64,000 nucleotides of DNA, from NCBI RefSeq assembly GCF_900104535.1, contig NZ_LT629710.1, positions 1,240,001 through 1,304,000 on the forward strand, read 5' to 3'. A program made the translations under genes and the position numbers. Positions 1-64,000 of the stretch are shown here, in pieces. Each line of letters opens with the position of its first letter. Position 1 is the stretch's first letter. The DNA is from Nakamurella panacisegetis. GTDB lineage: Bacteria > Actinomycetota > Actinomycetes > Mycobacteriales > Nakamurellaceae. A model generated the notes under the pieces. It had not been told where the DNA came from and ran no database searches. It worked only from the letters and a program-made list of their open reading frames with translations.

Positions 1-2719
1 CGTTGCCGGATGACTCGTAGTTGATCCGCCGCAGCACACCGTCAATGTCCGAGGCGGGCAGCCCCATGACAGATAGAGCCGTGAGACCTGCGCCGCGCCA
101 CCGCTCGACGGACGGGGACCATTTCGAACCGGAGGCAGCAGACGGGATCTGTTCACCGGCGGTTGATCCCGACGTAGCGGTAGCCGCGCCGACACCAGCA
201 GCGCCGGTGGGTACCTGCTCGCTGTAGGTCGACGAGGCCAGCGTGTCGACTCGACCACCGGCATTTGCGGTGATCGTCCCTGTGGGGGTGCTCCCAGACG
301 TAGCGCCGGTCAGTGGGTTCTCGGTTCCGGTGACCGCTGCGACCTTCCCGCCGAGCGCAGTGAGGGCAGCGTCGGCCTGGTTCGTCATCATAATGATCGT
401 GGTCACGACCGTCTCGGGCATGTGCCCGTATGTCTTCTGCAGGTCGTCGGCGGCTTTCTTCGACCCGAGGAGGGCGGTGAGGTTCTTCTCCTCCAACTGG
501 TAGCCCTCGGCGACGACCTTGTTCGCTGCGGCCCGCACCTGAGTGAGATCGTGGGTCTTCGCATAGGTCTGGTCGTACGCGGCGGTGCCGGCAGCGACGA
601 TCCCTTGCTGATCGTTGGTCAGCGTGGAGTACAGGTTCTGCCCAGCCGTGGAGCGCTGGTTGATCGTGCCGTCCGGGTTGTACAGCTTGCTCGGGTCCAG
701 CTGCACAGCGCCCTGCTGACCCAATTTGAACTGGTCCGCCTGCGCCTTCAGCGCCTTGTACATGTTGCCGATGGCCTGCTCGAGCGGCGCGTCCCGGCCA
801 GCCAGTCGATCAAGGGTCGCGATGACGGTGTTGACCTGGTCGTCCATGCTGGACCAGCCGAGCCGCAACGTGTTGACCTTCTCCGTGACCGCGGGGAGGG
901 TCTGGTCAGCCATGTTCCCCAGGGTCCGGGTCAGGTCCAGCGCGGACAGTTTGTCGCGGTCCTGCATGTCGAGGCTGTCGCTCATCGCGTCGGTGTTCGT
1001 CTCGTGGGCCTGCGCCTCGTGCTTGAGGGTGGTGGCCAACGAGTCGGCGTCGGAGTTGAACGCCTGGTAGGCCTCGCGGGCCTTGTTCGTGGCGTCGTAG
1101 TTGTTCCGGATGCTGTTGGTGCCCTTGAGGTATGACTCGGCGACCTGGTCGACGGTGAGGCCGTTCTGCTTCGCCGTCGCCTCCATCGTCTTCATCGCAC
1201 CGTCGGAGGACATCGCCTCGAAGGTTTTGACGATCCGCTGCCGGAACTGCTCCTGCTTATCCGACCCGCCGGTCAGCGCGTCGGCGTAGTCCTTCGTCGA
1301 GATGCCCAGCTTCTCGATGATGTCGCCGGTACCGGCCTTCGCGATGCTGTCCTGGGACAGCGCGGACGCGTTGGCCAGCAGGAGTCCGGTGTTCTCGTCG
1401 ATTGCGTTGGAGAAGTCGGTGGTCTGCTTCGTGTTGTCCGACGTCGACGAGAAGAACGAGGTGAGCGCGATAATCCCGGCGCCGATGGCCAACCCCCACG
1501 GGCCGGCGAGAAAACCTGTGAACTTCGAGGCGCCCTCGAGTGCCCCGCTCATCCCGATCTTCGCCGCCGCGCCACTGGCCGCCATCAGGTAGAACCGGTC
1601 CGACAGACCGGTCAGCATCGCGATGAGCGGACCCTTGAGCGCCAGCATGGCCAGGCCGGCAGTCACAAAGATCTGCACCGGTTGCGGCAGCAGCGTGAAG
1701 ATCCCCAGGACCGGTTTGACGACGGAGAACATCGCCGTGAACATCGGCACGATCGAGTTGCCGATGATGTTCGCGGCGGCGCCGAGGATCGGGAGGAGCT
1801 TCTGCCCCATCTCGTCCTGCAAGTTGTGCACCGCGGCCTTCGCCTGCCCTTGGGACAGACTCAGCGACCCCTGCGCCTTGTCCATGGCGCCCATCTGCTT
1901 GGTCGTCTGATCGACCAGGGCGTAGTACTTCGCCATCGGGTCGCTGGCATCCTTCAGGTGGTGATCGAGGGCGGCCTGAGACAGGGCAGCCGAATCCAAG
2001 GTGATGCCGTAGGCCTTCAACCCCCGCCCGATACCGCGTAGGCCCATCTGGATGTTCGTCGCAGCTTCATCCGTGGTCACGCCGTTGTAGCGAGCCACGT
2101 TGGCTGTGATTTCGGTGAGGGTCTCCGACATGTCGGCGAGGTCCTTGCGGGAGCCGAGCCTCATCGAGGTCAGGTACTGACCGAATTTGACGGTCATCTT
2201 GTCGGTCTCTGACGCGGACATACCGAAGGCATGCGCGGCGTTCTCCCCGAACTTGAGGACCTCTTCCGACGCAGCACCGAACTCCTGCCGCACGAGACGG
2301 ATCCCGAGAGCACCGTCCTTGGCCTCGTCGATCATGCCGCCGAAGAAGGACACGGCACCGAACAGGGCGACCATCCCCAGGAGCGGCTTCATCAGCTCGG
2401 TGGCTTCCGTGAACCGTCGTCCAGCGGCGACAGCGGCAGTTCCGGTGCCGGCGACCACTTCGCTGGTGCGGGTCCATGCCCCTGATGCGACCGCCGCGGC
2501 GGTGGCGTTTGCCTCGCCGGTGGCAGCGGCCCGAGCCGCGGTCTCCGACAACGCCACGTTTGTAGTCCCGAGGGCAGCGTTGGTCCGGGCAGCGCCTTCG
2601 GTGGCCGCGGCACCGGTGGCAACGAACGACTCGTTGACCTTCCCGATCTCCGCGGCCGCCAGGTTCGCGTCGGCGACGACCATGCGGATCACCAAGTTCT
2701 GGACCCCTGGCGAGGTCAC
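1..2719 (-). CDS. Phage tail tape measure protein with C-terminal lytic transglycosylase domain (partial)
   Basis: The reading frame starts at a GTG overlapping the stop of the upstream gene (GTGA) and stays open to the window edge, giving about 906 residues without the C-terminus. The first ~150 residues are Ala-rich and helical. Hydrophobic stretches follow in the middle (for example around GFLAGPWGLAIGAGII), as tape measure proteins have. The last residues seen (VMGLPASDIDGVLRRINYES) match the start of the transglycosylase SLT fold, with the Glu of NYESSGN as the expected catalytic residue. The role inferred from the family is to set tail length and to cut peptidoglycan during DNA entry. 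The protein is incomplete only because the window ends. Confidence 0.85.
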   Translation of the reverse strand, partial: MTSPGVQNLVIRMVVADANLAAAEIGKVNESFVATGAAATEGAARTNAALGTTNVALSETAARAAATGEANATAAAVASGAWTRTSEVVAGTGTAAVAAGRRFTEATELMKPLLGMVALFGAVSFFGGMIDEAKDGALGIRLVRQEFGAASEEVLKFGENAAHAFGMSASETDKMTVKFGQYLTSMRLGSRKDLADMSETLTEITANVARYNGVTTDEAATNIQMGLRGIGRGLKAYGITLDSAALSQAALDHHLKDASDPMAKYYALVDQTTKQMGAMDKAQGSLSLSQGQAKAAVHNLQDEMGQKLLPILGAAANIIGNSIVPMFTAMFSVVKPVLGIFTLLPQPVQIFVTAGLAMLALKGPLIAMLTGLSDRFYLMAASGAAAKIGMSGALEGASKFTGFLAGPWGLAIGAGIIALTSFFSSTSDNTKQTTDFSNAIDENTGLLLANASALSQDSIAKAGTGDIIEKLGISTKDYADALTGGSDKQEQFRQRIVKTFEAMSSDGAMKTMEATAKQNGLTVDQVAESYLKGTNSIRNNYDATNKAREAYQAFNSDADSLATTLKHEAQAHETNTDAMSDSLDMQDRDKLSALDLTRTLGNMADQTLPAVTEKVNTLRLGWSSMDDQVNTVIATLDRLAGRDAPLEQAIGNMYKALKAQADQFKLGQQGAVQLDPSKLYNPDGTINQRSTAGQNLYSTLTNDQQGIVAAGTAAYDQTYAKTHDLTQVRAAANKVVAEGYQLEEKNLTALLGSKKAADDLQKTYGHMPETVVTTIIMMTNQADAALTALGGKVAAVTGTENPLTGATSGSTPTGTITANAGGRVDTLASSTYSEQVPTGAAGVGAATATSGSTAGEQIPSAASGSKWSPSVERWRGAGLTALSVMGLPASDIDGVLRRINYESSGN

Positions 2720-2904
2720 GCCGATTCCCGATCTTCGCGGCTGAGGCCGGCCATGACGAACTGCCGCACCCGCTGCGACCTCGAGCTGAGGTGGGCTGCC
2801 GCGTCAGCGTCGATCCGGTCAGCAACCGACTTCGGAAACCGGACAGCAACCGTAACCGTCTCCGGTTCCCGTCGACCCTCTGCTGCTCTCATGGGAAGAA
2901 CCAT
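2716..2904 (-). CDS. Small ribbon-helix-helix-like protein
   Basis: This 62-residue protein has the pattern ETVTVAVRFPKSVADRID followed by two predicted helices (SSRSQRVRQFVMAGL), which resembles an Arc/CopG ribbon-helix-helix DNA-binding fold. Its stop overlaps the GTG start of the tape measure gene by four bases, so the two are probably translated together. Tape measure genes are usually preceded by tail assembly chaperones, so a small DNA-binding-like protein is unexpected here. No toxin partner is adjacent. Met codons at 2904 and 2892 are both possible starts. Confidence 0.6.
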   Translation of the reverse strand: MVLPMRAAEGRREPETVTVAVRFPKSVADRIDADAAAHLSSRSQRVRQFVMAGLSREDRESA

Positions 2905-2952
2905 GTAGGACGTTTGAATGCAAGAGGTGGACCGTCGGCGTGTCGCAGGACC

Positions 2953-3492
2953 TCACCAGAGCAGCAGTTGCTGCGGGTCGTCTCGGCACGCCCACTCCCG
3001 TTCGGGAACGCTGTGGGTGATGAACGCGCCGCAGGTGAACCCGTCGATGATCGGCGAAGGCAGCCAGTCGTCTACCACCCACTCCCCTCCGCGAGGCGCC
3101 TTCGCCTGCGGTCGGCGCCGCGGACCCGACCTACCCGACCGGACCTTCAGCTTCGTCGTCCGACCAGCCTCACCGGGGAGCGGAGCCAGCAGGCCGATGT
3201 CGCGGATCCGCTGCACCATGGTGCTCTGGTTGATCCGAGCGGCGCCGAGGTCCATGTCCGGTTGGGCGAGATCGTGGCGGGCTTGGGCTTCGAGGGCGAT
3301 CCCGATGGCCAGGGATACGACGGATTGGCCATGGAGCTCGACGGGTGTGGAGCCGAGGACGAGCATGCCGGTGCCGGCGCAGATGGGGCAGTCGTCGCGG
3401 ACGATGCGGGCGAAGCGGCGGACGCAGCTGGGGCACAGTCGTGCGACGGTCGGGCGGCCGGTGCGGGAGTCGACCAGTCCTGTCGTCTTCAC
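2953..3492 (-). CDS. Phage hypothetical protein with N-terminal zinc ribbon
   Basis: The 179-residue protein starts at GTG behind a plausible ribosome site (AAGGTGG). Two Cys pairs near the N-terminus (LCPSC and DCPIC, about 16 residues apart) suggest a zinc ribbon. The middle (MVQRIRDIGLLAPLPGE) could be a helix-turn-helix, and a basic stretch (SGRSGPRRRPQAK) follows. The gene is divergent from the serine recombinase across a palindromic AT-rich spacer, so the two may share control. No specific function is recognised; a DNA-binding role is an inference. Confidence 0.6.
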   Translation of the reverse strand: MKTTGLVDSRTGRPTVARLCPSCVRRFARIVRDDCPICAGTGMLVLGSTPVELHGQSVVSLAIGIALEAQARHDLAQPDMDLGAARINQSTMVQRIRDIGLLAPLPGEAGRTTKLKVRSGRSGPRRRPQAKAPRGGEWVVDDWLPSPIIDGFTCGAFITHSVPEREWACRDDPQQLLLW

Positions 3493-3499
3493 CCGACCA

Positions 3500-3534
3500 C
3501 CTTATCAAATACCCACGTTTGTATTATGATAAGG
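3500..3534. promoter_or_regulatory. Divergent promoter with imperfect palindrome
   Basis: The 44-bp spacer between the divergent GTG at 3492 and ATG at 3537 is AT-rich in otherwise GC-rich DNA. It carries CCTTATCAAATAC (3500-3512) facing GTATTATGATAAGG (3521-3534), an inverted repeat that matches apart from one inserted base. TATGAT could serve as a rightward -10 element. The layout suits an operator controlling both genes, possibly bound by one of their products; a recombinase site is the alternative. Confidence 0.55.
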
Positions 3535-3536
3535 GC

Positions 3537-4202
3537 ATGGCCACACGCAGGAAATCCTCCCGCACCCGACCGCTCGCCCTCGTCTACGTCCGAGTATCCA
3601 CCGCGGACCAGGTCGAATACGGGGCCAGCCTCGACGCTCAACGCGCCACTCTCATCGCCGAGGCCGAACGGCGCGGATGGGAATGCGAGGTGGTCGCCGA
3701 CGAAGGCGTCTCGGCCAAGAACCTGGACCGCCCGGGCCTGACCGGAGCGCTGAACCGCCTCGACGCCGGCGACGCCGATGTTCTCATGGCCATCCGCCTC
3801 GACCGGATCTCCCGATCAGTCGCGGACTTCGCCGGCCTAGTCGACCGCGCTGGCCGCAAAGGCTGGAACCTGGTTCTGCTGTCCCCCGCGCTCGACCTGT
3901 CCGACCCGGCCGGACGATTCACGGCCAACGTTCTAGCGTCGGCGGCGCAGTATGAGCGGGAGCTGATCTCGATGCGCACACGTGAGGTGCTGGCGAAGAA
4001 GAAGGCCGACGGCGTTCGTCTCGGCCGGCCAACGGCCGTCGCGTCCGCCGTCGTCGATCGGATTACTACCGCGCGCGCCGCGGGTAACTCCTGGCCGAAG
4101 ATCGCGGCCGCGCTGAACGATGACAAGGTGGCTACCCCAACGGGTAAGGGCCGTTGGTACCCAGCTGGCTGCCGCGCTATCGCGCTAGCCGCCGACCGCT
4201 GA
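3537..4202 (+). CDS. Serine recombinase (resolvase/invertase family)
   Basis: The 221-residue protein begins with the catalytic motif LALVYVRVSTADQ, where the Ser is the nucleophile, followed by SLDAQRATL and LDRISRSVADF with the family's conserved Arg residues. The resolvase domain covers about residues 10-155. The tail (LGRPTAVASAVVDRI, then SWPKIAAALND and GRWYP) looks like a short DNA-binding helix-turn-helix. It is much shorter than large phage serine integrases, so it is more likely a resolvase or invertase than the integrase of this element, which is a separate tyrosine recombinase at 10848. The ATG follows the spacer palindrome closely. It sits where early and tail genes are abruptly joined. 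Confidence 0.85.
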   Translation: MATRRKSSRTRPLALVYVRVSTADQVEYGASLDAQRATLIAEAERRGWECEVVADEGVSAKNLDRPGLTGALNRLDAGDADVLMAIRLDRISRSVADFAGLVDRAGRKGWNLVLLSPALDLSDPAGRFTANVLASAAQYERELISMRTREVLAKKKADGVRLGRPTAVASAVVDRITTARAAGNSWPKIAAALNDDKVATPTGKGRWYPAGCRAIALAADR

Positions 4203-4358
4203 TGGTGCTGGGCCGCATCCAAGGACCCAGTCCAGAGCTTGGACGGCCCCGCGCACCCTTGCCACTGCTTCCGGGGACATGGCGATGTTCTGCTTCTCGA
4301 CCGCTGCAAGAGCATCACGGGCAACTTCTATAGCAGAACGATTCGGAGCTGCATCCAT
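4185..4358 (-). CDS. Small phage hypothetical protein
   Basis: The frame encodes 57 residues from MDAAPNRSAIEVARDAL; an upstream Met would add eight. It is predicted to be helical and acidic and contains SPEAVARVRGAVQALDW. Its 3' end overlaps the end of the convergent recombinase gene by 18 bases. No family is recognised. Support comes from amino-acid composition and its position as the next leftward gene after the DUF3800-like gene, with about 250 bp between them. Confidence 0.45.
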   Translation of the reverse strand: MDAAPNRSAIEVARDALAAVEKQNIAMSPEAVARVRGAVQALDWVLGCGPAPSAVGG

Positions 4359-4482
4359 GCAGATCAGAATGCCACGAGGCACGGTCCACAGGCAGGACGC
4401 GGCTACGATGCGCAGTAGCCGGAGGCGTTAAGAGGCGGGCAAGTAGCGGCGGCTAACGTGACGCAATCGAGGGCAGTAGGTG

Positions 4483-4612
4483 TTGCCCAACGCAGCACCG
4501 CTGCTATAGTGGGACCAAGCAACACTGACTGGGACTGAACGGAGAGCCTAAGTCAGGGGCCAGCGAGAACCCCGCGGGGACGCTGGCCTTGTTGCGTATC
4601 TGGGGCTTTTTT
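4483..4612 (+). ncRNA. Candidate structured small RNA with its own promoter
   Basis: TTGCCC (4483-4488) and TATAGT (4505-4510), 16 bp apart, form a good promoter. Transcription would begin near 4516. The ~95-nt product could pair CTGACT (4524-4529) with AGTCAG (4551-4556) and GGCCAGCG (4558-4565) with CGCTGGCC (4581-4588), with a palindromic CCCCGCGGGG inside the second loop. It would end at a run of six T (4607-4612). No open frame of note lies inside. The second hairpin may instead be a terminator for the leftward gene that stops at 4611. The RNA call is an inference. Confidence 0.35.
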
Positions 4613-5216
4613 ACACCTGGAAGACCGTGGACTGCGCCTTGACCACGTCCCAGTAGCGAGCGTTCCCTCTGAGAACGTTCTGACGGAACGCCCATCCCAC
4701 TGCATCGGGCACGCATAGAAGCGACTCGTGGCTGTCGTGCTGGTGCCGCAAGCGCATCTGAGCATGGATCGCGCCAGCGCGCTGGAGCTTATTGAACGTC
4801 CGGACATCCCGCCGGTTATGAACCTCAGGGTCTGGTCCAATGGCCTCGCGACTATCGGCGATCACCAGCGTGACGGTCTTCGCATGCAGCTGAACGAGTA
4901 GTTCCTCTAAGCACCGCTGCCGTGACGGCTCGAGCTTACGCTGCGAGTCAGTGGTCAGCGTAATCAGAGTGCAATCCACCGTGCCTGCGATGTGTTCCAG
5001 CATCGTCTCTACAACGGACTCGCGGCCCTGGTGCACAAGCTCGGTCGCATGAAAGCCTCCCGGAGCAATCTTTGCAATGCCGTTGCGACATGCAGCAAAC
5101 GCCGCCTGATTGAGCACCGCGCCGGTCAGTTGGTAGTAGCCCAGCTCTCGGGGTTGTGAAGGATGCCAATCACGGAACGTCTCATCGACGAACGCGTACG
5201 CACTCAAATGCGCCAC
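4611..5216 (-). CDS. DUF3800-like protein
   Basis: The 201-residue protein starts MAHLSAYAFVDETFRD and contains YYQLTGAVLN, LVIADSREA and HDSHESLLCVPDAVGWAFRQ. Acidic residues in the first strand and in the late D-D-x-x-x motif fit the RNase H-like fold of DUF3800 proteins, which are common in phages and defence islands. The biochemical activity of the family is not settled. It lies in the leftward phage gene run between two hairpins and is followed by a strong hairpin just past its TAA stop. Confidence 0.65.
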   Translation of the reverse strand: MAHLSAYAFVDETFRDWHPSQPRELGYYQLTGAVLNQAAFAACRNGIAKIAPGGFHATELVHQGRESVVETMLEHIAGTVDCTLITLTTDSQRKLEPSRQRCLEELLVQLHAKTVTLVIADSREAIGPDPEVHNRRDVRTFNKLQRAGAIHAQMRLRHQHDSHESLLCVPDAVGWAFRQNVLRGNARYWDVVKAQSTVFQV

Positions 5217-5272
5217 CGCCGCTCACGGGGTTCGCGCTTCTTGTCCGCCGAACCGTGTATGCGCAGGCCCAC

Positions 5273-5302
5273 GGCCCGGCCAGCGATGTTGCTGACCGGG
5301 CC
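5273..5302 (-). terminator. Hairpin terminator
   Basis: GGCCCGG and CCGGGCC, extended inward by CAGC/GCTG with one mismatch, form a stem with a six-base loop. It lies 18 bp past the stop of the leftward gene ending at 5320 and ahead of the DUF3800-like gene. There is no T-run, which is usual for actinobacterial terminators. Confidence 0.55.
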
Positions 5303-5319
5303 GCCTACTGCGCGAGTGA

Positions 5320-5736
5320 TCAAGATTCTTGCTCATCTCCACTGCTTGCCTGAGCAGTTCGATTGCCCTTGATCGCTACCCCGGGCTCTTTCAGATCTAT
5401 GCGCAGGATGCCGTTCTCGACCGTTGGGGTCCAGCGCCTCGAGACTGAGGTGTCGATCTTGTAGTACTGCGTGAATGCAGTTCCTGCGATGATCACTGGT
5501 CCGGAGACCTTGTCCCTGGTTTGTGCCCGCACCTCGTACCCGTGTGGTACGTCATCGTCTACACCGCGGATTCCAATGACTTGGTCGTCCTTGTCATAGA
5601 GCAGCTCCACGTGCGATGGACTGTCCATCAGCGCGTAGGCAGCGCGATTCATGGAGAAGATGCCCCTCATCTGGATCGTGATGATGGGTGCCTTCGCCAA
5701 CGGAGTAAGTCGCTTATCGAAAACCTCGAACGCCAT
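5320..5736 (-). CDS. Conserved hypothetical protein
   Basis: The likely start is MAFEVFDKRLTPLAKAPI (139 residues total); a longer frame upstream has poor composition. Visible features are ITIQMRGIFSMNRAAYALM, HVELLYDKDDQVIGIRGV and GTAFTQYYKIDTSVSRRW. This alternating strand pattern suggests a small beta-rich protein. I recall similar proteins in actinobacterial genomes and phages without an assigned function. Nothing in the sequence shows catalysis. Confidence 0.65.
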   Translation of the reverse strand: MAFEVFDKRLTPLAKAPIITIQMRGIFSMNRAAYALMDSPSHVELLYDKDDQVIGIRGVDDDVPHGYEVRAQTRDKVSGPVIIAGTAFTQYYKIDTSVSRRWTPTVENGILRIDLKEPGVAIKGNRTAQASSGDEQES

Positions 5737-5834
5737 GAACGTGACGCTACCCGGACAAGGACTCCCACCGCGAGCTTCATCGCTTGGCGCGCCGCATCTA
5801 GCCCGCAAGGAGCGATCGGTCGCTTCTAACGTCT

Positions 5835-6092
5835 CTATCGCGACTGCGCGTCGAGTTGTCCTTGAGCTTCCTGCTGAATGTCGCGGCCCGTCGCCGCTTT
5901 GATCGCTGCAACCGCGTCTGCGAGAGGGTGCCGGGTCATCACAGACAGCGCCGATACGAAGACGTACCCGAACTCCTGCTTGCTGTGATGGGCCATGACC
6001 CGCCCGATGACGACGTCGACGACCGCGGGGTCGTGGCAGATCGTGGTGAGGATGAACGCGAACCGCGTGCCGTCCTCGGTGATGCGGTTCAT
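5835..6092 (-). CDS. Small phage hypothetical protein
   Basis: The 85-residue frame starts MNRITEDGTRFAFILTTICH and continues with AVVDVVIGRVMAHHSKQEFG and MTRHPLADAVAAIKAATG. Its ATG overlaps the stop of the 29-residue frame at 6089-6178 (ATGA), a sign of coupled translation. Mixed alpha/beta composition. No family is recognised. Confidence 0.55.
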   Translation of the reverse strand: MNRITEDGTRFAFILTTICHDPAVVDVVIGRVMAHHSKQEFGYVFVSALSVMTRHPLADAVAAIKAATGRDIQQEAQGQLDAQSR

Positions 6093-6178
6093 GTCGAGCA
6101 CGCCCGACAGAAGACGTCCTCGCCGAGCATCATGTACACGGGCAACGGGCCACGCTCGGGGGCTTCCGGTTCGGTCAT
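6089..6178 (-). CDS. Micro-ORF coupled to the next gene
   Basis: A 29-residue frame (MTEPEAPERGPLPVYMMLGE and then DVFCRACST) with a possible ribosome site (GAGAAGGG) about ten bases before the ATG. It overlaps the next gene by ATGA. A CxxC pair is visible near the end. It may be a genuine micro-protein or act mainly to bring ribosomes to the following gene. Confidence 0.4.
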   Translation of the reverse strand: MTEPEAPERGPLPVYMMLGEDVFCRACST

Positions 6179-6248
6179 CGCCCGACACCCTTCTCGGGGT
6201 TGACCCCAAAAACGGCGGCTACGCTCTCGATCTGCGATTTTCGTGGCG

Positions 6249-6410
6249 TCACGAAAAAGGTGGCCCGGTGACCGCGACGTCTGGTCCCAGGCGTCTGTTG
6301 ACTGAGTTGCGCCGGAGCGGTTCCCTTCGTCCGTCGTGATCACGGTCGGTGACCACGGTTTCGTACTGGAATGGACCCTTTTTGATAAGTGTGTCCGCCG
6401 CGATGGACAC
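6249..6410 (-). CDS. Possible small basic phage protein
   Basis: A 53-residue frame starts at GTG seven bases after the stop of the gene at 6418. It reads ADTLIKKGPFQYETVVTDRD and continues DHDGRREPLRRNSVN. Composition is protein-like and it fills an otherwise empty ~240-bp gap in a tightly packed operon. The ribosome site is weak and no relative is known to me. Confidence 0.35.
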   Translation of the reverse strand: MSIAADTLIKKGPFQYETVVTDRDHDGRREPLRRNSVNRRLGPDVAVTGPPFS

Positions 6411-6417
6411 CCTGGGT

Positions 6418-6636
6418 TCAGGGGCTGGCCATCGGTCGCGGGTGAGCCGGGGTCGACGACGCAGTCACGACGAGATCCGCGAATTCGGCCGCCGACCCGT
6501 GGGACGTGTAGACCGACCCGTCGCTGAGGCGAACCGTGCACCCGGTCTCCCCCGCTTTCTCGGTGATCGACGCGACCTGTGCGGGGTTGATCAGCACGGT
6601 GCCAATGGAGTCGTGCTGCATCTGGATGAACCTCAC
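6418..6636 (-). CDS. Small phage hypothetical protein
   Basis: The 72-residue protein has INPAQVASITEKAGETGCTV followed by RLSDGSVYTSHGSAAEFADL. This strand-turn-strand pattern is seen in short bacterial and phage proteins whose motif resembles a parameter-binding or FlbD-like fold. Its ATG overlaps the stop of the upstream HTH gene (ATGA). The function is unknown. Confidence 0.55.
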   Translation of the reverse strand: MRFIQMQHDSIGTVLINPAQVASITEKAGETGCTVRLSDGSVYTSHGSAAEFADLVVTASSTPAHPRPMASP

Positions 6637-7181
6637 GCCTCGAGCTCCTTGACCATTGGGTTGAGCGCCTGGCTGAAGACGACACTGATCGAGGTGTCGC
6701 CGTCGGCTTGAACACGGACCGGGGCGTCCAGCCCGTGCAAGCGCGCCTCGCGCTCCAGGAGGCGGACGAGCCGGTCAACCGCCCGCAGTCGGAGCTCGGC
6801 GCGGTCCTCCAGCGCAGCAGCCACTCGATCAACCCACTTCGCCCCCTCGACTGCGTCCATGGCCGCCGGGATCGTTGGCGCCGGGTGCTGCCTGTTGATC
6901 ACCTCGAGCACTGTCCGGTACCCCATGCCGATCCGTTCCGCATGCGCGGATCGGAGAGCGTCGGCCTCGTCGCTATCGCTGCGATCGAGGACGGACTTGA
7001 TCGCTCTTGAGACGCCGGCCTTCGATTCGTAGCCGACCCGCTCGGCGATCACCCGCAGCGGCGTGCCCTCAATGAACAGCCGGACCGCCTCGGCTTGCTT
7101 CCGACGGATCTCGACGGTGCGTACCGACAGTCGCTTCGAGGGGCTGTTGCGTGCTCCAGGAGTTGCGCGTTTCGCGGTCAT
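6633..7181 (-). CDS. Helix-turn-helix protein, possible terminase small subunit
   Basis: The chosen start MTAKRATPGARNSPSKRL overlaps the previous stop by ATGA and gives 182 residues. A helix-turn-helix is visible at about residues 25-65 (RKQAEAVRLFIEGTPLRVIA, then ERVGYESKAGVSRAIKSVL). Near the end, LLEREARLHGLDAPVRV resembles the tail common to actinophage HTH proteins and some small terminase subunits. If it is a terminase subunit, the large subunit is not adjacent as expected. A transcriptional or DNA-packaging role cannot be separated from sequence alone. Confidence 0.6.
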   Translation of the reverse strand: MTAKRATPGARNSPSKRLSVRTVEIRRKQAEAVRLFIEGTPLRVIAERVGYESKAGVSRAIKSVLDRSDSDEADALRSAHAERIGMGYRTVLEVINRQHPAPTIPAAMDAVEGAKWVDRVAAALEDRAELRLRAVDRLVRLLEREARLHGLDAPVRVQADGDTSISVVFSQALNPMVKELEA

Positions 7182-7402
7182 TTCATCTCTCCGAGTAGGC
7201 GGAGTCGTTCTTCGGTCCGGGCGATTTGAGCCTCCCATTCGGGGATGCCGAGGGCGCAGAGTCGGCGTTCTTCGTCGTCCTGGTTGGGGTCGGCGGCGTG
7301 TTCTTGGTCGACTGCGAGGAGTTTCCGCAGTACGACCAGGCTGTCGTTGAGTTGCTTGCGGAGTTGGACCTTTCGGCCGATGTACTGGGCGCGGTCAGTC
7401 AC
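7178..7402 (-). CDS. Small helical phage protein
   Basis: The 74-residue protein (RKVQLRKQLNDSLVVLRKLL, later EWEAQIARTEERLRLLGEMK) is almost wholly helical, with heptad-like leucines, so a short coiled coil is likely. It overlaps the next gene's ATG and its own ATG overlaps the stop of the upstream gene, so it is inside a coupled operon. No family is recognised. Confidence 0.55.
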   Translation of the reverse strand: MTDRAQYIGRKVQLRKQLNDSLVVLRKLLAVDQEHAADPNQDDEERRLCALGIPEWEAQIARTEERLRLLGEMK

Positions 7403-7854
7403 AGTCGTTCTCCGGTTTCGGGGTCGAGGACGAAGGTCGGTTCGAGGGGCGGGTACAGGGTGTGCCAGTCGATGGGGGGTTTCTGCGGGTAGCCGGTCGG
7501 TAGATTCCAGGTCCGGCCGGTAATCCCAGGTCGTGGTTCGCAGTCGACGTAGGGGGTGCGTCCGTCGCTGTAGAGCGGGATGTACACGTGGTCGGTGAGG
7601 TCGTATTCGCCGTCGTCGCGGACGGGCGGCATGGTGTTGGGTAGGCGTCGGTTGAAGAACGGCGCCAGCATGGCCTGAACCTCGTCTTTCAGGCTGTCGA
7701 GCATCTCGCAGGCGACTTCGCAGCTGTTGTCGCCCTCGATGCGTCCGCCGATCTGGTCGCTGATGTAGCCCACCTGGTCGGCGACGAACAGGACCAGGTA
7801 CTTGAGGGCGTCCAATGGGTCGGGGGTCGTGCGTTGTTGGGGTGCAGCGGTCAT
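7399..7854 (-). CDS. Phage hypothetical protein
   Basis: The likely start is MTAAPQQRTTPDPLDALKYL, giving 151 residues. The first half is helical (VADQVGYISDQIGGRIEGDN, EMLDSLKDEVQAM). The second half is Pro/Tyr-rich with a repeated Asp-Gly pattern and ends FVLDPETGERL. No catalytic motif or known family is evident. It is part of the coupled leftward run. Confidence 0.5.
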   Translation of the reverse strand: MTAAPQQRTTPDPLDALKYLVLFVADQVGYISDQIGGRIEGDNSCEVACEMLDSLKDEVQAMLAPFFNRRLPNTMPPVRDDGEYDLTDHVYIPLYSDGRTPYVDCEPRPGITGRTWNLPTGYPQKPPIDWHTLYPPLEPTFVLDPETGERL

Positions 7855-7876
7855 GTCGGGGCTCCTCGATGTGGGG

Positions 7877-8059
7877 TTACCGGTCGCCCGGCGGTTGGGA
7901 CATTTCCAGCCAGCTCGAGCGGGGCGCTCGTGGTGTGCGGGCCGGGCTGACACGGCCGTGGCCGCAGCGGGAGCAGATGCTCAGCCGCGGTTGGTCGGTG
8001 GGTTCGAATTCGGTGACGGTCTGGCACTGATCGCAGAACAGGCGGAACCGGGCGGTCAT
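7877..8059 (-). CDS. Small zinc-ribbon protein
   Basis: The 60-residue protein MTARFRLFCDQCQTVTEFEP carries CDQC and, 19 residues later, CSRCG, the arrangement of a rubredoxin-like zinc ribbon. A basic, unstructured tail follows. The ATG overlaps the stop of the upstream gene by four bases. Likely a small DNA- or protein-binding phage factor; the function is inferred only from the Cys pairs. Confidence 0.55.
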   Translation of the reverse strand: MTARFRLFCDQCQTVTEFEPTDQPRLSICSRCGHGRVSPARTPRAPRSSWLEMSQPPGDR

Positions 8060-8316
8060 CGTCGGCCGGCCGCTGCTCGGGCCCGCCGGTGGTGGCCGGG
8101 CACCTTTTCGCCGTACTCGATGCCGGTGAGTCGGTTGATGCACTTCTCGCCGGCCGACGCGGTGCACGTCGGACAGTCCACGCTTCTGACCAACGCTCGG
8201 AACGCAGCGGCGTCACGAAGTTCCCGGGCACGGTCGATGGGCACGATATCGGCGATCGACGATGGCAGATCGGTCGGCGACGGGGCCGACGGTTGGGGTT
8301 TCCGTTCGTAGATCAT
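8056..8316 (-). CDS. Small zinc-finger-domain phage protein
   Basis: The chosen start MIYERKPQPSAPSPTDL overlaps the upstream stop (ATGA) and gives 86 residues. The C-terminal part has VDCPTCTASAGEKCINRLTG followed by GHHRRARAA. This C-x2-C, GxxC, His-His pattern is typical of the short actinobacterial and actinophage zinc-finger domain that binds nucleic acid or guards against unmodified DNA. Function in this phage is unknown. Confidence 0.6.
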   Translation of the reverse strand: MIYERKPQPSAPSPTDLPSSIADIVPIDRARELRDAAAFRALVRSVDCPTCTASAGEKCINRLTGIEYGEKVPGHHRRARAAAGRR

Positions 8317-9023
8317 GCTGACCTCGAGGCGGCACGGCAGGACGGGCATTGGGCGTCTCCGACCCACGGTCGCACCTCAGCGCCTCCCGGAACACCGTGA
8401 GGGCAGGGGTCCATCTTCGACAGGTCGTTCAACCACCGCGTGCGATCGGCTTTCGCTCGGCTCTCGTGGGTCGTCTCCCATTTGATGAATGCGCGGCGGG
8501 CCGCGCCGCAGGCGTAGCACCGGTCGGCGGTTCCGTTGGGGTGGACGCTGCAGTGCGGTGACGGCTTGAGCTCGATCGTGGTCGGATGGGTTGCGGGTGG
8601 CTCTTCCGTTCCAATTACTTCCCTTCCTTTTGGGGCGGGATATCCCGCCTGGTCGCCCGCCTGGTCGCCCGCCTGGTCGCCCGCCTGGTCGCCCGCCTGG
8701 TCGCCCGCCTGGTGATGGGCGGGATATCCCGCCTGGTCGGATGCTTCGGAACCGACGTTCAATCGCCACCTGACAGAGCGACCCTCCATGCCACTTCGGG
8801 AAATCAGCCCAACGACTTCGAGTGCCTCAAGCGCGTTCCGTACGTGACGGCGAGGCATGTGACTCACCTCCTCTGCGAGTGTGTAACTGGAGGGCCACGC
8901 CTCCCCGGCGCCGTTCGCATAGGTGGCCAACGCGACCAACACGCGACCGATGGCGTGCTGCCCAATGTGACGGTTGCCGATCGGCAACGGCACTTTGAGC
9001 GCCCACCTGACGAAGTCGTCCAC
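8313..9023 (-). CDS. Helix-turn-helix replication-initiator-like protein with internal repeat tract
   Basis: The 236-residue protein starts at GTG; an in-frame stop just upstream fixes the start region. Residues ~20-90 form a winged or HTH_36-type domain (GRVLVALATYANGAGEAWPS, HVRNALEALEVVGLISRSG) like that of phage replication proteins of the O type. Residues ~100-127 are a tandem AGDQ repeat encoded by a 12-bp DNA repeat. The C-terminal third has Cys/His pairs (CSVHPNGTADRCYACGAARR and CPHGVPGG...CPSCR) that probably bind zinc. The lambda O gene also carries its origin iterons between two protein domains, so this may be initiator and origin in one; that is an inference. Confidence 0.65.
   Translation of the reverse strand: MDDFVRWALKVPLPIGNRHIGQHAIGRVLVALATYANGAGEAWPSSYTLAEEVSHMPRRHVRNALEALEVVGLISRSGMEGRSVRWRLNVGSEASDQAGYPAHHQAGDQAGDQAGDQAGDQAGDQAGYPAPKGREVIGTEEPPATHPTTIELKPSPHCSVHPNGTADRCYACGAARRAFIKWETTHESRAKADRTRWLNDLSKMDPCPHGVPGGAEVRPWVGDAQCPSCRAASRSA
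8634..8740. repeat. 12-bp tandem repeat array flanked by two 16-bp perfect palindromes
   Basis: Five exact copies of GCCTGGTCGCCC run from 8647 to 8706, followed by two diverged units. The palindrome GGCGGGATATCCCGCC occurs at 8634-8649 and again at 8718-8733, exactly 84 bp (seven units) apart. A pyrimidine-rich and relatively AT-rich stretch (about 8607-8631) lies on one side. The whole array is in frame inside the HTH gene. It could be replication-origin iterons; a coding minisatellite is the alternative. Confidence 0.85.
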
Positions 9024-9029
9024 GTCTGA

Positions 9030-9119
9030 TCAGGCCCTCTGCTCCCGCGTACCAGGCGCGATAGATGGTTCCGGCGAAGGACGCCGCGGCGATTTCACCA
9101 TCGGCATTGCTGCGGTCAC
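9030..9119 (-). CDS. Possible coupled micro-ORF
   Basis: A 29-residue basic, Pro-rich frame starts at a GTG overlapping the stop of the upstream gene (GTGA) and ends seven bases before the HTH gene's GTG. The overlap fits the operon's style, but a second frame across the same stretch also looks protein-like (EIAAASFAGTIYRAWYAGAE), so either reading may be the real one or neither. Confidence 0.25.
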   Translation of the reverse strand: MTAAMPMVKSPRRPSPEPSIAPGTREQRA

Positions 9120-9865
9120 GGATGCACCGAGCCGTCTGCGTCGATGGTCTGGTCGAGGCCAGCAGCGAGGTTCGACGCCGTCACCAGCCCGACAGCAAGG
9201 CGAGCGGCCTCCGAGGGTGTCAGGGCGACATCGGCCAAGCCGATCATTTCGACGGCTGTCGGCTCGACGAACTGGCCCCAGCTGCGGACGGCCACCACGT
9301 TCACTTCGACGTGGGCGTAGGCGGGAGCCGGGTCCATGACAAAGCTGTGTTCGCAGGTGCTCTCGTCCTTGAGGTGGCTGCCGGCTTTGTGGAGTGTGCA
9401 CCACGCAGGGCACGGTTCGATAGCCGGCCCGAACCACAGACCGTCCTGCCACCGTTCGAAGATGGCGGCGATGCCTGTCGCGATTGCGGACAGCGGACAG
9501 TTACCGGCGATCCGGACGAAGCGGACTTTCCCGTCCCACGCGGCCACAACGGGCCAGCCGTCAGCGATCTCGGTTTCATCCCACACGATCTGCACCGCAA
9601 GCGAGTCGTAGGTGAGCACGATGGTGGTCAAGTCCACGAACGCGTCGCGTACCAGTGCGTCTTTCGGATCCCCTACCTGAATCAGCCAAGAAGCGCGGAT
9701 AGAAGCGTCCAATTCGCTCCAGGCCGCCTTAACGTCGACGTTGTCCGACGCGAGGTGGCGCCGGTCATCGAACCACCGGGTGAGCGTCAATGGCTCCTCT
9801 GGTGCGGCCTTGTCCACAGTTTGTCGATTCTGCTGCGGCAACGTCGGCATTTCGAGTACGGTCAC
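9116..9865 (-). CDS. DUF6907-like phage protein
   Basis: The 249-residue protein has a first half with no recognised domain (LTRWFDDRRHLASDN, FVRIAGNCPLSAIATGIAAI). The second half contains EPCPAWCTLHKAGSHL and CEHSFVMDP, then AYAHVEVNVVAV and TPSEAARLAVGLVTA. That Cys/His pattern followed by a two-strand and helix ending resembles the DUF6907 family of actinobacterial and phage proteins, whose function is unknown. It is the first gene of the early operon after the excisionase. Confidence 0.6.
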   Translation of the reverse strand: MTVLEMPTLPQQNRQTVDKAAPEEPLTLTRWFDDRRHLASDNVDVKAAWSELDASIRASWLIQVGDPKDALVRDAFVDLTTIVLTYDSLAVQIVWDETEIADGWPVVAAWDGKVRFVRIAGNCPLSAIATGIAAIFERWQDGLWFGPAIEPCPAWCTLHKAGSHLKDESTCEHSFVMDPAPAYAHVEVNVVAVRSWGQFVEPTAVEMIGLADVALTPSEAARLAVGLVTASNLAAGLDQTIDADGSVHP

Positions 9866-9908
9866 GGGAGTGCCTTTCCTGTTTCGGACGAATGGGCTGG
9901 GGTGCTCT

Positions 9909-9939
9909 GGCCGGCCGACGTTGACGCGTCGGGCCGGCC
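9909..9939 (-). terminator. Hairpin downstream of the excisionase-like gene
   Basis: GGCCGGCCGACG and CGTCGGGCCGGCC form a 12-bp stem with one bulged base and a six-base loop. It lies about 30 bp past the stop of the gene ending at 9968 and before the next leftward gene. CTTTCC follows it on the plus strand, so it could work in either direction. Confidence 0.5.
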
Positions 9940-9967
9940 TCTTTCCTTCAGTGAGTGCAATGAGCGG

Positions 9968-10189
9968 TCAAGCCGCTGGCGGTCGCTGATCGGCCTGCGA
10001 CTCGAGCCATTCGTCGATGTCGCTCCGGCGGTAGCGCAGGTGCTTGCCGATCTTGATGGCGCGCGGGCCCCGACCGTCAGTCCGCCAGCGGTAGAAGGTC
10101 TGCTGCGGGATCCCGACCAGCGCAGAGAGCTCCGCGACGTCGAGCAGCCGATCTTCCTGTGCTCCAACGGCAACCGTGTTGCGCTTCAT
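9968..10189 (-). CDS. Excisionase-like helix-turn-helix protein
   Basis: The 73-residue protein contains LLDVAELSALVGIPQQTFYR followed by GRGPRAIKIGKHLRYRRSDI and DEWLESQ. This is the standard helix-turn-helix and wing of the AlpA/MerR-like excisionase family (HTH_17). It is divergent from the integrase unit across a spacer with repeated operator-like motifs. Expected role: directing excision together with the integrase, and possibly repressing or activating the divergent promoter. Confidence 0.8.
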   Translation of the reverse strand: MKRNTVAVGAQEDRLLDVAELSALVGIPQQTFYRWRTDGRGPRAIKIGKHLRYRRSDIDEWLESQADQRPPAA

Positions 10190-10222
10190 AAGCGATGCTC
10201 CGTTCGAAGTGGATTAGCGAGA

Positions 10223-10280
10223 CCACATCACTGTACGCCATCCGATGTGGTACTGCAAGCATCCATCATTAGTGATGTGG
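10223..10280. promoter_or_regulatory. Three-copy operator between excisionase and integrase units
   Basis: CCACATCACT (10223-10232) and AGTGATGTGG (10271-10280) are exact inverted copies. A third partial copy, GATGTGG, lies at 10244-10250, and CATCATT at 10264-10270 forms a compact near-palindrome with the last one. All lie in the 128-bp spacer between divergent genes. This fits a binding region for the excisionase or a phage repressor. Confidence 0.6.
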
Positions 10281-10317
10281 CTTGGCGGATCTACGCCCGT
10301 CATGACAGACTGACGCC

Positions 10318-10848
10318 ATGGGATGGAGCACACGCGCGGCGAAGCCCGACAGAACGCGAGTCGTCGAGCTGTGCCCGGGTCTCCTCTATCCCGTCGGTTG
10401 GGACCTCACCGGAGCAGTCGAATCAACGCCGCCGATCCTCTGGTCTGGACGCATCGAGTTCAACGAACAGGTTGGGCGCTACGAGCTTCGATGGTTGAAG
10501 GTCGACGCCGAGACAGGCGCGACCGTGACCGGCGAGGTGCTGCGGAGCATTCCGGTGAGTCAGCTGATCATGCAGGTGGTAAAACCGATCGATCAGAAGC
10601 CGATGGCAGGTCCTTACGCGCTGACCAGCGAGTTACAGGCACGGATGAGAGAAGCGGGCCCCGTCACCGAGACCCTGCAGATGGTCGCCTGGATCTACCG
10701 GGTGGCCTTCGCGACCGGCGACTCCCCAACTAAACGCGTAGCGACGTCCTTCGACATACCGCGTCCTACTGCGGACCGGTGGGTCCGGACAGCACGAGAC
10801 CGCGGACTGCTCGGCGACGAACCCGGGCCTGGGAAGGCGAGTGTCTGA
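10318..10848 (+). CDS. Phage protein with C-terminal helix-turn-helix, upstream of integrase
   Basis: The 176-residue protein has an N-terminal part of strands (ILWSGRIEFNEQVGRYELRW). Its C-terminal half, MVAWIYRVAFATGDSPTKRV then ATSFDIPRPTADRWVRTARD and RGLLG, reads as a helix-turn-helix like those that precede integrases in many actinobacterial elements. Its stop shares a base with the integrase ATG (TGATG), so the two are coupled. Function is unknown; control of integration is plausible. Confidence 0.6.
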   Translation: MGWSTRAAKPDRTRVVELCPGLLYPVGWDLTGAVESTPPILWSGRIEFNEQVGRYELRWLKVDAETGATVTGEVLRSIPVSQLIMQVVKPIDQKPMAGPYALTSELQARMREAGPVTETLQMVAWIYRVAFATGDSPTKRVATSFDIPRPTADRWVRTARDRGLLGDEPGPGKASV

Positions 10849-12023
10849 TGCCGCGAAAGCCCCTGCCGCTAGGCACCTACGGCCGGATCAGCCGGAAGGA
10901 GATCGAGACTGGCCGGTGGCGGGCCCTTGCGCGGTTCCGAGACTTCGACGGCCGCACCCGGCAGGTGGAGGCATGGGGCAAGTCCGGGGCGGCCGCCGAG
11001 CGGGCGTTGGTGTCGGCGATGACCGATCGTTCGGCGCCGGCTGCGGACTCGATCACGCCAGAAACCAGGCTGGCTGCAGTGGGCCGGATCTGGTTGGCCG
11101 AAGTTGCCCGGTCAGATCTGGCCACCAACACCCAAAGCAGGTACAGCGACCTGGTCAACAACCACGTCGTACCCGGCATCGGCGGACTGCAGGTCCGTGA
11201 AGCTACCGTCGGCTCCTTGGACCGCTTCATCCGCACCGTCAACGATCACGTCGGTGCCGCAACGGCCAAGGGATGCCGAGTCGTTCTGGCGGCCATGCTC
11301 GGCCTAGCCGCCCGCCACGACGCGGCGCCTCGCAACCTGGTCCGGGACACCTCGGCCGTACCGCAGGAGCGGAAACCCGTGCGCGTGCTCACCGAGCGCG
11401 AGGTTCGAGCGCTCCGCGGGAAGCTGGCCGCCGACAAGGCCACCGTCAGAGCCGACCTACCGGACATCGTCGATTTCATGCTTGGCACCGGCGTGCGGAT
11501 CGGTGAGGCACTGGCGTTCCGGTGGGCGGACCTCGACCTCGGATCGGCGATCGCCACGGCAACAGTCACCGGCACCGTGGTGCGCGTCCACGGCCAGGGC
11601 TTGACGATCCAGGACCACCCGAAGACGGCGTCGGGCCGCCGCCGGCTAATGCTGCCGCCCTTCGTCGTCTCCATGCTGCTGCGACGGCAGATGGATGTCG
11701 TCGAGGGCAACGCCTGGGATCTGGTCTTCCCCTCGAGCACGGGCACACTCCGGGAGCCGCAGAACGTCCACCGGCAGTGGCGCGCCGCTCGAGCTCGGGC
11801 CGGCATGGACTGGATCACGCCGCACGTCTTCCGAAAGTCGGTGGCCACCGTCATCGGCCTCGGCGACGTCCGCGCGGCCGCCGATCAGTTGGGGCACAGC
11901 GGAACCGCCGTGACCGAGCGGCACTACTTGGCGAAGACGCATGCCGGGCCCGATGCCCGGTCGTTGCTCGAGGCCTTCGGTCAGCCGGCGGACGAGGCCG
12001 ATCGCAGCGATTCCGCTGGGTAA
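10848..12023 (+). CDS. int: Tyrosine site-specific integrase
   Basis: The 391-residue protein has an N-terminal arm-binding region, a core-binding domain (SRYSDLVNNHVVPGIGGLQV) and a catalytic domain. The catalytic residues are visible in order: Arg in GTGVRIGEALAFRW, Lys in HPKTASGRRRL, His-x-x-Arg in PHVFRKS, His in DQLGHSG and the Tyr nucleophile in TERHYLAK. A ribosome site (GGGAAGG) precedes the ATG. The gene ends 81 bp from the 3' end of tRNA-Arg, the expected attachment target. The family catalyses integration, and excision with the excisionase. Confidence 0.93.
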   Translation: MPRKPLPLGTYGRISRKEIETGRWRALARFRDFDGRTRQVEAWGKSGAAAERALVSAMTDRSAPAADSITPETRLAAVGRIWLAEVARSDLATNTQSRYSDLVNNHVVPGIGGLQVREATVGSLDRFIRTVNDHVGAATAKGCRVVLAAMLGLAARHDAAPRNLVRDTSAVPQERKPVRVLTEREVRALRGKLAADKATVRADLPDIVDFMLGTGVRIGEALAFRWADLDLGSAIATATVTGTVVRVHGQGLTIQDHPKTASGRRRLMLPPFVVSMLLRRQMDVVEGNAWDLVFPSSTGTLREPQNVHRQWRAARARAGMDWITPHVFRKSVATVIGLGDVRAAADQLGHSGTAVTERHYLAKTHAGPDARSLLEAFGQPADEADRSDSAG

Positions 12024-12065
12024 ACGCTGGATCGGGACTACTCAACCCCCGAAACGACCACAGCC

Positions 12066-12090
12066 CCTCGACCTGTTAATGCAGGTGAGG
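12066..12090 (+). terminator. Hairpin after the integrase
   Basis: CCTC-G-ACCTG pairs with CAGGT-GAGG around a TTAATG loop with one bulged base, 43 bp past the integrase stop and just before the tRNA-Arg 3' end. It could terminate either the integrase or the tRNA transcript. Confidence 0.4.
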
Positions 12091-12104
12091 AGCTGTTGCG
12101 GTGG

Positions 12105-12150
12105 TGCGCCTGGAGGGATTCGAACCCCCAACCTTCTGATCCGTAGTCAG
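12105..12150. other. Probable prophage attachment site (right junction)
   Basis: Tyrosine integrases of this type often insert into tRNA 3' ends, and this integrase gene points at and ends beside tRNA-Arg(ACG). The core is expected to be the T-arm and acceptor part of the tRNA. The matching left copy would lie outside the window, so the core length cannot be measured here. Confidence 0.5.
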
Positions 12151-12177
12151 ATGCTCTATCCGTTGAGCTACAGGCGC
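12105..12177 (-). tRNA. tRNA-Arg (ACG anticodon)
   Basis: The 73-nt gene folds with acceptor GCGCCTG/CAGGCGC, D-arm GCTC/GAGC, anticodon stem TCTGA/TCAGA around CTACGGA (anticodon ACG) and a T-arm with TTCGAAT. The discriminator is A and CCA follows partly in the genome. Its 3' end faces the integrase, so the phage junction probably lies inside or at this end and the tRNA is restored by the phage copy of the attachment core. Confidence 0.95.
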
Positions 12178-12240
12178 ATGTTCAGTTGTTGACGCGGTCC
12201 AACAGTACTGCCACCGGCGCGTCCCAGGAGACCACCAGCG

Positions 12241-12327
12241 CGGAAGCGGAGGGATTTGAACCCTCGGTACGATTACTCGCACAACACATTAGCAGTGTGT
12301 CCCATTCGGCCGCTCTGGCACGCTTCC
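12241..12327 (-). tRNA. tRNA-Ser (GCT anticodon)
   Basis: The 87-nt class II tRNA has acceptor GGAAGCG/CGCTTCC, anticodon stem around CTGCTAA (anticodon GCT), a long variable arm and a T-loop TTCAAAT. Discriminator G is typical of tRNA-Ser. It lies 63 bp upstream of the tRNA-Arg gene on the same strand. Confidence 0.95.
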
Positions 12328-12432
12328 CAGGGCCACCCTGGGGTGGCCCGCCGAGCGCTTACCCTACCTGCCTGCGGGACCGGGTGGCAAAACGATCGGC
12401 GTGCTCTCGGCTGACCTGCGCCGACGCCCGTT

Positions 12433-13365
12433 TCAGGACAGGCAGTTGGTCATGGCCAGGGCATTCGGGTCCGGCACGGTGGCCGCCGAGCACCCCTTGA
12501 CCGCGTACGACGTGCCGTCCCACGCGTAGACGATCCAGACGGTGGAGCCGTCAGCCTGGTCCTGCACGGCCACCCCGATGCCGTCGCCGACGGTCAACGT
12601 TATGGCCTTCGCCGTGACCGAGGTGATGCCGGCCACGCCGCTGACGTCGGACCAACTCCCCTGGGCGTTCACCTGGTACGCCGCGGCCACGGCCGTGCCG
12701 TCGGACTGCGCCGCGATGACGATGCACCGACCGTTGGTGTCGCAGCCCAGCTCACCGCCGGGAGGCGTCGGGAAGGTGGTCCCGTAGGTGATGTTGGCCG
12801 CGCCGGCGACGGTCCCGTCCCCGCGGATGGCCAGCAGCGCGGCGCGTCCCTGCGCAGTGGCGACTTCGGCCGCCCCCAGGGTCGACGTGATCCCCGCGTG
12901 GGTGGCCAGCACGGTGCAGCCCGGGCAGTTGGCCAGCTGCACGTTCATGGTGCTGCGCGCCGTGGTCGCCGCCACCGCTGACGAGGAGGTACTCGGCGCC
13001 AAGGAGGTGCTCGCCGCAGACGCCGTCGCGTTCGGAGAGGCCGACGTGACCGGAGCGGCCTTCGGGCCGGAAGCACCCACCGGACTCAGCGCCGTGGCGC
13101 TGCTGGTCGCGATGTGTGTCGAGGCGGCCGTCACGGCTGCGCTCGTGGCGGGTCCACCGAGGTCCGGCACGGTGACGACGATCGACGCACCGGCGGTGGG
13201 GCCGGCGACCGGCAAGGCCGACACCGAGGCCGACACCGAACTGCTGCTGGCGGCGGTCGAGCTGGGCAGGGTGCACGCCGTCAACGCGGTCGCCAGTACC
13301 CCACCGACGAGCACACCGCGCGTCCATGTCCTGTGTCTGGTGGACCGACTACCGAAGCTGGGCAT
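12433..13365 (-). CDS. Ser/Thr/Ala-rich lipoprotein of unknown function
   Basis: The 310-residue protein has a basic N-terminus, a hydrophobic stretch and the lipobox ATALTAC, so it is likely a secreted lipoprotein with Cys31 modified. Residues ~33-140 are a low-complexity Ser/Thr/Ala linker. The remaining ~170 residues form a globular domain with paired Cys residues (LANCPGCTV, LGCDTNGRCIVI and KGCSAATV) that could make disulphides, and short strand repeats (IRGDGTVAGAANI, AQSDGTAVAAAYQV). No family is recognised. Confidence 0.75.
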   Translation of the reverse strand: MPSFGSRSTRHRTWTRGVLVGGVLATALTACTLPSSTAASSSSVSASVSALPVAGPTAGASIVVTVPDLGGPATSAAVTAASTHIATSSATALSPVGASGPKAAPVTSASPNATASAASTSLAPSTSSSAVAATTARSTMNVQLANCPGCTVLATHAGITSTLGAAEVATAQGRAALLAIRGDGTVAGAANITYGTTFPTPPGGELGCDTNGRCIVIAAQSDGTAVAAAYQVNAQGSWSDVSGVAGITSVTAKAITLTVGDGIGVAVQDQADGSTVWIVYAWDGTSYAVKGCSAATVPDPNALAMTNCLS

Positions 13366-13495
13366 GCCACTTTCCTACACGACGACCCCGTCGACTCCTG
13401 GTAAGCGCGGGCCGAGCGCGACGGCGAAGGTTAGAGTGTCCAACCGGCACCGGACACGGACGCCGACAGCCCGCACCCGATCATCGAGGTTGACC

Positions 13496-14566
13496 ATGAC
13501 GGTCCAGATCCGCCCGGCGCTCGACTCGTTGCCGGCCTACGCGCCAGGCCGCACGGTCCCCGGCGCGATCAAGCTCGCCTCGAACGAGCTGTCCTTCCCG
13601 ACCCTGCCCGCCGTGTCGGCCGCGATCCTGGGCGCCATCGGAGCCGACGCGTCCGGCATCAACCGGTACCCCGACAACGGCGCGCAGGCCCTGATCGCCG
13701 CCCTGTCCACCCATGTCGGCGTCGACCCGAGCCACATCATCGCCGGCTGCGGCTCGGTCGCGTTGTGCCAGCAGCTGGTGCAGGCGACCTGCTCGGAGGG
13801 CGACGAGGTGATGTTCGGGTGGCGTTCGTTCGAGGCCTACCCGATCGTCACGCAGATCGCCGGAGCGGTGTCGCGCCGCGTGCCGGTGACGGCGCAACAC
13901 GCCCTTGACCTGCCGGCCATGGCCGCCGCGGTCACGCCGAGGACCCGCCTGATCTACATCTGCACCCCGAACAACCCGACCGGCACCGTGGTCCACCAGC
14001 AGGAGTTGCTCGCCTTCCTCGATGCGGTCCCGGAGAACGTGCTCGTCGTCGTGGACGAGGCCTACGGCGAATTCGACACCGACCCGGATTCGCCGGACGG
14101 AGTGGCCCTGGCCACCTCCCGTCCGAACGTGCTGTCGCTGCGGACCCTGTCCAAGGCCTATCAGCTGGCCGGCCTGCGCGTCGGGTACGCCGTCGGTGAT
14201 CCGGCAGTGATCACCGCGCTGGCCAAGGTCGCCATTCCCTTCGCCGTCAACTCCCTCGCCCAGCAGGCCGCCATCGCCGCCCTGGGCGCCCGCGACGAGC
14301 TGAAGCCCCGCTGGCAGCAGGTGATCTCGGAGCGATCCCGGGTGACCGATGCCCTGCGGGCGGCGGGCTACGAGGTGCCAACGTCGCAGGCCAACTTCGT
14401 CTGGCTGCCTCTCCGCGAGCGTGCCGCGGCATTCGCCGCGCACACCGAGGCCAACAAGGTGATCGTGCGGCCGTTCTCCGACGCGACCGGTGGGGTGCGG
14501 GTCACCATCGGCTCCCCGGCCGAGAACGACGCCTTCCTCGATGCCGCACGGTCTTTCGCGCTCTAG
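13496..14566 (+). CDS. pat: Aromatic amino acid / histidinol-phosphate aminotransferase
   Basis: The 356-residue fold-type I PLP enzyme has GCGSVALCQQLVQA, CTPNNPTGTVV, the PLP-contacting VVVDEAYGEF and the Schiff-base Lys in RTLSKAYQLAGLRVGYAVG. This matches the HisC family; the short length and LASNELSFPT start are like actinobacterial Pat enzymes that make phenylalanine and other aromatic amino acids. Histidinol-phosphate activity cannot be excluded. No his genes are near. The ATG at 13496 is preferred because the longer open frame upstream lacks coding character and would overlap the divergent lipoprotein gene. Confidence 0.88.
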   Translation: MTVQIRPALDSLPAYAPGRTVPGAIKLASNELSFPTLPAVSAAILGAIGADASGINRYPDNGAQALIAALSTHVGVDPSHIIAGCGSVALCQQLVQATCSEGDEVMFGWRSFEAYPIVTQIAGAVSRRVPVTAQHALDLPAMAAAVTPRTRLIYICTPNNPTGTVVHQQELLAFLDAVPENVLVVVDEAYGEFDTDPDSPDGVALATSRPNVLSLRTLSKAYQLAGLRVGYAVGDPAVITALAKVAIPFAVNSLAQQAAIAALGARDELKPRWQQVISERSRVTDALRAAGYEVPTSQANFVWLPLRERAAAFAAHTEANKVIVRPFSDATGGVRVTIGSPAENDAFLDAARSFAL

Positions 14567-14579
14567 CCCGAAAGTCGAG

Positions 14580-15020
14580 CTATCTCGCCAGCACGGCCAG
14601 GGCGCGGACCAGCGACGGCACCCCGTCGCCCAACCGCCCGAAGAACGCGCGGTCACACGCCTCCACCACCACGACCGCTCGGTTGGCCAGATCGGCGCCG
14701 GCGCGCGTCACGGTCAGGGCCTTGGCCCGCCGATCGGTGGGATCGGAATCTCGTCGTACCAACGCTTTGGCCTCCAGGGTGCGGATCACCTGGGAGGTCA
14801 TCATGGGGTCGGTGGCCGCATGGTCGGCCAACCGTTTCTGCGTGACGGCACCCTCGGCGGCCAGATAGGTCAACGACGCCAACAGGACGAACTGCACATG
14901 GGTGAGATCGAACGGCCTGAGCGCGGCCCGAATGGCCGACTGCCAGCTGTTCGTCACCTGCCACAGCAGCAGCCCGGGGCTGTCCGCGGCGGATTCGTGA
15001 CCGGTCTCGAGCCTCGTCAC
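14580..15020 (-). CDS. MarR-family transcriptional regulator
   Basis: The 146-residue protein has the winged-helix signature of MarR: FVLLASLTYLAAEGAVTQKR, HAATDPMMTSQVIRTLEAKA and the wing LVRRDSDPTDRRAKALTVTR. It is the second gene of an operon; its ATG overlaps the stop of the SRPBCC gene. The 28-bp palindrome before that operon is the probable binding site, which would make the operon self-regulated. The ligand is unknown. Confidence 0.88.
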   Translation of the reverse strand: MTRLETGHESAADSPGLLLWQVTNSWQSAIRAALRPFDLTHVQFVLLASLTYLAAEGAVTQKRLADHAATDPMMTSQVIRTLEAKALVRRDSDPTDRRAKALTVTRAGADLANRAVVVVEACDRAFFGRLGDGVPSLVRALAVLAR

Positions 15021-15448
15021 CGCTGAGCCGCCACCTTGGCCTCGGCGGCCCTGACCAGAGCGTCAAGGTCGGCCTGGGCGGACTTGCGTAGGCCACCGCC
15101 CATGACCATCGTCCAGACCTTCGACAACGGTCCGGACATCCGGACGGCGACCGAAACCTCGGTGCCACTGGACGTTTCGACGATGTGATGGTCGAAGGTG
15201 AGCCTCGCTCCCCACAGGGTGGAGACGTCGACGAAGTCAGTGGCGGTCAGCTTCTCGACGGTGAACTTCACCTTCGGGCCACCCTTCGGCTTGAGGGTGC
15301 CGGTGGCGCCCTGGACGAAGGGTCCGTCGAGCCTGACCCACTCGGTGTCGGTGTTCCATTCCGGCCAGGTGTCCATGTCGGCCCAGAGGGCGAAGAACTG
15401 GGCGGCGGGAGCGGTGGAAGTGGCGGAGGCGGTGGCGATCGTCGTCAT
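15017..15448 (-). CDS. SRPBCC-family (polyketide cyclase/START-like) protein
   Basis: The 143-residue protein MTTIATASATSTAPAAQFFA continues WADMDTWPEWNTDTEWVRLD, a typical start of a SRPBCC helix-grip fold that binds hydrophobic ligands. The ending SAQADLDALVRAAEAKV forms the long C-terminal helix. The start codon abuts the palindrome at 15449-15476. Such proteins often pair with MarR regulators in small-molecule sensing or detoxification. The ligand is unknown. Confidence 0.8.
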   Translation of the reverse strand: MTTIATASATSTAPAAQFFALWADMDTWPEWNTDTEWVRLDGPFVQGATGTLKPKGGPKVKFTVEKLTATDFVDVSTLWGARLTFDHHIVETSSGTEVSVAVRMSGPLSKVWTMVMGGGLRKSAQADLDALVRAAEAKVAAQR

Positions 15449-15476
15449 GTCATTAGTATGCGCGCATACTAATGAC
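15449..15476. promoter_or_regulatory. 28-bp perfect palindrome, probable MarR operator
   Basis: GTCATTAGTATGCG (15449-15462) is followed directly by its exact reverse complement. MarR proteins bind palindromes of this size. It lies immediately next to the ATG of the SRPBCC gene, so the operator must overlap the promoter or start of transcription and the message probably has little or no leader. Confidence 0.8.
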
Positions 15477-15552
15477 GCCGTCAAGACGAACCGGACCAGA
15501 TTGACAAGCACCAGCGGCCGCCCGCTCGCCCCGGCAGCGAAGCGACGACAGA

Positions 15553-16344
15553 ATGGAAGTCATGACCGCCGTCCGGCCCCGCCGCGTCCGTCGGCAGCCG
15601 TTCCGGGCGAGCCGACGGCTGGTCACTGCCGGGCTGCGCGCCGGCCGACGCCTGGTGCCCATGTACGGACTGGTGGAGGTCGACGTCACCCGGGCCAGGA
15701 AGGCGCTGGCCGAGAACGACCCACCCCTCTCGATGACCGCATTCGTCGTGGCCAGCGTGGCCCGGGCCGCCGCCGAATACCCGCAGGTGCACGCCTATCG
15801 CAACTGGCGCGGCCGGCTCGTCATCCACAGCCATGTCGACGTGATCACCTTGGTCGAGGTCCCCACCGCGCACGGCCCGATCGGGCGGCCACATGTCCTG
15901 CACGACGCCGACATCCGCAGCGTCGCCGATCTCACCGCCGACCTGCGCCGAGCCCAGCATGAGCCGGGCGCCAACCGCAACCGATGGATGGACCGCGCCA
16001 CCCCGGTCGTGACCCTCATCCCGGGCGCGCTGTGGGTCATGTACGCGGTGATGGCGCGATCGGTCGCGGTGCGGCAGCGCATCGGTACCGTCGCCGTCAC
16101 CGCCGTCGGCATGTTCGCCGGCGGTGGCGGCTTCGGCATCACCCCCATGACCGTCGCCTCGCTGGAGATAGTCGTCGGCGGAATGACGCAACGCCCGCGA
16201 GCCATTGACGGTCAGGTCGAAATCCGTGACGTTCTCGATCTGACGCTGACCATCGACCACCGAGTCGTCGACGGAGCCCCGGCCACCCGCTTCGGCGCCC
16301 GGTTCCGCGAACTGCTCGAAACTGCTGCCGTGATCCCCGACTGA
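15553..16344 (+). CDS. Stand-alone 2-oxoacid dehydrogenase E2-type acyltransferase domain
   Basis: The 263-residue protein contains DVTRARKALAENDPPLSMTA, ITLVEVPTAHGPIGRPHVL and the catalytic motif LTIDHRVVDGAPATRFGARF, where His and Asp are the acyltransferase residues of the E2/chloramphenicol acetyltransferase fold. No lipoyl domain, peripheral-subunit-binding domain or E1/E3 gene is present, so it is not a normal dehydrogenase core. A hydrophobic stretch (ATPVVTLIPGALWVMYAVMA) is in the middle. Proteins of this short type occur in actinobacteria without a settled substrate. Start at 15553 or the ATG nine bases on. Confidence 0.75.
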   Translation: MEVMTAVRPRRVRRQPFRASRRLVTAGLRAGRRLVPMYGLVEVDVTRARKALAENDPPLSMTAFVVASVARAAAEYPQVHAYRNWRGRLVIHSHVDVITLVEVPTAHGPIGRPHVLHDADIRSVADLTADLRRAQHEPGANRNRWMDRATPVVTLIPGALWVMYAVMARSVAVRQRIGTVAVTAVGMFAGGGGFGITPMTVASLEIVVGGMTQRPRAIDGQVEIRDVLDLTLTIDHRVVDGAPATRFGARFRELLETAAVIPD

Positions 16345-16386
16345 TCCCGGAACGTCATTCATCGCCTCGTTCGAGAACGCGGAATG

Positions 16387-17376
16387 CTACGCACCGTCAA
16401 ACGGCCGTACGTTCTCACCACAGACCGCGGCGATCTGCCCGGCCAGTTTCACAGACATCTCGATCTCGTCGCGGCGGGCCGAGACGCTTTCCACGTTGAT
16501 GCCGAACGGGACGTCCATTCGCCTGCAGTAATTGACAAGGTCCGCGGCCACCGCAAGGGCGTGGTCGTGTGAGATCTGAAGCGGAGTAGCCGAATCCGTG
16601 AGATCCCGTTCGACCCAGTGCGGCACTTCGACGCCGAGCCACCGCAGGAACTCCAGGGTGGTGAGGGATCCGACAACTGAGAACGTGAAGACAATGGGGA
16701 CCAACGGCAATCCGCGGGCCCGGCACTCGTGCCGATAGTCGGAGATCATGTTCTTCGCCGCGTTCGCGTCGAAGATCACCTGTGTGACGAAGAACGAGCA
16801 GCCGGCTTCCTGTTTGGCGATCAACCGCAGGTGCTCGTCACGTCGCCTCATGTGCCGTTCCGGGATCGCCACTCCACCCAAGACCAGATCCGGCCGGACC
16901 TCATTGCGAAGCGAATACGCCCGCGCGAGCGAGATCGCCGTCTCGCGGCCTCGACTGGACGCGCCGACGAAGACGGACAGCACCCGATCGGTGTCCTGGG
17001 CACTCAGCCATGACCGCAGCTGGTCCTCCGAATACTTGCCCACCGCGCGATAGACAATTGCCGGCGTCGGCCACGTCAGAAAATGCTCCTGAAGATAGGT
17101 TGCCGGATCCCTGGTCGGAAGAAACGGGAATGGACGCTCGTCCGGGTTGCGGTCGCTCTCGTCCGTGATGTCGTAAAGAATGACCCCGTCCAGCTCGACC
17201 GAACTCAGGCGTTTGATGGTCGCCTCGGCGATCTCGGCGACTCTCTGCGGCGACGCCGCCTCCCGAGGGGGCGTCAGGGCAAAGAGAACGAAACCTCCTC
17301 GCCCGTCGGCCATTCGCTCAAGCAGTTCCACCCGAGCATCGTACGTGGCCGGAGTTCGCACAGTCGGAGTCCGCAC
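16387..17376 (-). CDS. Methylenetetrahydrofolate reductase-like protein (MetF family)
   Basis: The 329-residue TIM-barrel protein has FVLFALTPPREAASPQRVAE, the barrel-strand motif KQEAGCSFFVTQVIFDA that marks MetF proteins, VPIVFTFSVVGSLTTLEF and MDVPFGINVESVS near the end. The family uses flavin to reduce methylenetetrahydrofolate. It diverges from Escherichia coli-type MetF at the N-terminus (TPP instead of the usual EFFPP), so substrate or cofactor may differ. It is convergent with the acyltransferase gene and has no methionine gene beside it. Confidence 0.7.
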   Translation of the reverse strand: MRTPTVRTPATYDARVELLERMADGRGGFVLFALTPPREAASPQRVAEIAEATIKRLSSVELDGVILYDITDESDRNPDERPFPFLPTRDPATYLQEHFLTWPTPAIVYRAVGKYSEDQLRSWLSAQDTDRVLSVFVGASSRGRETAISLARAYSLRNEVRPDLVLGGVAIPERHMRRRDEHLRLIAKQEAGCSFFVTQVIFDANAAKNMISDYRHECRARGLPLVPIVFTFSVVGSLTTLEFLRWLGVEVPHWVERDLTDSATPLQISHDHALAVAADLVNYCRRMDVPFGINVESVSARRDEIEMSVKLAGQIAAVCGENVRPFDGA

Positions 17377-17460
17377 CGGGTGTTCGCCCCGACCAGGGAG
17401 TGTCCGGTGGAGCCACGAGTTGATGCGGTGATCAGCTCACTCACCTCTCCGTGGCCGAAG

Positions 17461-17490
17461 CGCGGGTACCGGATAGCTCCGGTACCCGCG
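17461..17490 (-). terminator. Perfect 13-bp hairpin downstream of tRNA-Ser
   Basis: CGCGGGTACCGGA and TCCGGTACCCGCG form a perfect 13-bp stem with a TAGC loop. It lies 7 bp past the 3' end of tRNA-Ser(TGA) on the same strand and is the likely tRNA terminator. There is no T-run. Confidence 0.75.
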
Positions 17491-17497
17491 CATCACG

Positions 17498-17582
17498 CGG
17501 AGGCGACAGGATTCGAACCTGCGAGGCTGTTACACCCGACCGCTTTCAAGGCGGTTTCCTTAGGCCACTCGGACACGCCTCC
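17498..17582 (-). tRNA. tRNA-Ser (TGA anticodon)
   Basis: The 85-nt class II tRNA has acceptor GGAGGCG/CGCCTCC, anticodon stem ACCGC-type around CTTGAAA (anticodon TGA), a long variable arm (GGGTGTAACAGCCT) and a T-loop TTCGAAT. The discriminator is G. The ~175 bp between it and the next gene at 17759 shows nothing further. Confidence 0.95.
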
Positions 17583-17758
17583 ACGTTCCAGCTTAGAGGG
17601 CCGGGACGGACGCATCCAAACCCGTCACCGCAGGCGGCGGGGTTCGATGACGCTCCCCGGCACACCTGGACCCCCGCCGCACCTGCGTACGCGAAGCAGT
17701 CCGAGGGGTCGGCCGCGCAGCCCCGTGGGTCCCGGCTTCCGCCGGCATGGCCCGGACG

Positions 17759-18679
17759 CTATCGGGGCGGGGTGATCGGGCCGCCGTGCACCGCGATCAT
17801 GGCCGCGACGGCGGCGCGGAAGTCGAAGGGCCGGCCCGAAAGATCGGCGACGGCGCGCAGGATGTTGCCGACGTCGCGTTCCGGACACGGCCAGTCGGCC
17901 CACGCCGCACCTGCGGAACGGGCGGCGACGGCGACGGCCGCCGGGTTCGATCCGCCGAGTACCGACTGGGCCGCGTCGACCACCCACTCCAGGTAGCGGC
18001 GGGTCGACTCGACCAGGTCGGGGCCGCCGACGTCGCCGTGCCCGGGGACGATGACGGAAGCGCCGAGCGCGGCGCACGTGTCAAGGGCCCGCAGCCAACC
18101 GGTGACCGAACCCGATACGGCGAGCGGCGTCACCGCCCCCCACACCAGGTCACCGGCGAACAGCACTCCTTGCTCGGGCACGAACACCAGCAGATCGCCT
18201 GCGGTGTGGGCCGTGTCGGGCAAGGCGACGATGTCCGCGCACACGCCGCCCAGGTCGATCCGGCGGCGTCCGACGGCGCCCGTCACGGCGAACGGCGGCC
18301 GGACGCCACCCCAGTCGGGAGCGGTGAGGAATCCGGGGAACGTCTGGATTCCTTCCTGCACCAGTTCCAGCCCGGCCGGCGGGTTGGCCAGGATCTCGGC
18401 ACCCGCCTGCTCGAACAGGTAGGCGCCGTTGGCATGGTCTCCGTGGGCGTGCGTCAGCGCCACCGTGACCGGGGTGTCCTCTACTCCGGCCCGCCGGCGC
18501 GCGGCCTGGACCGCGACCTGCAGGCCGAAGGTTCGTTGCTCACTGACGAAGGTGTCCACCACCAGCGTCCCGGCGGTGCCGACGATCCATCCGGCATTGC
18601 TGACGAACCAGCCGCCGTCGGCCTGGACCGCCGCGACCACCCCGTCCCGCAGCTGCTGATAGCGGACTTCGGGCAGCAT
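17759..18679 (-). CDS. Metallo-beta-lactamase-fold hydrolase
   Basis: The 306-residue protein has the metal site motif ALTHAHGDHANGA, a second His in DTAHTAGDLLVF, the Asp in VLFAGDLVWGAV and a late His in VIVPGHGDVGGP. All the binuclear zinc ligands of the family are present. The sequence resembles quinoprotein-relay or SoxH-like MBL hydrolases. It follows the Ddn-like gene after 9 bp, so the two are probably one operon. The substrate is unknown. Confidence 0.82.
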   Translation of the reverse strand: MLPEVRYQQLRDGVVAAVQADGGWFVSNAGWIVGTAGTLVVDTFVSEQRTFGLQVAVQAARRRAGVEDTPVTVALTHAHGDHANGAYLFEQAGAEILANPPAGLELVQEGIQTFPGFLTAPDWGGVRPPFAVTGAVGRRRIDLGGVCADIVALPDTAHTAGDLLVFVPEQGVLFAGDLVWGAVTPLAVSGSVTGWLRALDTCAALGASVIVPGHGDVGGPDLVESTRRYLEWVVDAAQSVLGGSNPAAVAVAARSAGAAWADWPCPERDVGNILRAVADLSGRPFDFRAAVAAMIAVHGGPITPPR

Positions 18680-18688
18680 GAACAGCGA

Positions 18689-19126
18689 TCAGACAGTCGG
18701 CTCGAGCACGAACAGCGGGATGACCCGGTCGGTCTTGCGCTTGTAGTCCGCGTAGTCCGGATAGGCGGCGACGGCCCGCTCCCACCACTGGTCGTACTCG
18801 GCTCCGGTGATCTCGCGGGCCGTCATGTCGAACGTCTTCTCGCCGTCCCGCAGCTCCAGCTGGGGGTGCGCCTTGAGGTTGTAGTACCAGACCGGATTCT
18901 TCGGGGCACCACCCAACGACGCGACGGCGGCGTACTTTCCGTCGTGCTCCACCCGCATCAACGGCACCTTCCGCACGGCGCCGGTCTTGGCGCCGATCGT
19001 GGTCAGCAGGACCACCGGCATCCCGCGCAGCGTGTTGCCCTGCTCACCGCCCGACCCTTCGTAGGCTTCGACCTGATCGCGGACCCACTGGGCTGGACTG
19101 GGGACGTATTCTCCGTCAACTGGCAT
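18689..19126 (-). CDS. Deazaflavin (F420)-dependent nitroreductase-family protein
   Basis: The 145-residue protein contains [40 protein letters not shown] and [18 protein letters not shown], the split-barrel pattern of the Ddn/Rv3547 family. These use F420 or similar cofactors to reduce quinones and other compounds at the membrane. Presence of an F420-type enzyme supports an actinobacterial source. It is the first gene of a two-gene unit with the MBL hydrolase. Confidence 0.85.
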
Positions 19127-19172
19127 GTCCGCCAGGATAGCCAGTCCGCTCCAGCGGCTACCGTGAACCCTT

Positions 19173-19580
19173 GTGTCCGATCACTTCACCCCCCTGCTCG
19201 CCTCCACCCACTGGCTGGGCTGGCTGCCGCCCGATCCGGGCCCGGCCATCCGCAACCTGCTCGAACCGAACCTCCTGGCCGCCCGCCCGGAGGCCCGGCT
19301 GGGCCGGATCGTGGTGACGCAGGATCCAGAATTCGTCACCGGCGGGGTGCGGATCCCGGAGCAGGACAACCGGGTCGCCGTCATGCGGGCCGGGCTGGCC
19401 CTGGCCGTCGACCTGCACCTGGACGACCAGGTGCTCCCGGCCACCTTCAGCTGGGTCGCCACCGGTCTGCACCGACCCGACGACCGTCGGGACCAGGTCT
19501 GGCTGGACCTGGACCTGTCACTGGCCGAAGCGAAGCAGCTTCTCGCCCAACGGGTCTACGAACCGGACAACAACCGCTAG
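19173..19580 (+). CDS. Conserved hypothetical protein
   Basis: The 135-residue protein starts at GTG ([20 protein letters not shown]) and has [20 protein letters not shown] and [20 protein letters not shown]. No motif allows a function. It diverges from the Ddn-like gene across only 46 bp, and its 3' end overlaps the end of the convergent ppdK gene by four bases. Confidence 0.6.
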
Positions 19581-22261
19581 GACACCGCAGCCCGTCCCGC
19601 CTCCAGCCGGGCCACCGGCACCCGGAACGGCGAGCAGGAGACGTAGTCGAGGCCGACCCGGTGGAAGAAGTGGATCGACTCCGGGTCGCCGCCGTGTTCG
19701 CCGCAGACTCCGAGCTTCAGGTCGGGACGGGTGCGGCGGCCCTCGGCCGCGGCGATCTCGACCAGCCGGCCCACCCCGTCGACGTCGATCGACTCGAACG
19801 GCGACACGGTGAACACGCCCTTCTCCAGGTACGCGGCGAAGACGGCCGCCTCGACGTCGTCACGGGAGAAGCCCCATGTGGTCTGGGTGAGATCGTTGGT
19901 ACCGAACGAGAAGAACTCCGCCGCCTCGGCGATGCGGTGCGACGTCAGCGCGGCCCTGGGCAACTCGATCATGGTGCCGATCGGCACCTTGAGGTCCACA
20001 CCGGCCGCGGCGGTCACCTCGTTGACGATGCCGTCGGTCTCGTCCCGGACCAGGTACAGCTCCATGACCGACCCGACCAGGGGCACCATGATCTCCACGT
20101 GCGGGCTGCGGCCGGCCTTGGCCAGCGCACAGGCCGCCTCAGCGATGGCACGCACCTGCAACGCGAACAGGCCAGGAGTGAGCAACCCGAGTCTGACTCC
20201 GCGGAGCCCCAGCATCGGGTTCGACTCGTGCAGCCGCTCGACCGCGGCCAGCAGTGTGACGTCGGCCGGATCGGGTTTTCCGGCCGCCTGCGCCAGCGCG
20301 ACCTTGACCGAGAGCTCGGTGCGGTCGGGCAGGAACTCGTGCAGTGGCGGATCGAGCAGCCGGATGGTCACCGGCAACGGGTCCATCGCCTCCAGCAGCT
20401 CGGTGAAGTCCTGACGCTGCAACGGCAACAGGGCGGCCAGGGCCGCTTCCCGTTCGGCCGCATCGGACGCCAGGATCACCCGCTCGATCAGGCCGCGCCG
20501 CTCGCCCAGGAACATGTGCTCGGTCCGGCACAGGCCGATGCCCTGCGCCCCGAGGTTCCGGGCCCGGACGGCGTCCTCGGCGGTGTCGGCGTTCGCCCGC
20601 ACCCCGAGGCGACGACGGGAATCGGCGTGCCGCAGCAGTCGGTCGACGGCCCGCACCAGGTCCGCCGTCTCCTCGTCTACCCCTTGCGTCGCCGTCTCCA
20701 ATCCCTGTTCCAGGTAGGTCTCGACCGGCGACGGGACCACCGGTACCTGACCGACGAACACGTCGCCGGTGGACCCGTCGATGCTGAGCAGATCTCCCTC
20801 GCCGAGCACGGTGGCGCCGACCGTGACCGTCTTGGCGGCCGCGTCGACCAGCATCGCCTCGGCGCCGCAGACGCAGGTCTTGCCCATGCCGCGGGCCACC
20901 ACGGCGGCGTGCGAGGTCTTGCCGCCGCGCGCGGTCAGGATGCCGTTGGCGGCGATCATGCCTTCGAGGTCGTCGGGGTTGGTCTCCTTGCGCACCAACA
21001 TGACCGCCTCCCCGCGGGCGGCCCATTCCTTGGCCGTTGGCGAGTCGAAGACGATCCGGCCGACCGCCGCCCCCGGGGAGGCGGCCATCGCCCGGGTCAG
21101 CAGCACCCGCTGCGCCGACGGGTCGAATTGCGGGAACATCAATTGGGCCAATTGCGCCCCGGTCACCCGCGACAGCGCTTCGTCGAGCGTGATCAATTGC
21201 TCGTCGACGAGTTGGGCCGCGATACGGAAAGCGGCGGCCGCCGTTCGTTTCCCGACGCGTGTCTGCAGCATCCACAGTTTGCCGCGTTCGATGGTGAATT
21301 CGATGTCGCACAGGTCCCGGTAGTGCGTCTCCAGTCGGCGCATCACCTTGCGCAGCTGGGAATTCGACTCCGGGTCCATCGCGGCCAGGTCGTCCAGGCT
21401 CAACGTGTTCCGGATTCCGGCCACCACGTCCTCGCCCTGGGCGTTGGCCAGGTAGTCGCCGTAGGCCCCGGTCTTGCCCGACGCCGGGTCGCGGGTGAAC
21501 GCGACCCCGGTGCCGCTGGTGTCGCCCAGATTCCCGAACACCATGGTGCAGATGTTCACCGCGGTGCCGAGATCGTGCGGAATGCGCTCCCGGCGGCGGT
21601 ACAGCCGGGCCCGTTCGGTGTTCCAGGAATTGAAGACGGCGCGGATCGCCATGTCGAGCTGCTCGCGCGGATGCTGCGGGAACTCGGCGCCCGAATGCTC
21701 CTTCACCGCCTCCTTGAACGTCGCGACCAGGGCCTTGAGGTCGTCCACGTCCAGATCGAGATCACTGGTCACGCCCTTGGCCGACTTCGCCGCATCCAGC
21801 GCATCGGCGAACACCTCGCCCGGCATGTCCAGCACCGTCTTGCCGAACATCTGCAGCAGCCGCCGGTAGGAGTCCCAGGCGAACCGCTCGTCACCGCTGA
21901 CCTCGGTCAGACCCTTGACGCTGGCATCGTTGAGCCCGATGTTCAGTACCGTCTCCATCATGCCGGGCATGGAGAACTTGGCCCCGGATCGCACGCTGAC
22001 CAGCAGCGGGTCGTGCCGGTCGCCGAGCTGCCGTCCGGCGTCGTCCTCCAGATGGCGCAGCGCCATCGTCACCTGCACGCGTAGTTCGCCCGGTTCACTG
22101 CCCAGCGCCAGGTATTCGCGACAGGCGTCGGTGGTGATGGTGAACCCGGGGGGCACCGGCAGCCCCAGCTTCGTCATCTCGGCCAGGTTCGCACCCTTGC
22201 CACCGAGCAGGTCCTTCTGGTCCTTGTCACCTTCGGTGAAATCGAAAACGTAGCGCGTCAT
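19577..22261 (-). CDS. ppdK: Pyruvate, phosphate dikinase
   Basis: The 894-residue enzyme has the usual length. The ATP-grasp part begins KDLLGGKGANLAEMTKLGLP. The swivelling phosphohistidine domain has LTARGGKTSHAAVVARGMGK with the catalytic His. The C-terminal barrel has CRTEHMFLGERR, EIMVPLVGSVMELYLV and FFSFGTNDLTQTTWGFSRDD, ending near GVCGEHGGDPESI, where the catalytic Cys is seen. It interconverts pyruvate, ATP and phosphate with PEP. Start chosen at MTRYVFDF because GGAGAG lies five bases before it. No regulatory kinase (PDRP) is beside it. Confidence 0.95.
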   Translation of the reverse strand: MTRYVFDFTEGDKDQKDLLGGKGANLAEMTKLGLPVPPGFTITTDACREYLALGSEPGELRVQVTMALRHLEDDAGRQLGDRHDPLLVSVRSGAKFSMPGMMETVLNIGLNDASVKGLTEVSGDERFAWDSYRRLLQMFGKTVLDMPGEVFADALDAAKSAKGVTSDLDLDVDDLKALVATFKEAVKEHSGAEFPQHPREQLDMAIRAVFNSWNTERARLYRRRERIPHDLGTAVNICTMVFGNLGDTSGTGVAFTRDPASGKTGAYGDYLANAQGEDVVAGIRNTLSLDDLAAMDPESNSQLRKVMRRLETHYRDLCDIEFTIERGKLWMLQTRVGKRTAAAAFRIAAQLVDEQLITLDEALSRVTGAQLAQLMFPQFDPSAQRVLLTRAMAASPGAAVGRIVFDSPTAKEWAARGEAVMLVRKETNPDDLEGMIAANGILTARGGKTSHAAVVARGMGKTCVCGAEAMLVDAAAKTVTVGATVLGEGDLLSIDGSTGDVFVGQVPVVPSPVETYLEQGLETATQGVDEETADLVRAVDRLLRHADSRRRLGVRANADTAEDAVRARNLGAQGIGLCRTEHMFLGERRGLIERVILASDAAEREAALAALLPLQRQDFTELLEAMDPLPVTIRLLDPPLHEFLPDRTELSVKVALAQAAGKPDPADVTLLAAVERLHESNPMLGLRGVRLGLLTPGLFALQVRAIAEAACALAKAGRSPHVEIMVPLVGSVMELYLVRDETDGIVNEVTAAAGVDLKVPIGTMIELPRAALTSHRIAEAAEFFSFGTNDLTQTTWGFSRDDVEAAVFAAYLEKGVFTVSPFESIDVDGVGRLVEIAAAEGRRTRPDLKLGVCGEHGGDPESIHFFHRVGLDYVSCSPFRVPVARLEAGRAAVS

Positions 22262-22457
22262 CGGGCTCTCCATCATCGGGCGTCCACCTGCCGTTGGCCC
22301 GGCCCGGGTATGGGGTCAGGACGTCCGGCGGATCGGACGGGTGAGTGAGTGAGAGTGTGGACTGCGCGACGCGAAACTGCCCGATTACGGATCGATTCAG
22401 TGTTCGAGGCAACAATCATCGCCCGCTGCCCGGACGGACAGGCAATGATCGGGTGCT

Positions 22458-23372
22458 GTGGGCAGACAACGGGAGCGCGGCGGCCGGAGCGGGAAGATCA
22501 GTGGACCCGATTCCGGCTTCTACCCGATCGCGTCGGGCACGGCCGAACTGCGGCCGGACCGCGACAATCCGTCCGCGTACCTGCTCATGGTGAACGGAGT
22601 CGAATCCTCGCACATCGACCTGTCCGACCCGTCGGTGCTGGAATTCGAGTACATGCGGTGGATCGCGTCGACCATCCTCGACCACGAGCAGGAACATCCG
22701 GGCGATCCGATGCGCGTCCTGCACCTGGGGGCGGCGGCGTGCTCGCTGGCGCGCTACCTGATCCACGAACGCCCGCGGTCCCAGCATCTGGCCGTCGACA
22801 GCGACGCCGAGCTGGCCCGGCTGGTCCGCGAGTGGTTCGACCTGCCCAAGGCCCCGGCGTTGCGGATCCGGGTCGGTGATGCCCGCGCCGTCACGCAGGC
22901 GCTACCCGACGACAGCTACTCGGTCGTGGTGCGGGATGTGTTCGCCGGCGCGGTGACCCCGACCGACCTGACCACCGGTGAATTCACCGGCCAGGTCCGG
23001 CGGGTGCTGCGGACCGGTGGCCTGTATCTGCTGAACTGCGCCGACCGGCCGGATCTGAACCTGGCCCGGGCCGAGGCGGCAACGGTGGGAGCAGTGTTCG
23101 AGCACGTTTCGATCATCGCCGACCCCCCGATGCTGAAGGGGCGGCGACGGGGCAACGTCATCCTCATTGGGTCTGACGCCCCGGTCGCCACCGCCGGCCT
23201 GGCCCGGGATCTGCTGGGCGGCGCCGTGCCGGCTCAGATCTGGGACAACCGCCGCGTGCGGGAGTTCGCCCGCAACGCCTCGCCCCGCACCGATCCGCCC
23301 CGGCCCGAACCGCCGCCGGACATCCGGTCCGGGCCGCAGCACGTGATCGACGGCGGCCGGACCGGCGGGTAG
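22458..23372 (+). CDS. Spermidine-synthase-fold methyltransferase-like protein
   Basis: The 304-residue protein begins at GTG. It has ESSHIDLSDPSVLEFEYMRW, the nucleotide-site glycine loop in VLHLGAAACSLARYLI, DSDAELARLVREWF, and VVRDVFAGAVTPTDLTTGEF, which are the features of spermidine-synthase-like proteins common in actinobacteria. The normal polyamine-site Asp residues are not all clear, so polyamine synthesis should not be assumed. A Pro-rich C-terminal tail (RTDPPRPEPPPDIRSGPQ) is unusual. It is divergent from ppdK. Confidence 0.75.
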   Translation: MGRQRERGGRSGKISGPDSGFYPIASGTAELRPDRDNPSAYLLMVNGVESSHIDLSDPSVLEFEYMRWIASTILDHEQEHPGDPMRVLHLGAAACSLARYLIHERPRSQHLAVDSDAELARLVREWFDLPKAPALRIRVGDARAVTQALPDDSYSVVVRDVFAGAVTPTDLTTGEFTGQVRRVLRTGGLYLLNCADRPDLNLARAEAATVGAVFEHVSIIADPPMLKGRRRGNVILIGSDAPVATAGLARDLLGGAVPAQIWDNRRVREFARNASPRTDPPRPEPPPDIRSGPQHVIDGGRTGG

Positions 23373-23446
23373 TCCGTCGGCGGTCGGCCGTCCCGAGCGG
23401 TGCCGGGCCGGGCCGGGTCTGCGGGCCGGGCTTCGCACCGGGCCGA

Positions 23447-24346
23447 TCACGGAACGAGAATCCTCCGTCCGCGCTGCCCACCAGCGGCGACCAGGTCCAG
23501 GGCCCGTCCGGCCTCTTCCAGGGGAAGGGTTCCGGCGACCCGAATGCTGAGTTCCCCGGATGCGGCCAGCTTCAGCAGCGCGGCCAGCCGCGGTCCGTCG
23601 CGGTGACTCTGCACGGCGGTCACGCTGATGCCGCGGCTGGACTCCGGCGCGCCGCCGGGACGTACCCCCACGTAGGCCCCACCGTCACGGACGACCTCCA
23701 GCACCGCCGCCCCGAGCACGGCGGCGTCGATCGCGGCGTCGAATCGCGGCGCCGAGCCGAGCTCGGTCAGGACCTCGACCGCGCCGGCCGAGCGGAGGAA
23801 GTCCGCGTCATCCGGCCGGGCCAGACCGGACACCTTCCAGCCGCGCCGGGTGGCCAGGGTGACGGCGTGTCCGCCGACGGCTCCGGCCGCCCCGGTGACC
23901 AGCAGGCGGTCACCGGCCTGGGGCGAGAGGAGGTCAAGGGCTTGCTCGGCGGTGAGCGCGTTGATGCCGACGGTGGCCCCCCGGACCGGATCGATCCCGA
24001 CGGGCAGCTCGGCGATGCTGTCCGCGTCGACCACGACATACTCGGCGTAGGCGCCCAGCGGCACGTCGAACGCGTCCAGCGCGGCGGCCACCGGGGTGCC
24101 GACGGCCGGGCCCAGGACGTCCGGACCGAGGGCGTCGACCGTCCCGGCGACGTCTGACCCGAGGCCGGTGGTACCGGTCTGGGTGATGAAGCCGGCCCGG
24201 TGGAAGGCCCCGGACCTGATGGTGTTCTCGACCGGGTTGGTGCCGGCCGCCCGAACAGCCAGGCGCAGCTGGCCCGGGCCCGGCGTGGGGATCGGGGTGT
24301 CGATCAACTGCAGGTCGTCGTGTCCGGTGGTGATGATGGCGCGCAT
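23447..24346 (-). CDS. Zinc-type alcohol dehydrogenase / quinone oxidoreductase family protein
   Basis: The 299-residue protein has PTPGPGQLRLAVRAAGTNPV, TGLGSDVAGTVDALGP and the NADPH-binding GDRLLVTGAAGAVGGHAV. Zinc ligands are absent, as in quinone oxidoreductases. It is short for the family, with an abbreviated C-terminal part. It is divergent from the HxlR regulator at 24454 and is its likely target, responding to a quinone or reactive electrophile. Confidence 0.85.
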   Translation of the reverse strand: MRAIITTGHDDLQLIDTPIPTPGPGQLRLAVRAAGTNPVENTIRSGAFHRAGFITQTGTTGLGSDVAGTVDALGPDVLGPAVGTPVAAALDAFDVPLGAYAEYVVVDADSIAELPVGIDPVRGATVGINALTAEQALDLLSPQAGDRLLVTGAAGAVGGHAVTLATRRGWKVSGLARPDDADFLRSAGAVEVLTELGSAPRFDAAIDAAVLGAAVLEVVRDGGAYVGVRPGGAPESSRGISVTAVQSHRDGPRLAALLKLAASGELSIRVAGTLPLEEAGRALDLVAAGGQRGRRILVP

Positions 24347-24396
24347 GGGATTCCCTCTCGTCGCTGGAACTGCTTGCGATCACCAGCCTGCCCGTG

Positions 24397-24431
24397 GCAC
24401 TCTCTGTTGGGAAGTAGGCACCCGAGAGTGC
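24397..24431. promoter_or_regulatory. Inverted repeat between oxidoreductase and HxlR genes
   Basis: GCACTCTC (24397-24404) and GAGAGTGC (24424-24431) are exact inverted repeats 19 bp apart in the 107-bp divergent spacer. The position suits binding by the adjacent HxlR protein to control both genes. Confidence 0.6.
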
Positions 24432-24453
24432 GTATCTCACCGAGGAGGAAGCG

Positions 24454-24852
24454 ATGACGACGCAGACTGTCGCCCAGCAGCGGTCCGACGCCCGCAGCGA
24501 GTACAACGCGTACTTGGCGATGTGTCCCAGCCGGAATCTGCTCGACCGGATCAGCGACAAGTGGGTCGCGCTGGTGCTGGTGGCCCTGGGTCAGTCGGAC
24601 AAGCGCTACTCCGAACTGTCCCGCCAACTGGTCGGGGTGAGCCAGAAGATGCTCACCCAGACCTTGCGGCTACTGGAACGGGACGGGCTGATCCGCCGCG
24701 AACTGACGCTGTCGGTCCCGGTCCGGGCCGACTACTCCCTCACGCCGCTCGGTCGTTCCCTGCTGCCCCTGCTCGCCTCGGTGAAGGAATGGGCAGAGAG
24801 CCACATGGACGAGGTGTTGGCCGCCCGGACCGTCTACGACAGCGGCGCCTGA
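24454..24852 (+). CDS. HxlR-family transcriptional regulator
   Basis: The 132-residue protein has a Cys in AYLAMCPSRNLLDRI, then DKWVALVLVALGQSDKRYSE, VSQKMLTQTLRLLERDGLIR and the wing YSLTPLGRSLLPLL. These are the HxlR/DUF24 winged-helix features. Cys23 lies where redox- or quinone-sensing family members have their sensor Cys. AGGAGG precedes the ATG. It overlaps the convergent PhzF gene by 19 bases at the 3' end. Confidence 0.9.
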   Translation: MTTQTVAQQRSDARSEYNAYLAMCPSRNLLDRISDKWVALVLVALGQSDKRYSELSRQLVGVSQKMLTQTLRLLERDGLIRRELTLSVPVRADYSLTPLGRSLLPLLASVKEWAESHMDEVLAARTVYDSGA

Positions 24853-25700
24853 ATCTCCACCGCCGTGCCGCTGACCACGATGCCGCCGGCCTCCGGGACG
24901 TGCACGGCGATGCGACTGGGCCGACCGACATGACGTCCCTGGTGGATGACGACGTCGGCCGGGGGGTGGATCAGGTGCAGCGCTCGTAGGTAACCGCCGA
25001 ACGCGGCGGCCGCCGCTCCGGTGGCCGGGTCCTCGGAGATGCTCCCGACCGGGAACAGGTTTCGCGCCTCGAACTCGGTCGGCGAGATGACGCGGGCCAC
25101 GATGACGGTGGCCGGCCAGTTCCGCCGGTTCATCCGGGCGCGCAGCTCGTCCGGGTCGAAGGTGAACGAGTCGAACCGCTCCGGCTCCCGCAACACCAGG
25201 AGCGGGTGGGTGTTCCCGGCGTAGACGAACCGGTGGGGGTAGTCCGCGCGCAGGTCCGCGGCCGACAGCCCGAGGAGTTCGAGCAGTTCGGCCAGGACCT
25301 CGTAGGGCATCTCGTCGATCGACGGCTCGACACTGGTGAACGATGCGCCGACGTAGCCGTCCGATTCCGCGGTGGCCAACGTGATGTCGCCGATCCCGGT
25401 CTCGAAGGTGAACGCTCCCAAGCCGTCCCGCGCGGCCAGGGCGACCGCGGTGGCGATGGTCGCGTGACCGCAGAATGGCACTTCGGCCACCGGCGAGAAG
25501 TAGCGGATCCGGCCGCGCCGCGGCTCGCCGTCGGCGCGGAACCGGGTCAGGAATGCCGTCTCGGCGTAGCCGATGTCGGCCGCGATGTGCTGCATCTGGT
25601 CGTCGGTGAGATCGCCCGCGTCCAGCACCACTCCGGCCGGGTTGCCCCCGTCGGGAGTGGTGCTGAACGCCGCGTAACGCTGGATCAGGACGGTCGTCAT
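24834..25700 (-). CDS. PhzF-family isomerase/epimerase-like protein
   Basis: The 288-residue protein has FSTTPDGGNPAGVVLDAGDL, IGYAETAFLTRFRADGEP, RYFSPVAEVPFCGHATIATA and ISEDPATGAAAAAFGGYLRA. These are the hallmark stretches of the PhzF/diaminopimelate-epimerase fold, including the catalytic Glu in GYAET. No phenazine genes are near, so the true substrate is unknown, as for most stand-alone PhzF proteins. Confidence 0.88.
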   Translation of the reverse strand: MTTVLIQRYAAFSTTPDGGNPAGVVLDAGDLTDDQMQHIAADIGYAETAFLTRFRADGEPRRGRIRYFSPVAEVPFCGHATIATAVALAARDGLGAFTFETGIGDITLATAESDGYVGASFTSVEPSIDEMPYEVLAELLELLGLSAADLRADYPHRFVYAGNTHPLLVLREPERFDSFTFDPDELRARMNRRNWPATVIVARVISPTEFEARNLFPVGSISEDPATGAAAAAFGGYLRALHLIHPPADVVIHQGRHVGRPSRIAVHVPEAGGIVVSGTAVEIQAPLS

Positions 25701-25770
25701 GGCTTCGATGATGACAGCGCCGCGCGGCGACAGCGACCGGGTCCCCCCGGTGGCCGCGCCGCGTCCGCGG

Positions 25771-27813
25771 TCAGCGCATGAACGCGGCGGCCACTCCGGA
25801 GTCGACCGGGACGAGCAGGCCGGTGGTGATGGGCAGGGTCCCGTTGGTCAGCGCCAGGACGGCCATCGCGATGTGCTCCGGAAGGACCTCTTCCTTGAGC
25901 ACCGTGCGCTGCGCGTAGTACTTGCCCAGATCCTCCTCGGCGACCCCGTAGGTGGCGGCCCGCGACGCGCCCCAACCGCCGGCGAAGATGCCCGAGCCGC
26001 GGACCACGCCGTCGGGGTTGATGCCGTTGACCCGGACGCCGATGTCGCCCAATTCGGCGGCGAGCAACCGGACCATATGGGCCTGCGCCGCCTTGGCCGA
26101 GGAATACGCGATGTTGTTCGGGCCGGCGAAGACCGAGTTCTTCGAGCAGATGTTGATGATGTCGCCGCCCAGACCCTGGGCCCGGAGAGCGTTTTCGGCC
26201 GCCTTGGCGACCAGGAACGAGCCCCGGGGCATGATCTGGTACTGCAGGTCCCAGTCCTCCAGCGAGGTGTCGGCCAGTGAGCCGGCCCGGGTGATGCCGG
26301 CGTTGTTGACGATCAGGTCGATGCCACCGAACGCGACGATGCCCGCGGCGATCCCCGCCTTGACCGCGTCGAAGTCGGTGACGTCCATGGCGACGCCGGA
26401 CGCGACGTCCGCGCCTCCGAGATCGGCCGCCACCGCCTGGCACCCGGCCTGGTTGATGTCGCCGACGATGACGTTGGCGCCGTGCTCGGCCAGCAACCGC
26501 ACGGTGGCCAGTCCGATGCCCGAGGCCCCGCCGGTCACCAACGCGATCCGGCCGGCCAGCGCCTTCGGCTTCGGGCGGCGCTTGAGCTTGTCCTCCTCCA
26601 GCTGCCAGTACTCGACGTTGAACTTCTCCGCCTCGGCCACCGGCTGGTACGTCGAGACCCCCTCGGCCCCGCGCATCACGTTGATCGCGTTGACGTAGAA
26701 CTCGCCGGCGACGCGGGCGGTCTGCTTGTCGGCCCCGAAGGAGAACATCCCGACCCCGGGCACCAGCACGACCGCCGGATCGGCCCCACGGATGGCCGGC
26801 GATTCCGGGGTCGCATGCCGGTCGTAGTAGGCCTGGTACTCGACCCGGTACTCGGCGTGCAGCTGCGCCAGCCGGGCCACGACCTCGTCGATCGGGGCGT
26901 CGGGCGCGGTGTCGAGCAGCAACGGCCGAACCTTGGTGCGCAGGAAATGGTCCGGGCACGAGGTGCCGAGGGAGACCAGCCGGGGAAGTTTCTCCCGAGA
27001 CAGGAAATCGAGCACGACGCCGGAGTCGGTGAAGTGGCCGACCTGGCGGCGGTCGGCCGAAGCCACCGCCCGCAGGTACGGGAACAACTCGGCCGCGCGG
27101 GCCCGGCGGGCGTCCGGGTCCAGGTTCCGATGTCCGGGGACCACCGGGCCGAACGGTTCGGCCACCGAGTTGGCGTCCAGGTAGGCCTGCGCCTGCTGGA
27201 TCAGTTGCCGGTTGCGCGCCTCGACCTCGTCACTGGTGGTACCCCAGGCGGTGAGACCGTGGCCCCCCAGGACGGCGCCGATCACCCTGGGGTCCTTGGC
27301 GATCTCGGCCAGCGCCCGGCCGAGTTCCCAGCCGGGTCGCTTCCACGGCACCCAGGCTACGGTGCCACCCCAGATCTTGTGCACCAACGCCTCGCCGTCG
27401 GCGGCGCAGGCCAGCGCGATGACCGCGTCCGGGTGCAGGTGGTCGACGTGGTCGTAGCGGACCAGCCCGTGCATCGGGGTGTCGATGGACGGGGCGGCCC
27501 CGCCGGTGCCGAAGGCGCAGAACGGGAAATAGCCAACCATCTCGTCCTCGAACTCGACGCCGCGGTAGACGTTGTCCAGGGCCCGGACGCGATCGAGCTC
27601 CAGTACGGCCAGGCCGCCGGCCTTCAGAGTGCCCAGGTCACCGCCGGATCCCTTGACGTACAACAGTTCCACCTCGGCGCCGGTGGCCGGGCTGATCTGC
27701 CGGACCTTGACCGAGGTGTTGCCGCCGCCGTAGTTGGTGACGGTCGGGTCGGATCCGAGACGGTTCGACCGGCCCAGCAGTTCGGCGACGCCGACCGGGA
27801 TTTCCTGGCTCAT
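25771..27813 (-). CDS. rhaD: Bifunctional rhamnulose-1-phosphate aldolase / short-chain dehydrogenase
   Basis: The 680-residue protein is a fusion. The class II aldolase half (about residues 1-415) has YGGGNTSVKV, zinc ligands in DHVDHLHPDAVIAL and GGHGLTAWG. The short-chain dehydrogenase half starts near residue 424 with LVTGGASGIGLATVRLLAEH and has the catalytic YSSAKAAQAHMVRLLAAELG. The family splits rhamnulose-1-phosphate into dihydroxyacetone phosphate and lactaldehyde and then oxidises or reduces the lactaldehyde. It is the last gene of the leftward rhamnose operon. AGGAG lies eight bases before the ATG. Confidence 0.9.
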   Translation of the reverse strand: MSQEIPVGVAELLGRSNRLGSDPTVTNYGGGNTSVKVRQISPATGAEVELLYVKGSGGDLGTLKAGGLAVLELDRVRALDNVYRGVEFEDEMVGYFPFCAFGTGGAAPSIDTPMHGLVRYDHVDHLHPDAVIALACAADGEALVHKIWGGTVAWVPWKRPGWELGRALAEIAKDPRVIGAVLGGHGLTAWGTTSDEVEARNRQLIQQAQAYLDANSVAEPFGPVVPGHRNLDPDARRARAAELFPYLRAVASADRRQVGHFTDSGVVLDFLSREKLPRLVSLGTSCPDHFLRTKVRPLLLDTAPDAPIDEVVARLAQLHAEYRVEYQAYYDRHATPESPAIRGADPAVVLVPGVGMFSFGADKQTARVAGEFYVNAINVMRGAEGVSTYQPVAEAEKFNVEYWQLEEDKLKRRPKPKALAGRIALVTGGASGIGLATVRLLAEHGANVIVGDINQAGCQAVAADLGGADVASGVAMDVTDFDAVKAGIAAGIVAFGGIDLIVNNAGITRAGSLADTSLEDWDLQYQIMPRGSFLVAKAAENALRAQGLGGDIINICSKNSVFAGPNNIAYSSAKAAQAHMVRLLAAELGDIGVRVNGINPDGVVRGSGIFAGGWGASRAATYGVAEEDLGKYYAQRTVLKEEVLPEHIAMAVLALTNGTLPITTGLLVPVDSGVAAAFMR

Positions 27814-27860
27814 GGGGGTTGCTCCTGATCACAGTTTCGGGGAAGTCGGGGAAGAATGGG

Positions 27861-28637
27861 CTAGAACCGGCCGTGCTCGAGTTTGCCGCGACGCTCGGAG
27901 ATGTCCTCGCGGGCAAAGAACTTCGCCACCGAGTCGGTGGGGATGGGAGAGACGCCGCCGGCCGCATAGGCAGCCGACCGCACCTGGGCGCCCTTGACCG
28001 CCATCGACGAGATGCCGTCGACCCCGGCCGCGGTCGGGGCGATGGCGACGATTCCGTGGTTCCCCAGCAACACCAGCTGGGGCAGCTGACCCTGCTCGTC
28101 GGCGTAGTTGCGGAGGGCGGTGTAGAAGGCCCGGCCGAGGTCGATCCCCGGCGAGAAGTACGGCACGTACAAAGGCTTTCCGATGACGACCGCCTCGTCG
28201 GAGTACACCCAGTAGCGGTAGGCCTGTTCGGCCCGGACCGAGGCCATGAGCCCGAGGATGGCCGTCGGGTGGGTGTGGCCGATGAATTCCACGGGCGACA
28301 CCGCCTGCACGGCAATGTGAACCAGCGCCTCGATCGACCCGCGACGGCGGCGCCCGCCGACCGTCCCGGCGTCCAGCGCGGCGGTCGCCTCGGCCTGAGT
28401 GCTGGTCGGACGCCGCAACAGGTCGAGGAACGGCTCGACGTCGACCGTCACGAAGTCGTCGGCGGTGGCCGTGGCCATGTTCGCCCCGGACGCCTTCACC
28501 ACCAGCCGCCCATCGGCCAGACGCTGAGACGTGTTGCCCTCGGCCAGGATCACCAGATCGCGTTCCGGACGTCCCAGGGACCGGGTCAGCTCCAGCAGGT
28601 CCGGGCTGACCAGTTCGGGGGCATGGATGGCCGTCAT
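27861..28637 (-). CDS. Class II aldolase/adducin-family protein
   Basis: The 258-residue protein (start MTAIHAPELVSPDLLELT) has the phosphate-loop motif ILAEGNTSQRL, VKASGANMATATADDFV, zinc ligands in EFIGHTHPTAILGL and LVLLGNHGIVAIAP. It is a separate, complete aldolase domain lying between rhamnulokinase and the fused RhaD. Its presence in addition to the RhaD aldolase is not needed for rhamnose alone, so it may serve a second sugar phosphate (fuculose-, ribulose- or ketopentonate-type). Upstream Met codons give a longer frame with poor composition. Confidence 0.85.
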   Translation of the reverse strand: MTAIHAPELVSPDLLELTRSLGRPERDLVILAEGNTSQRLADGRLVVKASGANMATATADDFVTVDVEPFLDLLRRPTSTQAEATAALDAGTVGGRRRRGSIEALVHIAVQAVSPVEFIGHTHPTAILGLMASVRAEQAYRYWVYSDEAVVIGKPLYVPYFSPGIDLGRAFYTALRNYADEQGQLPQLVLLGNHGIVAIAPTAAGVDGISSMAVKGAQVRSAAYAAGGVSPIPTDSVAKFFAREDISERRGKLEHGRF

Positions 28638-28680
28638 GGCGCTCGCTCGTCTTTCCGGGTGCTCGAGATTCGGTTTCCGC

Positions 28681-30180
28681 TCATCGTCCGGCCGCCTCGG
28701 CCCGTTGATCGCGCTCCACCAGTCGTTCGAACCGGGCCTGGGCCTCCGCCCAGTCCTCACCCGAACGCGGTGCGTAGTGGTGGATCTGGGTGCTGGCCGC
28801 GATGGCCCGGCGGATGTCGCCCAGGCCGGAGAACTCGCCGAGCGCGGCGAGTTGCACGGCGCCGTTCCCGAGGGCCGTGCCCTCGGTCGGTCCGCAGTGC
28901 ACGGGCAGGCCGGTGGCGTCGGCCGTCAACTGCGACAGCAGGCGGTTGTCGGCGCCGCCGCCGACGATGTTGACCGACGGCGGCCGCACCCCGGTCGCCT
29001 CGACCAGATAGTCGACCACCGCTCGATAGCTCAACGCCAGCGAGTCGACCACACAGCGGACGACCTCCGGGATCGACTGCGGCACCGGGCTTCCGGTCTC
29101 CGCGCAGTAGGCCCGCACCCGGCTCGGCATGTCTCCCGGGGCCAGGAACCGGGGGTCGTCCGGATTGATGATGCTGACCAGTCCGGGCACTGTCGAGGCC
29201 ATCGTGGCCAGGTCCGGGTACGAGATGTCCGTGCCCTCCCGCAGCCACTGACGCCTGCATTCCTGCAGGATCCACAGCCCCATGACGTTGCGCAGCAGGC
29301 GAATGGTTCCGGCGTAGCCACCCTCGTTGGTCAGATTGGCCCGCATGGACTCGGCGGTGATCACCGGGGTCGGGGTCTCCACGCCGACCAGGGACCACGT
29401 ACCAGAGGAGATGTAGAGGCCGCCCGGCTCGGCCAACGGGACGCCGACCACCGCACTGGCGGTGTCGTGGCCGGGCGGGACGATGACCCGCGCCCCGGCC
29501 AGGGCACCGGTCGCGAAGCCGGGCAGCAGAGAACCGACGTCGGTGCCCGGGGGCACCACCTCCGGCAACATGTGGGTGGGCACGTCGAGATCGTCCAGAA
29601 GCTCCGTCGCCCAGCGATTTCCGGCCATGTCGTAGGCCCCGCTGGTCGACACGCCGGTGTACTCGGCCACCCGCGAGCCGGACAGCAGGTGGTGGAACAC
29701 GTCGGGCATCATCAGCAGCGTCCGGGCCCGGGTCAGCCGATCCGGATCGTCGCGGACGTCGGCCATCAGGCCGAACACCGTGTTGATGGCCAGCACCTGC
29801 ACGCCGGTGGACAGATACAGCCGATCGGCGCCGACGGCGGCGCGGGCGTCGGCGAACGAGCGGGTGTTGCGATCGTCGCGGTAGCTGATCGGGGCGTCCA
29901 GCAGGTGACCCGATTCGTCGAGCAACCCGTAGTCGACCCCCCAGGTGTCCACTCCGACGCTGGAGATCGGAGCGTCCCCGGCGGCCAGCACACCGAGCCC
30001 GGCGCGAATGCTCCCCCAGAGGTCGTCGGTGTTCCACCGCAGGGCTCCCCCGGTGACGACCGGAGTGTTGGCGAAGCGGTTGGCGATCGTCATCCGGAGT
30101 CGCTCTCCGTCGAACGAGACGGCGGTGACGCGCCCACTCTCGGCGCCGAGATCCACTGCAGCAACGGTCTTTACGGTCAT
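28681..30180 (-). CDS. rhaB: Rhamnulokinase
   Basis: The 499-residue FGGY kinase begins AAVDLGAESGRVTAVSFDGE and has SVGVDTWGVDYGLLDESGHL, PGHDTASAVVGVPLAEPGGL, SSGTWSLVGVETPTPVIT and IVGGGADNRLLSQLTADATG. GTWSLVG and the GVDTWGVD stretch are typical of RhaB rather than xylulose kinase. It phosphorylates L-rhamnulose at O1. Its ATG overlaps the DeoR stop (ATGA), so regulator and kinase are translated together. Confidence 0.92.
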   Translation of the reverse strand: MTVKTVAAVDLGAESGRVTAVSFDGERLRMTIANRFANTPVVTGGALRWNTDDLWGSIRAGLGVLAAGDAPISSVGVDTWGVDYGLLDESGHLLDAPISYRDDRNTRSFADARAAVGADRLYLSTGVQVLAINTVFGLMADVRDDPDRLTRARTLLMMPDVFHHLLSGSRVAEYTGVSTSGAYDMAGNRWATELLDDLDVPTHMLPEVVPPGTDVGSLLPGFATGALAGARVIVPPGHDTASAVVGVPLAEPGGLYISSGTWSLVGVETPTPVITAESMRANLTNEGGYAGTIRLLRNVMGLWILQECRRQWLREGTDISYPDLATMASTVPGLVSIINPDDPRFLAPGDMPSRVRAYCAETGSPVPQSIPEVVRCVVDSLALSYRAVVDYLVEATGVRPPSVNIVGGGADNRLLSQLTADATGLPVHCGPTEGTALGNGAVQLAALGEFSGLGDIRRAIAASTQIHHYAPRSGEDWAEAQARFERLVERDQRAEAAGR

Positions 30181-30989
30181 CGGGCGGCCGTCCCCCGGCG
30201 CCCCGGGCGCTCGGTCGAACCGCCGGACACGTGGACCGGGACTCCGAGCGCACCCCACTGCGCGATCACCGCCGGCTCCATTCCGTCGTCGGTGAACATG
30301 GCATCGATCTCCCCGACCGAGGCGAACGAGTGCAGCCCGAATCCGTCCACCTTGGACGAGTCGAACACCCCGTACACCTGGTCGCAGGCCCGGGCCATGA
30401 ATTGTTTGGTCTGCGCCTCCTCGGCCGAGAGATCCATCAGGCCATGGACCGTCGAGATGGCGACGACCCCGAAGAAGCCCTTGTTGATGCGTCCGCGGCC
30501 GGTCAGCACATCTCCGATCGGTCCCACCATCGAACCGGCCGAGCGACGGAGCACCCCGCCGGGCATCAGCACCATGGCCGACGACTGCTCCATCAGCAGC
30601 ATGGCCAACCGGAGGGCATTGGTCACCACCACCAGGTCGCGGCGGTCGAGCAGTTCCTTGGCCAGGTAGTAGCAGGTGGTCGACGAATCCAGCGCGATGA
30701 CGTCGCCGTGCCGCACCATCGGGGCCACCGATCGGGCGATGCGCTGCTTGACATCTCGGGAATGACGCAGCCGCATCTCGAACGCGCCCTCGTCACTGGC
30801 CCCGACGCTGACCGCACCGCCCCGGACCCGCCGGAGCATGGAGCGCCGCTCCAACCCCTCGAGGTCCTTGCGCACGGTGACGGCCGAGACGCCGAATTCC
30901 GCGGCCAGGTCGTTGACCACGACCCGGCCCTCGGCGTTCAGCGTGTTCAGGATGGCCTGTTCCCGGGCGAACTCGTCGAGCGACGGCAC
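30177..30989 (-). CDS. DeoR-family transcriptional regulator
   Basis: The 270-residue protein has the DeoR N-terminal helix-turn-helix (RVVVNDLAAEFGVSAVTVRK) and the sugar-phosphate-sensing ISOCOT-like part (VIALDSSTTCYYLAKELLDR, VVVTNALRLAMLLME, FFGVVAISTVHGLMDLSAEE). It is the first gene of the leftward rhamnose operon, so it probably controls that operon and itself, responding to a phosphorylated intermediate. Confidence 0.9.
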   Translation of the reverse strand: MPSLDEFAREQAILNTLNAEGRVVVNDLAAEFGVSAVTVRKDLEGLERRSMLRRVRGGAVSVGASDEGAFEMRLRHSRDVKQRIARSVAPMVRHGDVIALDSSTTCYYLAKELLDRRDLVVVTNALRLAMLLMEQSSAMVLMPGGVLRRSAGSMVGPIGDVLTGRGRINKGFFGVVAISTVHGLMDLSAEEAQTKQFMARACDQVYGVFDSSKVDGFGLHSFASVGEIDAMFTDDGMEPAVIAQWGALGVPVHVSGGSTERPGRRGTAAR

Positions 30990-31043
30990 GGGCGGACCTC
31001 CTTCGACACGTCAGGCCCGACCGACGTGGGCGAGCTGCACAAC

Positions 31044-31116
31044 CGAAACGAAACGTAAACGGGTACTCCTGGAGCGTCAACCCTTCAGGCAGAAGCGAAA
31101 GCCTAGCGCTTACGTT
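31044..31116 (-). promoter_or_regulatory. Promoter and operator region of the deoR-rhaB operon
   Basis: On the minus strand TTGACG (31080-31075) and TACGTT (31057-31052) are spaced by 17 bp. Overlapping the -10 is a tandem CGAAACGAAACGTAAAC (31044-31060, plus strand). Upstream are AAGCG (31093-31097) and CGCTT (31107-31111) in inverted array, with another TTACGTT. Such clustered TTTCG motifs are common DeoR binding sites. The rest of the 318-bp gap holds the 82-bp repeat described separately. Confidence 0.6.
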
Positions 31117-31184
31117 ATGCGCCTGCTTGGCTTACGCAACCTGTCACCCCTGTTGCCCACCCGTGTTCCCCCGGGCCCGTCCCC

Positions 31185-31285
31185 GGCGTGGATCAACTTC
31201 TCAGGCGTGGCCGAACTTGATCACTTGCGTCACTTACGTCCCAGAACGGCGAAGTTGATCCACGCCGACGAAGTTGATCCACGCC
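31185..31285. repeat. 82-bp element with 16-bp terminal inverted repeats (copy 1)
   Basis: GGCGTGGATCAACTTC (31185-31200) faces its exact reverse complement at 31251-31266, and a further copy of that end follows at 31270-31285. The 50-bp interior matches, in reverse orientation, the interior of the copy at 50752-50833 at 40 of 50 positions. It sits 23 bp past the lacI stop. Possible roles are a mobile miniature element, a REP-like element or a terminator. Confidence 0.85.
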
Positions 31286-31307
31286 GGAGAGGGGCGGGCG
31301 GGACGGG

Positions 31308-32315
31308 TCAGGCCGGGACAGTTGATTCGCGGACGACAAGGTCGGGCTCGAACACGACCTGGCGGTGGCGGTGGGTGGCCGGCGAGACGACCTCCTCGAT
31401 CAGGAGGTCGGCCGCGGTCCGACCCAGATCCTCCCGCGGCTGGCGGACCGAGGTGAGCGGGACGGCGGCCGCGGCCGCGAAATCGATGTCGTCGTAGCCC
31501 ACGATGGCCAGATCCCCCGGAACGGAGATCTGGTGCCGTGTCATCTCCTGCAGCACGCCCAGGGCGATCAGGTCGTTGACGCAGAACACCGCGGTCGGAC
31601 GCTTGCGCACGGGTAGGGCGGCGATACGCTCCCCCATCGCCCGTCCGGCCCCGAAGGTGAGCCCGGCCGTCTCCATCACCGAGATCTCGATTCCGGCGCG
31701 GTCGGCCGCGGTCCGGGCTCCGATCAACCGGTCACGGACCTGTTTGGTCGACAGGGCTCCCCCGACGAAGGCGATCCGCTTGTGTCCCAACGAGACCAGA
31801 TGGTCGATCGCGAGCTCGCCGCCGACCAGATCGTCCACCGAGACCGAGCACTGCCGGCGGGTGGAGCTCCGGTCGACCAGGACCAGCGGCATGCCGCGGC
31901 GGCGGATCTCCTCGATCGGGCTGGTCGCCCGCGCCGCCGGGGTGATCAGGATCCCGGACGCCCGCTGCTCCTGCAGCAGACTCAGGTAGTGATCCTCGCG
32001 GGTCGGATCGTCCCCGCTGTTGCACAGCACCAGTGACAGCCCCGCCTTGGCCACACTCGCCTCGACCCCAGCCGCGAGGTCGGTGAAGAACGGGTTGCGG
32101 ATGTCGAGCACGACGAATCCGATCGAACGGCTCTGGCCCGCCCGCAACTGACGAGCGGCTTCGTTCCGGATGAATCCCAGTTCCTCGATGGCGGCCAGCA
32201 CGCGGGCCCTGGTCGCCGGCGCCACGCGCTCCGGGCGGTTGAGGACGTTCGACACCGTGCCCAGGGACACGCCGGCCTTCTTGGCCACGTCGACCACGCC
32301 CACCTCCCCCGACAT
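31308..32315 (-). CDS. LacI-family transcriptional regulator
   Basis: The 335-residue protein (start MSGEVGVVDVAKKAGVSLGT) has the LacI helix-turn-helix and hinge (SNVLNRPERVAPATRARVLA, EELGFIRNEAARQLRAGQSR) and a periplasmic-binding-like sugar domain (VLDIRNPFFTDLAAGVEASV, AVFCVNDLIALGVLQEM, VGYDDIDFAAAAAVPLTSVR). It is divergent from the rhamnose ABC transporter, whose promoter carries a LacI-type palindrome at 32697. It therefore probably represses transport until rhamnose or a derivative is present. Confidence 0.92.
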   Translation of the reverse strand: MSGEVGVVDVAKKAGVSLGTVSNVLNRPERVAPATRARVLAAIEELGFIRNEAARQLRAGQSRSIGFVVLDIRNPFFTDLAAGVEASVAKAGLSLVLCNSGDDPTREDHYLSLLQEQRASGILITPAARATSPIEEIRRRGMPLVLVDRSSTRRQCSVSVDDLVGGELAIDHLVSLGHKRIAFVGGALSTKQVRDRLIGARTAADRAGIEISVMETAGLTFGAGRAMGERIAALPVRKRPTAVFCVNDLIALGVLQEMTRHQISVPGDLAIVGYDDIDFAAAAAVPLTSVRQPREDLGRTAADLLIEEVVSPATHRHRQVVFEPDLVVRESTVPA

Positions 32316-32399
32316 GCCATGACCTCCCAGACCGAGCGCAGTGCGCAACCGGCGGCGCGTTGAGCCGGTGACGTGGAGCCACCGGCGCGTGACCGGAGG

Positions 32400-32417
32400 C
32401 GTTGAATCGAATCAACG
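32400..32417. promoter_or_regulatory. LacI-type operator near the lacI start
   Basis: CGTTGAATCGAATCAACG has 6-bp inverted arms around a central ATCGAA, with the CG centre usual for LacI-family sites. It lies about 85 bp before the lacI start and may serve self-regulation. Confidence 0.45.
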
Positions 32418-32654
32418 TACTCACGCGCGGCGGTCGGAGCAACGAAAGGCTCGCGGGCCACCCGATCGGATCACGGCGGCGGGCCCGGCACGGCGCCGGG
32501 GCAGGTCGGGGAAGGACCGGGTAAATGCTCCGTTCGAAAGTGTCACTCTTACGCCGGAGCGCTGATCTGCGCAGATGAGCGGCCCTTTCCGGAGTCCTGG
32601 CCACCCTCGATGACCGCGCGCCCTTCCGTTTGGTAACGAATCTGCATTTGCCCC

Positions 32655-32710
32655 TTGACGCGTCCGGGCGGCGGCGTTAGCGTTCCGCCCACGGTAGTGA
32701 AAGGTTTCAC
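32655..32710 (+). promoter_or_regulatory. Promoter with LacI-type operator for the rhamnose transporter
   Basis: TTGACG (32655-32660) and TAGCGT (32678-32683) are 17 bp apart. GTGAAAGGTTTCAC (32697-32710) follows, a 6+6 bp palindrome around GG, placed at the start of the transcript where repressor binding would block transcription. The leader runs ~150 bp to the ATG at 32863. Between 32418 and 32654 I see nothing else. Confidence 0.65.
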
Positions 32711-32862
32711 ACACACACTCCACAACCAGGCCGTTCGCGCCCGGCCGACACGTCGCCGGCCGCTGCGGCGTAGGTCGATCGCTCAGCCGGATTGTCGGCC
32801 CGGCAGCGCTCGATCGGTAGTGAACAGCCCTCAAAGATGCCGGCAACCACAGAACGGAGTCG

Positions 32863-34386
32863 ATGGTGACTGCGCAGGTTCCACTGGAACCACTGCTTGT
32901 GCTCGAACGGGCCACGAAGAGTTTCGGCCCGGTGCGAGCGTTGGAAAACGGCTCGGTGACCCTCTACCCGGGCGAAGCCCACGCATTGCTCGGTGAGAAC
33001 GGCGCCGGCAAATCGACTCTGGTGAAGATCCTGGCCGGCGTGCATCGCCAGGACAGCGGTGAGTTGACCGTCGACGGACAACTGGTCGACTTCAGCGGCC
33101 CGGCCGCCAGCAAGGCGGCCGGCGTGTCGATCATCTACCAGGAGCCGACCCTCTTCCCCGACCTCACCGTGGCCGAGAACATCTTCATGGGACGTCAGCC
33201 GCTCCGCGGCGGACGTCGCATCGACCGCGGCGCCATGAACCGCGCCGCCACTGCCGTGTTCGGCCGGCTCGGCGTCGATCTCGACCCGGACCGCCTGGCT
33301 CGCGGCCTCTCCGTCGCCGACCAGCAGATCGTGGAGATCGCCAAGGCCCTCTCCCTGGACGCCAAGGTGCTGGTGATGGACGAGCCGACGGCCGCGCTGA
33401 CCCAGGTCGAGGTCGACCGGCTGTTCGAGGTGATGAAGACACTGCGCGCCCAGGGTGCTGCCGTCATGTTCATCTCGCATCGGCTCGAAGAGGTCTTCGC
33501 CTCCTGCCAGCGCGTCACCATCATGCGGGACGGCAACTTCGTCACCACAGCCCCGATCGAAGACCTGACCATCGACGACATCATCCGGTCGATGGTCGGA
33601 CGCAACCTGGAATCCCTCTTTCCCAAGACGGTCACCGAGCCCGGCGAGACGGTGCTCGAGGTGGAGAACCTCAGCAGCGCCGGCGTTTTCACCGACATCT
33701 CGTTCCAGGTGCGTCGGGGTGAGATCGTCGCCCTGGCCGGGCTGGTCGGCGCCGGGCGCAGCGAGGTGGCCCGGGCCGTCTTCGGCATCGACCCGTACGA
33801 CTCCGGGACGGTGAAGCTCAACGGCAAGGTCCTGCACGGTGGCTCGCCTCGCGCGGCCATGACGGCCGGCATCGCGCTGGTGCCCGAGGACCGGCGCCAG
33901 CAGGGACTCGTGATGGACATGGCCATCGACCAGAACATGGCCCTGGCTTCGCTGTCCAGCCTGAGCCGGGGCGGCCTGATCTCCCGATCCAGCGAGCGTG
34001 GGTTGGCCCTGAACTGGGCTGGACAGCTGCAGCTCAAGTTCGGTCGGATGAAGAATCCCGTCTCCACCCTGTCCGGCGGCAACCAGCAGAAGGTCGTGCT
34101 GGGCAAGTGGTTGGCCCGCCGTCCCTCCCTGCTCATCATCGACGAACCGACCCGGGGCATCGACGTCGGCACCAAGGCCGAGGTGCACCGCATCCTCGAT
34201 CGTCTGGTGTCCGAGGGCATGGCGATCCTGATGATCTCCTCCGAACTGCCGGAGGTGCTCGGCATGGCCGACCGCGTCCTGGTGATCCGCGAGGGACGAT
34301 TGACCGCGAGCCTGACCCGCGACGAGGCGAACGAGGACTCCGTGATGCGCGCCGCCACCCTGCAGAGCACCGAGGACGCCGCATGA
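32863..34386 (+). CDS. Rhamnose-type sugar ABC transporter, ATP-binding protein
   Basis: The 507-residue protein has two ATPase domains. The first has Walker [10 protein letters not shown] at about residues 44-52, signature LSVADQQ and Walker [12 protein letters not shown]. The second has a degenerate Walker [10 protein letters not shown], signature [16 protein letters not shown] and [12 protein letters not shown]. This is the MglA/RbsA/RhaT arrangement. It energises import by the two permeases that follow. GGAG precedes the ATG, and its stop overlaps the next ATG (ATGA). Confidence 0.93.
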
Positions 34387-35417
34387 CGACATTGACCAAG
34401 CCCCCACCCCCACCCAGGACGGTCGGACGCGGCAGCAACCTGCTGCGCGCCCGTGAACTCGGCATCGGTCTCGCCCTGGTGCTGGTCTTCGGACTCACCA
34501 CGTTGTTCAACCACAACTTCGCCACCGCCAGCAGCGTGCAGCAATTGCTCACCGGCGCATCGATCTTCGCCCTGCTGGGCGTCGGCGAGACGATGGTGAT
34601 CATCACCGGTAACGTCGATCTGTCGATCGGCTCGGTGGTCGGGCTGTCGGCCTACGTCGTCGGCGATCAGTTCGTCAAACACCCGAACATGCCGATCCTG
34701 GTCGGTTTTCTGATCGGGATCGGCGTCGGTGCGCTGGTCGGGGCGATCAACGGCTTGATCACCACCGTCACCCGCGTGCCAAGTCTGGTCGTCACCCTGG
34801 CCGCGCTCTACATCGTCCGCGGCATCGACGCCCTGATCGTGAACGGCAAGCGGATCGATCCGGGCAGCGTGCCGAACGCCTTCCAGGTCGTCGGCTACAA
34901 GAACATCCTCGGCATTCCCTGGCTGTTCATCATCGTGGCCGTCATCGTGGCGATCGCCGGTTACGCGATGCGCTCGTTCCGCGCCAACCGCGAGCTCTAC
35001 GCCATCGGGTCGAACCCGGATGCGGCCGAGCTCGCCGGTATCCCGGCCGGGCGCAGGGTTTTCACCGCTTTCCTGGTCAGCGGAACTCTGGCCGGGCTCG
35101 GCGGCGCGCTGTTCCTGGCCGAATACGCCACCGTCGATTCCACCGGTGGGACCGGTTACGAGTTCCTGGTCGTCGCCGCGGTCGTCGTCGGTGGGGTCGC
35201 CATCTTCGGCGGCAGCGGCACCATCCTCGGCGCCGCCCTCGGCGCACTGCTCCTCAACACCATCAACCAGGCCCTGGTCGCTCTCAAGGTGCCGTCGTTC
35301 TGGAACCAGGCCGTGGCCGGGGCGCTCCTGCTGACCGCGATTGCGTTCGATCGCTGGCTCTCGCTCCGCGTCGCCCGCAGCCTCAAGTCCGCAGAAGGGG
35401 CCCATCGAGATGTCTGA
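34383..35417 (+). CDS. Sugar ABC transporter permease 1
   Basis: The 344-residue membrane protein has about eight to ten hydrophobic segments and the family motifs [40 protein letters not shown] and [20 protein letters not shown]. The N-terminus is Pro-rich. It is coupled to the ATPase gene by a 4-bp overlap and to the second permease by an 8-bp overlap. Together the two permeases form the membrane channel. Confidence 0.92.
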
Positions 35418-36450
35418 GGTCCAAACCAAACCCGAGCTCGGGATGAACCCGACCGGCTCGAGCGCGGCCGCCCAGCGCCCCTCACTGCGGGGCCTGGTGC
35501 GGTGGGAGGCCGGCCTGGTGGTCGTGCTGATCGCAGCGCTGTGGTTCGGCTTCGCGCAGCCGAACTTCGCCACCGGCACCACCGTGTTCTTCATGGGCTA
35601 CAACATGGGCGAGATCGCCATCATGGCGCTGCCGCTGATGTTCATCGTCATGGTCGGTGAGATCGACCTCTCGGTGGCCTCGATGCTGGGCCTGTCGGGC
35701 ACCGTCATGGGATTGCTCTTCCACGACGGCTGGAACATCTATCTGGCCATGGTCGCCGCGCTGGTGGTGGGCGCCGTCGGGGGCGCCCTCAACGGCTTCC
35801 TCATCGCCCGGCTCGGACTTCCGTCCATCGCCGTCACCATCGGAACGCTGGGCCTGTTCAGGGGTCTGGCCGAACCGTTGCTGGGCGCCGACTCGGTGAC
35901 CGGATTTCCGGCCTCCCTGACGAAGATCGGCGCCGCCGGTGTCTTCGGCACGCATTTCAGCTTCTCCACGCTGCTCTTCGTCGTCCTGGCCATCATTTTC
36001 GGGATCGTCCTGCACGCAACGCCTTTCGGCCGCTCCCTGTTCGCCATCGGTCTCCAGTCCGAAGCGGCACGCTTCTCCGGAATTCGGGTGGAGAAGATCA
36101 AGTTCTGGCTGTATGTTCTGTCCGGCGTGCTGTGCGCGATGGCCGGAATCCTCTTCTCCCTGAAGAACGCATCGGCCCGGTACGACCAGGGCACCGGCCT
36201 GGAGCTCAACGTGGTCGCCGTCGTGCTGTTCGGCGGCGTGTCGATCTTCGGTGGCCGCGGCACCGTCTTCGGGGTGGTGCTCTCGGTGCTGATCTTCGGA
36301 GTGCTGCAGTCGGCGATGACCATCATCAACATCGACCCGCAGATCCAGAACATCATCACCGGAGCCCTGCTGCTGCTCTCCGTCATCCTTCCCAACGGCG
36401 GCGAGGCATTGCGCCGAATCCGCGCCCGCACCAGGCGGGTTGCCCGCTAG
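35410..36450 (+). CDS. Sugar ABC transporter permease 2
   Basis: The 346-residue membrane protein has MGEIAIMALPLMFIVMVGEI, GLPSIAVTIGTLGLFRGLAE and VVAVVLFGGVSIFGGRGTVF, the RbsC/RhaQ-type permease pattern. Two different permeases, rather than one homodimeric type, are characteristic of the rhamnose (RhaPQ) and autoinducer-2 type transporters. The ATG at 35410 overlaps the preceding stop. Confidence 0.92.
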   Translation: MSEVQTKPELGMNPTGSSAAAQRPSLRGLVRWEAGLVVVLIAALWFGFAQPNFATGTTVFFMGYNMGEIAIMALPLMFIVMVGEIDLSVASMLGLSGTVMGLLFHDGWNIYLAMVAALVVGAVGGALNGFLIARLGLPSIAVTIGTLGLFRGLAEPLLGADSVTGFPASLTKIGAAGVFGTHFSFSTLLFVVLAIIFGIVLHATPFGRSLFAIGLQSEAARFSGIRVEKIKFWLYVLSGVLCAMAGILFSLKNASARYDQGTGLELNVVAVVLFGGVSIFGGRGTVFGVVLSVLIFGVLQSAMTIINIDPQIQNIITGALLLLSVILPNGGEALRRIRARTRRVAR

Positions 36451-36598
36451 CGGGCACCGGCCAGGACGAACCCGAAGTCCCACCACGCACGTCCCAGTTT
36501 CACTGCCCGCCCCTGCTTCACCGCATGCGCACTGCCGGCTCCACCGATCATCCGCACCGTTCCGGGCTTTTCCACCCCAATGAAGGGAACCCCCAGCA

Positions 36599-37786
36599 AT
36601 GACCTCGAGCACCAAGATGCGGCGCCTGCTCGGCGCCGCCACCGCCGTGGCCCTGGCCACCACGATGGCGGCGTGCAGCTCCTCCAGCACGAGCGCCTCC
36701 TCCAGCAGCAGCAGCGCCGCCGCCACCTCCCCGGCGGCGGCATCCACTCCCGCCGCGGCCGGATCCAGCTCCGCTCCCGCCGCCGGGTCGTCCTCGGCCC
36801 CCGCCGCGGGCAGCTCGTCGGCCGGATCCTCCAGCGCCGCCGCCGGCGGAGCGATCAAGAAGGGGCTGAAGATCTACTTCATCCCCAAGGACACCCAGAA
36901 CCCCTACGAGGTCATCGCCGACCAGGGCGGCACCGACGCCCTGAAGGAACTCGGCGGAACCGTCACCGTCGCCTCCGGGACGCAGGACACCGCGGCCGCC
37001 CAGATCCCGTCGATCCAGGCCGCCATCCAGGCCCACGCCGACGCGATCGTCATCGCGGCCAACGACCCGACCGCCGTCTGCCCGACCCTGGCCCAGGCCG
37101 TGGCCGCCGGCATCAAGGTCGTCTCGTTCGACTCGGACAACTCCTGCCCGGACCACTTGTTCATCAACCAGGCCAACACCGAGCAGATCGGTACCTCCGA
37201 GGTCGACCTGCTGGCCAAGGAGATCAACTCCACGGGTGAGATCGCGATCCTGTCGGCCGCCGCCACGGCGACCAACCAGAACGCCTGGATCGGCTACATG
37301 AAGAAGCAGCTGACCAAGTACCCGAACATGAAGCTGGTCGACACCGTCTATGGCGACGACGATCCGGCCAAGTCCCTCACCGCGCTGCAGGGTCTGCTCT
37401 CGGCCCACCCGAACCTCAAGGGCATCATCTCCCCGACCACCGTCGGCATCTCCACCGTCGCCCAGTACCTGTCCACCCACAAGGACGTCGCGGCCAAGAT
37501 CACCCTCACCGGTCTCGGCCTGCCGTCGCAGATGAAGCCGTACATCAAGGACGGCACCGTCAAGGCGTTCGAGCTGTGGAACCCCAGCGACCTGGGCTAC
37601 CTCGCCGGGTACGCGGCCGCGTCCCTGGCCTCCGGCATCACCACCACGGCCACCGGGGCGAAGTTCACCGCCGGAAAGCTCGGCGAGTACACCGTTCTCG
37701 CTCCGTCCGGTGACACCGGCCCGTCGGTCGTCCTCGGGCCGCCGACCGTCTTCGACTCCAGCAACATCGACAAGTTCAACTTCTGA
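36599..37786 (+). CDS. Rhamnose-type sugar-binding lipoprotein
   Basis: The 395-residue protein has a signal peptide ending in the lipobox TMAACS, then a ~60-residue Ser/Ala/Pro low-complexity linker. The periplasmic-binding fold (peripla_BP_4) starts at LKIYFIPKDTQNPYEVIADQ and has VSFDSDNSCPDHLFINQANT and GIISPTTVGISTVAQYLSTH. It captures the sugar for the transporter. The linker probably spans the cell wall. Spacing of 148 bp after the permease suggests its own translation signal only. Confidence 0.92.
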   Translation: MTSSTKMRRLLGAATAVALATTMAACSSSSTSASSSSSSAAATSPAAASTPAAAGSSSAPAAGSSSAPAAGSSSAGSSSAAAGGAIKKGLKIYFIPKDTQNPYEVIADQGGTDALKELGGTVTVASGTQDTAAAQIPSIQAAIQAHADAIVIAANDPTAVCPTLAQAVAAGIKVVSFDSDNSCPDHLFINQANTEQIGTSEVDLLAKEINSTGEIAILSAAATATNQNAWIGYMKKQLTKYPNMKLVDTVYGDDDPAKSLTALQGLLSAHPNLKGIISPTTVGISTVAQYLSTHKDVAAKITLTGLGLPSQMKPYIKDGTVKAFELWNPSDLGYLAGYAAASLASGITTTATGAKFTAGKLGEYTVLAPSGDTGPSVVLGPPTVFDSSNIDKFNF

Positions 37787-37824
37787 TCTTTCGTCCGACC
37801 CGGTACTGATTCGTTTCCGTTGGT

Positions 37825-37852
37825 GCCCGTCCGGTCATCCGGCCGGACGGGC
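37825..37852 (+). terminator. Strong hairpin after the binding-protein gene
   Basis: GCCCGTCCGG and CCGGACGGGC form a perfect 10-bp stem with an eight-base loop, 38 bp past the binding-protein stop and 100 bp before the isomerase. It may cause partial termination or stabilise the abundant binding-protein message. Confidence 0.55.
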
Positions 37853-37951
37853 CCCTTCGGTGACGCCGATCAGCCCGCCCTCTCTCGGCGCGCCCGGCCG
37901 CCCCCGACTCACCCCGTCATCATCGCTTCCCGAAAAGAAGGTGCACCAGCC

Positions 37952-39118
37952 ATGGTCGACCGCGACGCAGTCAAGAAGATCCTCGGTACGCAGAGCATCG
38001 AACTGCCCTCCTGGGCCTTCGGGAACTCCGGCACCCGATTCAAAGTGTTTGCCCAGCAGGGTGTTCCGCGTGATCCGTACGAGAAGATCGCCGACGCCGC
38101 CCGGGTCCACGCCCACACCGGCGCCGCCCACAAGGTCGCGTTGCACATTCCGTGGGACAACGTGGACAGCTTCACCGATCTCGGCAAGGCGGCGGCCGAC
38201 GCCGGCATCGAACTGGGCACCGTGAACGCCAACGTGTTCCAGGACGACGACTACATGCTCGGCAGCGTGACCAACCCGGACCCGCGGATCCGGGCCAAGG
38301 CGATCGACCACCTGCTGGCCTGCGTCGACGTGATGGACCAGACCGGGTCCCGCGACCTGAAGCTGTGGTTCTCCGACGGCACCAACTATCCGGGCCAGGA
38401 CAACATCCGGGCCCGGCAGGACCGGCTGTCCGAGGCACTGCACAAGGTGTACGACCGGCTCACCGGCGATCAGCGGATCGTGCTGGAGTACAAGCTGTTC
38501 GAGCCGGCCTTTTACACCATGGACGTGCCCGACTGGGGCACCTCGTTCGCGCACTGCCTGCAACTCGGGGAGCGCGCGAAGGTCTGTGTCGACACCGGGC
38601 ACCACGCCCCGGGGACCAACATCGAATTCATCGTCGCGTTCCTGATGCGCGCCGGGAAGCTCGGCGCGTTCGACTTCAATTCGCGTTTCTACGCCGACGA
38701 CGACCTGATCGTCGGCGCAGCCGATCCGTTCCAACTCTTCCGCATCCTGTTCGAGGTGGTCACCGCCGGCGGCCTGGACGCCGACTCGGAGATCGCCTTC
38801 ATGCTCGACCAGTGCCACAACATCGAACCGAAGATCCCGGGCCAGATCCGCTCGGTGATGAACGTCCAGGAGGCGACGGCCAAAGCGCTACTGGTCGACA
38901 CGGACGCACTCACGGTCGCTCAGAACGCCGGAGACGTGCTGGGCGCCAACGCTGTTCTGATGGACGCCTACAACACCGACGTCCGTGGGCTGTTGGGTGA
39001 CCTGCGCGAGGAGCAGGGCCTGGACCGGGACCCGATCGCCGCCTACCACCGCTCGGGCTACGCCGAGAAGATCGCCGCCGAACGGATCGGCGGCCACCAG
39101 GCCGGCTGGGGCGCGTGA
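37952..39118 (+). CDS. rhaI: L-rhamnose isomerase
   Basis: The 388-residue protein has WAFGNSGTRFKVFAQQGVPR, the metal-site stretches LWFSDGTNYPGQDNIRARQD, LEYKLFEPAFYTMDVPDWGT, CVDTGHHAPGTNIEFIVAFL and FDFNSRFYADDDLIVGAADP. This matches the TIM-barrel rhamnose isomerase of the RhaI type found in actinobacteria and rhizobia rather than E. coli RhaA. It converts L-rhamnose to L-rhamnulose. Start chosen at ATG 37952 because GAAAAGAAGG precedes it; a longer frame would overlap the hairpin. Confidence 0.9.
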   Translation: MVDRDAVKKILGTQSIELPSWAFGNSGTRFKVFAQQGVPRDPYEKIADAARVHAHTGAAHKVALHIPWDNVDSFTDLGKAAADAGIELGTVNANVFQDDDYMLGSVTNPDPRIRAKAIDHLLACVDVMDQTGSRDLKLWFSDGTNYPGQDNIRARQDRLSEALHKVYDRLTGDQRIVLEYKLFEPAFYTMDVPDWGTSFAHCLQLGERAKVCVDTGHHAPGTNIEFIVAFLMRAGKLGAFDFNSRFYADDDLIVGAADPFQLFRILFEVVTAGGLDADSEIAFMLDQCHNIEPKIPGQIRSVMNVQEATAKALLVDTDALTVAQNAGDVLGANAVLMDAYNTDVRGLLGDLREEQGLDRDPIAAYHRSGYAEKIAAERIGGHQAGWGA

Positions 39119-39122
39119 TCGG

Positions 39123-40541
39123 ATGACTGCTCACGTGGCCGGACATCGGACGAAGGTCGGAGTGGTCGCCGGCGGGCTGGGTACATATTGGCCGCAGTTT
39201 CCCGATCTGCTCCCGCAATTGCAGCAGTGCGCCCGCCGGGTGGTCGAGCGGCTGACCGCGCTGAACTGCGACGTCGTCGACGCCGGATTCATCTCCGACG
39301 CCCAGGAGGGCAGTCGGGCGGCCGAACAACTGCGGGTGGCCGACCTTGACCTGATCGTCATGTACATCCCCACCTACCTGACCTCGTCGATGATGCTGCC
39401 GATCGCCCAGCGCACCGGCGTCCCGGTGCTGGTGCTGAACCTGCAGCCGTCCGAGGCGATGGACCACCGGACGTTCGACACCGGCAAATGGCTGGCCTAC
39501 TGCGGATCCTGCTCGGTGCCGGAGATGTCGAACGCCTTCCTGCGGTGCGGCATCGACTTCCGCAGCGTCTCCGGATATCTGGAGGAGGAGCGGTCCTGGG
39601 CCAAGGTCGGCCAGTGGGTGAAGGCGGCCGGGGTCAAGGCCGGACTGCGGGGTGCCCGGCACGGCCTGATGGGTCACCTCTATCCGGGCATGCTGGACGT
39701 CTCGACCGACCTCACCCTGATCACCGCCCAGTTCGGCGGCCACATGGAGGTGGTCGAGTTCGACGACCTGCGGGTGCGCGTGGCCGCGGTGACCGACGCC
39801 GAGGTGGCCGCGCGGGTCGATCTGGCCAAGGAGACCTTCGACCTCGACGACACCGTCCAACTACCGGACCTGGAGTGGGGAGCCAAGGTCTCGGTCGGTC
39901 TCGACCGCTTGGTCGAGGATTTCCAGCTCGACTCGTTGGCCTACTACCACCGCGGCCTCGACGGTGAACAACACGAGCGGCTCGGCGCCGGGATGATCCT
40001 GGGCGCGTCCCTGCTGACCGGCCGTGGCATCCCCACCGTCGGTGAGTACGAACTGCGCACGTCGGTGGCCATGCTGATGATGGATCGGCTGGGCGGCGGC
40101 GGATCCTTCACCGAGTTGCAGGCGTTGAACTTCTTCGACGACGTCGTCGAGATGGGGCACGACGGCCCGGCCCACCTGGCCATCAGCGCGGCTCGGCCGC
40201 TGCTGCGCGGACTCGGCGTCTACCACGGCAAGCGCGGCTGGGGGGTGTCGGTCGAGTTCGACGTCAAGCACGGTCCGGTCACCACCTTCGGCATCGCCCA
40301 GCAGCGCGACGGCGCCTTCCGGCTGGTCGCATCGGAGGGACAGGTGGTGCCGGGGCCGCTCCTGCAGATCGGCAACACCACCTCCCGGGTCGACTTCGGC
40401 TGCCACCCCGGCGAGTGGGTCGACCGTTGGAGCGACACCGGGATCTCCCATCACTGGGCCCTGGGCGTGGGACACCGAGCGTCCGAGGTCAAGGCGGTGG
40501 CCGACCTGCTCGGCCTGGAATTCGTACAGGTTCAACCCTGA
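39123..40541 (+). CDS. L-fucose/L-arabinose isomerase-family protein
   Basis: The 472-residue protein has VVAGGLGTYWPQFPDLLPQL, LDLIVMYIPTYLTSSMMLPI, VPVLVLNLQPSEAMDH, GEYELRTSVAMLMMDRLGGG and VVEMGHDGPAHLAISAARPL. The Glu and His of the last two stretches are the metal ligands of the arabinose/fucose isomerase fold. It begins four bases after rhaI, so it belongs to the rhamnose operon although rhamnose needs only one isomerase. Its substrate could be L-fucose, L-arabinose or another sugar brought in by the same transporter. Confidence 0.85.
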   Translation: MTAHVAGHRTKVGVVAGGLGTYWPQFPDLLPQLQQCARRVVERLTALNCDVVDAGFISDAQEGSRAAEQLRVADLDLIVMYIPTYLTSSMMLPIAQRTGVPVLVLNLQPSEAMDHRTFDTGKWLAYCGSCSVPEMSNAFLRCGIDFRSVSGYLEEERSWAKVGQWVKAAGVKAGLRGARHGLMGHLYPGMLDVSTDLTLITAQFGGHMEVVEFDDLRVRVAAVTDAEVAARVDLAKETFDLDDTVQLPDLEWGAKVSVGLDRLVEDFQLDSLAYYHRGLDGEQHERLGAGMILGASLLTGRGIPTVGEYELRTSVAMLMMDRLGGGGSFTELQALNFFDDVVEMGHDGPAHLAISAARPLLRGLGVYHGKRGWGVSVEFDVKHGPVTTFGIAQQRDGAFRLVASEGQVVPGPLLQIGNTTSRVDFGCHPGEWVDRWSDTGISHHWALGVGHRASEVKAVADLLGLEFVQVQP

Positions 40542-40572
40542 CGTACCGGGAGAGTCGAATCTATGCACTTCG

Positions 40573-40603
40573 CGCCCGGACGGCACTTATCGCCGTCCGG
40601 GCG
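40573..40603 (+). terminator. Terminator of the rhamnose transport/isomerase operon
   Basis: CGCCCGGACGGC and GCCGTCCGGGCG form a perfect 12-bp stem around ACTTATC, 31 bp past the isomerase stop, followed by TTCC. Confidence 0.75.
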
Positions 40604-40734
40604 TTCCCCACGTGATGTGATGCACCCATCCAGCCCGGTCGCCGACCCGAATCACCGGCGACAGATCGGCCCGGAACGGCCGAAGGCACGGATGACCGTG
40701 GACCCCACGGCCGGCTTCACCAGGGAGTGCATCG

Positions 40735-42003
40735 ATGAGCAGTACCACCAGAGAACGCGTGGCCGTGATCGGCAGCGGCGTCGCCGGCCTGACCTCGGCC
40801 TACCTGCTGCAGCGCCGGTTCGACGTGTCGCTCTTCGAGGCCGACGACCGGCTCGGTGGCCACGCCCACACGCACGACGTCGCGACCTCCAGCGGGCGGA
40901 TCGCCGGGCTCGACACCGGATTCCTGGTCCACAACAGCCGGACCTACCCGAACCTGCTGCGCCTGTTCGCCGAACTCGATGTGGCCACACAGGAGTCGGA
41001 GATGTCGATGAGCGTCCGCTGCGACGGATGTGGCCTGGAGTACGCCGGGGCCCGCGGCGCCCGCGGCTTGTTCGCCCAGCCGAGGTCGCTGGTCAACCTG
41101 CGCTACCTGTCGATGTTGGTCCAGGTCAAGAGATTTCACGCGGAGGCGCATCGGGTGCTCGACGCACCGGACGATCTGCGCACCCTAGGGCAGTTCATCG
41201 ACGACGGCCGCTACAGTCGGTTTTTCGCCCACCACTTCCTGCTGCCGGTGGTCGCGTGCGTCTGGTCCTGCGGGTTCGACGGCGCGCGGAACTACCCGGC
41301 GCGCTACCTGTTCGCGTTCCTGGAGCACCACGGCATGCTGGCCGTCACCGGATCCCCCCAGTGGCGCACCGTGGTCGGCGGATCGCGGACCTACGTCGAC
41401 AAGGCGGTCAAGGAACTCTCGGCCGTCCACACCTCCACCCCGGTGCGGTCGGTGACCCGCCACGCCGACGGGGTGACGATTCGCGACGAGGGCGATGACG
41501 TGCACGAGGTCGATCGCGTGGTCGTCGCCACCCATCCCGACCAGGCCCTGGCCCTGCTGTCGGATGCCACGGCCGACGAGCGGCGCCTGTTGCGGGCCTT
41601 CGAGTACACCCGGTCCCGGACGCTGCTGCACACGGATTCGAGCGTGTTGCCGAAGTCCACCGCGGCCCGGGCGTCGTGGAACTACCAGATGGACAGTTGC
41701 GACTCCGACGACAGCCGGGTCAACGTCACGTACCACCTGAACACGCTGCAGCGCATCGACGACGAGGTGGACTATCTGGTCACCCTGAACAGCGAAGGTC
41801 AGGTCGACCCGGCCACGGTCATCGACTCGATGGACTATGCCCACCCGACCTACACCGTGACATCCGTTGCCGCCCAGCAGGAACTGTCCTTGCTGAACGA
41901 CGGCCGGACCGCGTTCGCCGGCGCCTGGCAGGGGTGGGGCTTCCACGAGGACGGCTGCGCGTCCGGGGTTCGGGCGGCGGAATCGCTGGGCGTCAGATGG
42001 TGA
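40735..42003 (+). CDS. NAD/FAD-dependent amine-oxidase-like flavoprotein
   Basis: The 422-residue protein begins with the dinucleotide-binding VAVIGSGVAGLTSAYLLQRR, then FEADDRLGGHAHTHDV and GLDTGFLVHNSRTYPNLLRL, and ends AFAGAWQGWGFHEDGCASGV. This matches the flavoproteins that sit with DUF1365 and cyclopropane-synthase genes (the Rv0449c type in mycobacteria), thought to act on fatty-acid chains of lipids. It overlaps the DUF1365 gene by seven bases. No fatty-acid cyclopropane synthase gene follows here. Confidence 0.82.
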   Translation: MSSTTRERVAVIGSGVAGLTSAYLLQRRFDVSLFEADDRLGGHAHTHDVATSSGRIAGLDTGFLVHNSRTYPNLLRLFAELDVATQESEMSMSVRCDGCGLEYAGARGARGLFAQPRSLVNLRYLSMLVQVKRFHAEAHRVLDAPDDLRTLGQFIDDGRYSRFFAHHFLLPVVACVWSCGFDGARNYPARYLFAFLEHHGMLAVTGSPQWRTVVGGSRTYVDKAVKELSAVHTSTPVRSVTRHADGVTIRDEGDDVHEVDRVVVATHPDQALALLSDATADERRLLRAFEYTRSRTLLHTDSSVLPKSTAARASWNYQMDSCDSDDSRVNVTYHLNTLQRIDDEVDYLVTLNSEGQVDPATVIDSMDYAHPTYTVTSVAAQQELSLLNDGRTAFAGAWQGWGFHEDGCASGVRAAESLGVRW

Positions 42004-42767
42004 GTCTGGACGAGCGACCGGTCCGGCCGGACCGACGCGCGGACCGGGCGAACGCGACGATCTACCGCAGTGTGATCCGGCACCAGCGCACGACCAGCGT
42101 CGCGCGGACCTTCCAGTACTCGTCGTACTACTGGCTGATCGACGTCGAGGCCCTGCCGTCTCTGCCGCCGCCGCTCCGGCCGTTCGCCCGGTTCCGGGCG
42201 TCGGACCATCTCGGCGATCCGGCCGGCACGCTGGCCGGGAACGCGCGGCAGCTGTTGTCCGACAACGGTATCGATGCCGATCAGATCCTGCTGCTGACCT
42301 CACCCCGGACGGCCGGTCACGTTTTCAATCCCCTCTCAGTGTTCTACTGCCTGCGCGGTGGTGAGCAGGTGGCCGCGATCGCCGAGGTGCACAACACCTA
42401 CGGGGGCCGCCACGTCTACCTGCTCCGCCCGGATGACGCCGGCCGGGACCAGGTCGAGAAGTGCTTCTACGTCTCGCCGTTCCTGCCCATGGGTGGCCGG
42501 TATCTGATGCGAACGCCCGTCCCGGGGGACCGGTTGAGCGTCTCGATCGCACTGCGGATCGGCCCGAAGACCCCGTTCGTGGCCACGCTCACCGGCGACG
42601 GGGTCCCGGCGACCACCGGCCACATCGTCGCGGCCCTGCTCCGGTGGCCGCTGGTGACCCTGCGGACCAGCGCCCTGATCCGCTGGCAGGGCATCCGCCT
42701 GTGGCTCCGCGGCATCCCCGTCCAGCCCCGTCCGGCCGACGCCACCGGCGGCGAGCAGGCCCGATAA
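41997..42767 (+). CDS. DUF1365 protein
   Basis: The 256-residue protein starts at ATG 41997 inside the end of the flavoprotein gene. It has ATIYRSVIRHQRTTSVARTF, LLLTSPRTAGHVFNPLSVFY, EVHNTYGGRHVYLL and EKCFYVSPFLPMGGRYLMRT, the signature stretches of DUF1365. The family is tied by gene context to modified membrane fatty acids, but its reaction is unknown. Confidence 0.88.
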   Translation: MVSLDERPVRPDRRADRANATIYRSVIRHQRTTSVARTFQYSSYYWLIDVEALPSLPPPLRPFARFRASDHLGDPAGTLAGNARQLLSDNGIDADQILLLTSPRTAGHVFNPLSVFYCLRGGEQVAAIAEVHNTYGGRHVYLLRPDDAGRDQVEKCFYVSPFLPMGGRYLMRTPVPGDRLSVSIALRIGPKTPFVATLTGDGVPATTGHIVAALLRWPLVTLRTSALIRWQGIRLWLRGIPVQPRPADATGGEQAR

Positions 42768-42854
42768 GCTGTCTCGGCCGCTCTGTCCTGGGCGTCGTCC
42801 GTGATCTGCGTCAACGCCGCACATGTTCGGCGCCGAACCGGGAACTGGTGCGCA

Positions 42855-43799
42855 ATGAAGTTCAACGATGATGCCCAACTGGACGCTTCCCAGGTGGAGG
42901 ACCGCCGCGGTGCGACCGGATCAGGTGGCGGAGGTGGCTTCAGCCTCGGGCGCGGCGGGCTGGCCGGGGGCGGGCTCGGCATCATCGGCGTCCTGATCTT
43001 CGTCGGCATCCAGCTGTTCTCCGGGGGCGGGAGCGGGTCCTCGAGTACGGCGCTCAGCGACGTCCTGGCCCAGGTCGCCGGCAACGGCACACCGACCACG
43101 CAGGTGGCCAGCGACCAGTTGTCCTGCCCGCAGGGGGCCGACAGCAGTGACGACTGCCAGGTGCTGGCCATCATCAACTCGGTGCAGGCCTTCTGGTCGC
43201 AGCAGCTCGCGACCTCCGGCACCAGCTACACCAAGGCGAACACCGTGTTCTTCAGCGGGCAGACCCCGACCGGGTGCGGAACCGGCGAGACCGGCATGGG
43301 GCCGTTCTACTGTCCGACCGACCGGCACGTCTACATCGACCTCAGCTTCTGGCAGGAGCTCAAGACCCAGTTCGGCGCCAACGACGCGCTCTTCACCCAG
43401 GCCTACGTGCTGGCCCATGAGTACGGCCACCACGTGCAGGACCTGCTGGGCACCAACGCCCGGGTGTCCAGCGCCAAAGGCGCGACGTCCGGATCGGTGC
43501 GGCTGGAGCTGCAGGCCGACTGCTACGCCGGGGTCTGGGCCAAGAACGCGTCCACCGTCGCCGGGAGTGACGGGAAGGTGCTGATCAGCGACATCACCGC
43601 GGCCGACGTGGCCAACGCGCTGGACACCGCCGGGAAGATCGGCGACGACTACATCCAGACCCACCTGGGCGGCGGGTCGGTCGACACCTCCCAGTTCACC
43701 CACGGCTCCTCGGCCCAGCGCAAGAAGTGGTTCACCGCCGGTTACACGTCGGGAAAGCCCGGTGCCTGCAACACCTTCGACACGAGCAACCTGGGCTGA
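42855..43799 (+). CDS. YpfJ-type neutral zinc metallopeptidase
   Basis: The 314-residue protein has a Gly-rich N-terminal part and one membrane segment (LGIIGVLIFVGIQLF). The peptidase domain has VYIDLSFWQELKTQFGANDA, the zinc motif VLAHEYGHHVQDLLG and RLELQADCYAGVWAKNAS with the third ligand. This is the putative neutral zinc metallopeptidase family (DUF-type YpfJ/KPN). It is probably membrane-anchored with the enzyme outside. Substrates are unknown. Start MKFNDDAQLDASQVEDRRGA is the usual start for the family. Confidence 0.88.
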   Translation: MKFNDDAQLDASQVEDRRGATGSGGGGGFSLGRGGLAGGGLGIIGVLIFVGIQLFSGGGSGSSSTALSDVLAQVAGNGTPTTQVASDQLSCPQGADSSDDCQVLAIINSVQAFWSQQLATSGTSYTKANTVFFSGQTPTGCGTGETGMGPFYCPTDRHVYIDLSFWQELKTQFGANDALFTQAYVLAHEYGHHVQDLLGTNARVSSAKGATSGSVRLELQADCYAGVWAKNASTVAGSDGKVLISDITAADVANALDTAGKIGDDYIQTHLGGGSVDTSQFTHGSSAQRKKWFTAGYTSGKPGACNTFDTSNLG

Positions 43800-43843
43800 G
43801 CCCCGGCGCGACTGGCTGGCCACCCGGTCGGACGAGCCGAGGG

Positions 43844-44506
43844 TCAGACCCCGAACGAGGTCCGGCACGCCTCGAACCCGGCCACCTGGACCGACCAGCC
43901 GGGTTTGTTGAACGTTTCCGGGATAAGCAGCAGCCGCTGGTCGACCGCCGCCTCGCCCGGCCGCCGCTGCACCACGTCGCTGCCGTCCGGGACGTACCCG
44001 AGCTTCCGGGACACCGCCTGCGAAGCCGGATTGTCCGTGAACGCCGCGCTGGTGGCCCGGGTCGCCTTGAGGTGATCGAACGCGAAATCCAGCACCGCGG
44101 CCCGCATCTCGGTGCCGTATCCCTGCCCCTGATGGACGCGACCGAGCCACGAACCGGAGGCCACCACTCGCGTCACGGCGAAGTTCCGGGCGGTGATCTC
44201 CTGCAGCCCGAGCAGGGCCCCGCGGGAGCGTACGGCGAACTGCACACTCCAGTCGTCCGGCTCGGATTCGGCGCGGATCCGCCAGTGGTAACGGAGCGTG
44301 TTGGCGATCAGCTCGGCACGCGGAGCGTCCGTCCACGGCGTCAGGAACGGCATCCGGTCCGCCGGGTGGATGCCGGCCAGCACGAGGTCGACCAGCTCGG
44401 CCAGGTCGTCGTCGCAGATCGGCCGCAGGATCAATCGCGGAGTGGCCAGCCGCAGTCCGAAGAGCGGCCAGAGCCTGGTCAGGGCGTCCCTCGACGTCGC
44501 GGTCAT
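43844..44506 (-). CDS. GNAT-family N-acetyltransferase
   Basis: The 220-residue protein has LRLATPRLILRPICDDDLAE, LLGLQEITARNFAVTRVVAS, acetyl-CoA-loop LGRVHQGQGYGTEMRAAVL and ATRATSAAFTDNPASQAVSR KLGY spread over the C-terminal half. These are typical of RimJ/RimL-like GNATs. The substrate (protein N-terminus, small amine or antibiotic) cannot be told. It is convergent with the metallopeptidase gene. Confidence 0.85.
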   Translation of the reverse strand: MTATSRDALTRLWPLFGLRLATPRLILRPICDDDLAELVDLVLAGIHPADRMPFLTPWTDAPRAELIANTLRYHWRIRAESEPDDWSVQFAVRSRGALLGLQEITARNFAVTRVVASGSWLGRVHQGQGYGTEMRAAVLDFAFDHLKATRATSAAFTDNPASQAVSRKLGYVPDGSDVVQRRPGEAAVDQRLLLIPETFNKPGWSVQVAGFEACRTSFGV

Positions 44507-44562
44507 GACGTGAGCCTGCCACCTGCAGATCGGTCGGCGGTGAGCGGATTACCCTCTGACCC

Positions 44563-45555
44563 ATGCTGGCGATCACGCAGGACAGCTTCGGCGGCCCGGA
44601 ACTGCTGCACCTCACGGAGGTTCCGGACCCGGAGATCGGACCCGACGACGTCCTGATCCAGACCGCCGCGTGCGCCGTGAACCGGGCTGACCTGCTGCAA
44701 CGGCAGGGCCACTACCCGCCGCCGGCCGGCGCCTCCCCCATCCTGGGCCTCGAATGCTCCGGGACGATCGTCGCGATCGGTTCGGCGGTGACGTCCTGGG
44801 CGGTCGGCGATCAGGTCTGCGCCCTGCTCTCCGGCGGCGGGTACGCCGAACTGGTCGCCGTACCCGCACCCCAGGTGCTCCCCCGGCCGACCGGCGTTGC
44901 CCTCGTCGACGCCGCCGGGCTGCCCGAGGTGACCTGCACGGTGTGGTCGAACCTGATCATGCGGGCGGGCCTGCGGGCCGGACAGACGCTGCTGGTCCAG
45001 GGCGGCACATCGGGCATCGGGACGATGGCCATCCAGGTCGGCAAGGCCGCCGGGGCCACCGTGATCGTCACCGGGTCCCGCGAGGCCGGCCTGCGACGTT
45101 GCCGAGAGCTCGGTGCCGACGTCACCGTGAACTACTCGTCCGAAGACTTCGTGGAGGCCGTGGCCGCCGCCACCGACGGGGCCGGAGCCGATGTCATCCT
45201 GGACGTGGTCGGGGCGAAGTACCTGCAGCGCAACATTTCCGCACTGGCGTTGGACGGTTCATTGGTGATCATCGGCATGCAGGGCGGAGCGAAGAGCGAA
45301 CTGGACATCGGCGCCCTGATGGCCCGGCGCGGCGCCGTCATCGCGACTGCTCTGCGCAGCCGCGCGGTCACCGGTCACGGATCCAAGGGTGAGATCGTCA
45401 CCGCCGTCACCGACCACCTCTGGCCGCTGATCTCGGCCGGCACCGTGCGTCCGGTGATCGACGTCGTCCTCCCGTTGGCCGAGGCCGCCCAGGCCCACCG
45501 GCGGATGGCGGAGGGTGGCCACGTCGGGAAGATCGTGCTGAGCGTTTCTCGGTAG
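44563..45555 (+). CDS. NAD(P)H-quinone oxidoreductase (PIG3-like, zinc-independent)
   Basis: The 330-residue protein has DVLIQTAACAVNRADLLQRQ and GHYPPPAGASPILGLECSGT, the family-typical N-terminus, and the NADPH site LLVQGGTSGIGTMAIQVGKA. It lacks zinc ligands. The ending EAAQAHRRMAEGGHVGKIVL is standard. It is probably a quinone reductase used in detoxification. It may be co-transcribed with bpa, which starts 42 bp on. Confidence 0.9.
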   Translation: MLAITQDSFGGPELLHLTEVPDPEIGPDDVLIQTAACAVNRADLLQRQGHYPPPAGASPILGLECSGTIVAIGSAVTSWAVGDQVCALLSGGGYAELVAVPAPQVLPRPTGVALVDAAGLPEVTCTVWSNLIMRAGLRAGQTLLVQGGTSGIGTMAIQVGKAAGATVIVTGSREAGLRRCRELGADVTVNYSSEDFVEAVAAATDGAGADVILDVVGAKYLQRNISALALDGSLVIIGMQGGAKSELDIGALMARRGAVIATALRSRAVTGHGSKGEIVTAVTDHLWPLISAGTVRPVIDVVLPLAEAAQAHRRMAEGGHVGKIVLSVSR

Positions 45556-45597
45556 GTTGGACGGGCAGCACCAGGACGCAACGAGAGGCAGCACAGG

Positions 45598-46152
45598 ATG
45601 ACGGAGCAATCTCCACGCTTTGTGGTGGTCGGACCCGACGGGCAGCCCGTCGGCATGGCCGGGCACGCCCAGCTGACGTCTGCTCCGGCGGAGGCGGAGG
45701 CGGACGCCCCGAGCGCGGAGGACGCGGAGCGGGCCATCGGCGAACCGGCGAAGGTGATGCGCATCGGCACCATGATCAAGCAGCTGCTGGAGGAGGTGCG
45801 GGCGGCTCCGCTCGACGAGGCCAGCCGGGTGCGGCTCAAGGACATCCATGCGGCGTCGATCAAGGAGCTGGAATCGGGCCTGACCCCGGACCTCCGGGAG
45901 GAGCTGGAGCGGCTGACCCTGCCCTTCACCGAGGACTCGGTTCCGTCGGACGCCGAACTCCGCATCGCCCAGGCGCAGCTGGTGGGCTGGCTGGAAGGGG
46001 TCTTCCACGGCCTGCAGGCCGCACTGGTGGCCCAGCAGTTGGCGGCCAGGGCGCAGCTCGAGCAGATGCGCCGCGGCGCGCTGCCCCCCGGTTCGCACGA
46101 CGGGCCGGACGGCCCCGCCGGTGGCCACACCGGTAGCGGGCAGTACCTGTAG
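45598..46152 (+). CDS. bpa: Bacterial proteasome activator
   Basis: The 184-residue protein has a variable N-terminus, a helical core (AKVMRIGTMIKQLLEEVRAA, LKDIHAASIKELESGLTPDL, LRIAQAQLVGWLEGVFHGLQ, QLAARAQLEQMRRG) and ends SGQYL. The final GQYL is the HbYX-type tail that docks into the proteasome alpha ring and opens its gate. The family (Bpa/PafE) forms a dodecameric ring that feeds unfolded proteins to the 20S proteasome without ATP. No other proteasome gene is in the window. Confidence 0.92.
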   Translation: MTEQSPRFVVVGPDGQPVGMAGHAQLTSAPAEAEADAPSAEDAERAIGEPAKVMRIGTMIKQLLEEVRAAPLDEASRVRLKDIHAASIKELESGLTPDLREELERLTLPFTEDSVPSDAELRIAQAQLVGWLEGVFHGLQAALVAQQLAARAQLEQMRRGALPPGSHDGPDGPAGGHTGSGQYL

Positions 46153-46186
46153 GCGGCCGGACCGGCGTCAGGGAGGATCTGGTTCC

Positions 46187-47560
46187 ATGCCCACGGTTTT
46201 GAAATCCACGGTGAACCGCGACCGCCTGTCCGAGTTGTACGAGCGCGAACGCGCCACGTTCGTCCTGACCCATCCACGGTCGGCGGCGCTGGCCGAGCAG
46301 GCCGCCACGCACATGCCGGGTGGTGTGCCGATGAGTTGGATGGTCAAGTGGCCCGGTGACTTTCCGATCTTCATCGATACCGCGAAGGGCGCCCACTTCA
46401 CCGACGTCGACGGGATCGACTACGTGGACTTCTGTCTCGGCGACACGGGCGCCATGGCCGGGCACTCCCCCGCCGCCACCATCGCTGCGGTGACGGCCCA
46501 ACTGGCCAAGGGCATCACCACCATGCTGCCCACGGCGGATGCCATCACCGTGTCGGCCGAACTGGCCGAGCGATTCGGACTTCCGTTGTGGCAGTTCACC
46601 TTGACCGCCACCGACGCGAATCGTCATGCCATTCGGTACGCCCGGCTGCTGACCGGTCGGCGCAAAATCGTGGTCCACAACTTCTGCTACCACGGCAGCG
46701 TCGACGAGGCCTTCGCCACGCTGGACGCCGACGGCCGCACCGTGGACCGTCGGTCCAACATCGGGCCCGGCGTGCCGACGTCGGAGACGACCATCGTCGT
46801 CGAGTTCAACGATCTCGCGGCGATGGAAGCGGCCCTGGCCACTGGCGAGGTGGCCGCCGTCCTGCTGGAGCCGGCGCTGACCAACATCGGCATCGTGCTT
46901 CCGGCTCCGGGCTACCACCAGGCCGTCCGGGAGCTCACGCGCCGGTACGGCGTGGTGCTGATCAACGACGAGACCCACACCATCTGCGCCGGGCCCGGCG
47001 GGTTGACCCGGGCGGCCGGCCTGGAGCCGGACATGCTGGTGATCGGGAAGTCGATCGGCGGCGGAATTGCCTGCGGCACCTTCGGCATGACGGACGAGAT
47101 GGCCGGCCGCATCGAACGGATGGTCCCGCTGGAGGACATCGACGTCGGCGGTATCGGCGGGACCCTGGCCGGCAACGGACTGTCGATGGCCGCGATGGCG
47201 GCCACCCTGACCGAAGTACTGACCGAGGCGGCGTTCGTGAAGATGATCCCGCTGGCCGACCGCTGGGCCGACGGCGTCCAGGCCGGGATCGATGCGGTCG
47301 GCGCGCCGTGGCACGTCACGCGGTTGGGGTGCCGGGCCGAGTACGGATTCTCCCCGGAGGAGCCGGTGAACGGCTCGGAGGCGGCGGCGTCCGACGACTT
47401 CGAACTGCAGCAGCTACTGCACCTCTACGCCCTGAACCGCGGAATCCTGCTGACCCCGTTCCACAACATGGCTCTGATGTGCCCGGACACCACCGAAGCC
47501 GATGTCGATGCCCACACGCAGATGTTCGCCGACCTGTGCCAGGAGCTCTTCGCGGGCTGA
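46187..47560 (+). CDS. Class III PLP-dependent aminotransferase
   Basis: The 457-residue protein has ERERATFVLTHPRSAALAEQ, MPGGVPMSWMVKWPGDFPIF, VDFCLGDTGAMAGHSPAATI, LINDETHTICAGPGGLTRAA and the PLP Lys in MLVIGKSIGGGIACGTFGMT. It resembles glutamate-1-semialdehyde-type aminotransferases of the aspartate-aminotransferase class III group. The close polyamine genes suggest an amine such as GABA or a diamine as donor, but the sequence does not fix the substrate. GGAGG lies nine bases before the ATG. Confidence 0.85.
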   Translation: MPTVLKSTVNRDRLSELYERERATFVLTHPRSAALAEQAATHMPGGVPMSWMVKWPGDFPIFIDTAKGAHFTDVDGIDYVDFCLGDTGAMAGHSPAATIAAVTAQLAKGITTMLPTADAITVSAELAERFGLPLWQFTLTATDANRHAIRYARLLTGRRKIVVHNFCYHGSVDEAFATLDADGRTVDRRSNIGPGVPTSETTIVVEFNDLAAMEAALATGEVAAVLLEPALTNIGIVLPAPGYHQAVRELTRRYGVVLINDETHTICAGPGGLTRAAGLEPDMLVIGKSIGGGIACGTFGMTDEMAGRIERMVPLEDIDVGGIGGTLAGNGLSMAAMAATLTEVLTEAAFVKMIPLADRWADGVQAGIDAVGAPWHVTRLGCRAEYGFSPEEPVNGSEAAASDDFELQQLLHLYALNRGILLTPFHNMALMCPDTTEADVDAHTQMFADLCQELFAG

Positions 47561-47632
47561 TCGGGCGGGGCGGCGAAAACCGATGCCGCGGCCCGGGATT
47601 GGATCTGGCCGGCCCCGGGAACTGTGCGACGC

Positions 47633-47788
47633 ATGTTACTCGTCGTGGTTCTCATCGTCCTGGCCATTCTCTTCGGCATCGGCGGGCTGGTGCTCACCGG
47701 TCTCAAGTGGCTGTTGATCATCGCGCTGGTGCTGCTCATCGCCGGCGTCATCAGCGGTGTGCTCGGCCGCGGCCGCACCAAGGTCTGA
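47633..47788 (+). CDS. 51-residue membrane protein
   Basis: The short frame MLLVVVLIVLAILFGIGGLV continues with LKWLLIIALVLLIAGVISGV and a basic tail LGRGRTKV. It has two hydrophobic helices around a short turn and a positive cytoplasmic end. Similar tiny hydrophobic proteins are widespread in actinobacteria without a known role. It is the last plus-strand gene before the repeat array. Confidence 0.7.
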   Translation: MLLVVVLIVLAILFGIGGLVLTGLKWLLIIALVLLIAGVISGVLGRGRTKV

Positions 47789-47798
47789 CCAGTCCCCG

Positions 47799-48070
47799 GC
47801 TGCGCACAGGGCTCCGCAAACGGCTCTGCCGCTGCGGATAGGCCGCTGCGCATAGGCGGCTGCGCATAGGGAACTGCGCATACGGTTCGGCCTGGCAGCA
47901 AACATCCTGCGCATACGGAACTGCCCGGCGCATACGGTTCGGCCCAGATCGCGTCGAAACTGCTGCTGATCAGGAAGAACTGTATGCGCCGGACCGAACT
48001 GTATGCGCCGGACCGAGCTATACGCGCGGGGCCGATCCGTACGCGCTGGACGGGACTGTATGCGCGGGAA
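47799..48070. repeat. Array of short repeats in two opposed blocks
   Basis: The 302-bp gap between convergent genes is filled by about twelve copies of a short motif. Seven copies of TGCGCATA(C/G)GG-like sequence lie at about 47801, 47833, 47847, 47861, 47875, 47908 and 47928. Five copies in the opposite orientation (CTGTATGCGC and variants) lie at about 47980, 47999, 48017, 48037 and 48055, spaced ~19 bp. The two blocks together make a large imperfect palindrome. It is not a CRISPR array: units are short, adjacent and inverted. A bidirectional terminator or protein-binding cluster is possible. Confidence 0.8.
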
Positions 48071-48090
48071 AGCTACGGCCCCGGAGCGCC

Positions 48091-50472
48091 CTAGAGGGCG
48101 CGGCTGTGCGGCGACTCCTTCGCGGGACCCGTCTGCGGGCGCACCGGCTCCGGGTGCGGATCGCCCGGCTTGGTCGGGGCCGGCCCGGAATCCCGCAGGT
48201 TGCCCGAGTCGATCGCCGCTGGACCCTGCTCGCGCATGGCCCAGGGCGAGCCGTATTCCGTGAGCAGCGTCAGGAACGGAACCGCGTCGAAGGCCTCCGG
48301 CCCCAGCACGCCGGCCCCGGACCAGGCGCCGCGGGCGATGAGCTCCATGGCGACCACCGGGCACACCGCGGTCTGCCAGACGACCGCCTGGGAGTTGTAC
48401 TCCCGCATCGACCACTCGTTGTCGACCACGTGGTAGAGGTACACCTCCCGCGGATTGCCCTGCTTGTCCAGGCCCTTGACCCAGGTGCCGGCGCAGGTCT
48501 TGCCGTGCATCTTGTCGCCTAGGGTGGCCGGGTCGGGGAGCAGCACGGCGATGACGTCACGCGGGGAGACCATCACCGACCCGACCTGCAGCCGCTCGGC
48601 CGAGTCGATGCCCAACTTGCGCTGCAGCTTGAGCATCTCGATGAACTCCTGGCCGAGGCCGTACTTGAACGTCACGCGGTTGGTGTCCAGCCAGCGCGGC
48701 ATCAGCAGGACTTCCTCGTGCTCCACATTGACGCACTCGACCGGTCCGATGCCCTCCGGGAAGTCGAACACCTCAGGCTCGGAGAACGGCGCCGTGGTGA
48801 ACCAGCCGCGGCCCTTCTCGTAGATGATCGGCGGGTTCAGGCACTCCTCGATCGTCGTCCAGATGGAGAACGTCGGTGCGAAGTCGTAGCCGTCCACCTG
48901 GAGGTTGCCGCCATCGCGGACCCCGATCTCCTCGATGTGGCTGAACAGGTGGTCCGAGGCGTATTTGGCGAAGACGTCGGACAGGCCCGGCTCGACCCCC
49001 ATGCCGACCAGTGCGATCCGGTCGGCCGCCTCCCACTGCGCGGCCATGGCGAACTGCTCGTCGCCGAGCATGACGCCCGGGGTGTTGAACGGGTCGGACG
49101 GATGCGGATGCGACAGCGACATGGCCATGTCGAGGTAGTGCGCCTTGCCCTGCAGCGCGGCGTTGAACAGCGGCATGACGAACCGCGGATCGGTGGCGTT
49201 GAGCAGCAGGTCGCAGCGATACCGGCTCAGCAGCCCCACCACGTCCTCGATCTTGCGCGCGTCGACCTGCGCCGGGATGAACCGCCCGTCGCCGACCGAT
49301 TCACAGGTGTGCTCGGACTTGGCCAGGTCGTAGTCGGCGACCACCATGGCTTCGATGTAGTCCCTCCGGGCCGCGGTGGCCACCACCGCCGAGCCGACGC
49401 CGCCCGCCCCGACCAGCAGCACCCGGAGCTTGCCCGGGGACGAGCGCACCGCCGGAGCATTCCGTCCGGCCAGCACCGGGGTGGATTCGTCCCACACCGT
49501 CCCGGCGGCGGCATCCGCACGACGACGGGCGATGCCGGACAACGTCTCCAGCACCACCCGGTTGCCGAGCATCGCGGTGACGTCGGCATGGTCGTACGGC
49601 GGGGCGACCTCGACGATCTCCAGGCCGACCAGATTGACCTCGCGCCCGATCCGGCGAACCGCGTCCAGCAGTTCCCGGCCGGTCAGGCCACCTGGCTCCG
49701 GAGTGCCGGTGCCCGGGGCCAGACCGGGGTCGACCACATCGATGTCGACGGACAGGAACACGCCGTCGGTGTCTACCGAGGCCAACGCGATGGCTTCGGT
49801 CAGCACGTCGTCCAGACCGCGCCGCTGGATCTCGGCCATCTCGAATCCGCGCATGCCCTGCTCGGCCATCCAGGCCAGCTCCGGCGGCTCCGGCCAATAG
49901 CCGCGCAGCCCGATCTGGAAGAACTTGCTGCCCTTGACCGCGCCCGACTCGATGACGCGCCGCATCGGCAGGCCGTGGCCGTAGAGGGACCCGAACTGGA
50001 TGTCGCCGGTATCGGCGTGGGCGTCGAAGTGGATGACGGCGATCCGCCCGTACCCATAGTGCTCGGCCAGACCCGTGATGTCGGCCATGGCCACGGTGTG
50101 GTCGCCGCCCAGCACGATCGGGATCTTGTCGGCCGCGGCCAGCTGGGTGATCACCGTCTGCAGAGCCCGCAGGGATCTGATCGTCTCGGTCGGGGCCATC
50201 TCGACGTCACCGGCGTCGACGACGCCCAGGTCGAGCAACGGGTCCACCCGGAGCGAGAGGTGGGGCCGGGAGCCGGTGTGCTCGGAATAGTCGACGGTGC
50301 GCAGGGCCATCGGGCCCATCCGGGCGCCGGACCGGTAGGAGGTCCCCGAGTCGTACGGAGCTCCGACGATCACGGCGGACGCGTCGGCGTAGGTGGAGGG
50401 ATCGGACAGATCGCAGCGCGGAACTCCGGTGAAGGTGACATCGGGTCCGTACATTGCGCCGTAGCGCGCCAT
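48091..50472 (-). CDS. Agmatinase fused to a saccharopine-dehydrogenase-type domain
   Basis: The 793-residue protein joins two enzymes. The first ~325 residues are a ureohydrolase with all manganese ligands: LGGDHTVAMADITG, VIHFDAHADTGD and LSVDIDVVDPGLAPGTGTPE; agmatinase hydrolyses agmatine to putrescine and urea. From about residue 345 a new Rossmann domain begins (LRVLLVGAGGVGSAVVATAA) and continues as a saccharopine/carboxynorspermidine-dehydrogenase-like protein (LLNATDPRFVMPLFNAALQG, ALVGMGVEPGLSDVFAKYAS). A ~30-residue Pro-rich tail ends it. The ATG at 50472 is chosen because AGGAG is 11 bases before it; a TTG three codons earlier is too close to it. The fusion suggests putrescine or agmatine is passed to an NAD(P)-linked step. 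Confidence 0.85.
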   Translation of the reverse strand: MARYGAMYGPDVTFTGVPRCDLSDPSTYADASAVIVGAPYDSGTSYRSGARMGPMALRTVDYSEHTGSRPHLSLRVDPLLDLGVVDAGDVEMAPTETIRSLRALQTVITQLAAADKIPIVLGGDHTVAMADITGLAEHYGYGRIAVIHFDAHADTGDIQFGSLYGHGLPMRRVIESGAVKGSKFFQIGLRGYWPEPPELAWMAEQGMRGFEMAEIQRRGLDDVLTEAIALASVDTDGVFLSVDIDVVDPGLAPGTGTPEPGGLTGRELLDAVRRIGREVNLVGLEIVEVAPPYDHADVTAMLGNRVVLETLSGIARRRADAAAGTVWDESTPVLAGRNAPAVRSSPGKLRVLLVGAGGVGSAVVATAARRDYIEAMVVADYDLAKSEHTCESVGDGRFIPAQVDARKIEDVVGLLSRYRCDLLLNATDPRFVMPLFNAALQGKAHYLDMAMSLSHPHPSDPFNTPGVMLGDEQFAMAAQWEAADRIALVGMGVEPGLSDVFAKYASDHLFSHIEEIGVRDGGNLQVDGYDFAPTFSIWTTIEECLNPPIIYEKGRGWFTTAPFSEPEVFDFPEGIGPVECVNVEHEEVLLMPRWLDTNRVTFKYGLGQEFIEMLKLQRKLGIDSAERLQVGSVMVSPRDVIAVLLPDPATLGDKMHGKTCAGTWVKGLDKQGNPREVYLYHVVDNEWSMREYNSQAVVWQTAVCPVVAMELIARGAWSGAGVLGPEAFDAVPFLTLLTEYGSPWAMREQGPAAIDSGNLRDSGPAPTKPGDPHPEPVRPQTGPAKESPHSRAL

Positions 50473-50751
50473 GGGATTCAACTCTCCTGCTCGTTGGTCG
50501 GCCCTGGGTGGATTCGGGCCGTTCGTTGCCGTTCAGTTGTTGCCGTTCACCGCGCCGCGGTGACGCTCCTGGTGCTGTCAGCTTGGCCGTGGGCACAACG
50601 CATGTGCAAGTGCGACGGCGTTCACACAACGGATGATGCGTGAGGCGGGCGTACCAGCCGTGCCCGGGTTCGATGGCTCAACGGAAGGCGCCCGTCGCAT
50701 TCGGATGTTGCGGCCGGCCGATGACGGCGGATCCCGGCCATCCCGGGCGGC

Positions 50752-50833
50752 GGCGTGGATCAACTTCGTCGTTTTGGGACTCGAGTGACGCAAGTGGTCA
50801 CTTTCGTCCACGCCTGCGAAGTTGATCCACGCC
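50752..50833. repeat. 82-bp element with 16-bp terminal inverted repeats (copy 2)
   Basis: GGCGTGGATCAACTTC (50752-50767) and its exact reverse complement (50818-50833) bound a 50-bp interior that is 80 percent identical to the reverse of the interior of the copy at 31185. It starts 49 bp past the stop of the oxidase gene ending at 50882. The rest of the 409-bp gap (50473-50751) must hold the promoter of the agmatinase fusion; I see no convincing box there. Confidence 0.85.
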
Positions 50834-50881
50834 GAACGCGGGGTCACGCCCAACACGGGCTCACGCTTCGGACACGGCGGG

Positions 50882-52315
50882 TCAGCTGTCGAAACCGAGA
50901 CCGAAGCGGTCGAGGGAGCGGAGCCAGAGGTTACGGTGACCGGCACGGGCGTCGGCGCGGGCGGCCGACCATCGGGTCATGTTGATCACCGCGGACCGCA
51001 GCGGCTCGGGCGGGAACGGCACCGGCTTGGCCCGGACGGTGTTCAGCGACGTCAACTCGGTCTTCTCCCCCGACAGCAGATCCAGCATCACCTGGGCCCC
51101 GAACCGGGTCGCACCGACCCCGAGCCCCGTGTAACCGGTGGCGTAGGCCACCCGGCCGCCGTAGCCGGTCCCGAAGAACGGGAAGAACCGGGAGCAGGTG
51201 TCGATGACGCCACCCCAGGTGTGGGTGAAGCGGGTGCCCTCGAGCTGCGGGAAGGTGGCGAAGAAGTGCTCGGCCAGCCGTTTGAACGTCTCCGGCCGCT
51301 GGTCCAGCACCGGGTCGATCCGGTTGCCGTAGTGGTAGATGACGTCGTAACCGCCCCAGAGGATGCAGTTGTCGTCGGTCAGGCGGTAGTAGTGGAACTG
51401 GTTACCGGCGTCGCTGACCCCTTGCCGTCCCTTCCACCCGATGGTGTCCATCTGCGCGTCGGTCAGCGGCTCGGTCGCCATGGCGTAGTCGTACACCGGC
51501 ACCACGTAGGGCCGCACCCGCTTCAACAGCGACGGAAACGCATTGGTGCCCAACGCAACCCGCTTGGCCCGCAGCGCTCCGTGCGGAGAGGTGAGCACCA
51601 TGTCGTCACCGTCCCGGGTCATCCCCTCGACGTGTGTGTTCTCCATGATCTTCACCCCCAGCGACTCGCAGGCGTCGGCCAATCCCCAGACCAGGCGGGC
51701 CGGATCGACCAGCACCGTCTTGTCGCGGCCGTTCACCGCGCCGAGGTAGGTCGGTGAGTTGACCAGCGCGCGCGTGGCGGCCTGGTCGAGAAGTTCGGCG
51801 TCGTCACCGAAGTCGAGCATCCGCTCGTAGTCGGCGGCCAGATCCCCGATCTGGTAGCTCTCGGTGGCAACCTTCAGCTCACCGGTCTTCTCGAGCTTGC
51901 AGTCGATCTGGAAGTCCTCGATCGTCTTCACGATGCCGGCCAGGTTGTCCCGGCCCCGGCGCTCCAGGCGCGGCATGTCCTCGGGATACCAGTCCATCCC
52001 GTTGGCCTGACCGTGGGTCAGAGAGGCGGAACAGAAACCGCCGTTGCGTCCGGAGGCGGCCCACCCCAGGGTCTTTCCCTCCAGCACGACCACGTCGCGG
52101 GACGGGTCCTCCTGTTTGGCCAGCAGCGCCGTCCAGAGGCCGGAATAGCCTCCACCGATGACGGCGAGATCGGTCTTGTTGTTCGGTCCGGTCAACCGCT
52201 CACGCGGGTCCGGCGCATCGACATCGTCGAGCCACCAGCAGATCGGCTCGGAGTCGGACAGAGAATTCCGGACGGCTTTCGATCGCGAACGACCGGCTGG
52301 AAGCAGAGGCGACAC
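50882..52315 (-). CDS. DAO-family FAD oxidoreductase, gamma-glutamylputrescine-oxidase-like
   Basis: The 477-residue protein starts at GTG and has the FAD site TDLAVIGGGYSGLWTALLAK at about residues 48-67, VVVLEGKTLGWAASGRNGGF, AKRVALGTNAFPSLLKRVRP and VAYATGYTGLGVGATRFGAQ. These are the marks of the DAO/PuuB group. The stretch SASLTHGQANGMDWYPEDM after the first motif is typical of actinobacterial PuuB-like oxidases. It probably oxidises an amine to an aldehyde. Its start is seven bases after the 46-residue gene. The missing PuuA-like ligase means its true substrate may be a free amine. Confidence 0.85.
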   Translation of the reverse strand: MSPLLPAGRSRSKAVRNSLSDSEPICWWLDDVDAPDPRERLTGPNNKTDLAVIGGGYSGLWTALLAKQEDPSRDVVVLEGKTLGWAASGRNGGFCSASLTHGQANGMDWYPEDMPRLERRGRDNLAGIVKTIEDFQIDCKLEKTGELKVATESYQIGDLAADYERMLDFGDDAELLDQAATRALVNSPTYLGAVNGRDKTVLVDPARLVWGLADACESLGVKIMENTHVEGMTRDGDDMVLTSPHGALRAKRVALGTNAFPSLLKRVRPYVVPVYDYAMATEPLTDAQMDTIGWKGRQGVSDAGNQFHYYRLTDDNCILWGGYDVIYHYGNRIDPVLDQRPETFKRLAEHFFATFPQLEGTRFTHTWGGVIDTCSRFFPFFGTGYGGRVAYATGYTGLGVGATRFGAQVMLDLLSGEKTELTSLNTVRAKPVPFPPEPLRSAVINMTRWSAARADARAGHRNLWLRSLDRFGLGFDS

Positions 52316-52321
52316 GGCCGG

Positions 52322-52462
52322 TCACCCCTGCTTCGCGGCGTGGGGGAGCTTCCGGGAGGTCTCGATGACGGTCCCGGTCTTGCTGTCCCAGATGGACGCG
52401 GTCAACGATGCGCCACGGGGGTCGAGGACGGGGTCGGGCACCTGCATGGGCGTGCGGATCAT
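52322..52462 (-). CDS. 46-residue protein upstream of the amine oxidase
   Basis: The frame starts MIRTPMQVPDPVLDPRGASL and ends SRKLPHAAKQG. A strong ribosome site (GAAGGAAG) lies just before the ATG and the stop is seven bases before the oxidase start, so it is a real candidate gene. It reads DPRGASLTASIWDSKTGTVI, perhaps two strands. No family is recognised. It may be a small subunit or leader for the oxidase. Confidence 0.5.
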   Translation of the reverse strand: MIRTPMQVPDPVLDPRGASLTASIWDSKTGTVIETSRKLPHAAKQG

Positions 52463-52578
52463 GGTCTTCCTTCGTTTTGTCGAACCGGCCCCGGGCGGGG
52501 CGCGGCAACCCGCATCGTATCGGGCCGCCTCCACCCGGACCGGCGCCACGAGGGACTCCTCACGCGAGACGCAAACGG

Positions 52579-52610
52579 CCTCCCACCCCCGTGACACCGG
52601 GGATGGGAGG
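52579..52610 (-). terminator. Hairpin after the secreted-protein gene
   Basis: CCTCCCACCCCCG and CGGGGATGGGAGG form a long stem with one mismatch around TGACAC, 30 bp past the stop at 52640. It ends the long secreted-protein gene before the leftward oxidase unit. Confidence 0.7.
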
Positions 52611-52639
52611 TCGTCGTCAGCGAACTGCTACTGGGCCGG

Positions 52640-55600
52640 TCAGTTCACCGGGTTGTTGATGAAGTAACCGGACACATCGGTCACCAGATCAACCGAGGTG
52701 GAGGCGGCCCCGTTGTAGAGGCGTACCTTTCCGTCACCGCCGATCCGCGGGAACATCGCGTTGGGGCGATCCTGGCGGGCCACGAAGTTCAGGTTCGAGG
52801 CCAACGGCACGGTGCCCTGCGGGAAGGCGGTGATGAACCCGGGACCTTCGGCATTGGTGACCGTCAGGTTGGCGACCACGGCCGACACACCGGTCGCCGG
52901 GATGCCGGTCCGTCCGAGCACGGTCGGGCTGATCGACGACTTGGCTCCGACCTTTCCGTTGACGTTGTTCCCGACCCGGGTGTCCAGCAGCCGGTTCGGC
53001 TCGACCGGCACGAATTCACCGTCCAGCACGGCGATTCCGCCACGGAAGTACCCGGCAACGTCGGCCACGAGGCGCACCGTGCCCGGCGAACCGTTGTAGA
53101 GCGACACGGTTCCATCGGCCGCCACCGGGGCGATGACCAGATTGGCGTCCGTCTGACCCTTGTAGAAGTTCAGGCTGGACACGAACGGCCTCGGGTTGGA
53201 CCGATAGGCGGTGATGTAGCCGGGGCGCGTCGGCCCGTCGACCGTCATGTTCAACGTGACGGCGGCGACGTTGGTGGTCGGCACTCCGCCGACACCGGTG
53301 ACCTTCAACTTGATGGTCCCGTACGGCTTCACCGTCCCCTGCGGCGCGCCGGTTCCATTCGCGGTGTCGAGCAGGCGGGACGGGCTGAGCGACACGAACG
53401 ATCCCGGCGCGACCGTCGGCCCGTCGGAGAAGTAGCCCTGGATGTCGGCCACCACATCGGTCGCGCCAACCGAACCGTTGTAGATCGAGACGGTGCCGTC
53501 GGAGGCCACCGCCGCCGCGACCAGGTTGGCCACGGTCGACTTCGCCGCGAAGTTCACACTCGAGGCGATCGGCCGACTCGGCCCCGGGAAGACGGTCAGG
53601 TAGCCCACGCTGGCCGAGTTCGTCGTCGTGACGTTCAGCATCACGGTGGCCACACCCTTGCCCACCGGCTGGCCGAGGGCGGGAACACCGCCGATGTTCC
53701 GGACCTGCACCTTCATCGTGGCCCCGGGAGCCAGGGTGTGCTTGACGGCCCCCGTTCCGGACCTGGTGTCGAGCACCCGGTAGGGCGCGAGCGGGTGATA
53801 GGCGCCGGCCGCCTGCTCAACGGGAGTGATCGTCGTGCAAGGAATCGGGCCACCCGTGACCGTTGTGTAGGCGCCTGAAGCGACCGGAGCCACCTGGTAG
53901 CTCACGCTGGTCGTCCCGGCGGCCACCGGCACGCTGATCGAGGCATCCAAGAAGCCTCCCAGCAACGGCACGACCGACGTCGATGACGCCGGGTTGATCC
54001 CGGTTCCGGTGATCGTGAAGGTCGACGGCACCAGGCTGGTGTCGATCCCGATGTTGGCCAGCACCGAGACCGTGGCGGCGTTCAGGCCCGTCTTCGGGTT
54101 CACACCGGTCAAGACGCAGGAGGTGACCGGCAGAGTGCTCGCCCCGTACAGGTAGCCGAGCGGCTTCGTCGTTCCGGACGGGGTGGTCGCCGTGACCAGC
54201 ACGCCGCCGGCGGCGTGGGCGGGAGTGGCGAAGACGGCCGTGGTGCCCGTCGGGTCGACCGTCACCTGGGACGCCGGGACGACCGTCCCGCCGATGGTGA
54301 TGGACGTCTTGCCCGGGACGAACCCGGTGCCGGTGACGGTCACCGTGGTGTTGCCCGTCGTGGGTCCGTGATCCGGCGAGATGCCGGTCGCAGCCAGCGC
54401 ATCGAAGGTGAACGGCAGGGCCGGCGTGCTGGTGCCGCCGGCGGTGGTGGCGACCACGTCGACGGTGCCCGGGGCGTGCGCCGGCGTGGTGAAGGTGGCC
54501 TTGGTGCCGCCGTCGGTGACCGTGACCTGCCCGGCCGGAATGGTGATTCCGCCGATCTCAACCGTGGTGGCGCCGGGGACGAAGCCCGTGCCCGTGATGG
54601 TGACGACCGTGCCACCGGCGGCCGGGCCGCGGTTCGGGCTCAACGACGCGCCGGTCGGCACGTCGTAGAAGTTGTAGGTCTGCGGCGCGCTGGTGCCGCC
54701 CGCGGTCTGCACCGTCACGTCGACCGGGCCGGCCGCGTGGGCCGGGGTGACGAACGTCAGGCTGGTCGTGCTGGTGGCGGTGGCCGGCTGGTTGACCCCA
54801 TCCACGTTGACCGTGGTGGCGCCGGGCACGAACCCGGTGCCGGTGACGGTCACGGTCGTACCACCGGCGGAGGGCCCGCTCGACGGCGAGAGAGTGGCGG
54901 CGGTGGGCGGGTCGGACGGTCCGGCGTTCGGGCCGACGCTGGCCGACGCCAGGTCGATCTGCGCGGTGTGACCGGTCGGCACCAGACCGACCCGAAGAGC
55001 GGTCTGGGTGAAGGTGGCCCCGGAGTTGGGCGCCACCGGCTGCTCGTTCGCGGTGATCGCCAGCAGCCCACTCAGGGCATCGGCCAGAGGCGTGATGACG
55101 CTCGTCCCGAGCCCGGCGGAGAGCGTGTTCACCGGGGCAACGACCTGGGCGATGATCGGGTCGAGGACGCCCTTGAGCACGCTCGCACTGATCGGGATCC
55201 CGAGGACGGTGGCGGTGATTCCGTTGATAGCGGTGGTGAGGGTGTTCACCAGTCCGGACAGGGCGGTCTGGATCGCCGGCAACAGGTCCGCGGTGAGGGC
55301 CGTGGTGATGACGGCCAGCAGATCGGTGTTGCGCGGCAACGAGTTCAGGTCTTTGCCCTGGAAGGTGAGCAACTTGGCCAGGTCGACCGTGACGCTACCG
55401 GTGTTCAGGTCGGCCACGATCCCGCCGCCGTCGACGCTGACCGTTCCCAGGGTGCTGACCAGGTTGGCGAGATTCGGGATTCCGGTCACCGTGACCAGTC
55501 CGAGTCCGAGGCCGTTCAGTGTCGCCGTCACCCCGTCGACCGTCGGCTGGAGGGCGGTGAGCTGCGTGGTCAGGGTGGAGGTGATGCCCGCGACCAGCGG

Positions 55601-56260
55601 GCTCTTCACCTGCAGCTGCAGCGAGGCGATCTTGTACGTGCCGCTCTGGACCCCGGCGGCCGTCTCGGCCGCCGTGGCACTGACCGCGCCGACCTGCAGG
55701 GTGCCGGTGGATAGTGCGGTACCCAGGGCCGGAACGGCAGCGATCAGGCTGTCCAGGCTCAGGGAGGCGTCGGCCGCCGGGAACCCGGCACCCACGCCGA
55801 CCGCTCCGGAGTTGTCGACCGCACCCGACGCGGCGGAGGAACTGCCGGTGGACGATGCGGTGGCGTACTGCCCGACGGCGCCGAGCGTCAGGATCCCCTG
55901 GGTGCCCAGCAGGTTGATCCCGCTACCGAGGTCGAGATTCACGGCGTTGAGAGCGGTCACGCTCAACGGATTGCTCACGGTAACGGCCGGAGGCGCTGCA
56001 TTGGCAGTTGCCTTGGCCGGCGTGACGGATACCAGGTTGGCCAGGTCGTTGCCCAGGAGGATTCCCGACAGGAACTGACCCTCCGCGACGGCCGGCGCGG
56101 ACGCGGCCGAGGCGGCGGTGCCGGTCAGCAGCAGAGAACCGGCCACCATGGCCACGGTCAGACCGGTGGCCGTCACCCGGCGCGCCCGGGCCCTTGTCGA
56201 TCGTCCACCACCCCGGCCTATCGCAGTGGCAATTCGAGGGAAAGCCTGGCCCAGAGACAT
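52640..56260 (-). CDS. Large secreted multidomain protein (choice-of-anchor G, IPT/TIG, LDTR repeats)
   Basis: The 1206-residue protein has a basic N-terminus and a signal peptide (VAMVAGSLLLTGTAASAASA). Residues ~60-440 are a Leu/Thr/Ala-rich choice-of-anchor G-type region. Three IPT/TIG domains begin near residues 452 (LSPSSGPSAGGTTVTVTGTG), 537 (LSPNRGPAAGGTVVTITGTG) and 625 (ISPDHGPTTGNTTVTVTGTG). Three C-terminal repeats of ~120 residues start near 827, 958 and 1087 with LDTR-type motifs and end in D(I/V)xGYF. Cell-surface or matrix adhesion is inferred. No sortase motif or membrane tail is present. It interrupts the polyamine genes. Confidence 0.85.
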   Translation of the reverse strand: MSLGQAFPRIATAIGRGGGRSTRARARRVTATGLTVAMVAGSLLLTGTAASAASAPAVAEGQFLSGILLGNDLANLVSVTPAKATANAAPPAVTVSNPLSVTALNAVNLDLGSGINLLGTQGILTLGAVGQYATASSTGSSSAASGAVDNSGAVGVGAGFPAADASLSLDSLIAAVPALGTALSTGTLQVGAVSATAAETAAGVQSGTYKIASLQLQVKSPLVAGITSTLTTQLTALQPTVDGVTATLNGLGLGLVTVTGIPNLANLVSTLGTVSVDGGGIVADLNTGSVTVDLAKLLTFQGKDLNSLPRNTDLLAVITTALTADLLPAIQTALSGLVNTLTTAINGITATVLGIPISASVLKGVLDPIIAQVVAPVNTLSAGLGTSVITPLADALSGLLAITANEQPVAPNSGATFTQTALRVGLVPTGHTAQIDLASASVGPNAGPSDPPTAATLSPSSGPSAGGTTVTVTGTGFVPGATTVNVDGVNQPATATSTTSLTFVTPAHAAGPVDVTVQTAGGTSAPQTYNFYDVPTGASLSPNRGPAAGGTVVTITGTGFVPGATTVEIGGITIPAGQVTVTDGGTKATFTTPAHAPGTVDVVATTAGGTSTPALPFTFDALAATGISPDHGPTTGNTTVTVTGTGFVPGKTSITIGGTVVPASQVTVDPTGTTAVFATPAHAAGGVLVTATTPSGTTKPLGYLYGASTLPVTSCVLTGVNPKTGLNAATVSVLANIGIDTSLVPSTFTITGTGINPASSTSVVPLLGGFLDASISVPVAAGTTSVSYQVAPVASGAYTTVTGGPIPCTTITPVEQAAGAYHPLAPYRVLDTRSGTGAVKHTLAPGATMKVQVRNIGGVPALGQPVGKGVATVMLNVTTTNSASVGYLTVFPGPSRPIASSVNFAAKSTVANLVAAAVASDGTVSIYNGSVGATDVVADIQGYFSDGPTVAPGSFVSLSPSRLLDTANGTGAPQGTVKPYGTIKLKVTGVGGVPTTNVAAVTLNMTVDGPTRPGYITAYRSNPRPFVSSLNFYKGQTDANLVIAPVAADGTVSLYNGSPGTVRLVADVAGYFRGGIAVLDGEFVPVEPNRLLDTRVGNNVNGKVGAKSSISPTVLGRTGIPATGVSAVVANLTVTNAEGPGFITAFPQGTVPLASNLNFVARQDRPNAMFPRIGGDGKVRLYNGAASTSVDLVTDVSGYFINNPVN

Positions 56261-56666
56261 ATGCGCTCCTGATAAGAGGTGGTCAGGACCCCTCGGTCAA
56301 CAGCCCCCGGTCCCGTCAGGGAGATCCTGACGGAGTGCGCGCCGAGCCGCCAGTCCACCCGAACAAGCCCGACGGCGATTTATCGCATGCACACGATGCT
56401 TCAGAGTCCTTGCCGTCCAACATGTTTCGACACGTCAGAGAGCGCCCGCGATGCATCGTAGGCATTGTTCTGAGGGGAGAAGATCATCCTTCGGGAGACC
56501 AAGAACGCTCAAACGGGTGGCCTACGTCACTGTGTGTGCCGAATTTCGCCATTTCGTGTGTCGACCGCGTGCCGGACAGCCATTGTGACCGGGTCGACGG
56601 CCAGAATTCCTACTGACGGTGCTTGTTCGTCACTCTCGTGTCATCAGCGAGACGCCCTCGCCAGGA
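56261..56666 (-). promoter_or_regulatory. Long leader/promoter region with hairpin before the secreted-protein gene
   Basis: This 406-bp gap is noticeably less GC-rich than its surroundings. CCGTCAGG (56313-56320) and CCTGACGG (56326-56333) form a perfect 8-bp hairpin about 55 bp upstream of the start, and AGGAG lies six bases before the ATG. The length suits a regulated leader. I compared it from memory with common riboswitch cores and saw no match. Confidence 0.45.
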
Positions 56667-58190
56667 TCAGAGCCGGGATCCGGAATCCGGCAAGGCGAAG
56701 ATGGTCCGGTGCCAGTCCTTGCGGGCCGCCCCGGTCCGGTCCATGGCGACGTGCTTGATCTGCGAGTACTCGTGCAGCGAGTAGACGCTCATGTCCTTGC
56801 CGAACCCGGATGCCCCGTAGCCGCCATGAGGCATCTCGGAGAAGATCGGGATGTGGTCGTTGATCCAGACCGTGCCCGCCCGCAGTTCCGCGCTGGCCCG
56901 GAGCGCCCGGCGCACATTCGTCGTCCAGGCCGAAGCGGCCAGACCGAACGGCGAGTCGTTGGCCAGGGCGAGGGCCTCGTCGTCCCCGCGGAACCCGATG
57001 ACGGTCAGGACCGGCCCGAAGATCTCGTCCTGCACGATGGGGCTGCGCTGGTCGGCCCCGACCACCAGGGTCGGCAGCTGCCAGAACCCGCCGGCCGGAT
57101 CCCACCCGGAACGATTGCGGCGCGGCGGCTTTCCGGGTGCGATCAGTCGCGCGCCCGAACTCTGGGCGGCGGCCAGCATAGCGGCCACCTTGTCGCGGTG
57201 CCGCGCGCTGGACAGCGGACCGATGTCGGTGGCCGGGTCCATCGGATCGCCCAGCACCAGGCCGGCGAGCAGGTCGGCGACCCCGTCGACGAAGGCCTCG
57301 ACCAACGATTCGTGAACATAGGCCCGGGTGGCGGCGGTGCAGTCCTGCCCGGTGTTGATCAGAGCGGCGGCCACCGCACCGTGCACCGCTGCGTCCAGGT
57401 CGGCGTCGTCGAAAACCACGAACGGCGCCTTGCCGCCGAGTTCCAGGTGCACCCTCGCGGCCCGCGGCGCGCAGGCCGCCATCACCTGACGGCCGACCGC
57501 CGTCGAACCGGTGAACGACACCATGTCGACGCCCGGGTGGGCGACCAGTGCGCGTCCGGCGTCCGAACCGGTGCCCGGGACGACGTTGATGACCCCGTCC
57601 GGGAACCCGGCCGCCTGGGCCGCCTCGGCGAACAGCAGGGCCGTGATCGGAGTGATCTCGGCCGGTTTCAGCACGATGGTGTTACCGGCCGCCACCGCGG
57701 GCAGGATCTTCCAGCCGGCCATCTGCAGCGGGTAGTTCCACGGAGCGATCGAACCGATCACCCCGATCGGCTCGCGCCGGATCATCGACGTGTGGTCGGC
57801 CGAGTACTCCCCGGCGGCGCTCCCCTCGAGGACGCGGGCCGCGCCGCCGAAGAAGGCCGTGTTGTCGATGGTCCCGGGTACGTCGAAGCCGGTGGAGAGC
57901 TTGATCGGCTTCCCGGTTTGTGACGTCTCCACCTCGGCCAGTTCGCGTGCCTTGGACCGCAGCTCGACCGCCAGCGCGGCCAGTAGCTCCGACCGCTCGC
58001 CGGGCGTGGTCGCCGACCAGCCACCGAAGGCCGCCCGGGCCGCCGCGACCGCGCGGTCGACGTCGGCTTCGACGGCCAACGGGTAGCTGGTGACCACCCG
58101 CCCGGTGGCCGGATCCAGCACGGGGAACTGCTCCCCGCCTCCATCGACCAATTGCCCGCCGACGAAGCAGGGCACGCGCGACGAACTCAT
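56667..58190 (-). CDS. Aldehyde dehydrogenase, probably gamma-aminobutyraldehyde type
   Basis: The 507-residue enzyme has IAPWNYPLQMAGWKILPAVA, FTGSTAVGRQVMAACAPRAA, the catalytic Glu in LELGGKAPFVVFDDAD and the catalytic Cys in NTGQDCTAATRAYVHESL. DEIFGPVLTVIGF is also present. It overlaps the potC stop (ATGA) and so closes the polyamine transport operon; it probably oxidises the aminoaldehyde made from putrescine. A short basic C-terminal extension (RTGAARKDWHRTIFALPD) follows the usual end of the fold. Confidence 0.9.
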   Translation of the reverse strand: MSSSRVPCFVGGQLVDGGGEQFPVLDPATGRVVTSYPLAVEADVDRAVAAARAAFGGWSATTPGERSELLAALAVELRSKARELAEVETSQTGKPIKLSTGFDVPGTIDNTAFFGGAARVLEGSAAGEYSADHTSMIRREPIGVIGSIAPWNYPLQMAGWKILPAVAAGNTIVLKPAEITPITALLFAEAAQAAGFPDGVINVVPGTGSDAGRALVAHPGVDMVSFTGSTAVGRQVMAACAPRAARVHLELGGKAPFVVFDDADLDAAVHGAVAAALINTGQDCTAATRAYVHESLVEAFVDGVADLLAGLVLGDPMDPATDIGPLSSARHRDKVAAMLAAAQSSGARLIAPGKPPRRNRSGWDPAGGFWQLPTLVVGADQRSPIVQDEIFGPVLTVIGFRGDDEALALANDSPFGLAASAWTTNVRRALRASAELRAGTVWINDHIPIFSEMPHGGYGASGFGKDMSVYSLHEYSQIKHVAMDRTGAARKDWHRTIFALPDSGSRL

Positions 58191-59047
58191 TTGAGCCGGT
58201 TCCGCCGGCTTCCGACCACGCGGCCGCTGACCACGAAGACCAACGCCACCAACATCATCGCCGTGCCGACCACGTTGACCTGCACCGGGACGCCCCGCTG
58301 GGCCACGCCCCACACGTACATCGGGAAGGTGACCCGAGAGCCGGAGTTGAAGTTGGTGATGATGAAGTCGTCGAACGACAGCGAGAAGGACAGCATCGCG
58401 GCCGACACGATGCCCGGCAGCACCAACGGAAAGGTGATGCGCCAGAACGTCTGTCGCGGATTGGCGTACAGATCCATGGCGGCCTGTTCCAGCCGCGGGT
58501 CCATTCCGGCGAGCCGGGCCTTGACCGTCACGATCACGAACGACAGACAGAACATGATGTGCGCGATGACGATCGTCGTGTAGCCGAGCGGGACACCGAG
58601 GTTCAGGAACAAGGTCAACAGCGACGAACCGGCCACCACTTCCGGCGTCGCCATCGGGAGAAACACCAGGACATTCGCGGTCGCCTGGCCGCGGAATCGG
58701 TGCCGCCCGATCGCGAATGCGGCCAGCGTCCCGATGATCACCGCACCCAGAGTTGCCACCACGCCGATCCACAGGCTGGTGACCAGGGAGTCGCACAGGC
58801 CACTCGCCCCGCACGGGTTGGTCCAGGCATCGAAGGAGAACCGGTTCCACACCAGGTTGTACTTGCCCACCGGCTTGTTGAACGAGAACACGATGACCAC
58901 GAAGATCGGCGCGAACATGTAGAGCAGCGCGACGATGCCGACCACGGCGACCAACCGGTCCCGGATCCACCGTCCGACCCCCATTCCCGCCTTGGGTCGC
59001 GGCGGGGTGCTCGGAGCGGTGGACTTCGTCAGCGTCGGGGCACTCAT
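58187..59047 (-). CDS. potC: Spermidine/putrescine-type ABC permease (PotC)
   Basis: The 286-residue membrane protein has about six hydrophobic segments and the permease EAA-type motif MDPRLEQAAMDLYANPRQTF (with WRITFPLVLPGIVSAAMLSF following). It overlaps the PotB stop by ATGA. The N-terminus is Pro/Lys-rich (TLTKSTAPSTPPRPKAG). Confidence 0.9.
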   Translation of the reverse strand: MSAPTLTKSTAPSTPPRPKAGMGVGRWIRDRLVAVVGIVALLYMFAPIFVVIVFSFNKPVGKYNLVWNRFSFDAWTNPCGASGLCDSLVTSLWIGVVATLGAVIIGTLAAFAIGRHRFRGQATANVLVFLPMATPEVVAGSSLLTLFLNLGVPLGYTTIVIAHIMFCLSFVIVTVKARLAGMDPRLEQAAMDLYANPRQTFWRITFPLVLPGIVSAAMLSFSLSFDDFIITNFNSGSRVTFPMYVWGVAQRGVPVQVNVVGTAMMLVALVFVVSGRVVGSRRNRLK

Positions 59048-59976
59048 ACCAGGTCCTCGGTTCCGGAGCGGCGGACGTAGAAGACGACCAGGACGACGAT
59101 CGCGACCATCAGCACGATCGACATCGCCGCCGAGGCCGGATAGGCGAAGTTGCGGACCTGATTGTTGATGACGTTGCCGGTCATGGTGTCACTGGTGGAT
59201 CCGAGCAGTTGCGCGTTGACGTAGTCACCGGCGGCCGGGATGAAGGTCATCAGGGTGCCGCCGACCACACCGGGCAGCGACAGCGGCCACGTCACCTTCC
59301 AGAACGTCGTCCAGGAGTTCGCGTACAGGTCGCCGGCCGCATTGAACAGCGTGCGATCGATCTTCTCCAGCGACGTGTAGAGCGGAAGCACCATGAACGG
59401 CAGGAAGTTGTAGGTCAGGCCCATGATCACCGCGAACGGCGTCGCCAGCAGACGGCCCTGGGTCAGTCCGATGGCATCGGTGATGTTCATCAGGTGCGTC
59501 GACTTCATGAAGTCGACGACCACTCCGTTATCGGACAGGATCTGCTTCCAGGCCAGCGTCCGGATCAGGAAACTGGTGAAGAACGGTGCGATCACCAGCA
59601 CCAGCAGGATGCTCCGCCACCGGCCGGCCTTGAACGCGATCGTGTAGGCCAGCGGGTAGGCGATCAGGATGCACAGCAAGGTGGACAATGCGGCGAACAC
59701 GAAGGATCGGATGAACTGCGGCCAGTACTCCCGGATCACGTCACCGTAGGTCGGGAAGTGCCAGGTGAGCCGGAAACCGGTCTCGAGCGACCCCGTCATC
59801 AGCGAGGTGGAGGCCAGGGTCAGCAGCGGCAGCAGGAAGAAGACGATCATGGCCAGCGCGGCCGGGAGCAACAGGAAGAACGGCGTCAGCTTCTTCTTCT
59901 CACCACCCGGGGCCGGCACCGGGCCGACACCGCCGGGACCGGTCTCGGCCACGCCGGCCGCGGCGGCGACACTCAC
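59044..59976 (-). CDS. potB: Spermidine/putrescine-type ABC permease (PotB)
   Basis: The 310-residue protein starts at a GTG overlapping the PotA stop (GTGA). It has TPFFLLLPAALAMIVFFLLP, FFTSFLIRTLAWKQILSDNG and the coupling motif NAAGDLYANSWTTFWKVTWP. The Gly/Pro-rich first 25 residues are a non-conserved extension. It forms the channel with PotC. Confidence 0.9.
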   Translation of the reverse strand: MSVAAAAGVAETGPGGVGPVPAPGGEKKKLTPFFLLLPAALAMIVFFLLPLLTLASTSLMTGSLETGFRLTWHFPTYGDVIREYWPQFIRSFVFAALSTLLCILIAYPLAYTIAFKAGRWRSILLVLVIAPFFTSFLIRTLAWKQILSDNGVVVDFMKSTHLMNITDAIGLTQGRLLATPFAVIMGLTYNFLPFMVLPLYTSLEKIDRTLFNAAGDLYANSWTTFWKVTWPLSLPGVVGGTLMTFIPAAGDYVNAQLLGSTSDTMTGNVINNQVRNFAYPASAAMSIVLMVAIVVLVVFYVRRSGTEDLV

Positions 59977-61103
59977 GAGGCCACCTCGGCCGCTTCGGCC
60001 TCCTGCCACGCACCCTCGTGCAGTCCGAAGGTGTGGTCCGGATGCCAGTAGGCGCTGACCTTCTCGCCGACCTGGCGCAGTGAGATCGCGCTGTTCTGCG
60101 AGAAGACGGTCAGCTCCTCCTCCGCGTCCAGCGCCGACCGGACCAGGTACTGCGTCGAGACGCCGATGAACGAGGCGTCGATGATGGTTCCGTCGATGAC
60201 GTTGTAGCCGATCGGTGCCTGCCCGACGTCGGCCAGCTGGATCTTCTCGGGCCGGACCCCGACCTCCACCGCCGGCCCTTGAGCGGCCATCCGCGTGACC
60301 GGCATGTGCAGGGACACGCCGTGGAAGTCGGCCGTGAGGACGCCGCCGGAGGTGCCGGACACCCGGGCCGACAACAGGTTCGTCTGCCCCAGGAATCCGG
60401 CGACGAACGGGCTGCGCGGGTTCTCGTAGAGATCGACCGGGCTGCCGAGTTGTTCGACCTTGCCCTTGTTCATCACCGCGATGGTGTCGGCCATCGTCAT
60501 GGCCTCCTCCTGGTCGTGGGTGACGTGGACGAAGGTGATGCCGACGTCGGCCTGGATGCGCTTGAGCTCCAACTGCAACTGTCGGCGCAGTTTGAGATCC
60601 AGCGCGCCCAGCGGCTCGTCCAGCAGCAGCACCTTGGGCCGGTTGACCAGGGCCCGCACGACGGCGATGCGCTGCTGCTGACCGCCGGAGAGCTGGGTCG
60701 GCTTGCGCTGGGCCAGATGTGACAGCTCGACGAGCTCGAGCATCTCCATCACCTTGGTGCGCACGTCGGTGTCGCCCTTGCGACGCAGGCCGAACGCGAC
60801 GTTCTCGAAGATCGTCATGTGCGGGAACAGCGCGTAGTTCTGGAACACCGTGTTGACCGGACGCTGGTAGGGACGGAGCCGGGACACGTCGGTGTCGCCG
60901 ATGGTGATCTGGCCGCTGGTCGGATCCTCCAGCCCGGCGACCATCCGCAGGGTGGTGGTCTTGCCGCACCCGGACGGCCCGAGCAGGGCGAAGAACGAAC
61001 CCTCGGGCACATCCAGATCGATGTCGTCGACGGCGGTGAACGCTCCGTAGGACTTCACCAGGCCCCGGATCGCCAGGCTACCGCCACTGGACTTGTCGGC
61101 CAT
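59973..61103 (-). CDS. potA: Spermidine/putrescine ABC transporter ATPase (PotA)
   Basis: The 376-residue ATPase has Walker A LLGPSGCGKTTTLRMVAG, Q-loop FQNYALFPHMTIFENVAFGL, signature QLSGGQQQRIAVVRAL, Walker B VLLLDEPLGALD and switch His in VHVTHDQEEAMTMADTIAV. The C-terminal TOBE domain has VEVGVRPEKIQLAD. It powers polyamine uptake by PotBC and PotD. Confidence 0.93.
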   Translation of the reverse strand: MADKSSGGSLAIRGLVKSYGAFTAVDDIDLDVPEGSFFALLGPSGCGKTTTLRMVAGLEDPTSGQITIGDTDVSRLRPYQRPVNTVFQNYALFPHMTIFENVAFGLRRKGDTDVRTKVMEMLELVELSHLAQRKPTQLSGGQQQRIAVVRALVNRPKVLLLDEPLGALDLKLRRQLQLELKRIQADVGITFVHVTHDQEEAMTMADTIAVMNKGKVEQLGSPVDLYENPRSPFVAGFLGQTNLLSARVSGTSGGVLTADFHGVSLHMPVTRMAAQGPAVEVGVRPEKIQLADVGQAPIGYNVIDGTIIDASFIGVSTQYLVRSALDAEEELTVFSQNSAISLRQVGEKVSAYWHPDHTFGLHEGAWQEAEAAEVAS

Positions 61104-61108
61104 GTCTC

Positions 61109-62353
61109 TCACGCCCCTGTCAGTTTGTTGAAGTAGTCGCCGTAGCGGGTGGACAGGTCCTCGTCCAACGACATGAAGCCGTGCAGCTTCCCGGTGGTCT
61201 TGGCCGTCGGGAAGATCAACTCGTTGGCGGCCAGCGCCGCGACGTCCTTGTCCGGATCGGCGGCCACGACCGCCTTGGCCGAGGGAACGGGGCAGATGTA
61301 GTTGACGTACTCCTCCACCGTGGCCGAGACGTCCGGCTTCAGGTAGAAGTTGATCAGTTCCTCGACGCCCTTCTTGTGCGGCGTCCGGATCGGCACGACG
61401 AAGTTGTCGCTCCACCGCATAGCCCCGGCTTCGGGGAGGACGTACTGCAGCGAGGCGTCCTTCGCCTGTAGCTGGACGACGTCACCGCTCCAGGCCACGC
61501 AGGCGGCGATGTCACCGCTGGCCAGCCCCTGGGTGTATTCGTTGCCGGTGAAACTGCGGACCTGACCCGAGTTCACCGCCGCCTCGACCTTGGCGTTGGC
61601 CTTGAGGAACTGCTCCTCGGTGAAGTCCTGCGGGTCGTAGCCGAGGTCGAGCAGGACCAGACCGATGGTGTCCCGCATCTCGGTGAGCAGGGTGACCTTG
61701 CCGTGGAGGGACCGGTCGGTGAGCAACTGGTCCATGGTCTCGATGGCCTTGCCGCCGGACGATTTCGGGTTGGTGGCGATGCCGGTCAGGCCCGACTGCC
61801 AGGTCACCGAATACTTGCGGCCCGGGTCGTAGTCGACGTTCAGCAGTTGCGGGTCGAGGTTCTTCAGGTTCGGGATGTTGGCGTGATCGAGCGGGAGGGC
61901 ATAACCGAGCCGGATGATCTTGTCGGCCATCCAGTCGGTGACGCAGAAGGTGTCCGCCGAGATCGCGTCGCCGTTGGCCAGCTGGGGCTGGATCTTGGCG
62001 AAGTAGTCGTTGTTGTCGTTGACGTCCTCGGTGTAGGTGACCTTGATGCCGGTCGCCTTCTGGAACTCGTCGAGGGTCGGGTGCTTGTTCGGGTCGTTGT
62101 CGTCGACGTCGATGTACGCCTGCCAGTTCGACCAGTTGAGCTTCCGGTCGCTGTCGGTGCGGTCGGCGACGGTGGTCGGCCCGCCGGATCGCGCGGAGAT
62201 GCCGCAGGAGGCCAGGAACGCGGTCGCCGAGGCCATGCCGGCGCCCCGGAGGAAGGCCCGGCGCGGCAGCGGACGGGTGCGTCCGACTCCTTGGCCGGTC
62301 AGCGGATTGACCAGGTGCGGGGCGCCCCGACCGGGCGGTGTACGGCCTGGCAC
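61109..62353 (-). CDS. potD: Spermidine/putrescine-binding protein (PotD), Tat-type lipoprotein
   Basis: The 414-residue protein starts at GTG, with AGGAGG six bases before it. The N-terminus has twin arginines (LPRRAFLRGAGMASATAFLA) followed by the lipobox LASC, so it is probably exported folded by Tat and then lipidated. The binding fold has LNWSNWQAYIDVDDNDPNKH, FQKATGIKVTYTEDVNDNND, CVAWSGDVVQLQAKDASLQY and FVVPIRTPHKKGVEELINFY, typical of PotD-like polyamine binders. It is the first gene of potD-A-B-C-aldehyde dehydrogenase. Confidence 0.92.
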   Translation of the reverse strand: MPGRTPPGRGAPHLVNPLTGQGVGRTRPLPRRAFLRGAGMASATAFLASCGISARSGGPTTVADRTDSDRKLNWSNWQAYIDVDDNDPNKHPTLDEFQKATGIKVTYTEDVNDNNDYFAKIQPQLANGDAISADTFCVTDWMADKIIRLGYALPLDHANIPNLKNLDPQLLNVDYDPGRKYSVTWQSGLTGIATNPKSSGGKAIETMDQLLTDRSLHGKVTLLTEMRDTIGLVLLDLGYDPQDFTEEQFLKANAKVEAAVNSGQVRSFTGNEYTQGLASGDIAACVAWSGDVVQLQAKDASLQYVLPEAGAMRWSDNFVVPIRTPHKKGVEELINFYLKPDVSATVEEYVNYICPVPSAKAVVAADPDKDVAALAANELIFPTAKTTGKLHGFMSLDEDLSTRYGDYFNKLTGA

Positions 62354-62730
62354 CAGCAACCTCCTGCGAACTGCTTGGACGGGAAGGACACAAGCGGCCG
62401 CGCCGCAGACCCAGCGATCCTGACATCGAGGATCGGTAAGGGCAAGGAAAACGCCGGTTGTTTCCGTCCCGGCAACAAGACCGGTATGCCCGGGGATCGG
62501 GCCCCACCGGTGGCCCGGGTCGGTCCGCACCCCCGACGACCGCGATCACGTGCGTCGGAATGGAAGCCGGCCACGTGCACCGGCGCTGTGGTCGTCATGC
62601 GCACTCCCAGCTGTTCGAAGGGACGTTACGGTTATCGCAGTTCTTGGCCCCCTGCGCAAGGGTTTCCGTGTTGCCATCTGATTTCCTCGACGGATTCGCT
62701 TGCGTTCTGGCGTCCGACCCGGCCATCATC
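62354..62730. promoter_or_regulatory. Divergent control region between potD and the Lrp-type regulator
   Basis: This 377-bp gap separates the two divergent polyamine units and must hold both promoters. GGAAAACGCCGGTTGTTTCC (62446-62465) contains GGAAA and TTTCC in inverted array, a modest operator candidate about 95 bp before potD. I see no confident -10/-35 pair and no small gene. Confidence 0.35.
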
Positions 62731-63252
62731 ATGGATATGTCCAGATCCAACGGCGCCTCCGGAGTCGACGGTGACCCGTCGGTTGCCGTCCGCAATCGCG
62801 CGCCGATCCCACTGGACGATGTGTCCAAGGCGATCATCGAACAGTTGCAGCAGGACGGCCGGCGCCCGTACGCCACCATCGCCGCGGCGGTCGGCCTGTC
62901 GGAGGCAGCGGTAAGACAACGGGTGTCGCGGCTGATCGGGTCCGGCGTCGTCCAGATCGTCGCCGTCACCGATCCGCTGCAGGTGGGGTTCTCCCGCCAG
63001 GCCATGATCGGCATCAAGGCCGAGGGCAACCTCGAACCCGTGGTCGCCGCCCTGACCGCCATGGACGAGGTGGACTACGTCGTCATCACCGCCGGTTCGT
63101 TCGACATCCTGGCCGAGGTGGTCTGCGAGGACGACGACCACCTCCTGAGCCTTTTGAACCAACGCATCCGCACCATCGACGGCGTCCGCTCGACGGAGAG
63201 CTTCATGTACCTCAAGCTCTCGAAACAGACCTACACCTGGGGCACCCGCTGA
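62731..63252 (+). CDS. Lrp/AsnC-family transcriptional regulator
   Basis: The 173-residue protein has the AsnC helix-turn-helix (LDDVSKAIIEQLQQDGRRPY, ATIAAAVGLSEAAVRQRVSR) and the RAM ligand domain (VVAALTAMDEVDYVVITAGS, FDILAEVVCEDDDHLLSLLN). A second ATG lies six bases after the chosen start. It is divergent from potD and just upstream of the aminotransferase, so it likely controls polyamine uptake and breakdown, sensing an amine or amino acid. Confidence 0.9.
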   Translation: MDMSRSNGASGVDGDPSVAVRNRAPIPLDDVSKAIIEQLQQDGRRPYATIAAAVGLSEAAVRQRVSRLIGSGVVQIVAVTDPLQVGFSRQAMIGIKAEGNLEPVVAALTAMDEVDYVVITAGSFDILAEVVCEDDDHLLSLLNQRIRTIDGVRSTESFMYLKLSKQTYTWGTR

Positions 63253-63310
63253 CGCCGGAACCGACTGCCCCCAGACACTTTCCGAACAGACCTATGACGT
63301 GGGGAACACG

Positions 63311-64000
63311 ATGAGCACCAGCAAGGCCACCGACCATCTCTGGATGCACTTCACCCGGATGGGGAGCTACGACAATGCACCGGTTCCGACCATCGAACGC
63401 GGTGAGGGCAGCTACATCTTCGACACCAACGGCCGCAAGTACCTGGACGCCCTGTCCGGGCTGTTCACCGTCCAGGTCGGCCACGGCCGCGAGGAACTGG
63501 CCAAGGCCGCGTACGAGCAGGCCAAGAAGCTGGCCTTCTTCCCGATCTGGTCCTACGCCCACCCGACGGCCATCGAACTGGCCGACCGCCTCGCCGCGCT
63601 GGCCCCGGGTGATCTGAACAAGGTGTTCTTCTCCTCCGGCGGCGGCGAATCGGTCGAGACGGCCTGGAAGGTCGCCAAGCAGTACTTCAAGCTGATCGGG
63701 AAACCGGCCAAGCACAAGGTGATCTCGCGGGCCATCGCCTATCACGGCACCACGCAGGGGGCGCTGTCGATCACCGGCGTCCCGCCGTTCAAGGAGGCGT
63801 TCGAGCCGCTGGTGCCCGGAACCGTCCGGGTCCCGAACACCAACTTCTACCGCGCGCCGGAATTCGTCGCCGACGACGAGAAGGCGTTCGGGCTGTGGGC
63901 GGCCAACCGCATCGAGGAAGCCATCCTGGCCGAGGGTCCGAGCAGTGTGGCCGCCGTCTTCCTCGAGCCGGTCCAGAATGCCGGCGGCTGTTTCCCGCCG
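63311..64000 (+). CDS. Class III aminotransferase, putrescine/omega-amino type (partial)
   Basis: The first 230 residues are present before the window ends. They contain MHFTRMGSYDNAPVPTIERG, GSYIFDTNGRKYLDALSGLF, VFFSSGGGESVETAWKVAKQ and AIAYHGTTQGALSITGVPPF; the PLP Lys lies beyond the edge. This N-terminus is typical of putrescine- or polyamine-pyruvate aminotransferases (SpuC type). With the aldehyde dehydrogenase it would give a transaminase route from putrescine to GABA. Confidence 0.88.
   Translation, partial: MSTSKATDHLWMHFTRMGSYDNAPVPTIERGEGSYIFDTNGRKYLDALSGLFTVQVGHGREELAKAAYEQAKKLAFFPIWSYAHPTAIELADRLAALAPGDLNKVFFSSGGGESVETAWKVAKQYFKLIGKPAKHKVISRAIAYHGTTQGALSITGVPPFKEAFEPLVPGTVRVPNTNFYRAPEFVADDEKAFGLWAANRIEEAILAEGPSSVAAVFLEPVQNAGGCFPP

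Follow-up and report, generated by a model that had tools for sequence, protein, structure and literature searches.

A ureohydrolase fused to a saccharopine-dehydrogenase-fold domain lies in a polyamine utilisation cluster of Nakamurella panacisegetis

Results

In a 64,000-nucleotide stretch of Nakamurella panacisegetis contig NZ_LT629710.1 (the window), one reading frame joins a complete ureohydrolase to a saccharopine-dehydrogenase-fold domain (SDH), within a gene cluster for polyamine uptake and catabolism (Table 1). SDH belongs to a separate subfamily, found widely in actinobacteria, whose closest relatives are the carboxyspermidine dehydrogenases (CASDH). The reading we favour, a little short of calling it probable, is a bifunctional enzyme of polyamine utilisation that would split agmatine into putrescine and urea and then oxidise putrescine or a triamine in an NAD-dependent reaction. 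Here we infer agmatine as the substrate, NAD as the cofactor, the oxidative direction and the choice of amine.

Table 1. The fusion gene, its parts and the neighbouring polyamine genes (window coordinates)
Feature	Coordinates	Strand	Basis
Ureohydrolase-SDH fusion gene	48091..50472	-	793 aa from ATG, 796 from upstream TTG
Ureohydrolase (agmatinase-like) domain	49543..50379	-	PF00491 E 3.1e-84; TIGR01230; motif conservation
Conserved ureohydrolase tail and variable linker	49423..49542	-	tail also in unfused ureohydrolases of the genus
SDH domain, probable NAD-type polyamine oxidoreductase subfamily	48250..49422	-	PF03435, PF16653; conservation; model; nearest folds CASDH
FAD-dependent oxidoreductase (DAO family)	50882..52315	-	PF01266 E 8.2e-54; recurring neighbour
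Aminobutyraldehyde dehydrogenase	56667..58175	-	NF010000 676.3 bits (cut-off 615); PF00171; ORF to 58970, domain from ~58170
Polyamine ABC permease, PotC-like	58187..59047	-	PF00528; best NCBIfam model PotC, under its cut-off
Polyamine ABC permease, PotB-like	59044..60000	-	PF00528; best NCBIfam model PotB, under its cut-off
Polyamine ABC transporter ATPase PotA (ORF)	59973..61415	-	TIGR01187 potA 364.4 bits (cut-off 355.6); domain from ~residue 113
Polyamine-binding protein, PotD-like (ORF)	61109..62530	-	SBP_bac_8; best NCBIfam model PotD, under its cut-off
Lrp/AsnC-type regulator, divergent	62560..63252	+	AsnC_trans_reg, HTH_AsnC-type; = L126:7561-8253
Class III omega-aminotransferase, start	63299..64000	+	NF005102 (PRK06541) 806.7 bits (cut-off 574); runs beyond window, L126:8300-9667

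Extent and occurrence of the fusion gene

The open reading frame occupies 48091–50481 on the minus strand (796 codons counted from TTG), with the stop at 48091 and an in-frame ATG at 50472. Because AGGAGAG lies ~11 nt upstream of this ATG, the protein likely starts there and has 793 aa; the earlier note had ended the gene at the same position. Three Pfam families matched the protein above their curated cut-offs: Arginase (residues 35–313; E in Table 1), Sacchrp_dh_NADP (354–490, E 6.2e-18) and Sacchrp_dh_C (495–744, E 2.1e-22). Both halves shared one stop-free frame in 8 of the 17 genomes of the genus, N. panacisegetis included, and the seven other fused copies were 74–92% identical to its fusion. 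The earlier note had described a complete ureohydrolase joined in frame to a full SDH-type domain and proposed a search for the same architecture; the Pfam domains and the fused copies in these eight genomes bear the description out. The conserved ureohydrolase tail occurs in unfused ureohydrolases of the genus too, and the linker between it and the first strand measures ~10 residues in six of the eight fused copies and ~21 in two (L199, L200).

Since the one-frame fusion recurs in eight genomes, a sequencing or assembly error that merged two neighbouring genes can for practical purposes be excluded. Separate adjacent ureohydrolase and SDH genes do occur elsewhere; nothing was found in favour of an error. 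No fused copy was seen outside the genus in the loci and genomes sampled. In the locus survey, a sample that kept 80 of 451 relatives, both halves stood in one ORF only in L001 (the N. panacisegetis gene) and L003 (N. endophytica) among 109 sampled loci. Across the phylum, 396 genomes were sampled; among the matches listed, all but the weakest, N. panacisegetis alone gave a single one spanning both halves. An alignment of the whole fusion appeared misaligned between the halves and was left out of the analysis.

The ureohydrolase domain

The GGDH, DAHxD and DxD motifs were invariant in 26/26 aligned ureohydrolases, and we take their residues in the fusion (H128, D153, H155, D157, D246 and D248, 796-aa numbering) to be the metal ligands. 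In tests for agmatinase, the domain passed the TIGR01230 model (187.6 bits, cut-off 174.3) and did not pass NF002564 (210.4 bits, cut-off 302). By phmmer it scored 182.6 bits against proclavaminate amidinohydrolase (PAH), 173.6 against guanidinopropionase and 168.1 against guanidinobutyrase, all above the 140.1 bits against agmatinase 7lol, presumably E. coli SpeB. These scores would fit a guanidinobutyrase-type ureohydrolase acting in reversed order, in which SDH or the DAO-family protein would convert agmatine to 4-guanidinobutanal, aldehyde dehydrogenase would form 4-guanidinobutyrate, and the ureohydrolase would release GABA and urea. We consider this improbable: the Asn that follows HxD in all three of those enzymes, a carboxylate-binding residue known from arginase, is replaced by Gly (23) or Ala (3) in the 26 ureohydrolase rows, SpeB has a gap at this position, and the TIGR01230 agmatinase model was passed. 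The first domain probably splits agmatine. With the agmatinase/arginase-family ureohydrolases SpeB, GbuA, GpuA and PAH it shares the full domain, the conserved metal-ligand motifs and the TIGR01230 assignment; unlike them, the Nakamurella ureohydrolase forms a subfamily of its own with a HADT-G-(D/E) loop and is fused to SDH.

The SDH domain

The CASDH/CANSDH enzymes (EC 1.5.1.43) include 8DEB and 8H4Z; PMC10413350 places 4INA and 4RL6 with them and gives Ser34, (Arg35), Thr36 and Lys39 as the NADP contacts of CASDH. SDH resembles these enzymes in its full-length fold, in GxGxxG and in the active site: aligned to 8DEB, the His-Glu-Glu triad and the active-site Glu (CASDH Glu188) were present in 114/114 SDH rows. 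The conserved residues of the domain were D33, W191, E195, E196, H238, E239 and E240. In contrast to CASDH, SDH has Asp (Asp33) at the Ser34 position in 112/114 rows, the other two having one Ala and one gap. Glu195, beside the catalytic Glu, takes in all 114 rows the place of an Arg found in the four solved CASDH-type sequences, and Trp191, also a difference from CASDH, was invariant, as was Glu196 (each 114/114). No SDH row had Arg at CASDH position 35 and the Thr36 position was mostly Asp, while the phosphate-contacting Lys39 position stayed basic in 110/114 rows (Arg 105, Lys 5). Because Asp stands where CASDH has the NADP-contacting Ser, SDH probably uses NAD; because the Lys39 position keeps a basic residue, it may use NADP. 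The carboxynorspermidine synthase model NF043000 was not passed (183.1 bits, cut-off 800). We found no published assay of the subfamily.

The best of five structure models of SDH reached a pLDDT of 88.6 (the other four, 57.4–65.4); an earlier, poor model built from 22 rows (66.4) was left unused. In fold comparison the SDH model was closest to CASDH-type structures (Z 46.9–51.5), followed by L-lysine dehydrogenase 3ABI (Z 37.3) and bacterial homospermidine synthase (Z 30.0–31.7).

Likeness to homospermidine synthase (4PLP, 6Y87, 2PH5) suggests an alternative in which prosthetic NAD would oxidise one putrescine, supplied by the fused agmatinase, and the imine would be reduced with a second to give homospermidine. 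PMC4725965 lists Trp229, His296, Glu298, Glu210 and Glu237 as conserved in that synthase. The likely NAD site of SDH, its His-x-Glu, its extra Glu and its invariant Trp, a presumptive counterpart of the Trp of the synthase, resemble this description, and a polyamine substrate with NAD would be common to both. We nevertheless regard this reading as unlikely, since the synthase is far more distant than CASDH in fold and in sequence (16–17% identity; 6Y87 at E 0.29, over N-terminal profile positions 3–166 only) and the cluster is catabolic. A synthase of the caldomycin/homospermidine route was also considered and set aside as belonging to a different family, because PMC10981699 likens it to human deoxyhypusine synthase.

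The Rossmann and catalytic domains shared with 3ABI, the next fold after CASDH, would suit a lysine 6-dehydrogenase-like amino-acid dehydrogenase, which would deaminate lysine, ornithine or a similar substrate with NAD. Arg83, present in 110/114 rows, could hold a carboxylate, and LysE/ArgO and ArgP genes lie near a Streptomyces copy (L115). However, lysine 6-dehydrogenase, an enzyme with an amino-acid substrate, lacks His-Glu-Glu according to PMC10413350, whereas SDH has the triad in every row, and the neighbours are a Pot-type transporter and agmatinase. We judge this reading quite improbable.

The cluster and the genome

Around the fusion is a cluster for taking up and breaking down polyamines, where a polyamine transporter, an aminotransferase and an aminobutyraldehyde dehydrogenase occur together; the genome has only three aminobutyraldehyde dehydrogenases at 44%+ identity, the cluster copy counted. 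The place of the fusion among genes for importing and burning polyamines suggests that it carries out a so far undescribed step of polyamine breakdown. The earlier note had likewise proposed an undescribed step, and the analysis upholds this. The polyamine-utilisation genes of Streptomyces coelicolor (SCO5655, SCO5657, SCO5658, SCO5666–5671), many but not all of them polyamine-induced according to PMC5403932, similarly comprise a predicted aminotransferase, an aminobutyraldehyde dehydrogenase, a polyamine-binding protein, an ABC transporter and a PuuB-like oxidase; unlike here, the words 'agmatinase' and 'saccharopine' are absent from the main text of that paper.

The earlier note saw no carboxynorspermidine decarboxylase nearby, which holds genome-wide: TIGR01047 (nspC) gave no match at E 0.001, and its control search matched in 6 of 14 genomes. 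Searches of the genome likewise gave no match to OKR decarboxylase (PF01276) or spermidine synthase and no arginine or ornithine decarboxylase of the families tested, and its one PF02784 protein was lysA. A biosynthetic CASDH/CAPADH would condense putrescine or agmatine reductively with aspartate semialdehyde, with decarboxylation and ureohydrolase action to follow, as in the carboxyaminopropylagmatine route. This is the nearest family in sequence and fold, and a ureohydrolase partner would suit that route as presented in PMC11999265. The lack of a decarboxylase partner, the catabolic neighbourhood, the Ser34-to-Asp and Arg-to-Glu changes and the low NF043000 score make it very improbable; the missing nspC and the two changes rule out the carboxynorspermidine route as the best reading. 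The reductive condensation with aspartate semialdehyde, one of the reactions that the earlier note had suggested assaying, thus found no support, whereas action on agmatine-derived putrescine remains plausible, because at least two lineages show the ureohydrolase and SDH genes linked.

A proposed reaction sequence and its meaning

In the bifunctional-enzyme reading, the first domain would convert imported agmatine to putrescine and urea. SDH, on this view an NAD(H)-type polyamine oxidoreductase descended from carboxyspermidine-dehydrogenase stock, would then oxidise a polyamine C-N bond, most likely of putrescine or of a putrescine-containing triamine such as spermidine. The conserved His-Glu pair would serve as the base, with the cationic substrate bound by Trp and Glu residues that are invariant. 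Hydrolysis of the iminium would yield ammonia or an amine together with an aminoaldehyde, either 4-aminobutanal or 3-aminopropanal, and the neighbouring aminobutyraldehyde dehydrogenase and aminotransferase would take the products on towards GABA. Against this sequence, the flavin oxidase and aminotransferase of the same cluster could also make 4-aminobutanal, and the solved structures nearest to SDH come from biosynthetic reductases.

As bacterial entry routes to polyamine breakdown, PMC9397018 reviews gamma-glutamylation, transamination, acetylation, direct oxidation and spermine/spermidine dehydrogenase. It is possible, though on balance we doubt it, that SDH stands for a so far overlooked class of polyamine dehydrogenase that uses NAD+ and no flavin, running the CASDH reaction in reverse on uncarboxylated polyamines, and that it is a missing first step in the catabolism of polyamines throughout the Actinomycetota, fused here to a substrate-supplying agmatinase. 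An NAD-linked polyamine dehydrogenase would save electrons and yield no peroxide. If this is true, a few visible residue changes turned a biosynthetic reductase into a catabolic enzyme, which is directly testable.

SDH in other genomes

Of the 396 genomes sampled from the phylum, at least 48 had a match to the SDH half at 55%+ identity, although annotated records name the family 'saccharopine dehydrogenase'. It is a widespread stand-alone family, which the single stretch behind the earlier note could not reveal. Within 9 kb of 125 SDH loci, not deduplicated, we counted aminotransferase at 24, ureohydrolase at 21, PotA at 20, APC permease at 19, aminobutyraldehyde dehydrogenase at 44%+ identity at 18 and DAO at 17. 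None of nine neighbour labels appeared at 56 of the 125, many of these being Streptomyces copies beside a TetR gene, and L199 and L200, both among the eight genomes with the fusion, showed no homologue of the aldehyde dehydrogenase at that locus. In L115, ~4.5 kb separates SDH from an ornithine decarboxylase, and the LysE/ArgO and ArgP genes lie in between. These three observations, like the basic residue kept at the Lys39 position, also count against the favoured reading. When neighbours were clustered at 27 SDH loci from other genomes, no new partner clearly stood out.

In L144 and L135, which belong to deep branches, genes for a Pot system, an aldehyde dehydrogenase and an aminotransferase accompany SDH, and in L140 it directly follows an aldehyde dehydrogenase. 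The proposal that L144 and L135 have no flavin oxidase near SDH failed: a DAO/GCV_T protein and an FAD_binding_2 protein lie nearby, so SDH is not the sole candidate oxidase there, a further point against the favoured reading. A tree of SDH (67 hand-picked loci of the 125; a ureohydrolase tree omitted L003, on the same contig as L197) placed the fused copies in one clade, separate from the adjacent-gene arrangement elsewhere, and showed ureohydrolase and SDH linked in separate lineages.

The fusion gene and its distribution

With its start at an ATG preceded by a good ribosome-binding sequence, the fusion gene encodes a protein of 793 aa that contains a full Arginase domain (the ureohydrolase half, URE) and both saccharopine-dehydrogenase domains (SDH) of Pfam; the genome is a single contig of 5.01 Mb, of which the window covers bases 1240001-1304000. 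The same fusion is present in Nakamurella endophytica. A family search found both halves in one stop-free frame in 8 of 17 genomes, all of one genus, with the seven other fused copies 74-92% identical to the window copy. The fusion is real and, in our samples, has so far been seen only in the genus. The only fused copies among 109 sampled loci were these two Nakamurella genes, the single match over both halves among the matches listed from 396 phylum genomes was in the genome of the window itself, and none was seen outside the genus among the loci and genomes sampled. Within the 17 genomes, a close ureohydrolase stood alone in four (G401, G402, G405, G410; 83-87%) and SDH was a separate gene in four (G401, G405, G410, G411; 66-69%). 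Four had neither half: G396 and G403 gave no match to either, and G399 and G404 contained a ureohydrolase at 39-40% only.

Positions of the fusion gene and two neighbouring features in the window
Feature	Position	Strand	Remarks
URE-SDH fusion	48091-50472	(-)	
IPT/TIG-repeat protein, 1206 aa	52640-56260	(-)	inside cluster, between aldehyde dehydrogenase and DAO genes
PRK07046-type class III transaminase	46121-47560	(+)	638.3 bits vs 425; convergent to fusion gene

Polyamine genes around the fusion and in the genome

On the same strand as the fusion are genes for a PotD-like binding protein, PotA (passing TIGR01187), PotB- and PotC-like permeases, an aminobutyraldehyde dehydrogenase (passing NF010000), the TIG-domain protein and an oxidoreductase of the FAD-dependent DAO family. 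The divergent side carries an Lrp/AsnC regulator, a class III omega-aminotransferase (passing NF005102) and a second DAO-family protein. The cluster is similar in make-up to the polyamine-utilisation genes predicted in Streptomyces coelicolor. Many of those genes are polyamine-induced, the transporter only weakly, and SCO5671 is an exception (PMC5403932). No aldehyde dehydrogenase homologue was seen at the locus in L199 and L200, two of the eight genomes with the fusion, and the L194 locus ends before that position. The genome contains nine aldehyde dehydrogenase homologues at E 1e-60, three of which, the cluster copy included, reach 44% identity. A TIG-protein homologue adjoins DAO in G408 (L194); none was seen in the corresponding interval of L195, L196 and L198. 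Homologues of the PRK07046-type transaminase also lie near the fusion in L194, L195, L199 and L200.

A biosynthetic reading of the fusion, in which it would make a polyamine by reductive condensation, is unlikely. Searches of the genome found no nspC, OKR-type decarboxylase or spermidine synthase, and its sole PF02784 protein is lysA; each of these four families matched in some of 14 control genomes. Because of these absences the substrate is probably imported, though the genome may have a decarboxylase of another kind than the tested families.

SDH as a wider family

SDH represents a widespread, apparently uncharacterised enzyme family that the fusion exposed: at 55% identity or above, it occurs in at least 48 of the 396 genomes (hand count among the matches listed). 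We scored nine amine-catabolism labels within 9 kb of SDH at 125 loci, duplicates included (L003 and L197 come from one contig). At least one label was present at 69, at least two at 37, and none at 56. In contrast, 12 loci centred on a ureohydrolase lacking SDH had no other label except one Lrp. Two deep-branching loci (L144, L135) placed SDH with a Pot transporter, an aminobutyraldehyde dehydrogenase (46-47%) and an aminotransferase (52-54%), although flavoproteins also lie nearby. At L140, SDH comes directly after an aminobutyraldehyde dehydrogenase gene, and its called start overlaps the stop of that gene. An APC permease adjoins SDH in Klenkia and other Geodermatophilaceae, and many Streptomyces copies adjoin a TetR gene without any of the nine labels. 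At L115, where a stand-alone Streptomyces copy adjoins a TetR gene, cyclic-nucleotide-binding, MFS, LysE/ArgO and ArgP genes lie in the ~4.5 kb that separate SDH from an ornithine decarboxylase.

On a Monoglobus pectinilyticus plasmid (L116:2847-8062), speD, an aminotransferase-type gene, speE, speB and a saccharopine dehydrogenase family gene are adjacent. The last encodes the Arg-Glu and Ser-Arg-Thr residues of carboxyspermidine dehydrogenase (CASDH), and this set is a likely biosynthetic counterpart of the same domain pair.

Residues and model of the SDH half

In Bacteroides fragilis CASDH, His-Glu-Glu and a Glu lie around the nicotinamide; Thr36, Lys39 and an Arg bind the NADP phosphate, as does Ser34 through water (PMC10413350). 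The paper prints Arg45; the aligned chain has Lys at 45 and Arg at 35. In our alignment of the window copy with 113 loci (114 rows), His-Glu-Glu and the active-site Glu were each invariant (114/114), and the residue matching Ser144 was Ser in 85 rows, Ala in the other 29. At Ser34, 112 rows have Asp (Ala in L061, a gap in the short L155), Arg35 is mostly Tyr and never Arg, Thr36 is mostly Asp (90/114), and the basic residue at Lys39 is kept (Arg 105, Lys 5). In Rossmann folds in general such an Asp favours NAD. The residue just before the active-site Glu is Arg in four solved CASDH-type sequences and Glu in all 114 SDH rows; Trp191, invariant in SDH, is Glu in those four. On our interpretation these changes remove a site for the amino-acid semialdehyde and create a second cation site; the function given here to the Arg is our inference and is not taken from PMC10413350.

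The best of five AlphaFold2 models (pLDDT 88.6) matched CASDH folds best (Z 46.9-51.5), followed by lysine 6-dehydrogenase (37.3), homospermidine synthase (30.0-31.7) and saccharopine reductases/dehydrogenases (26.8-30.3). The model is silent on reaction direction.

The ureohydrolase half

Metal-ligand motifs were complete in 26 of 26 URE rows. URE passes the agmatinase model TIGR01230 and fails NF002564. Its substrate is not certain because the best-scoring solved relatives, proclavaminate amidinohydrolase, 7esr (a guanidine hydrolase titled 'probable agmatinase 2'), guanidinopropionase and guanidinobutyrase, all score ahead of agmatinase 7lol. An Asn after HxD, which in arginase has a role in carboxylate binding, is present in proclavaminate amidinohydrolase, guanidinopropionase and guanidinobutyrase; URE has Gly/Ala at this position and E. 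coli SpeB a gap, which fits a substrate without a carboxylate.

Proposed pathway

Most likely, the first domain would convert agmatine and water to putrescine and urea, the second would convert an amine, NAD+ and water to an aminoaldehyde, NADH and a leaving amine or ammonia, and the aldehyde dehydrogenase and aminotransferase would complete the path to GABA. The fusion itself favours putrescine as the second substrate; a triamine is favoured by the Pot transporter and by the occurrence of SDH in clusters where an aminotransferase is already encoded. This catabolic NAD-linked step is our best guess, to which we give roughly an even chance. Among the open-access papers listed (the best 20 where more matched), none dealt with this fusion or described polyamine catabolism by an NAD-type enzyme of the saccharopine family.

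Evolutionary history

The eight fused copies group as a single clade (100/100) in the 67-row SDH tree. They fall with APC-linked, Streptosporangiaceae and Streptomyces copies (97/94) and apart from the ten copies, of Micromonosporaceae and others, that adjoin a URE gene. The simplest account is that the two activities became linked on at least two occasions, an argument for a single pathway; alternatively, an ancestral linkage may have been lost many times. In the URE tree (36 rows), the genus has a single clade (99/99) made up of its fused and its four URE-alone copies, and two fused copies branch outside the rest. This branching, together with the single SDH clade, suggests that a single fusion arose and that the SDH half was later lost from some copies; gene transfer would be another explanation. 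The URE-alone copies (L201, L203, L205, L207 of G410, G402, G405, G401) occupy the same BPA/PIG3-anchored place, with an aminotransferase at three of the four loci. In three of the four genomes a separate SDH, linked to an APC permease, lies at another place, as though its function had been retained in trans.
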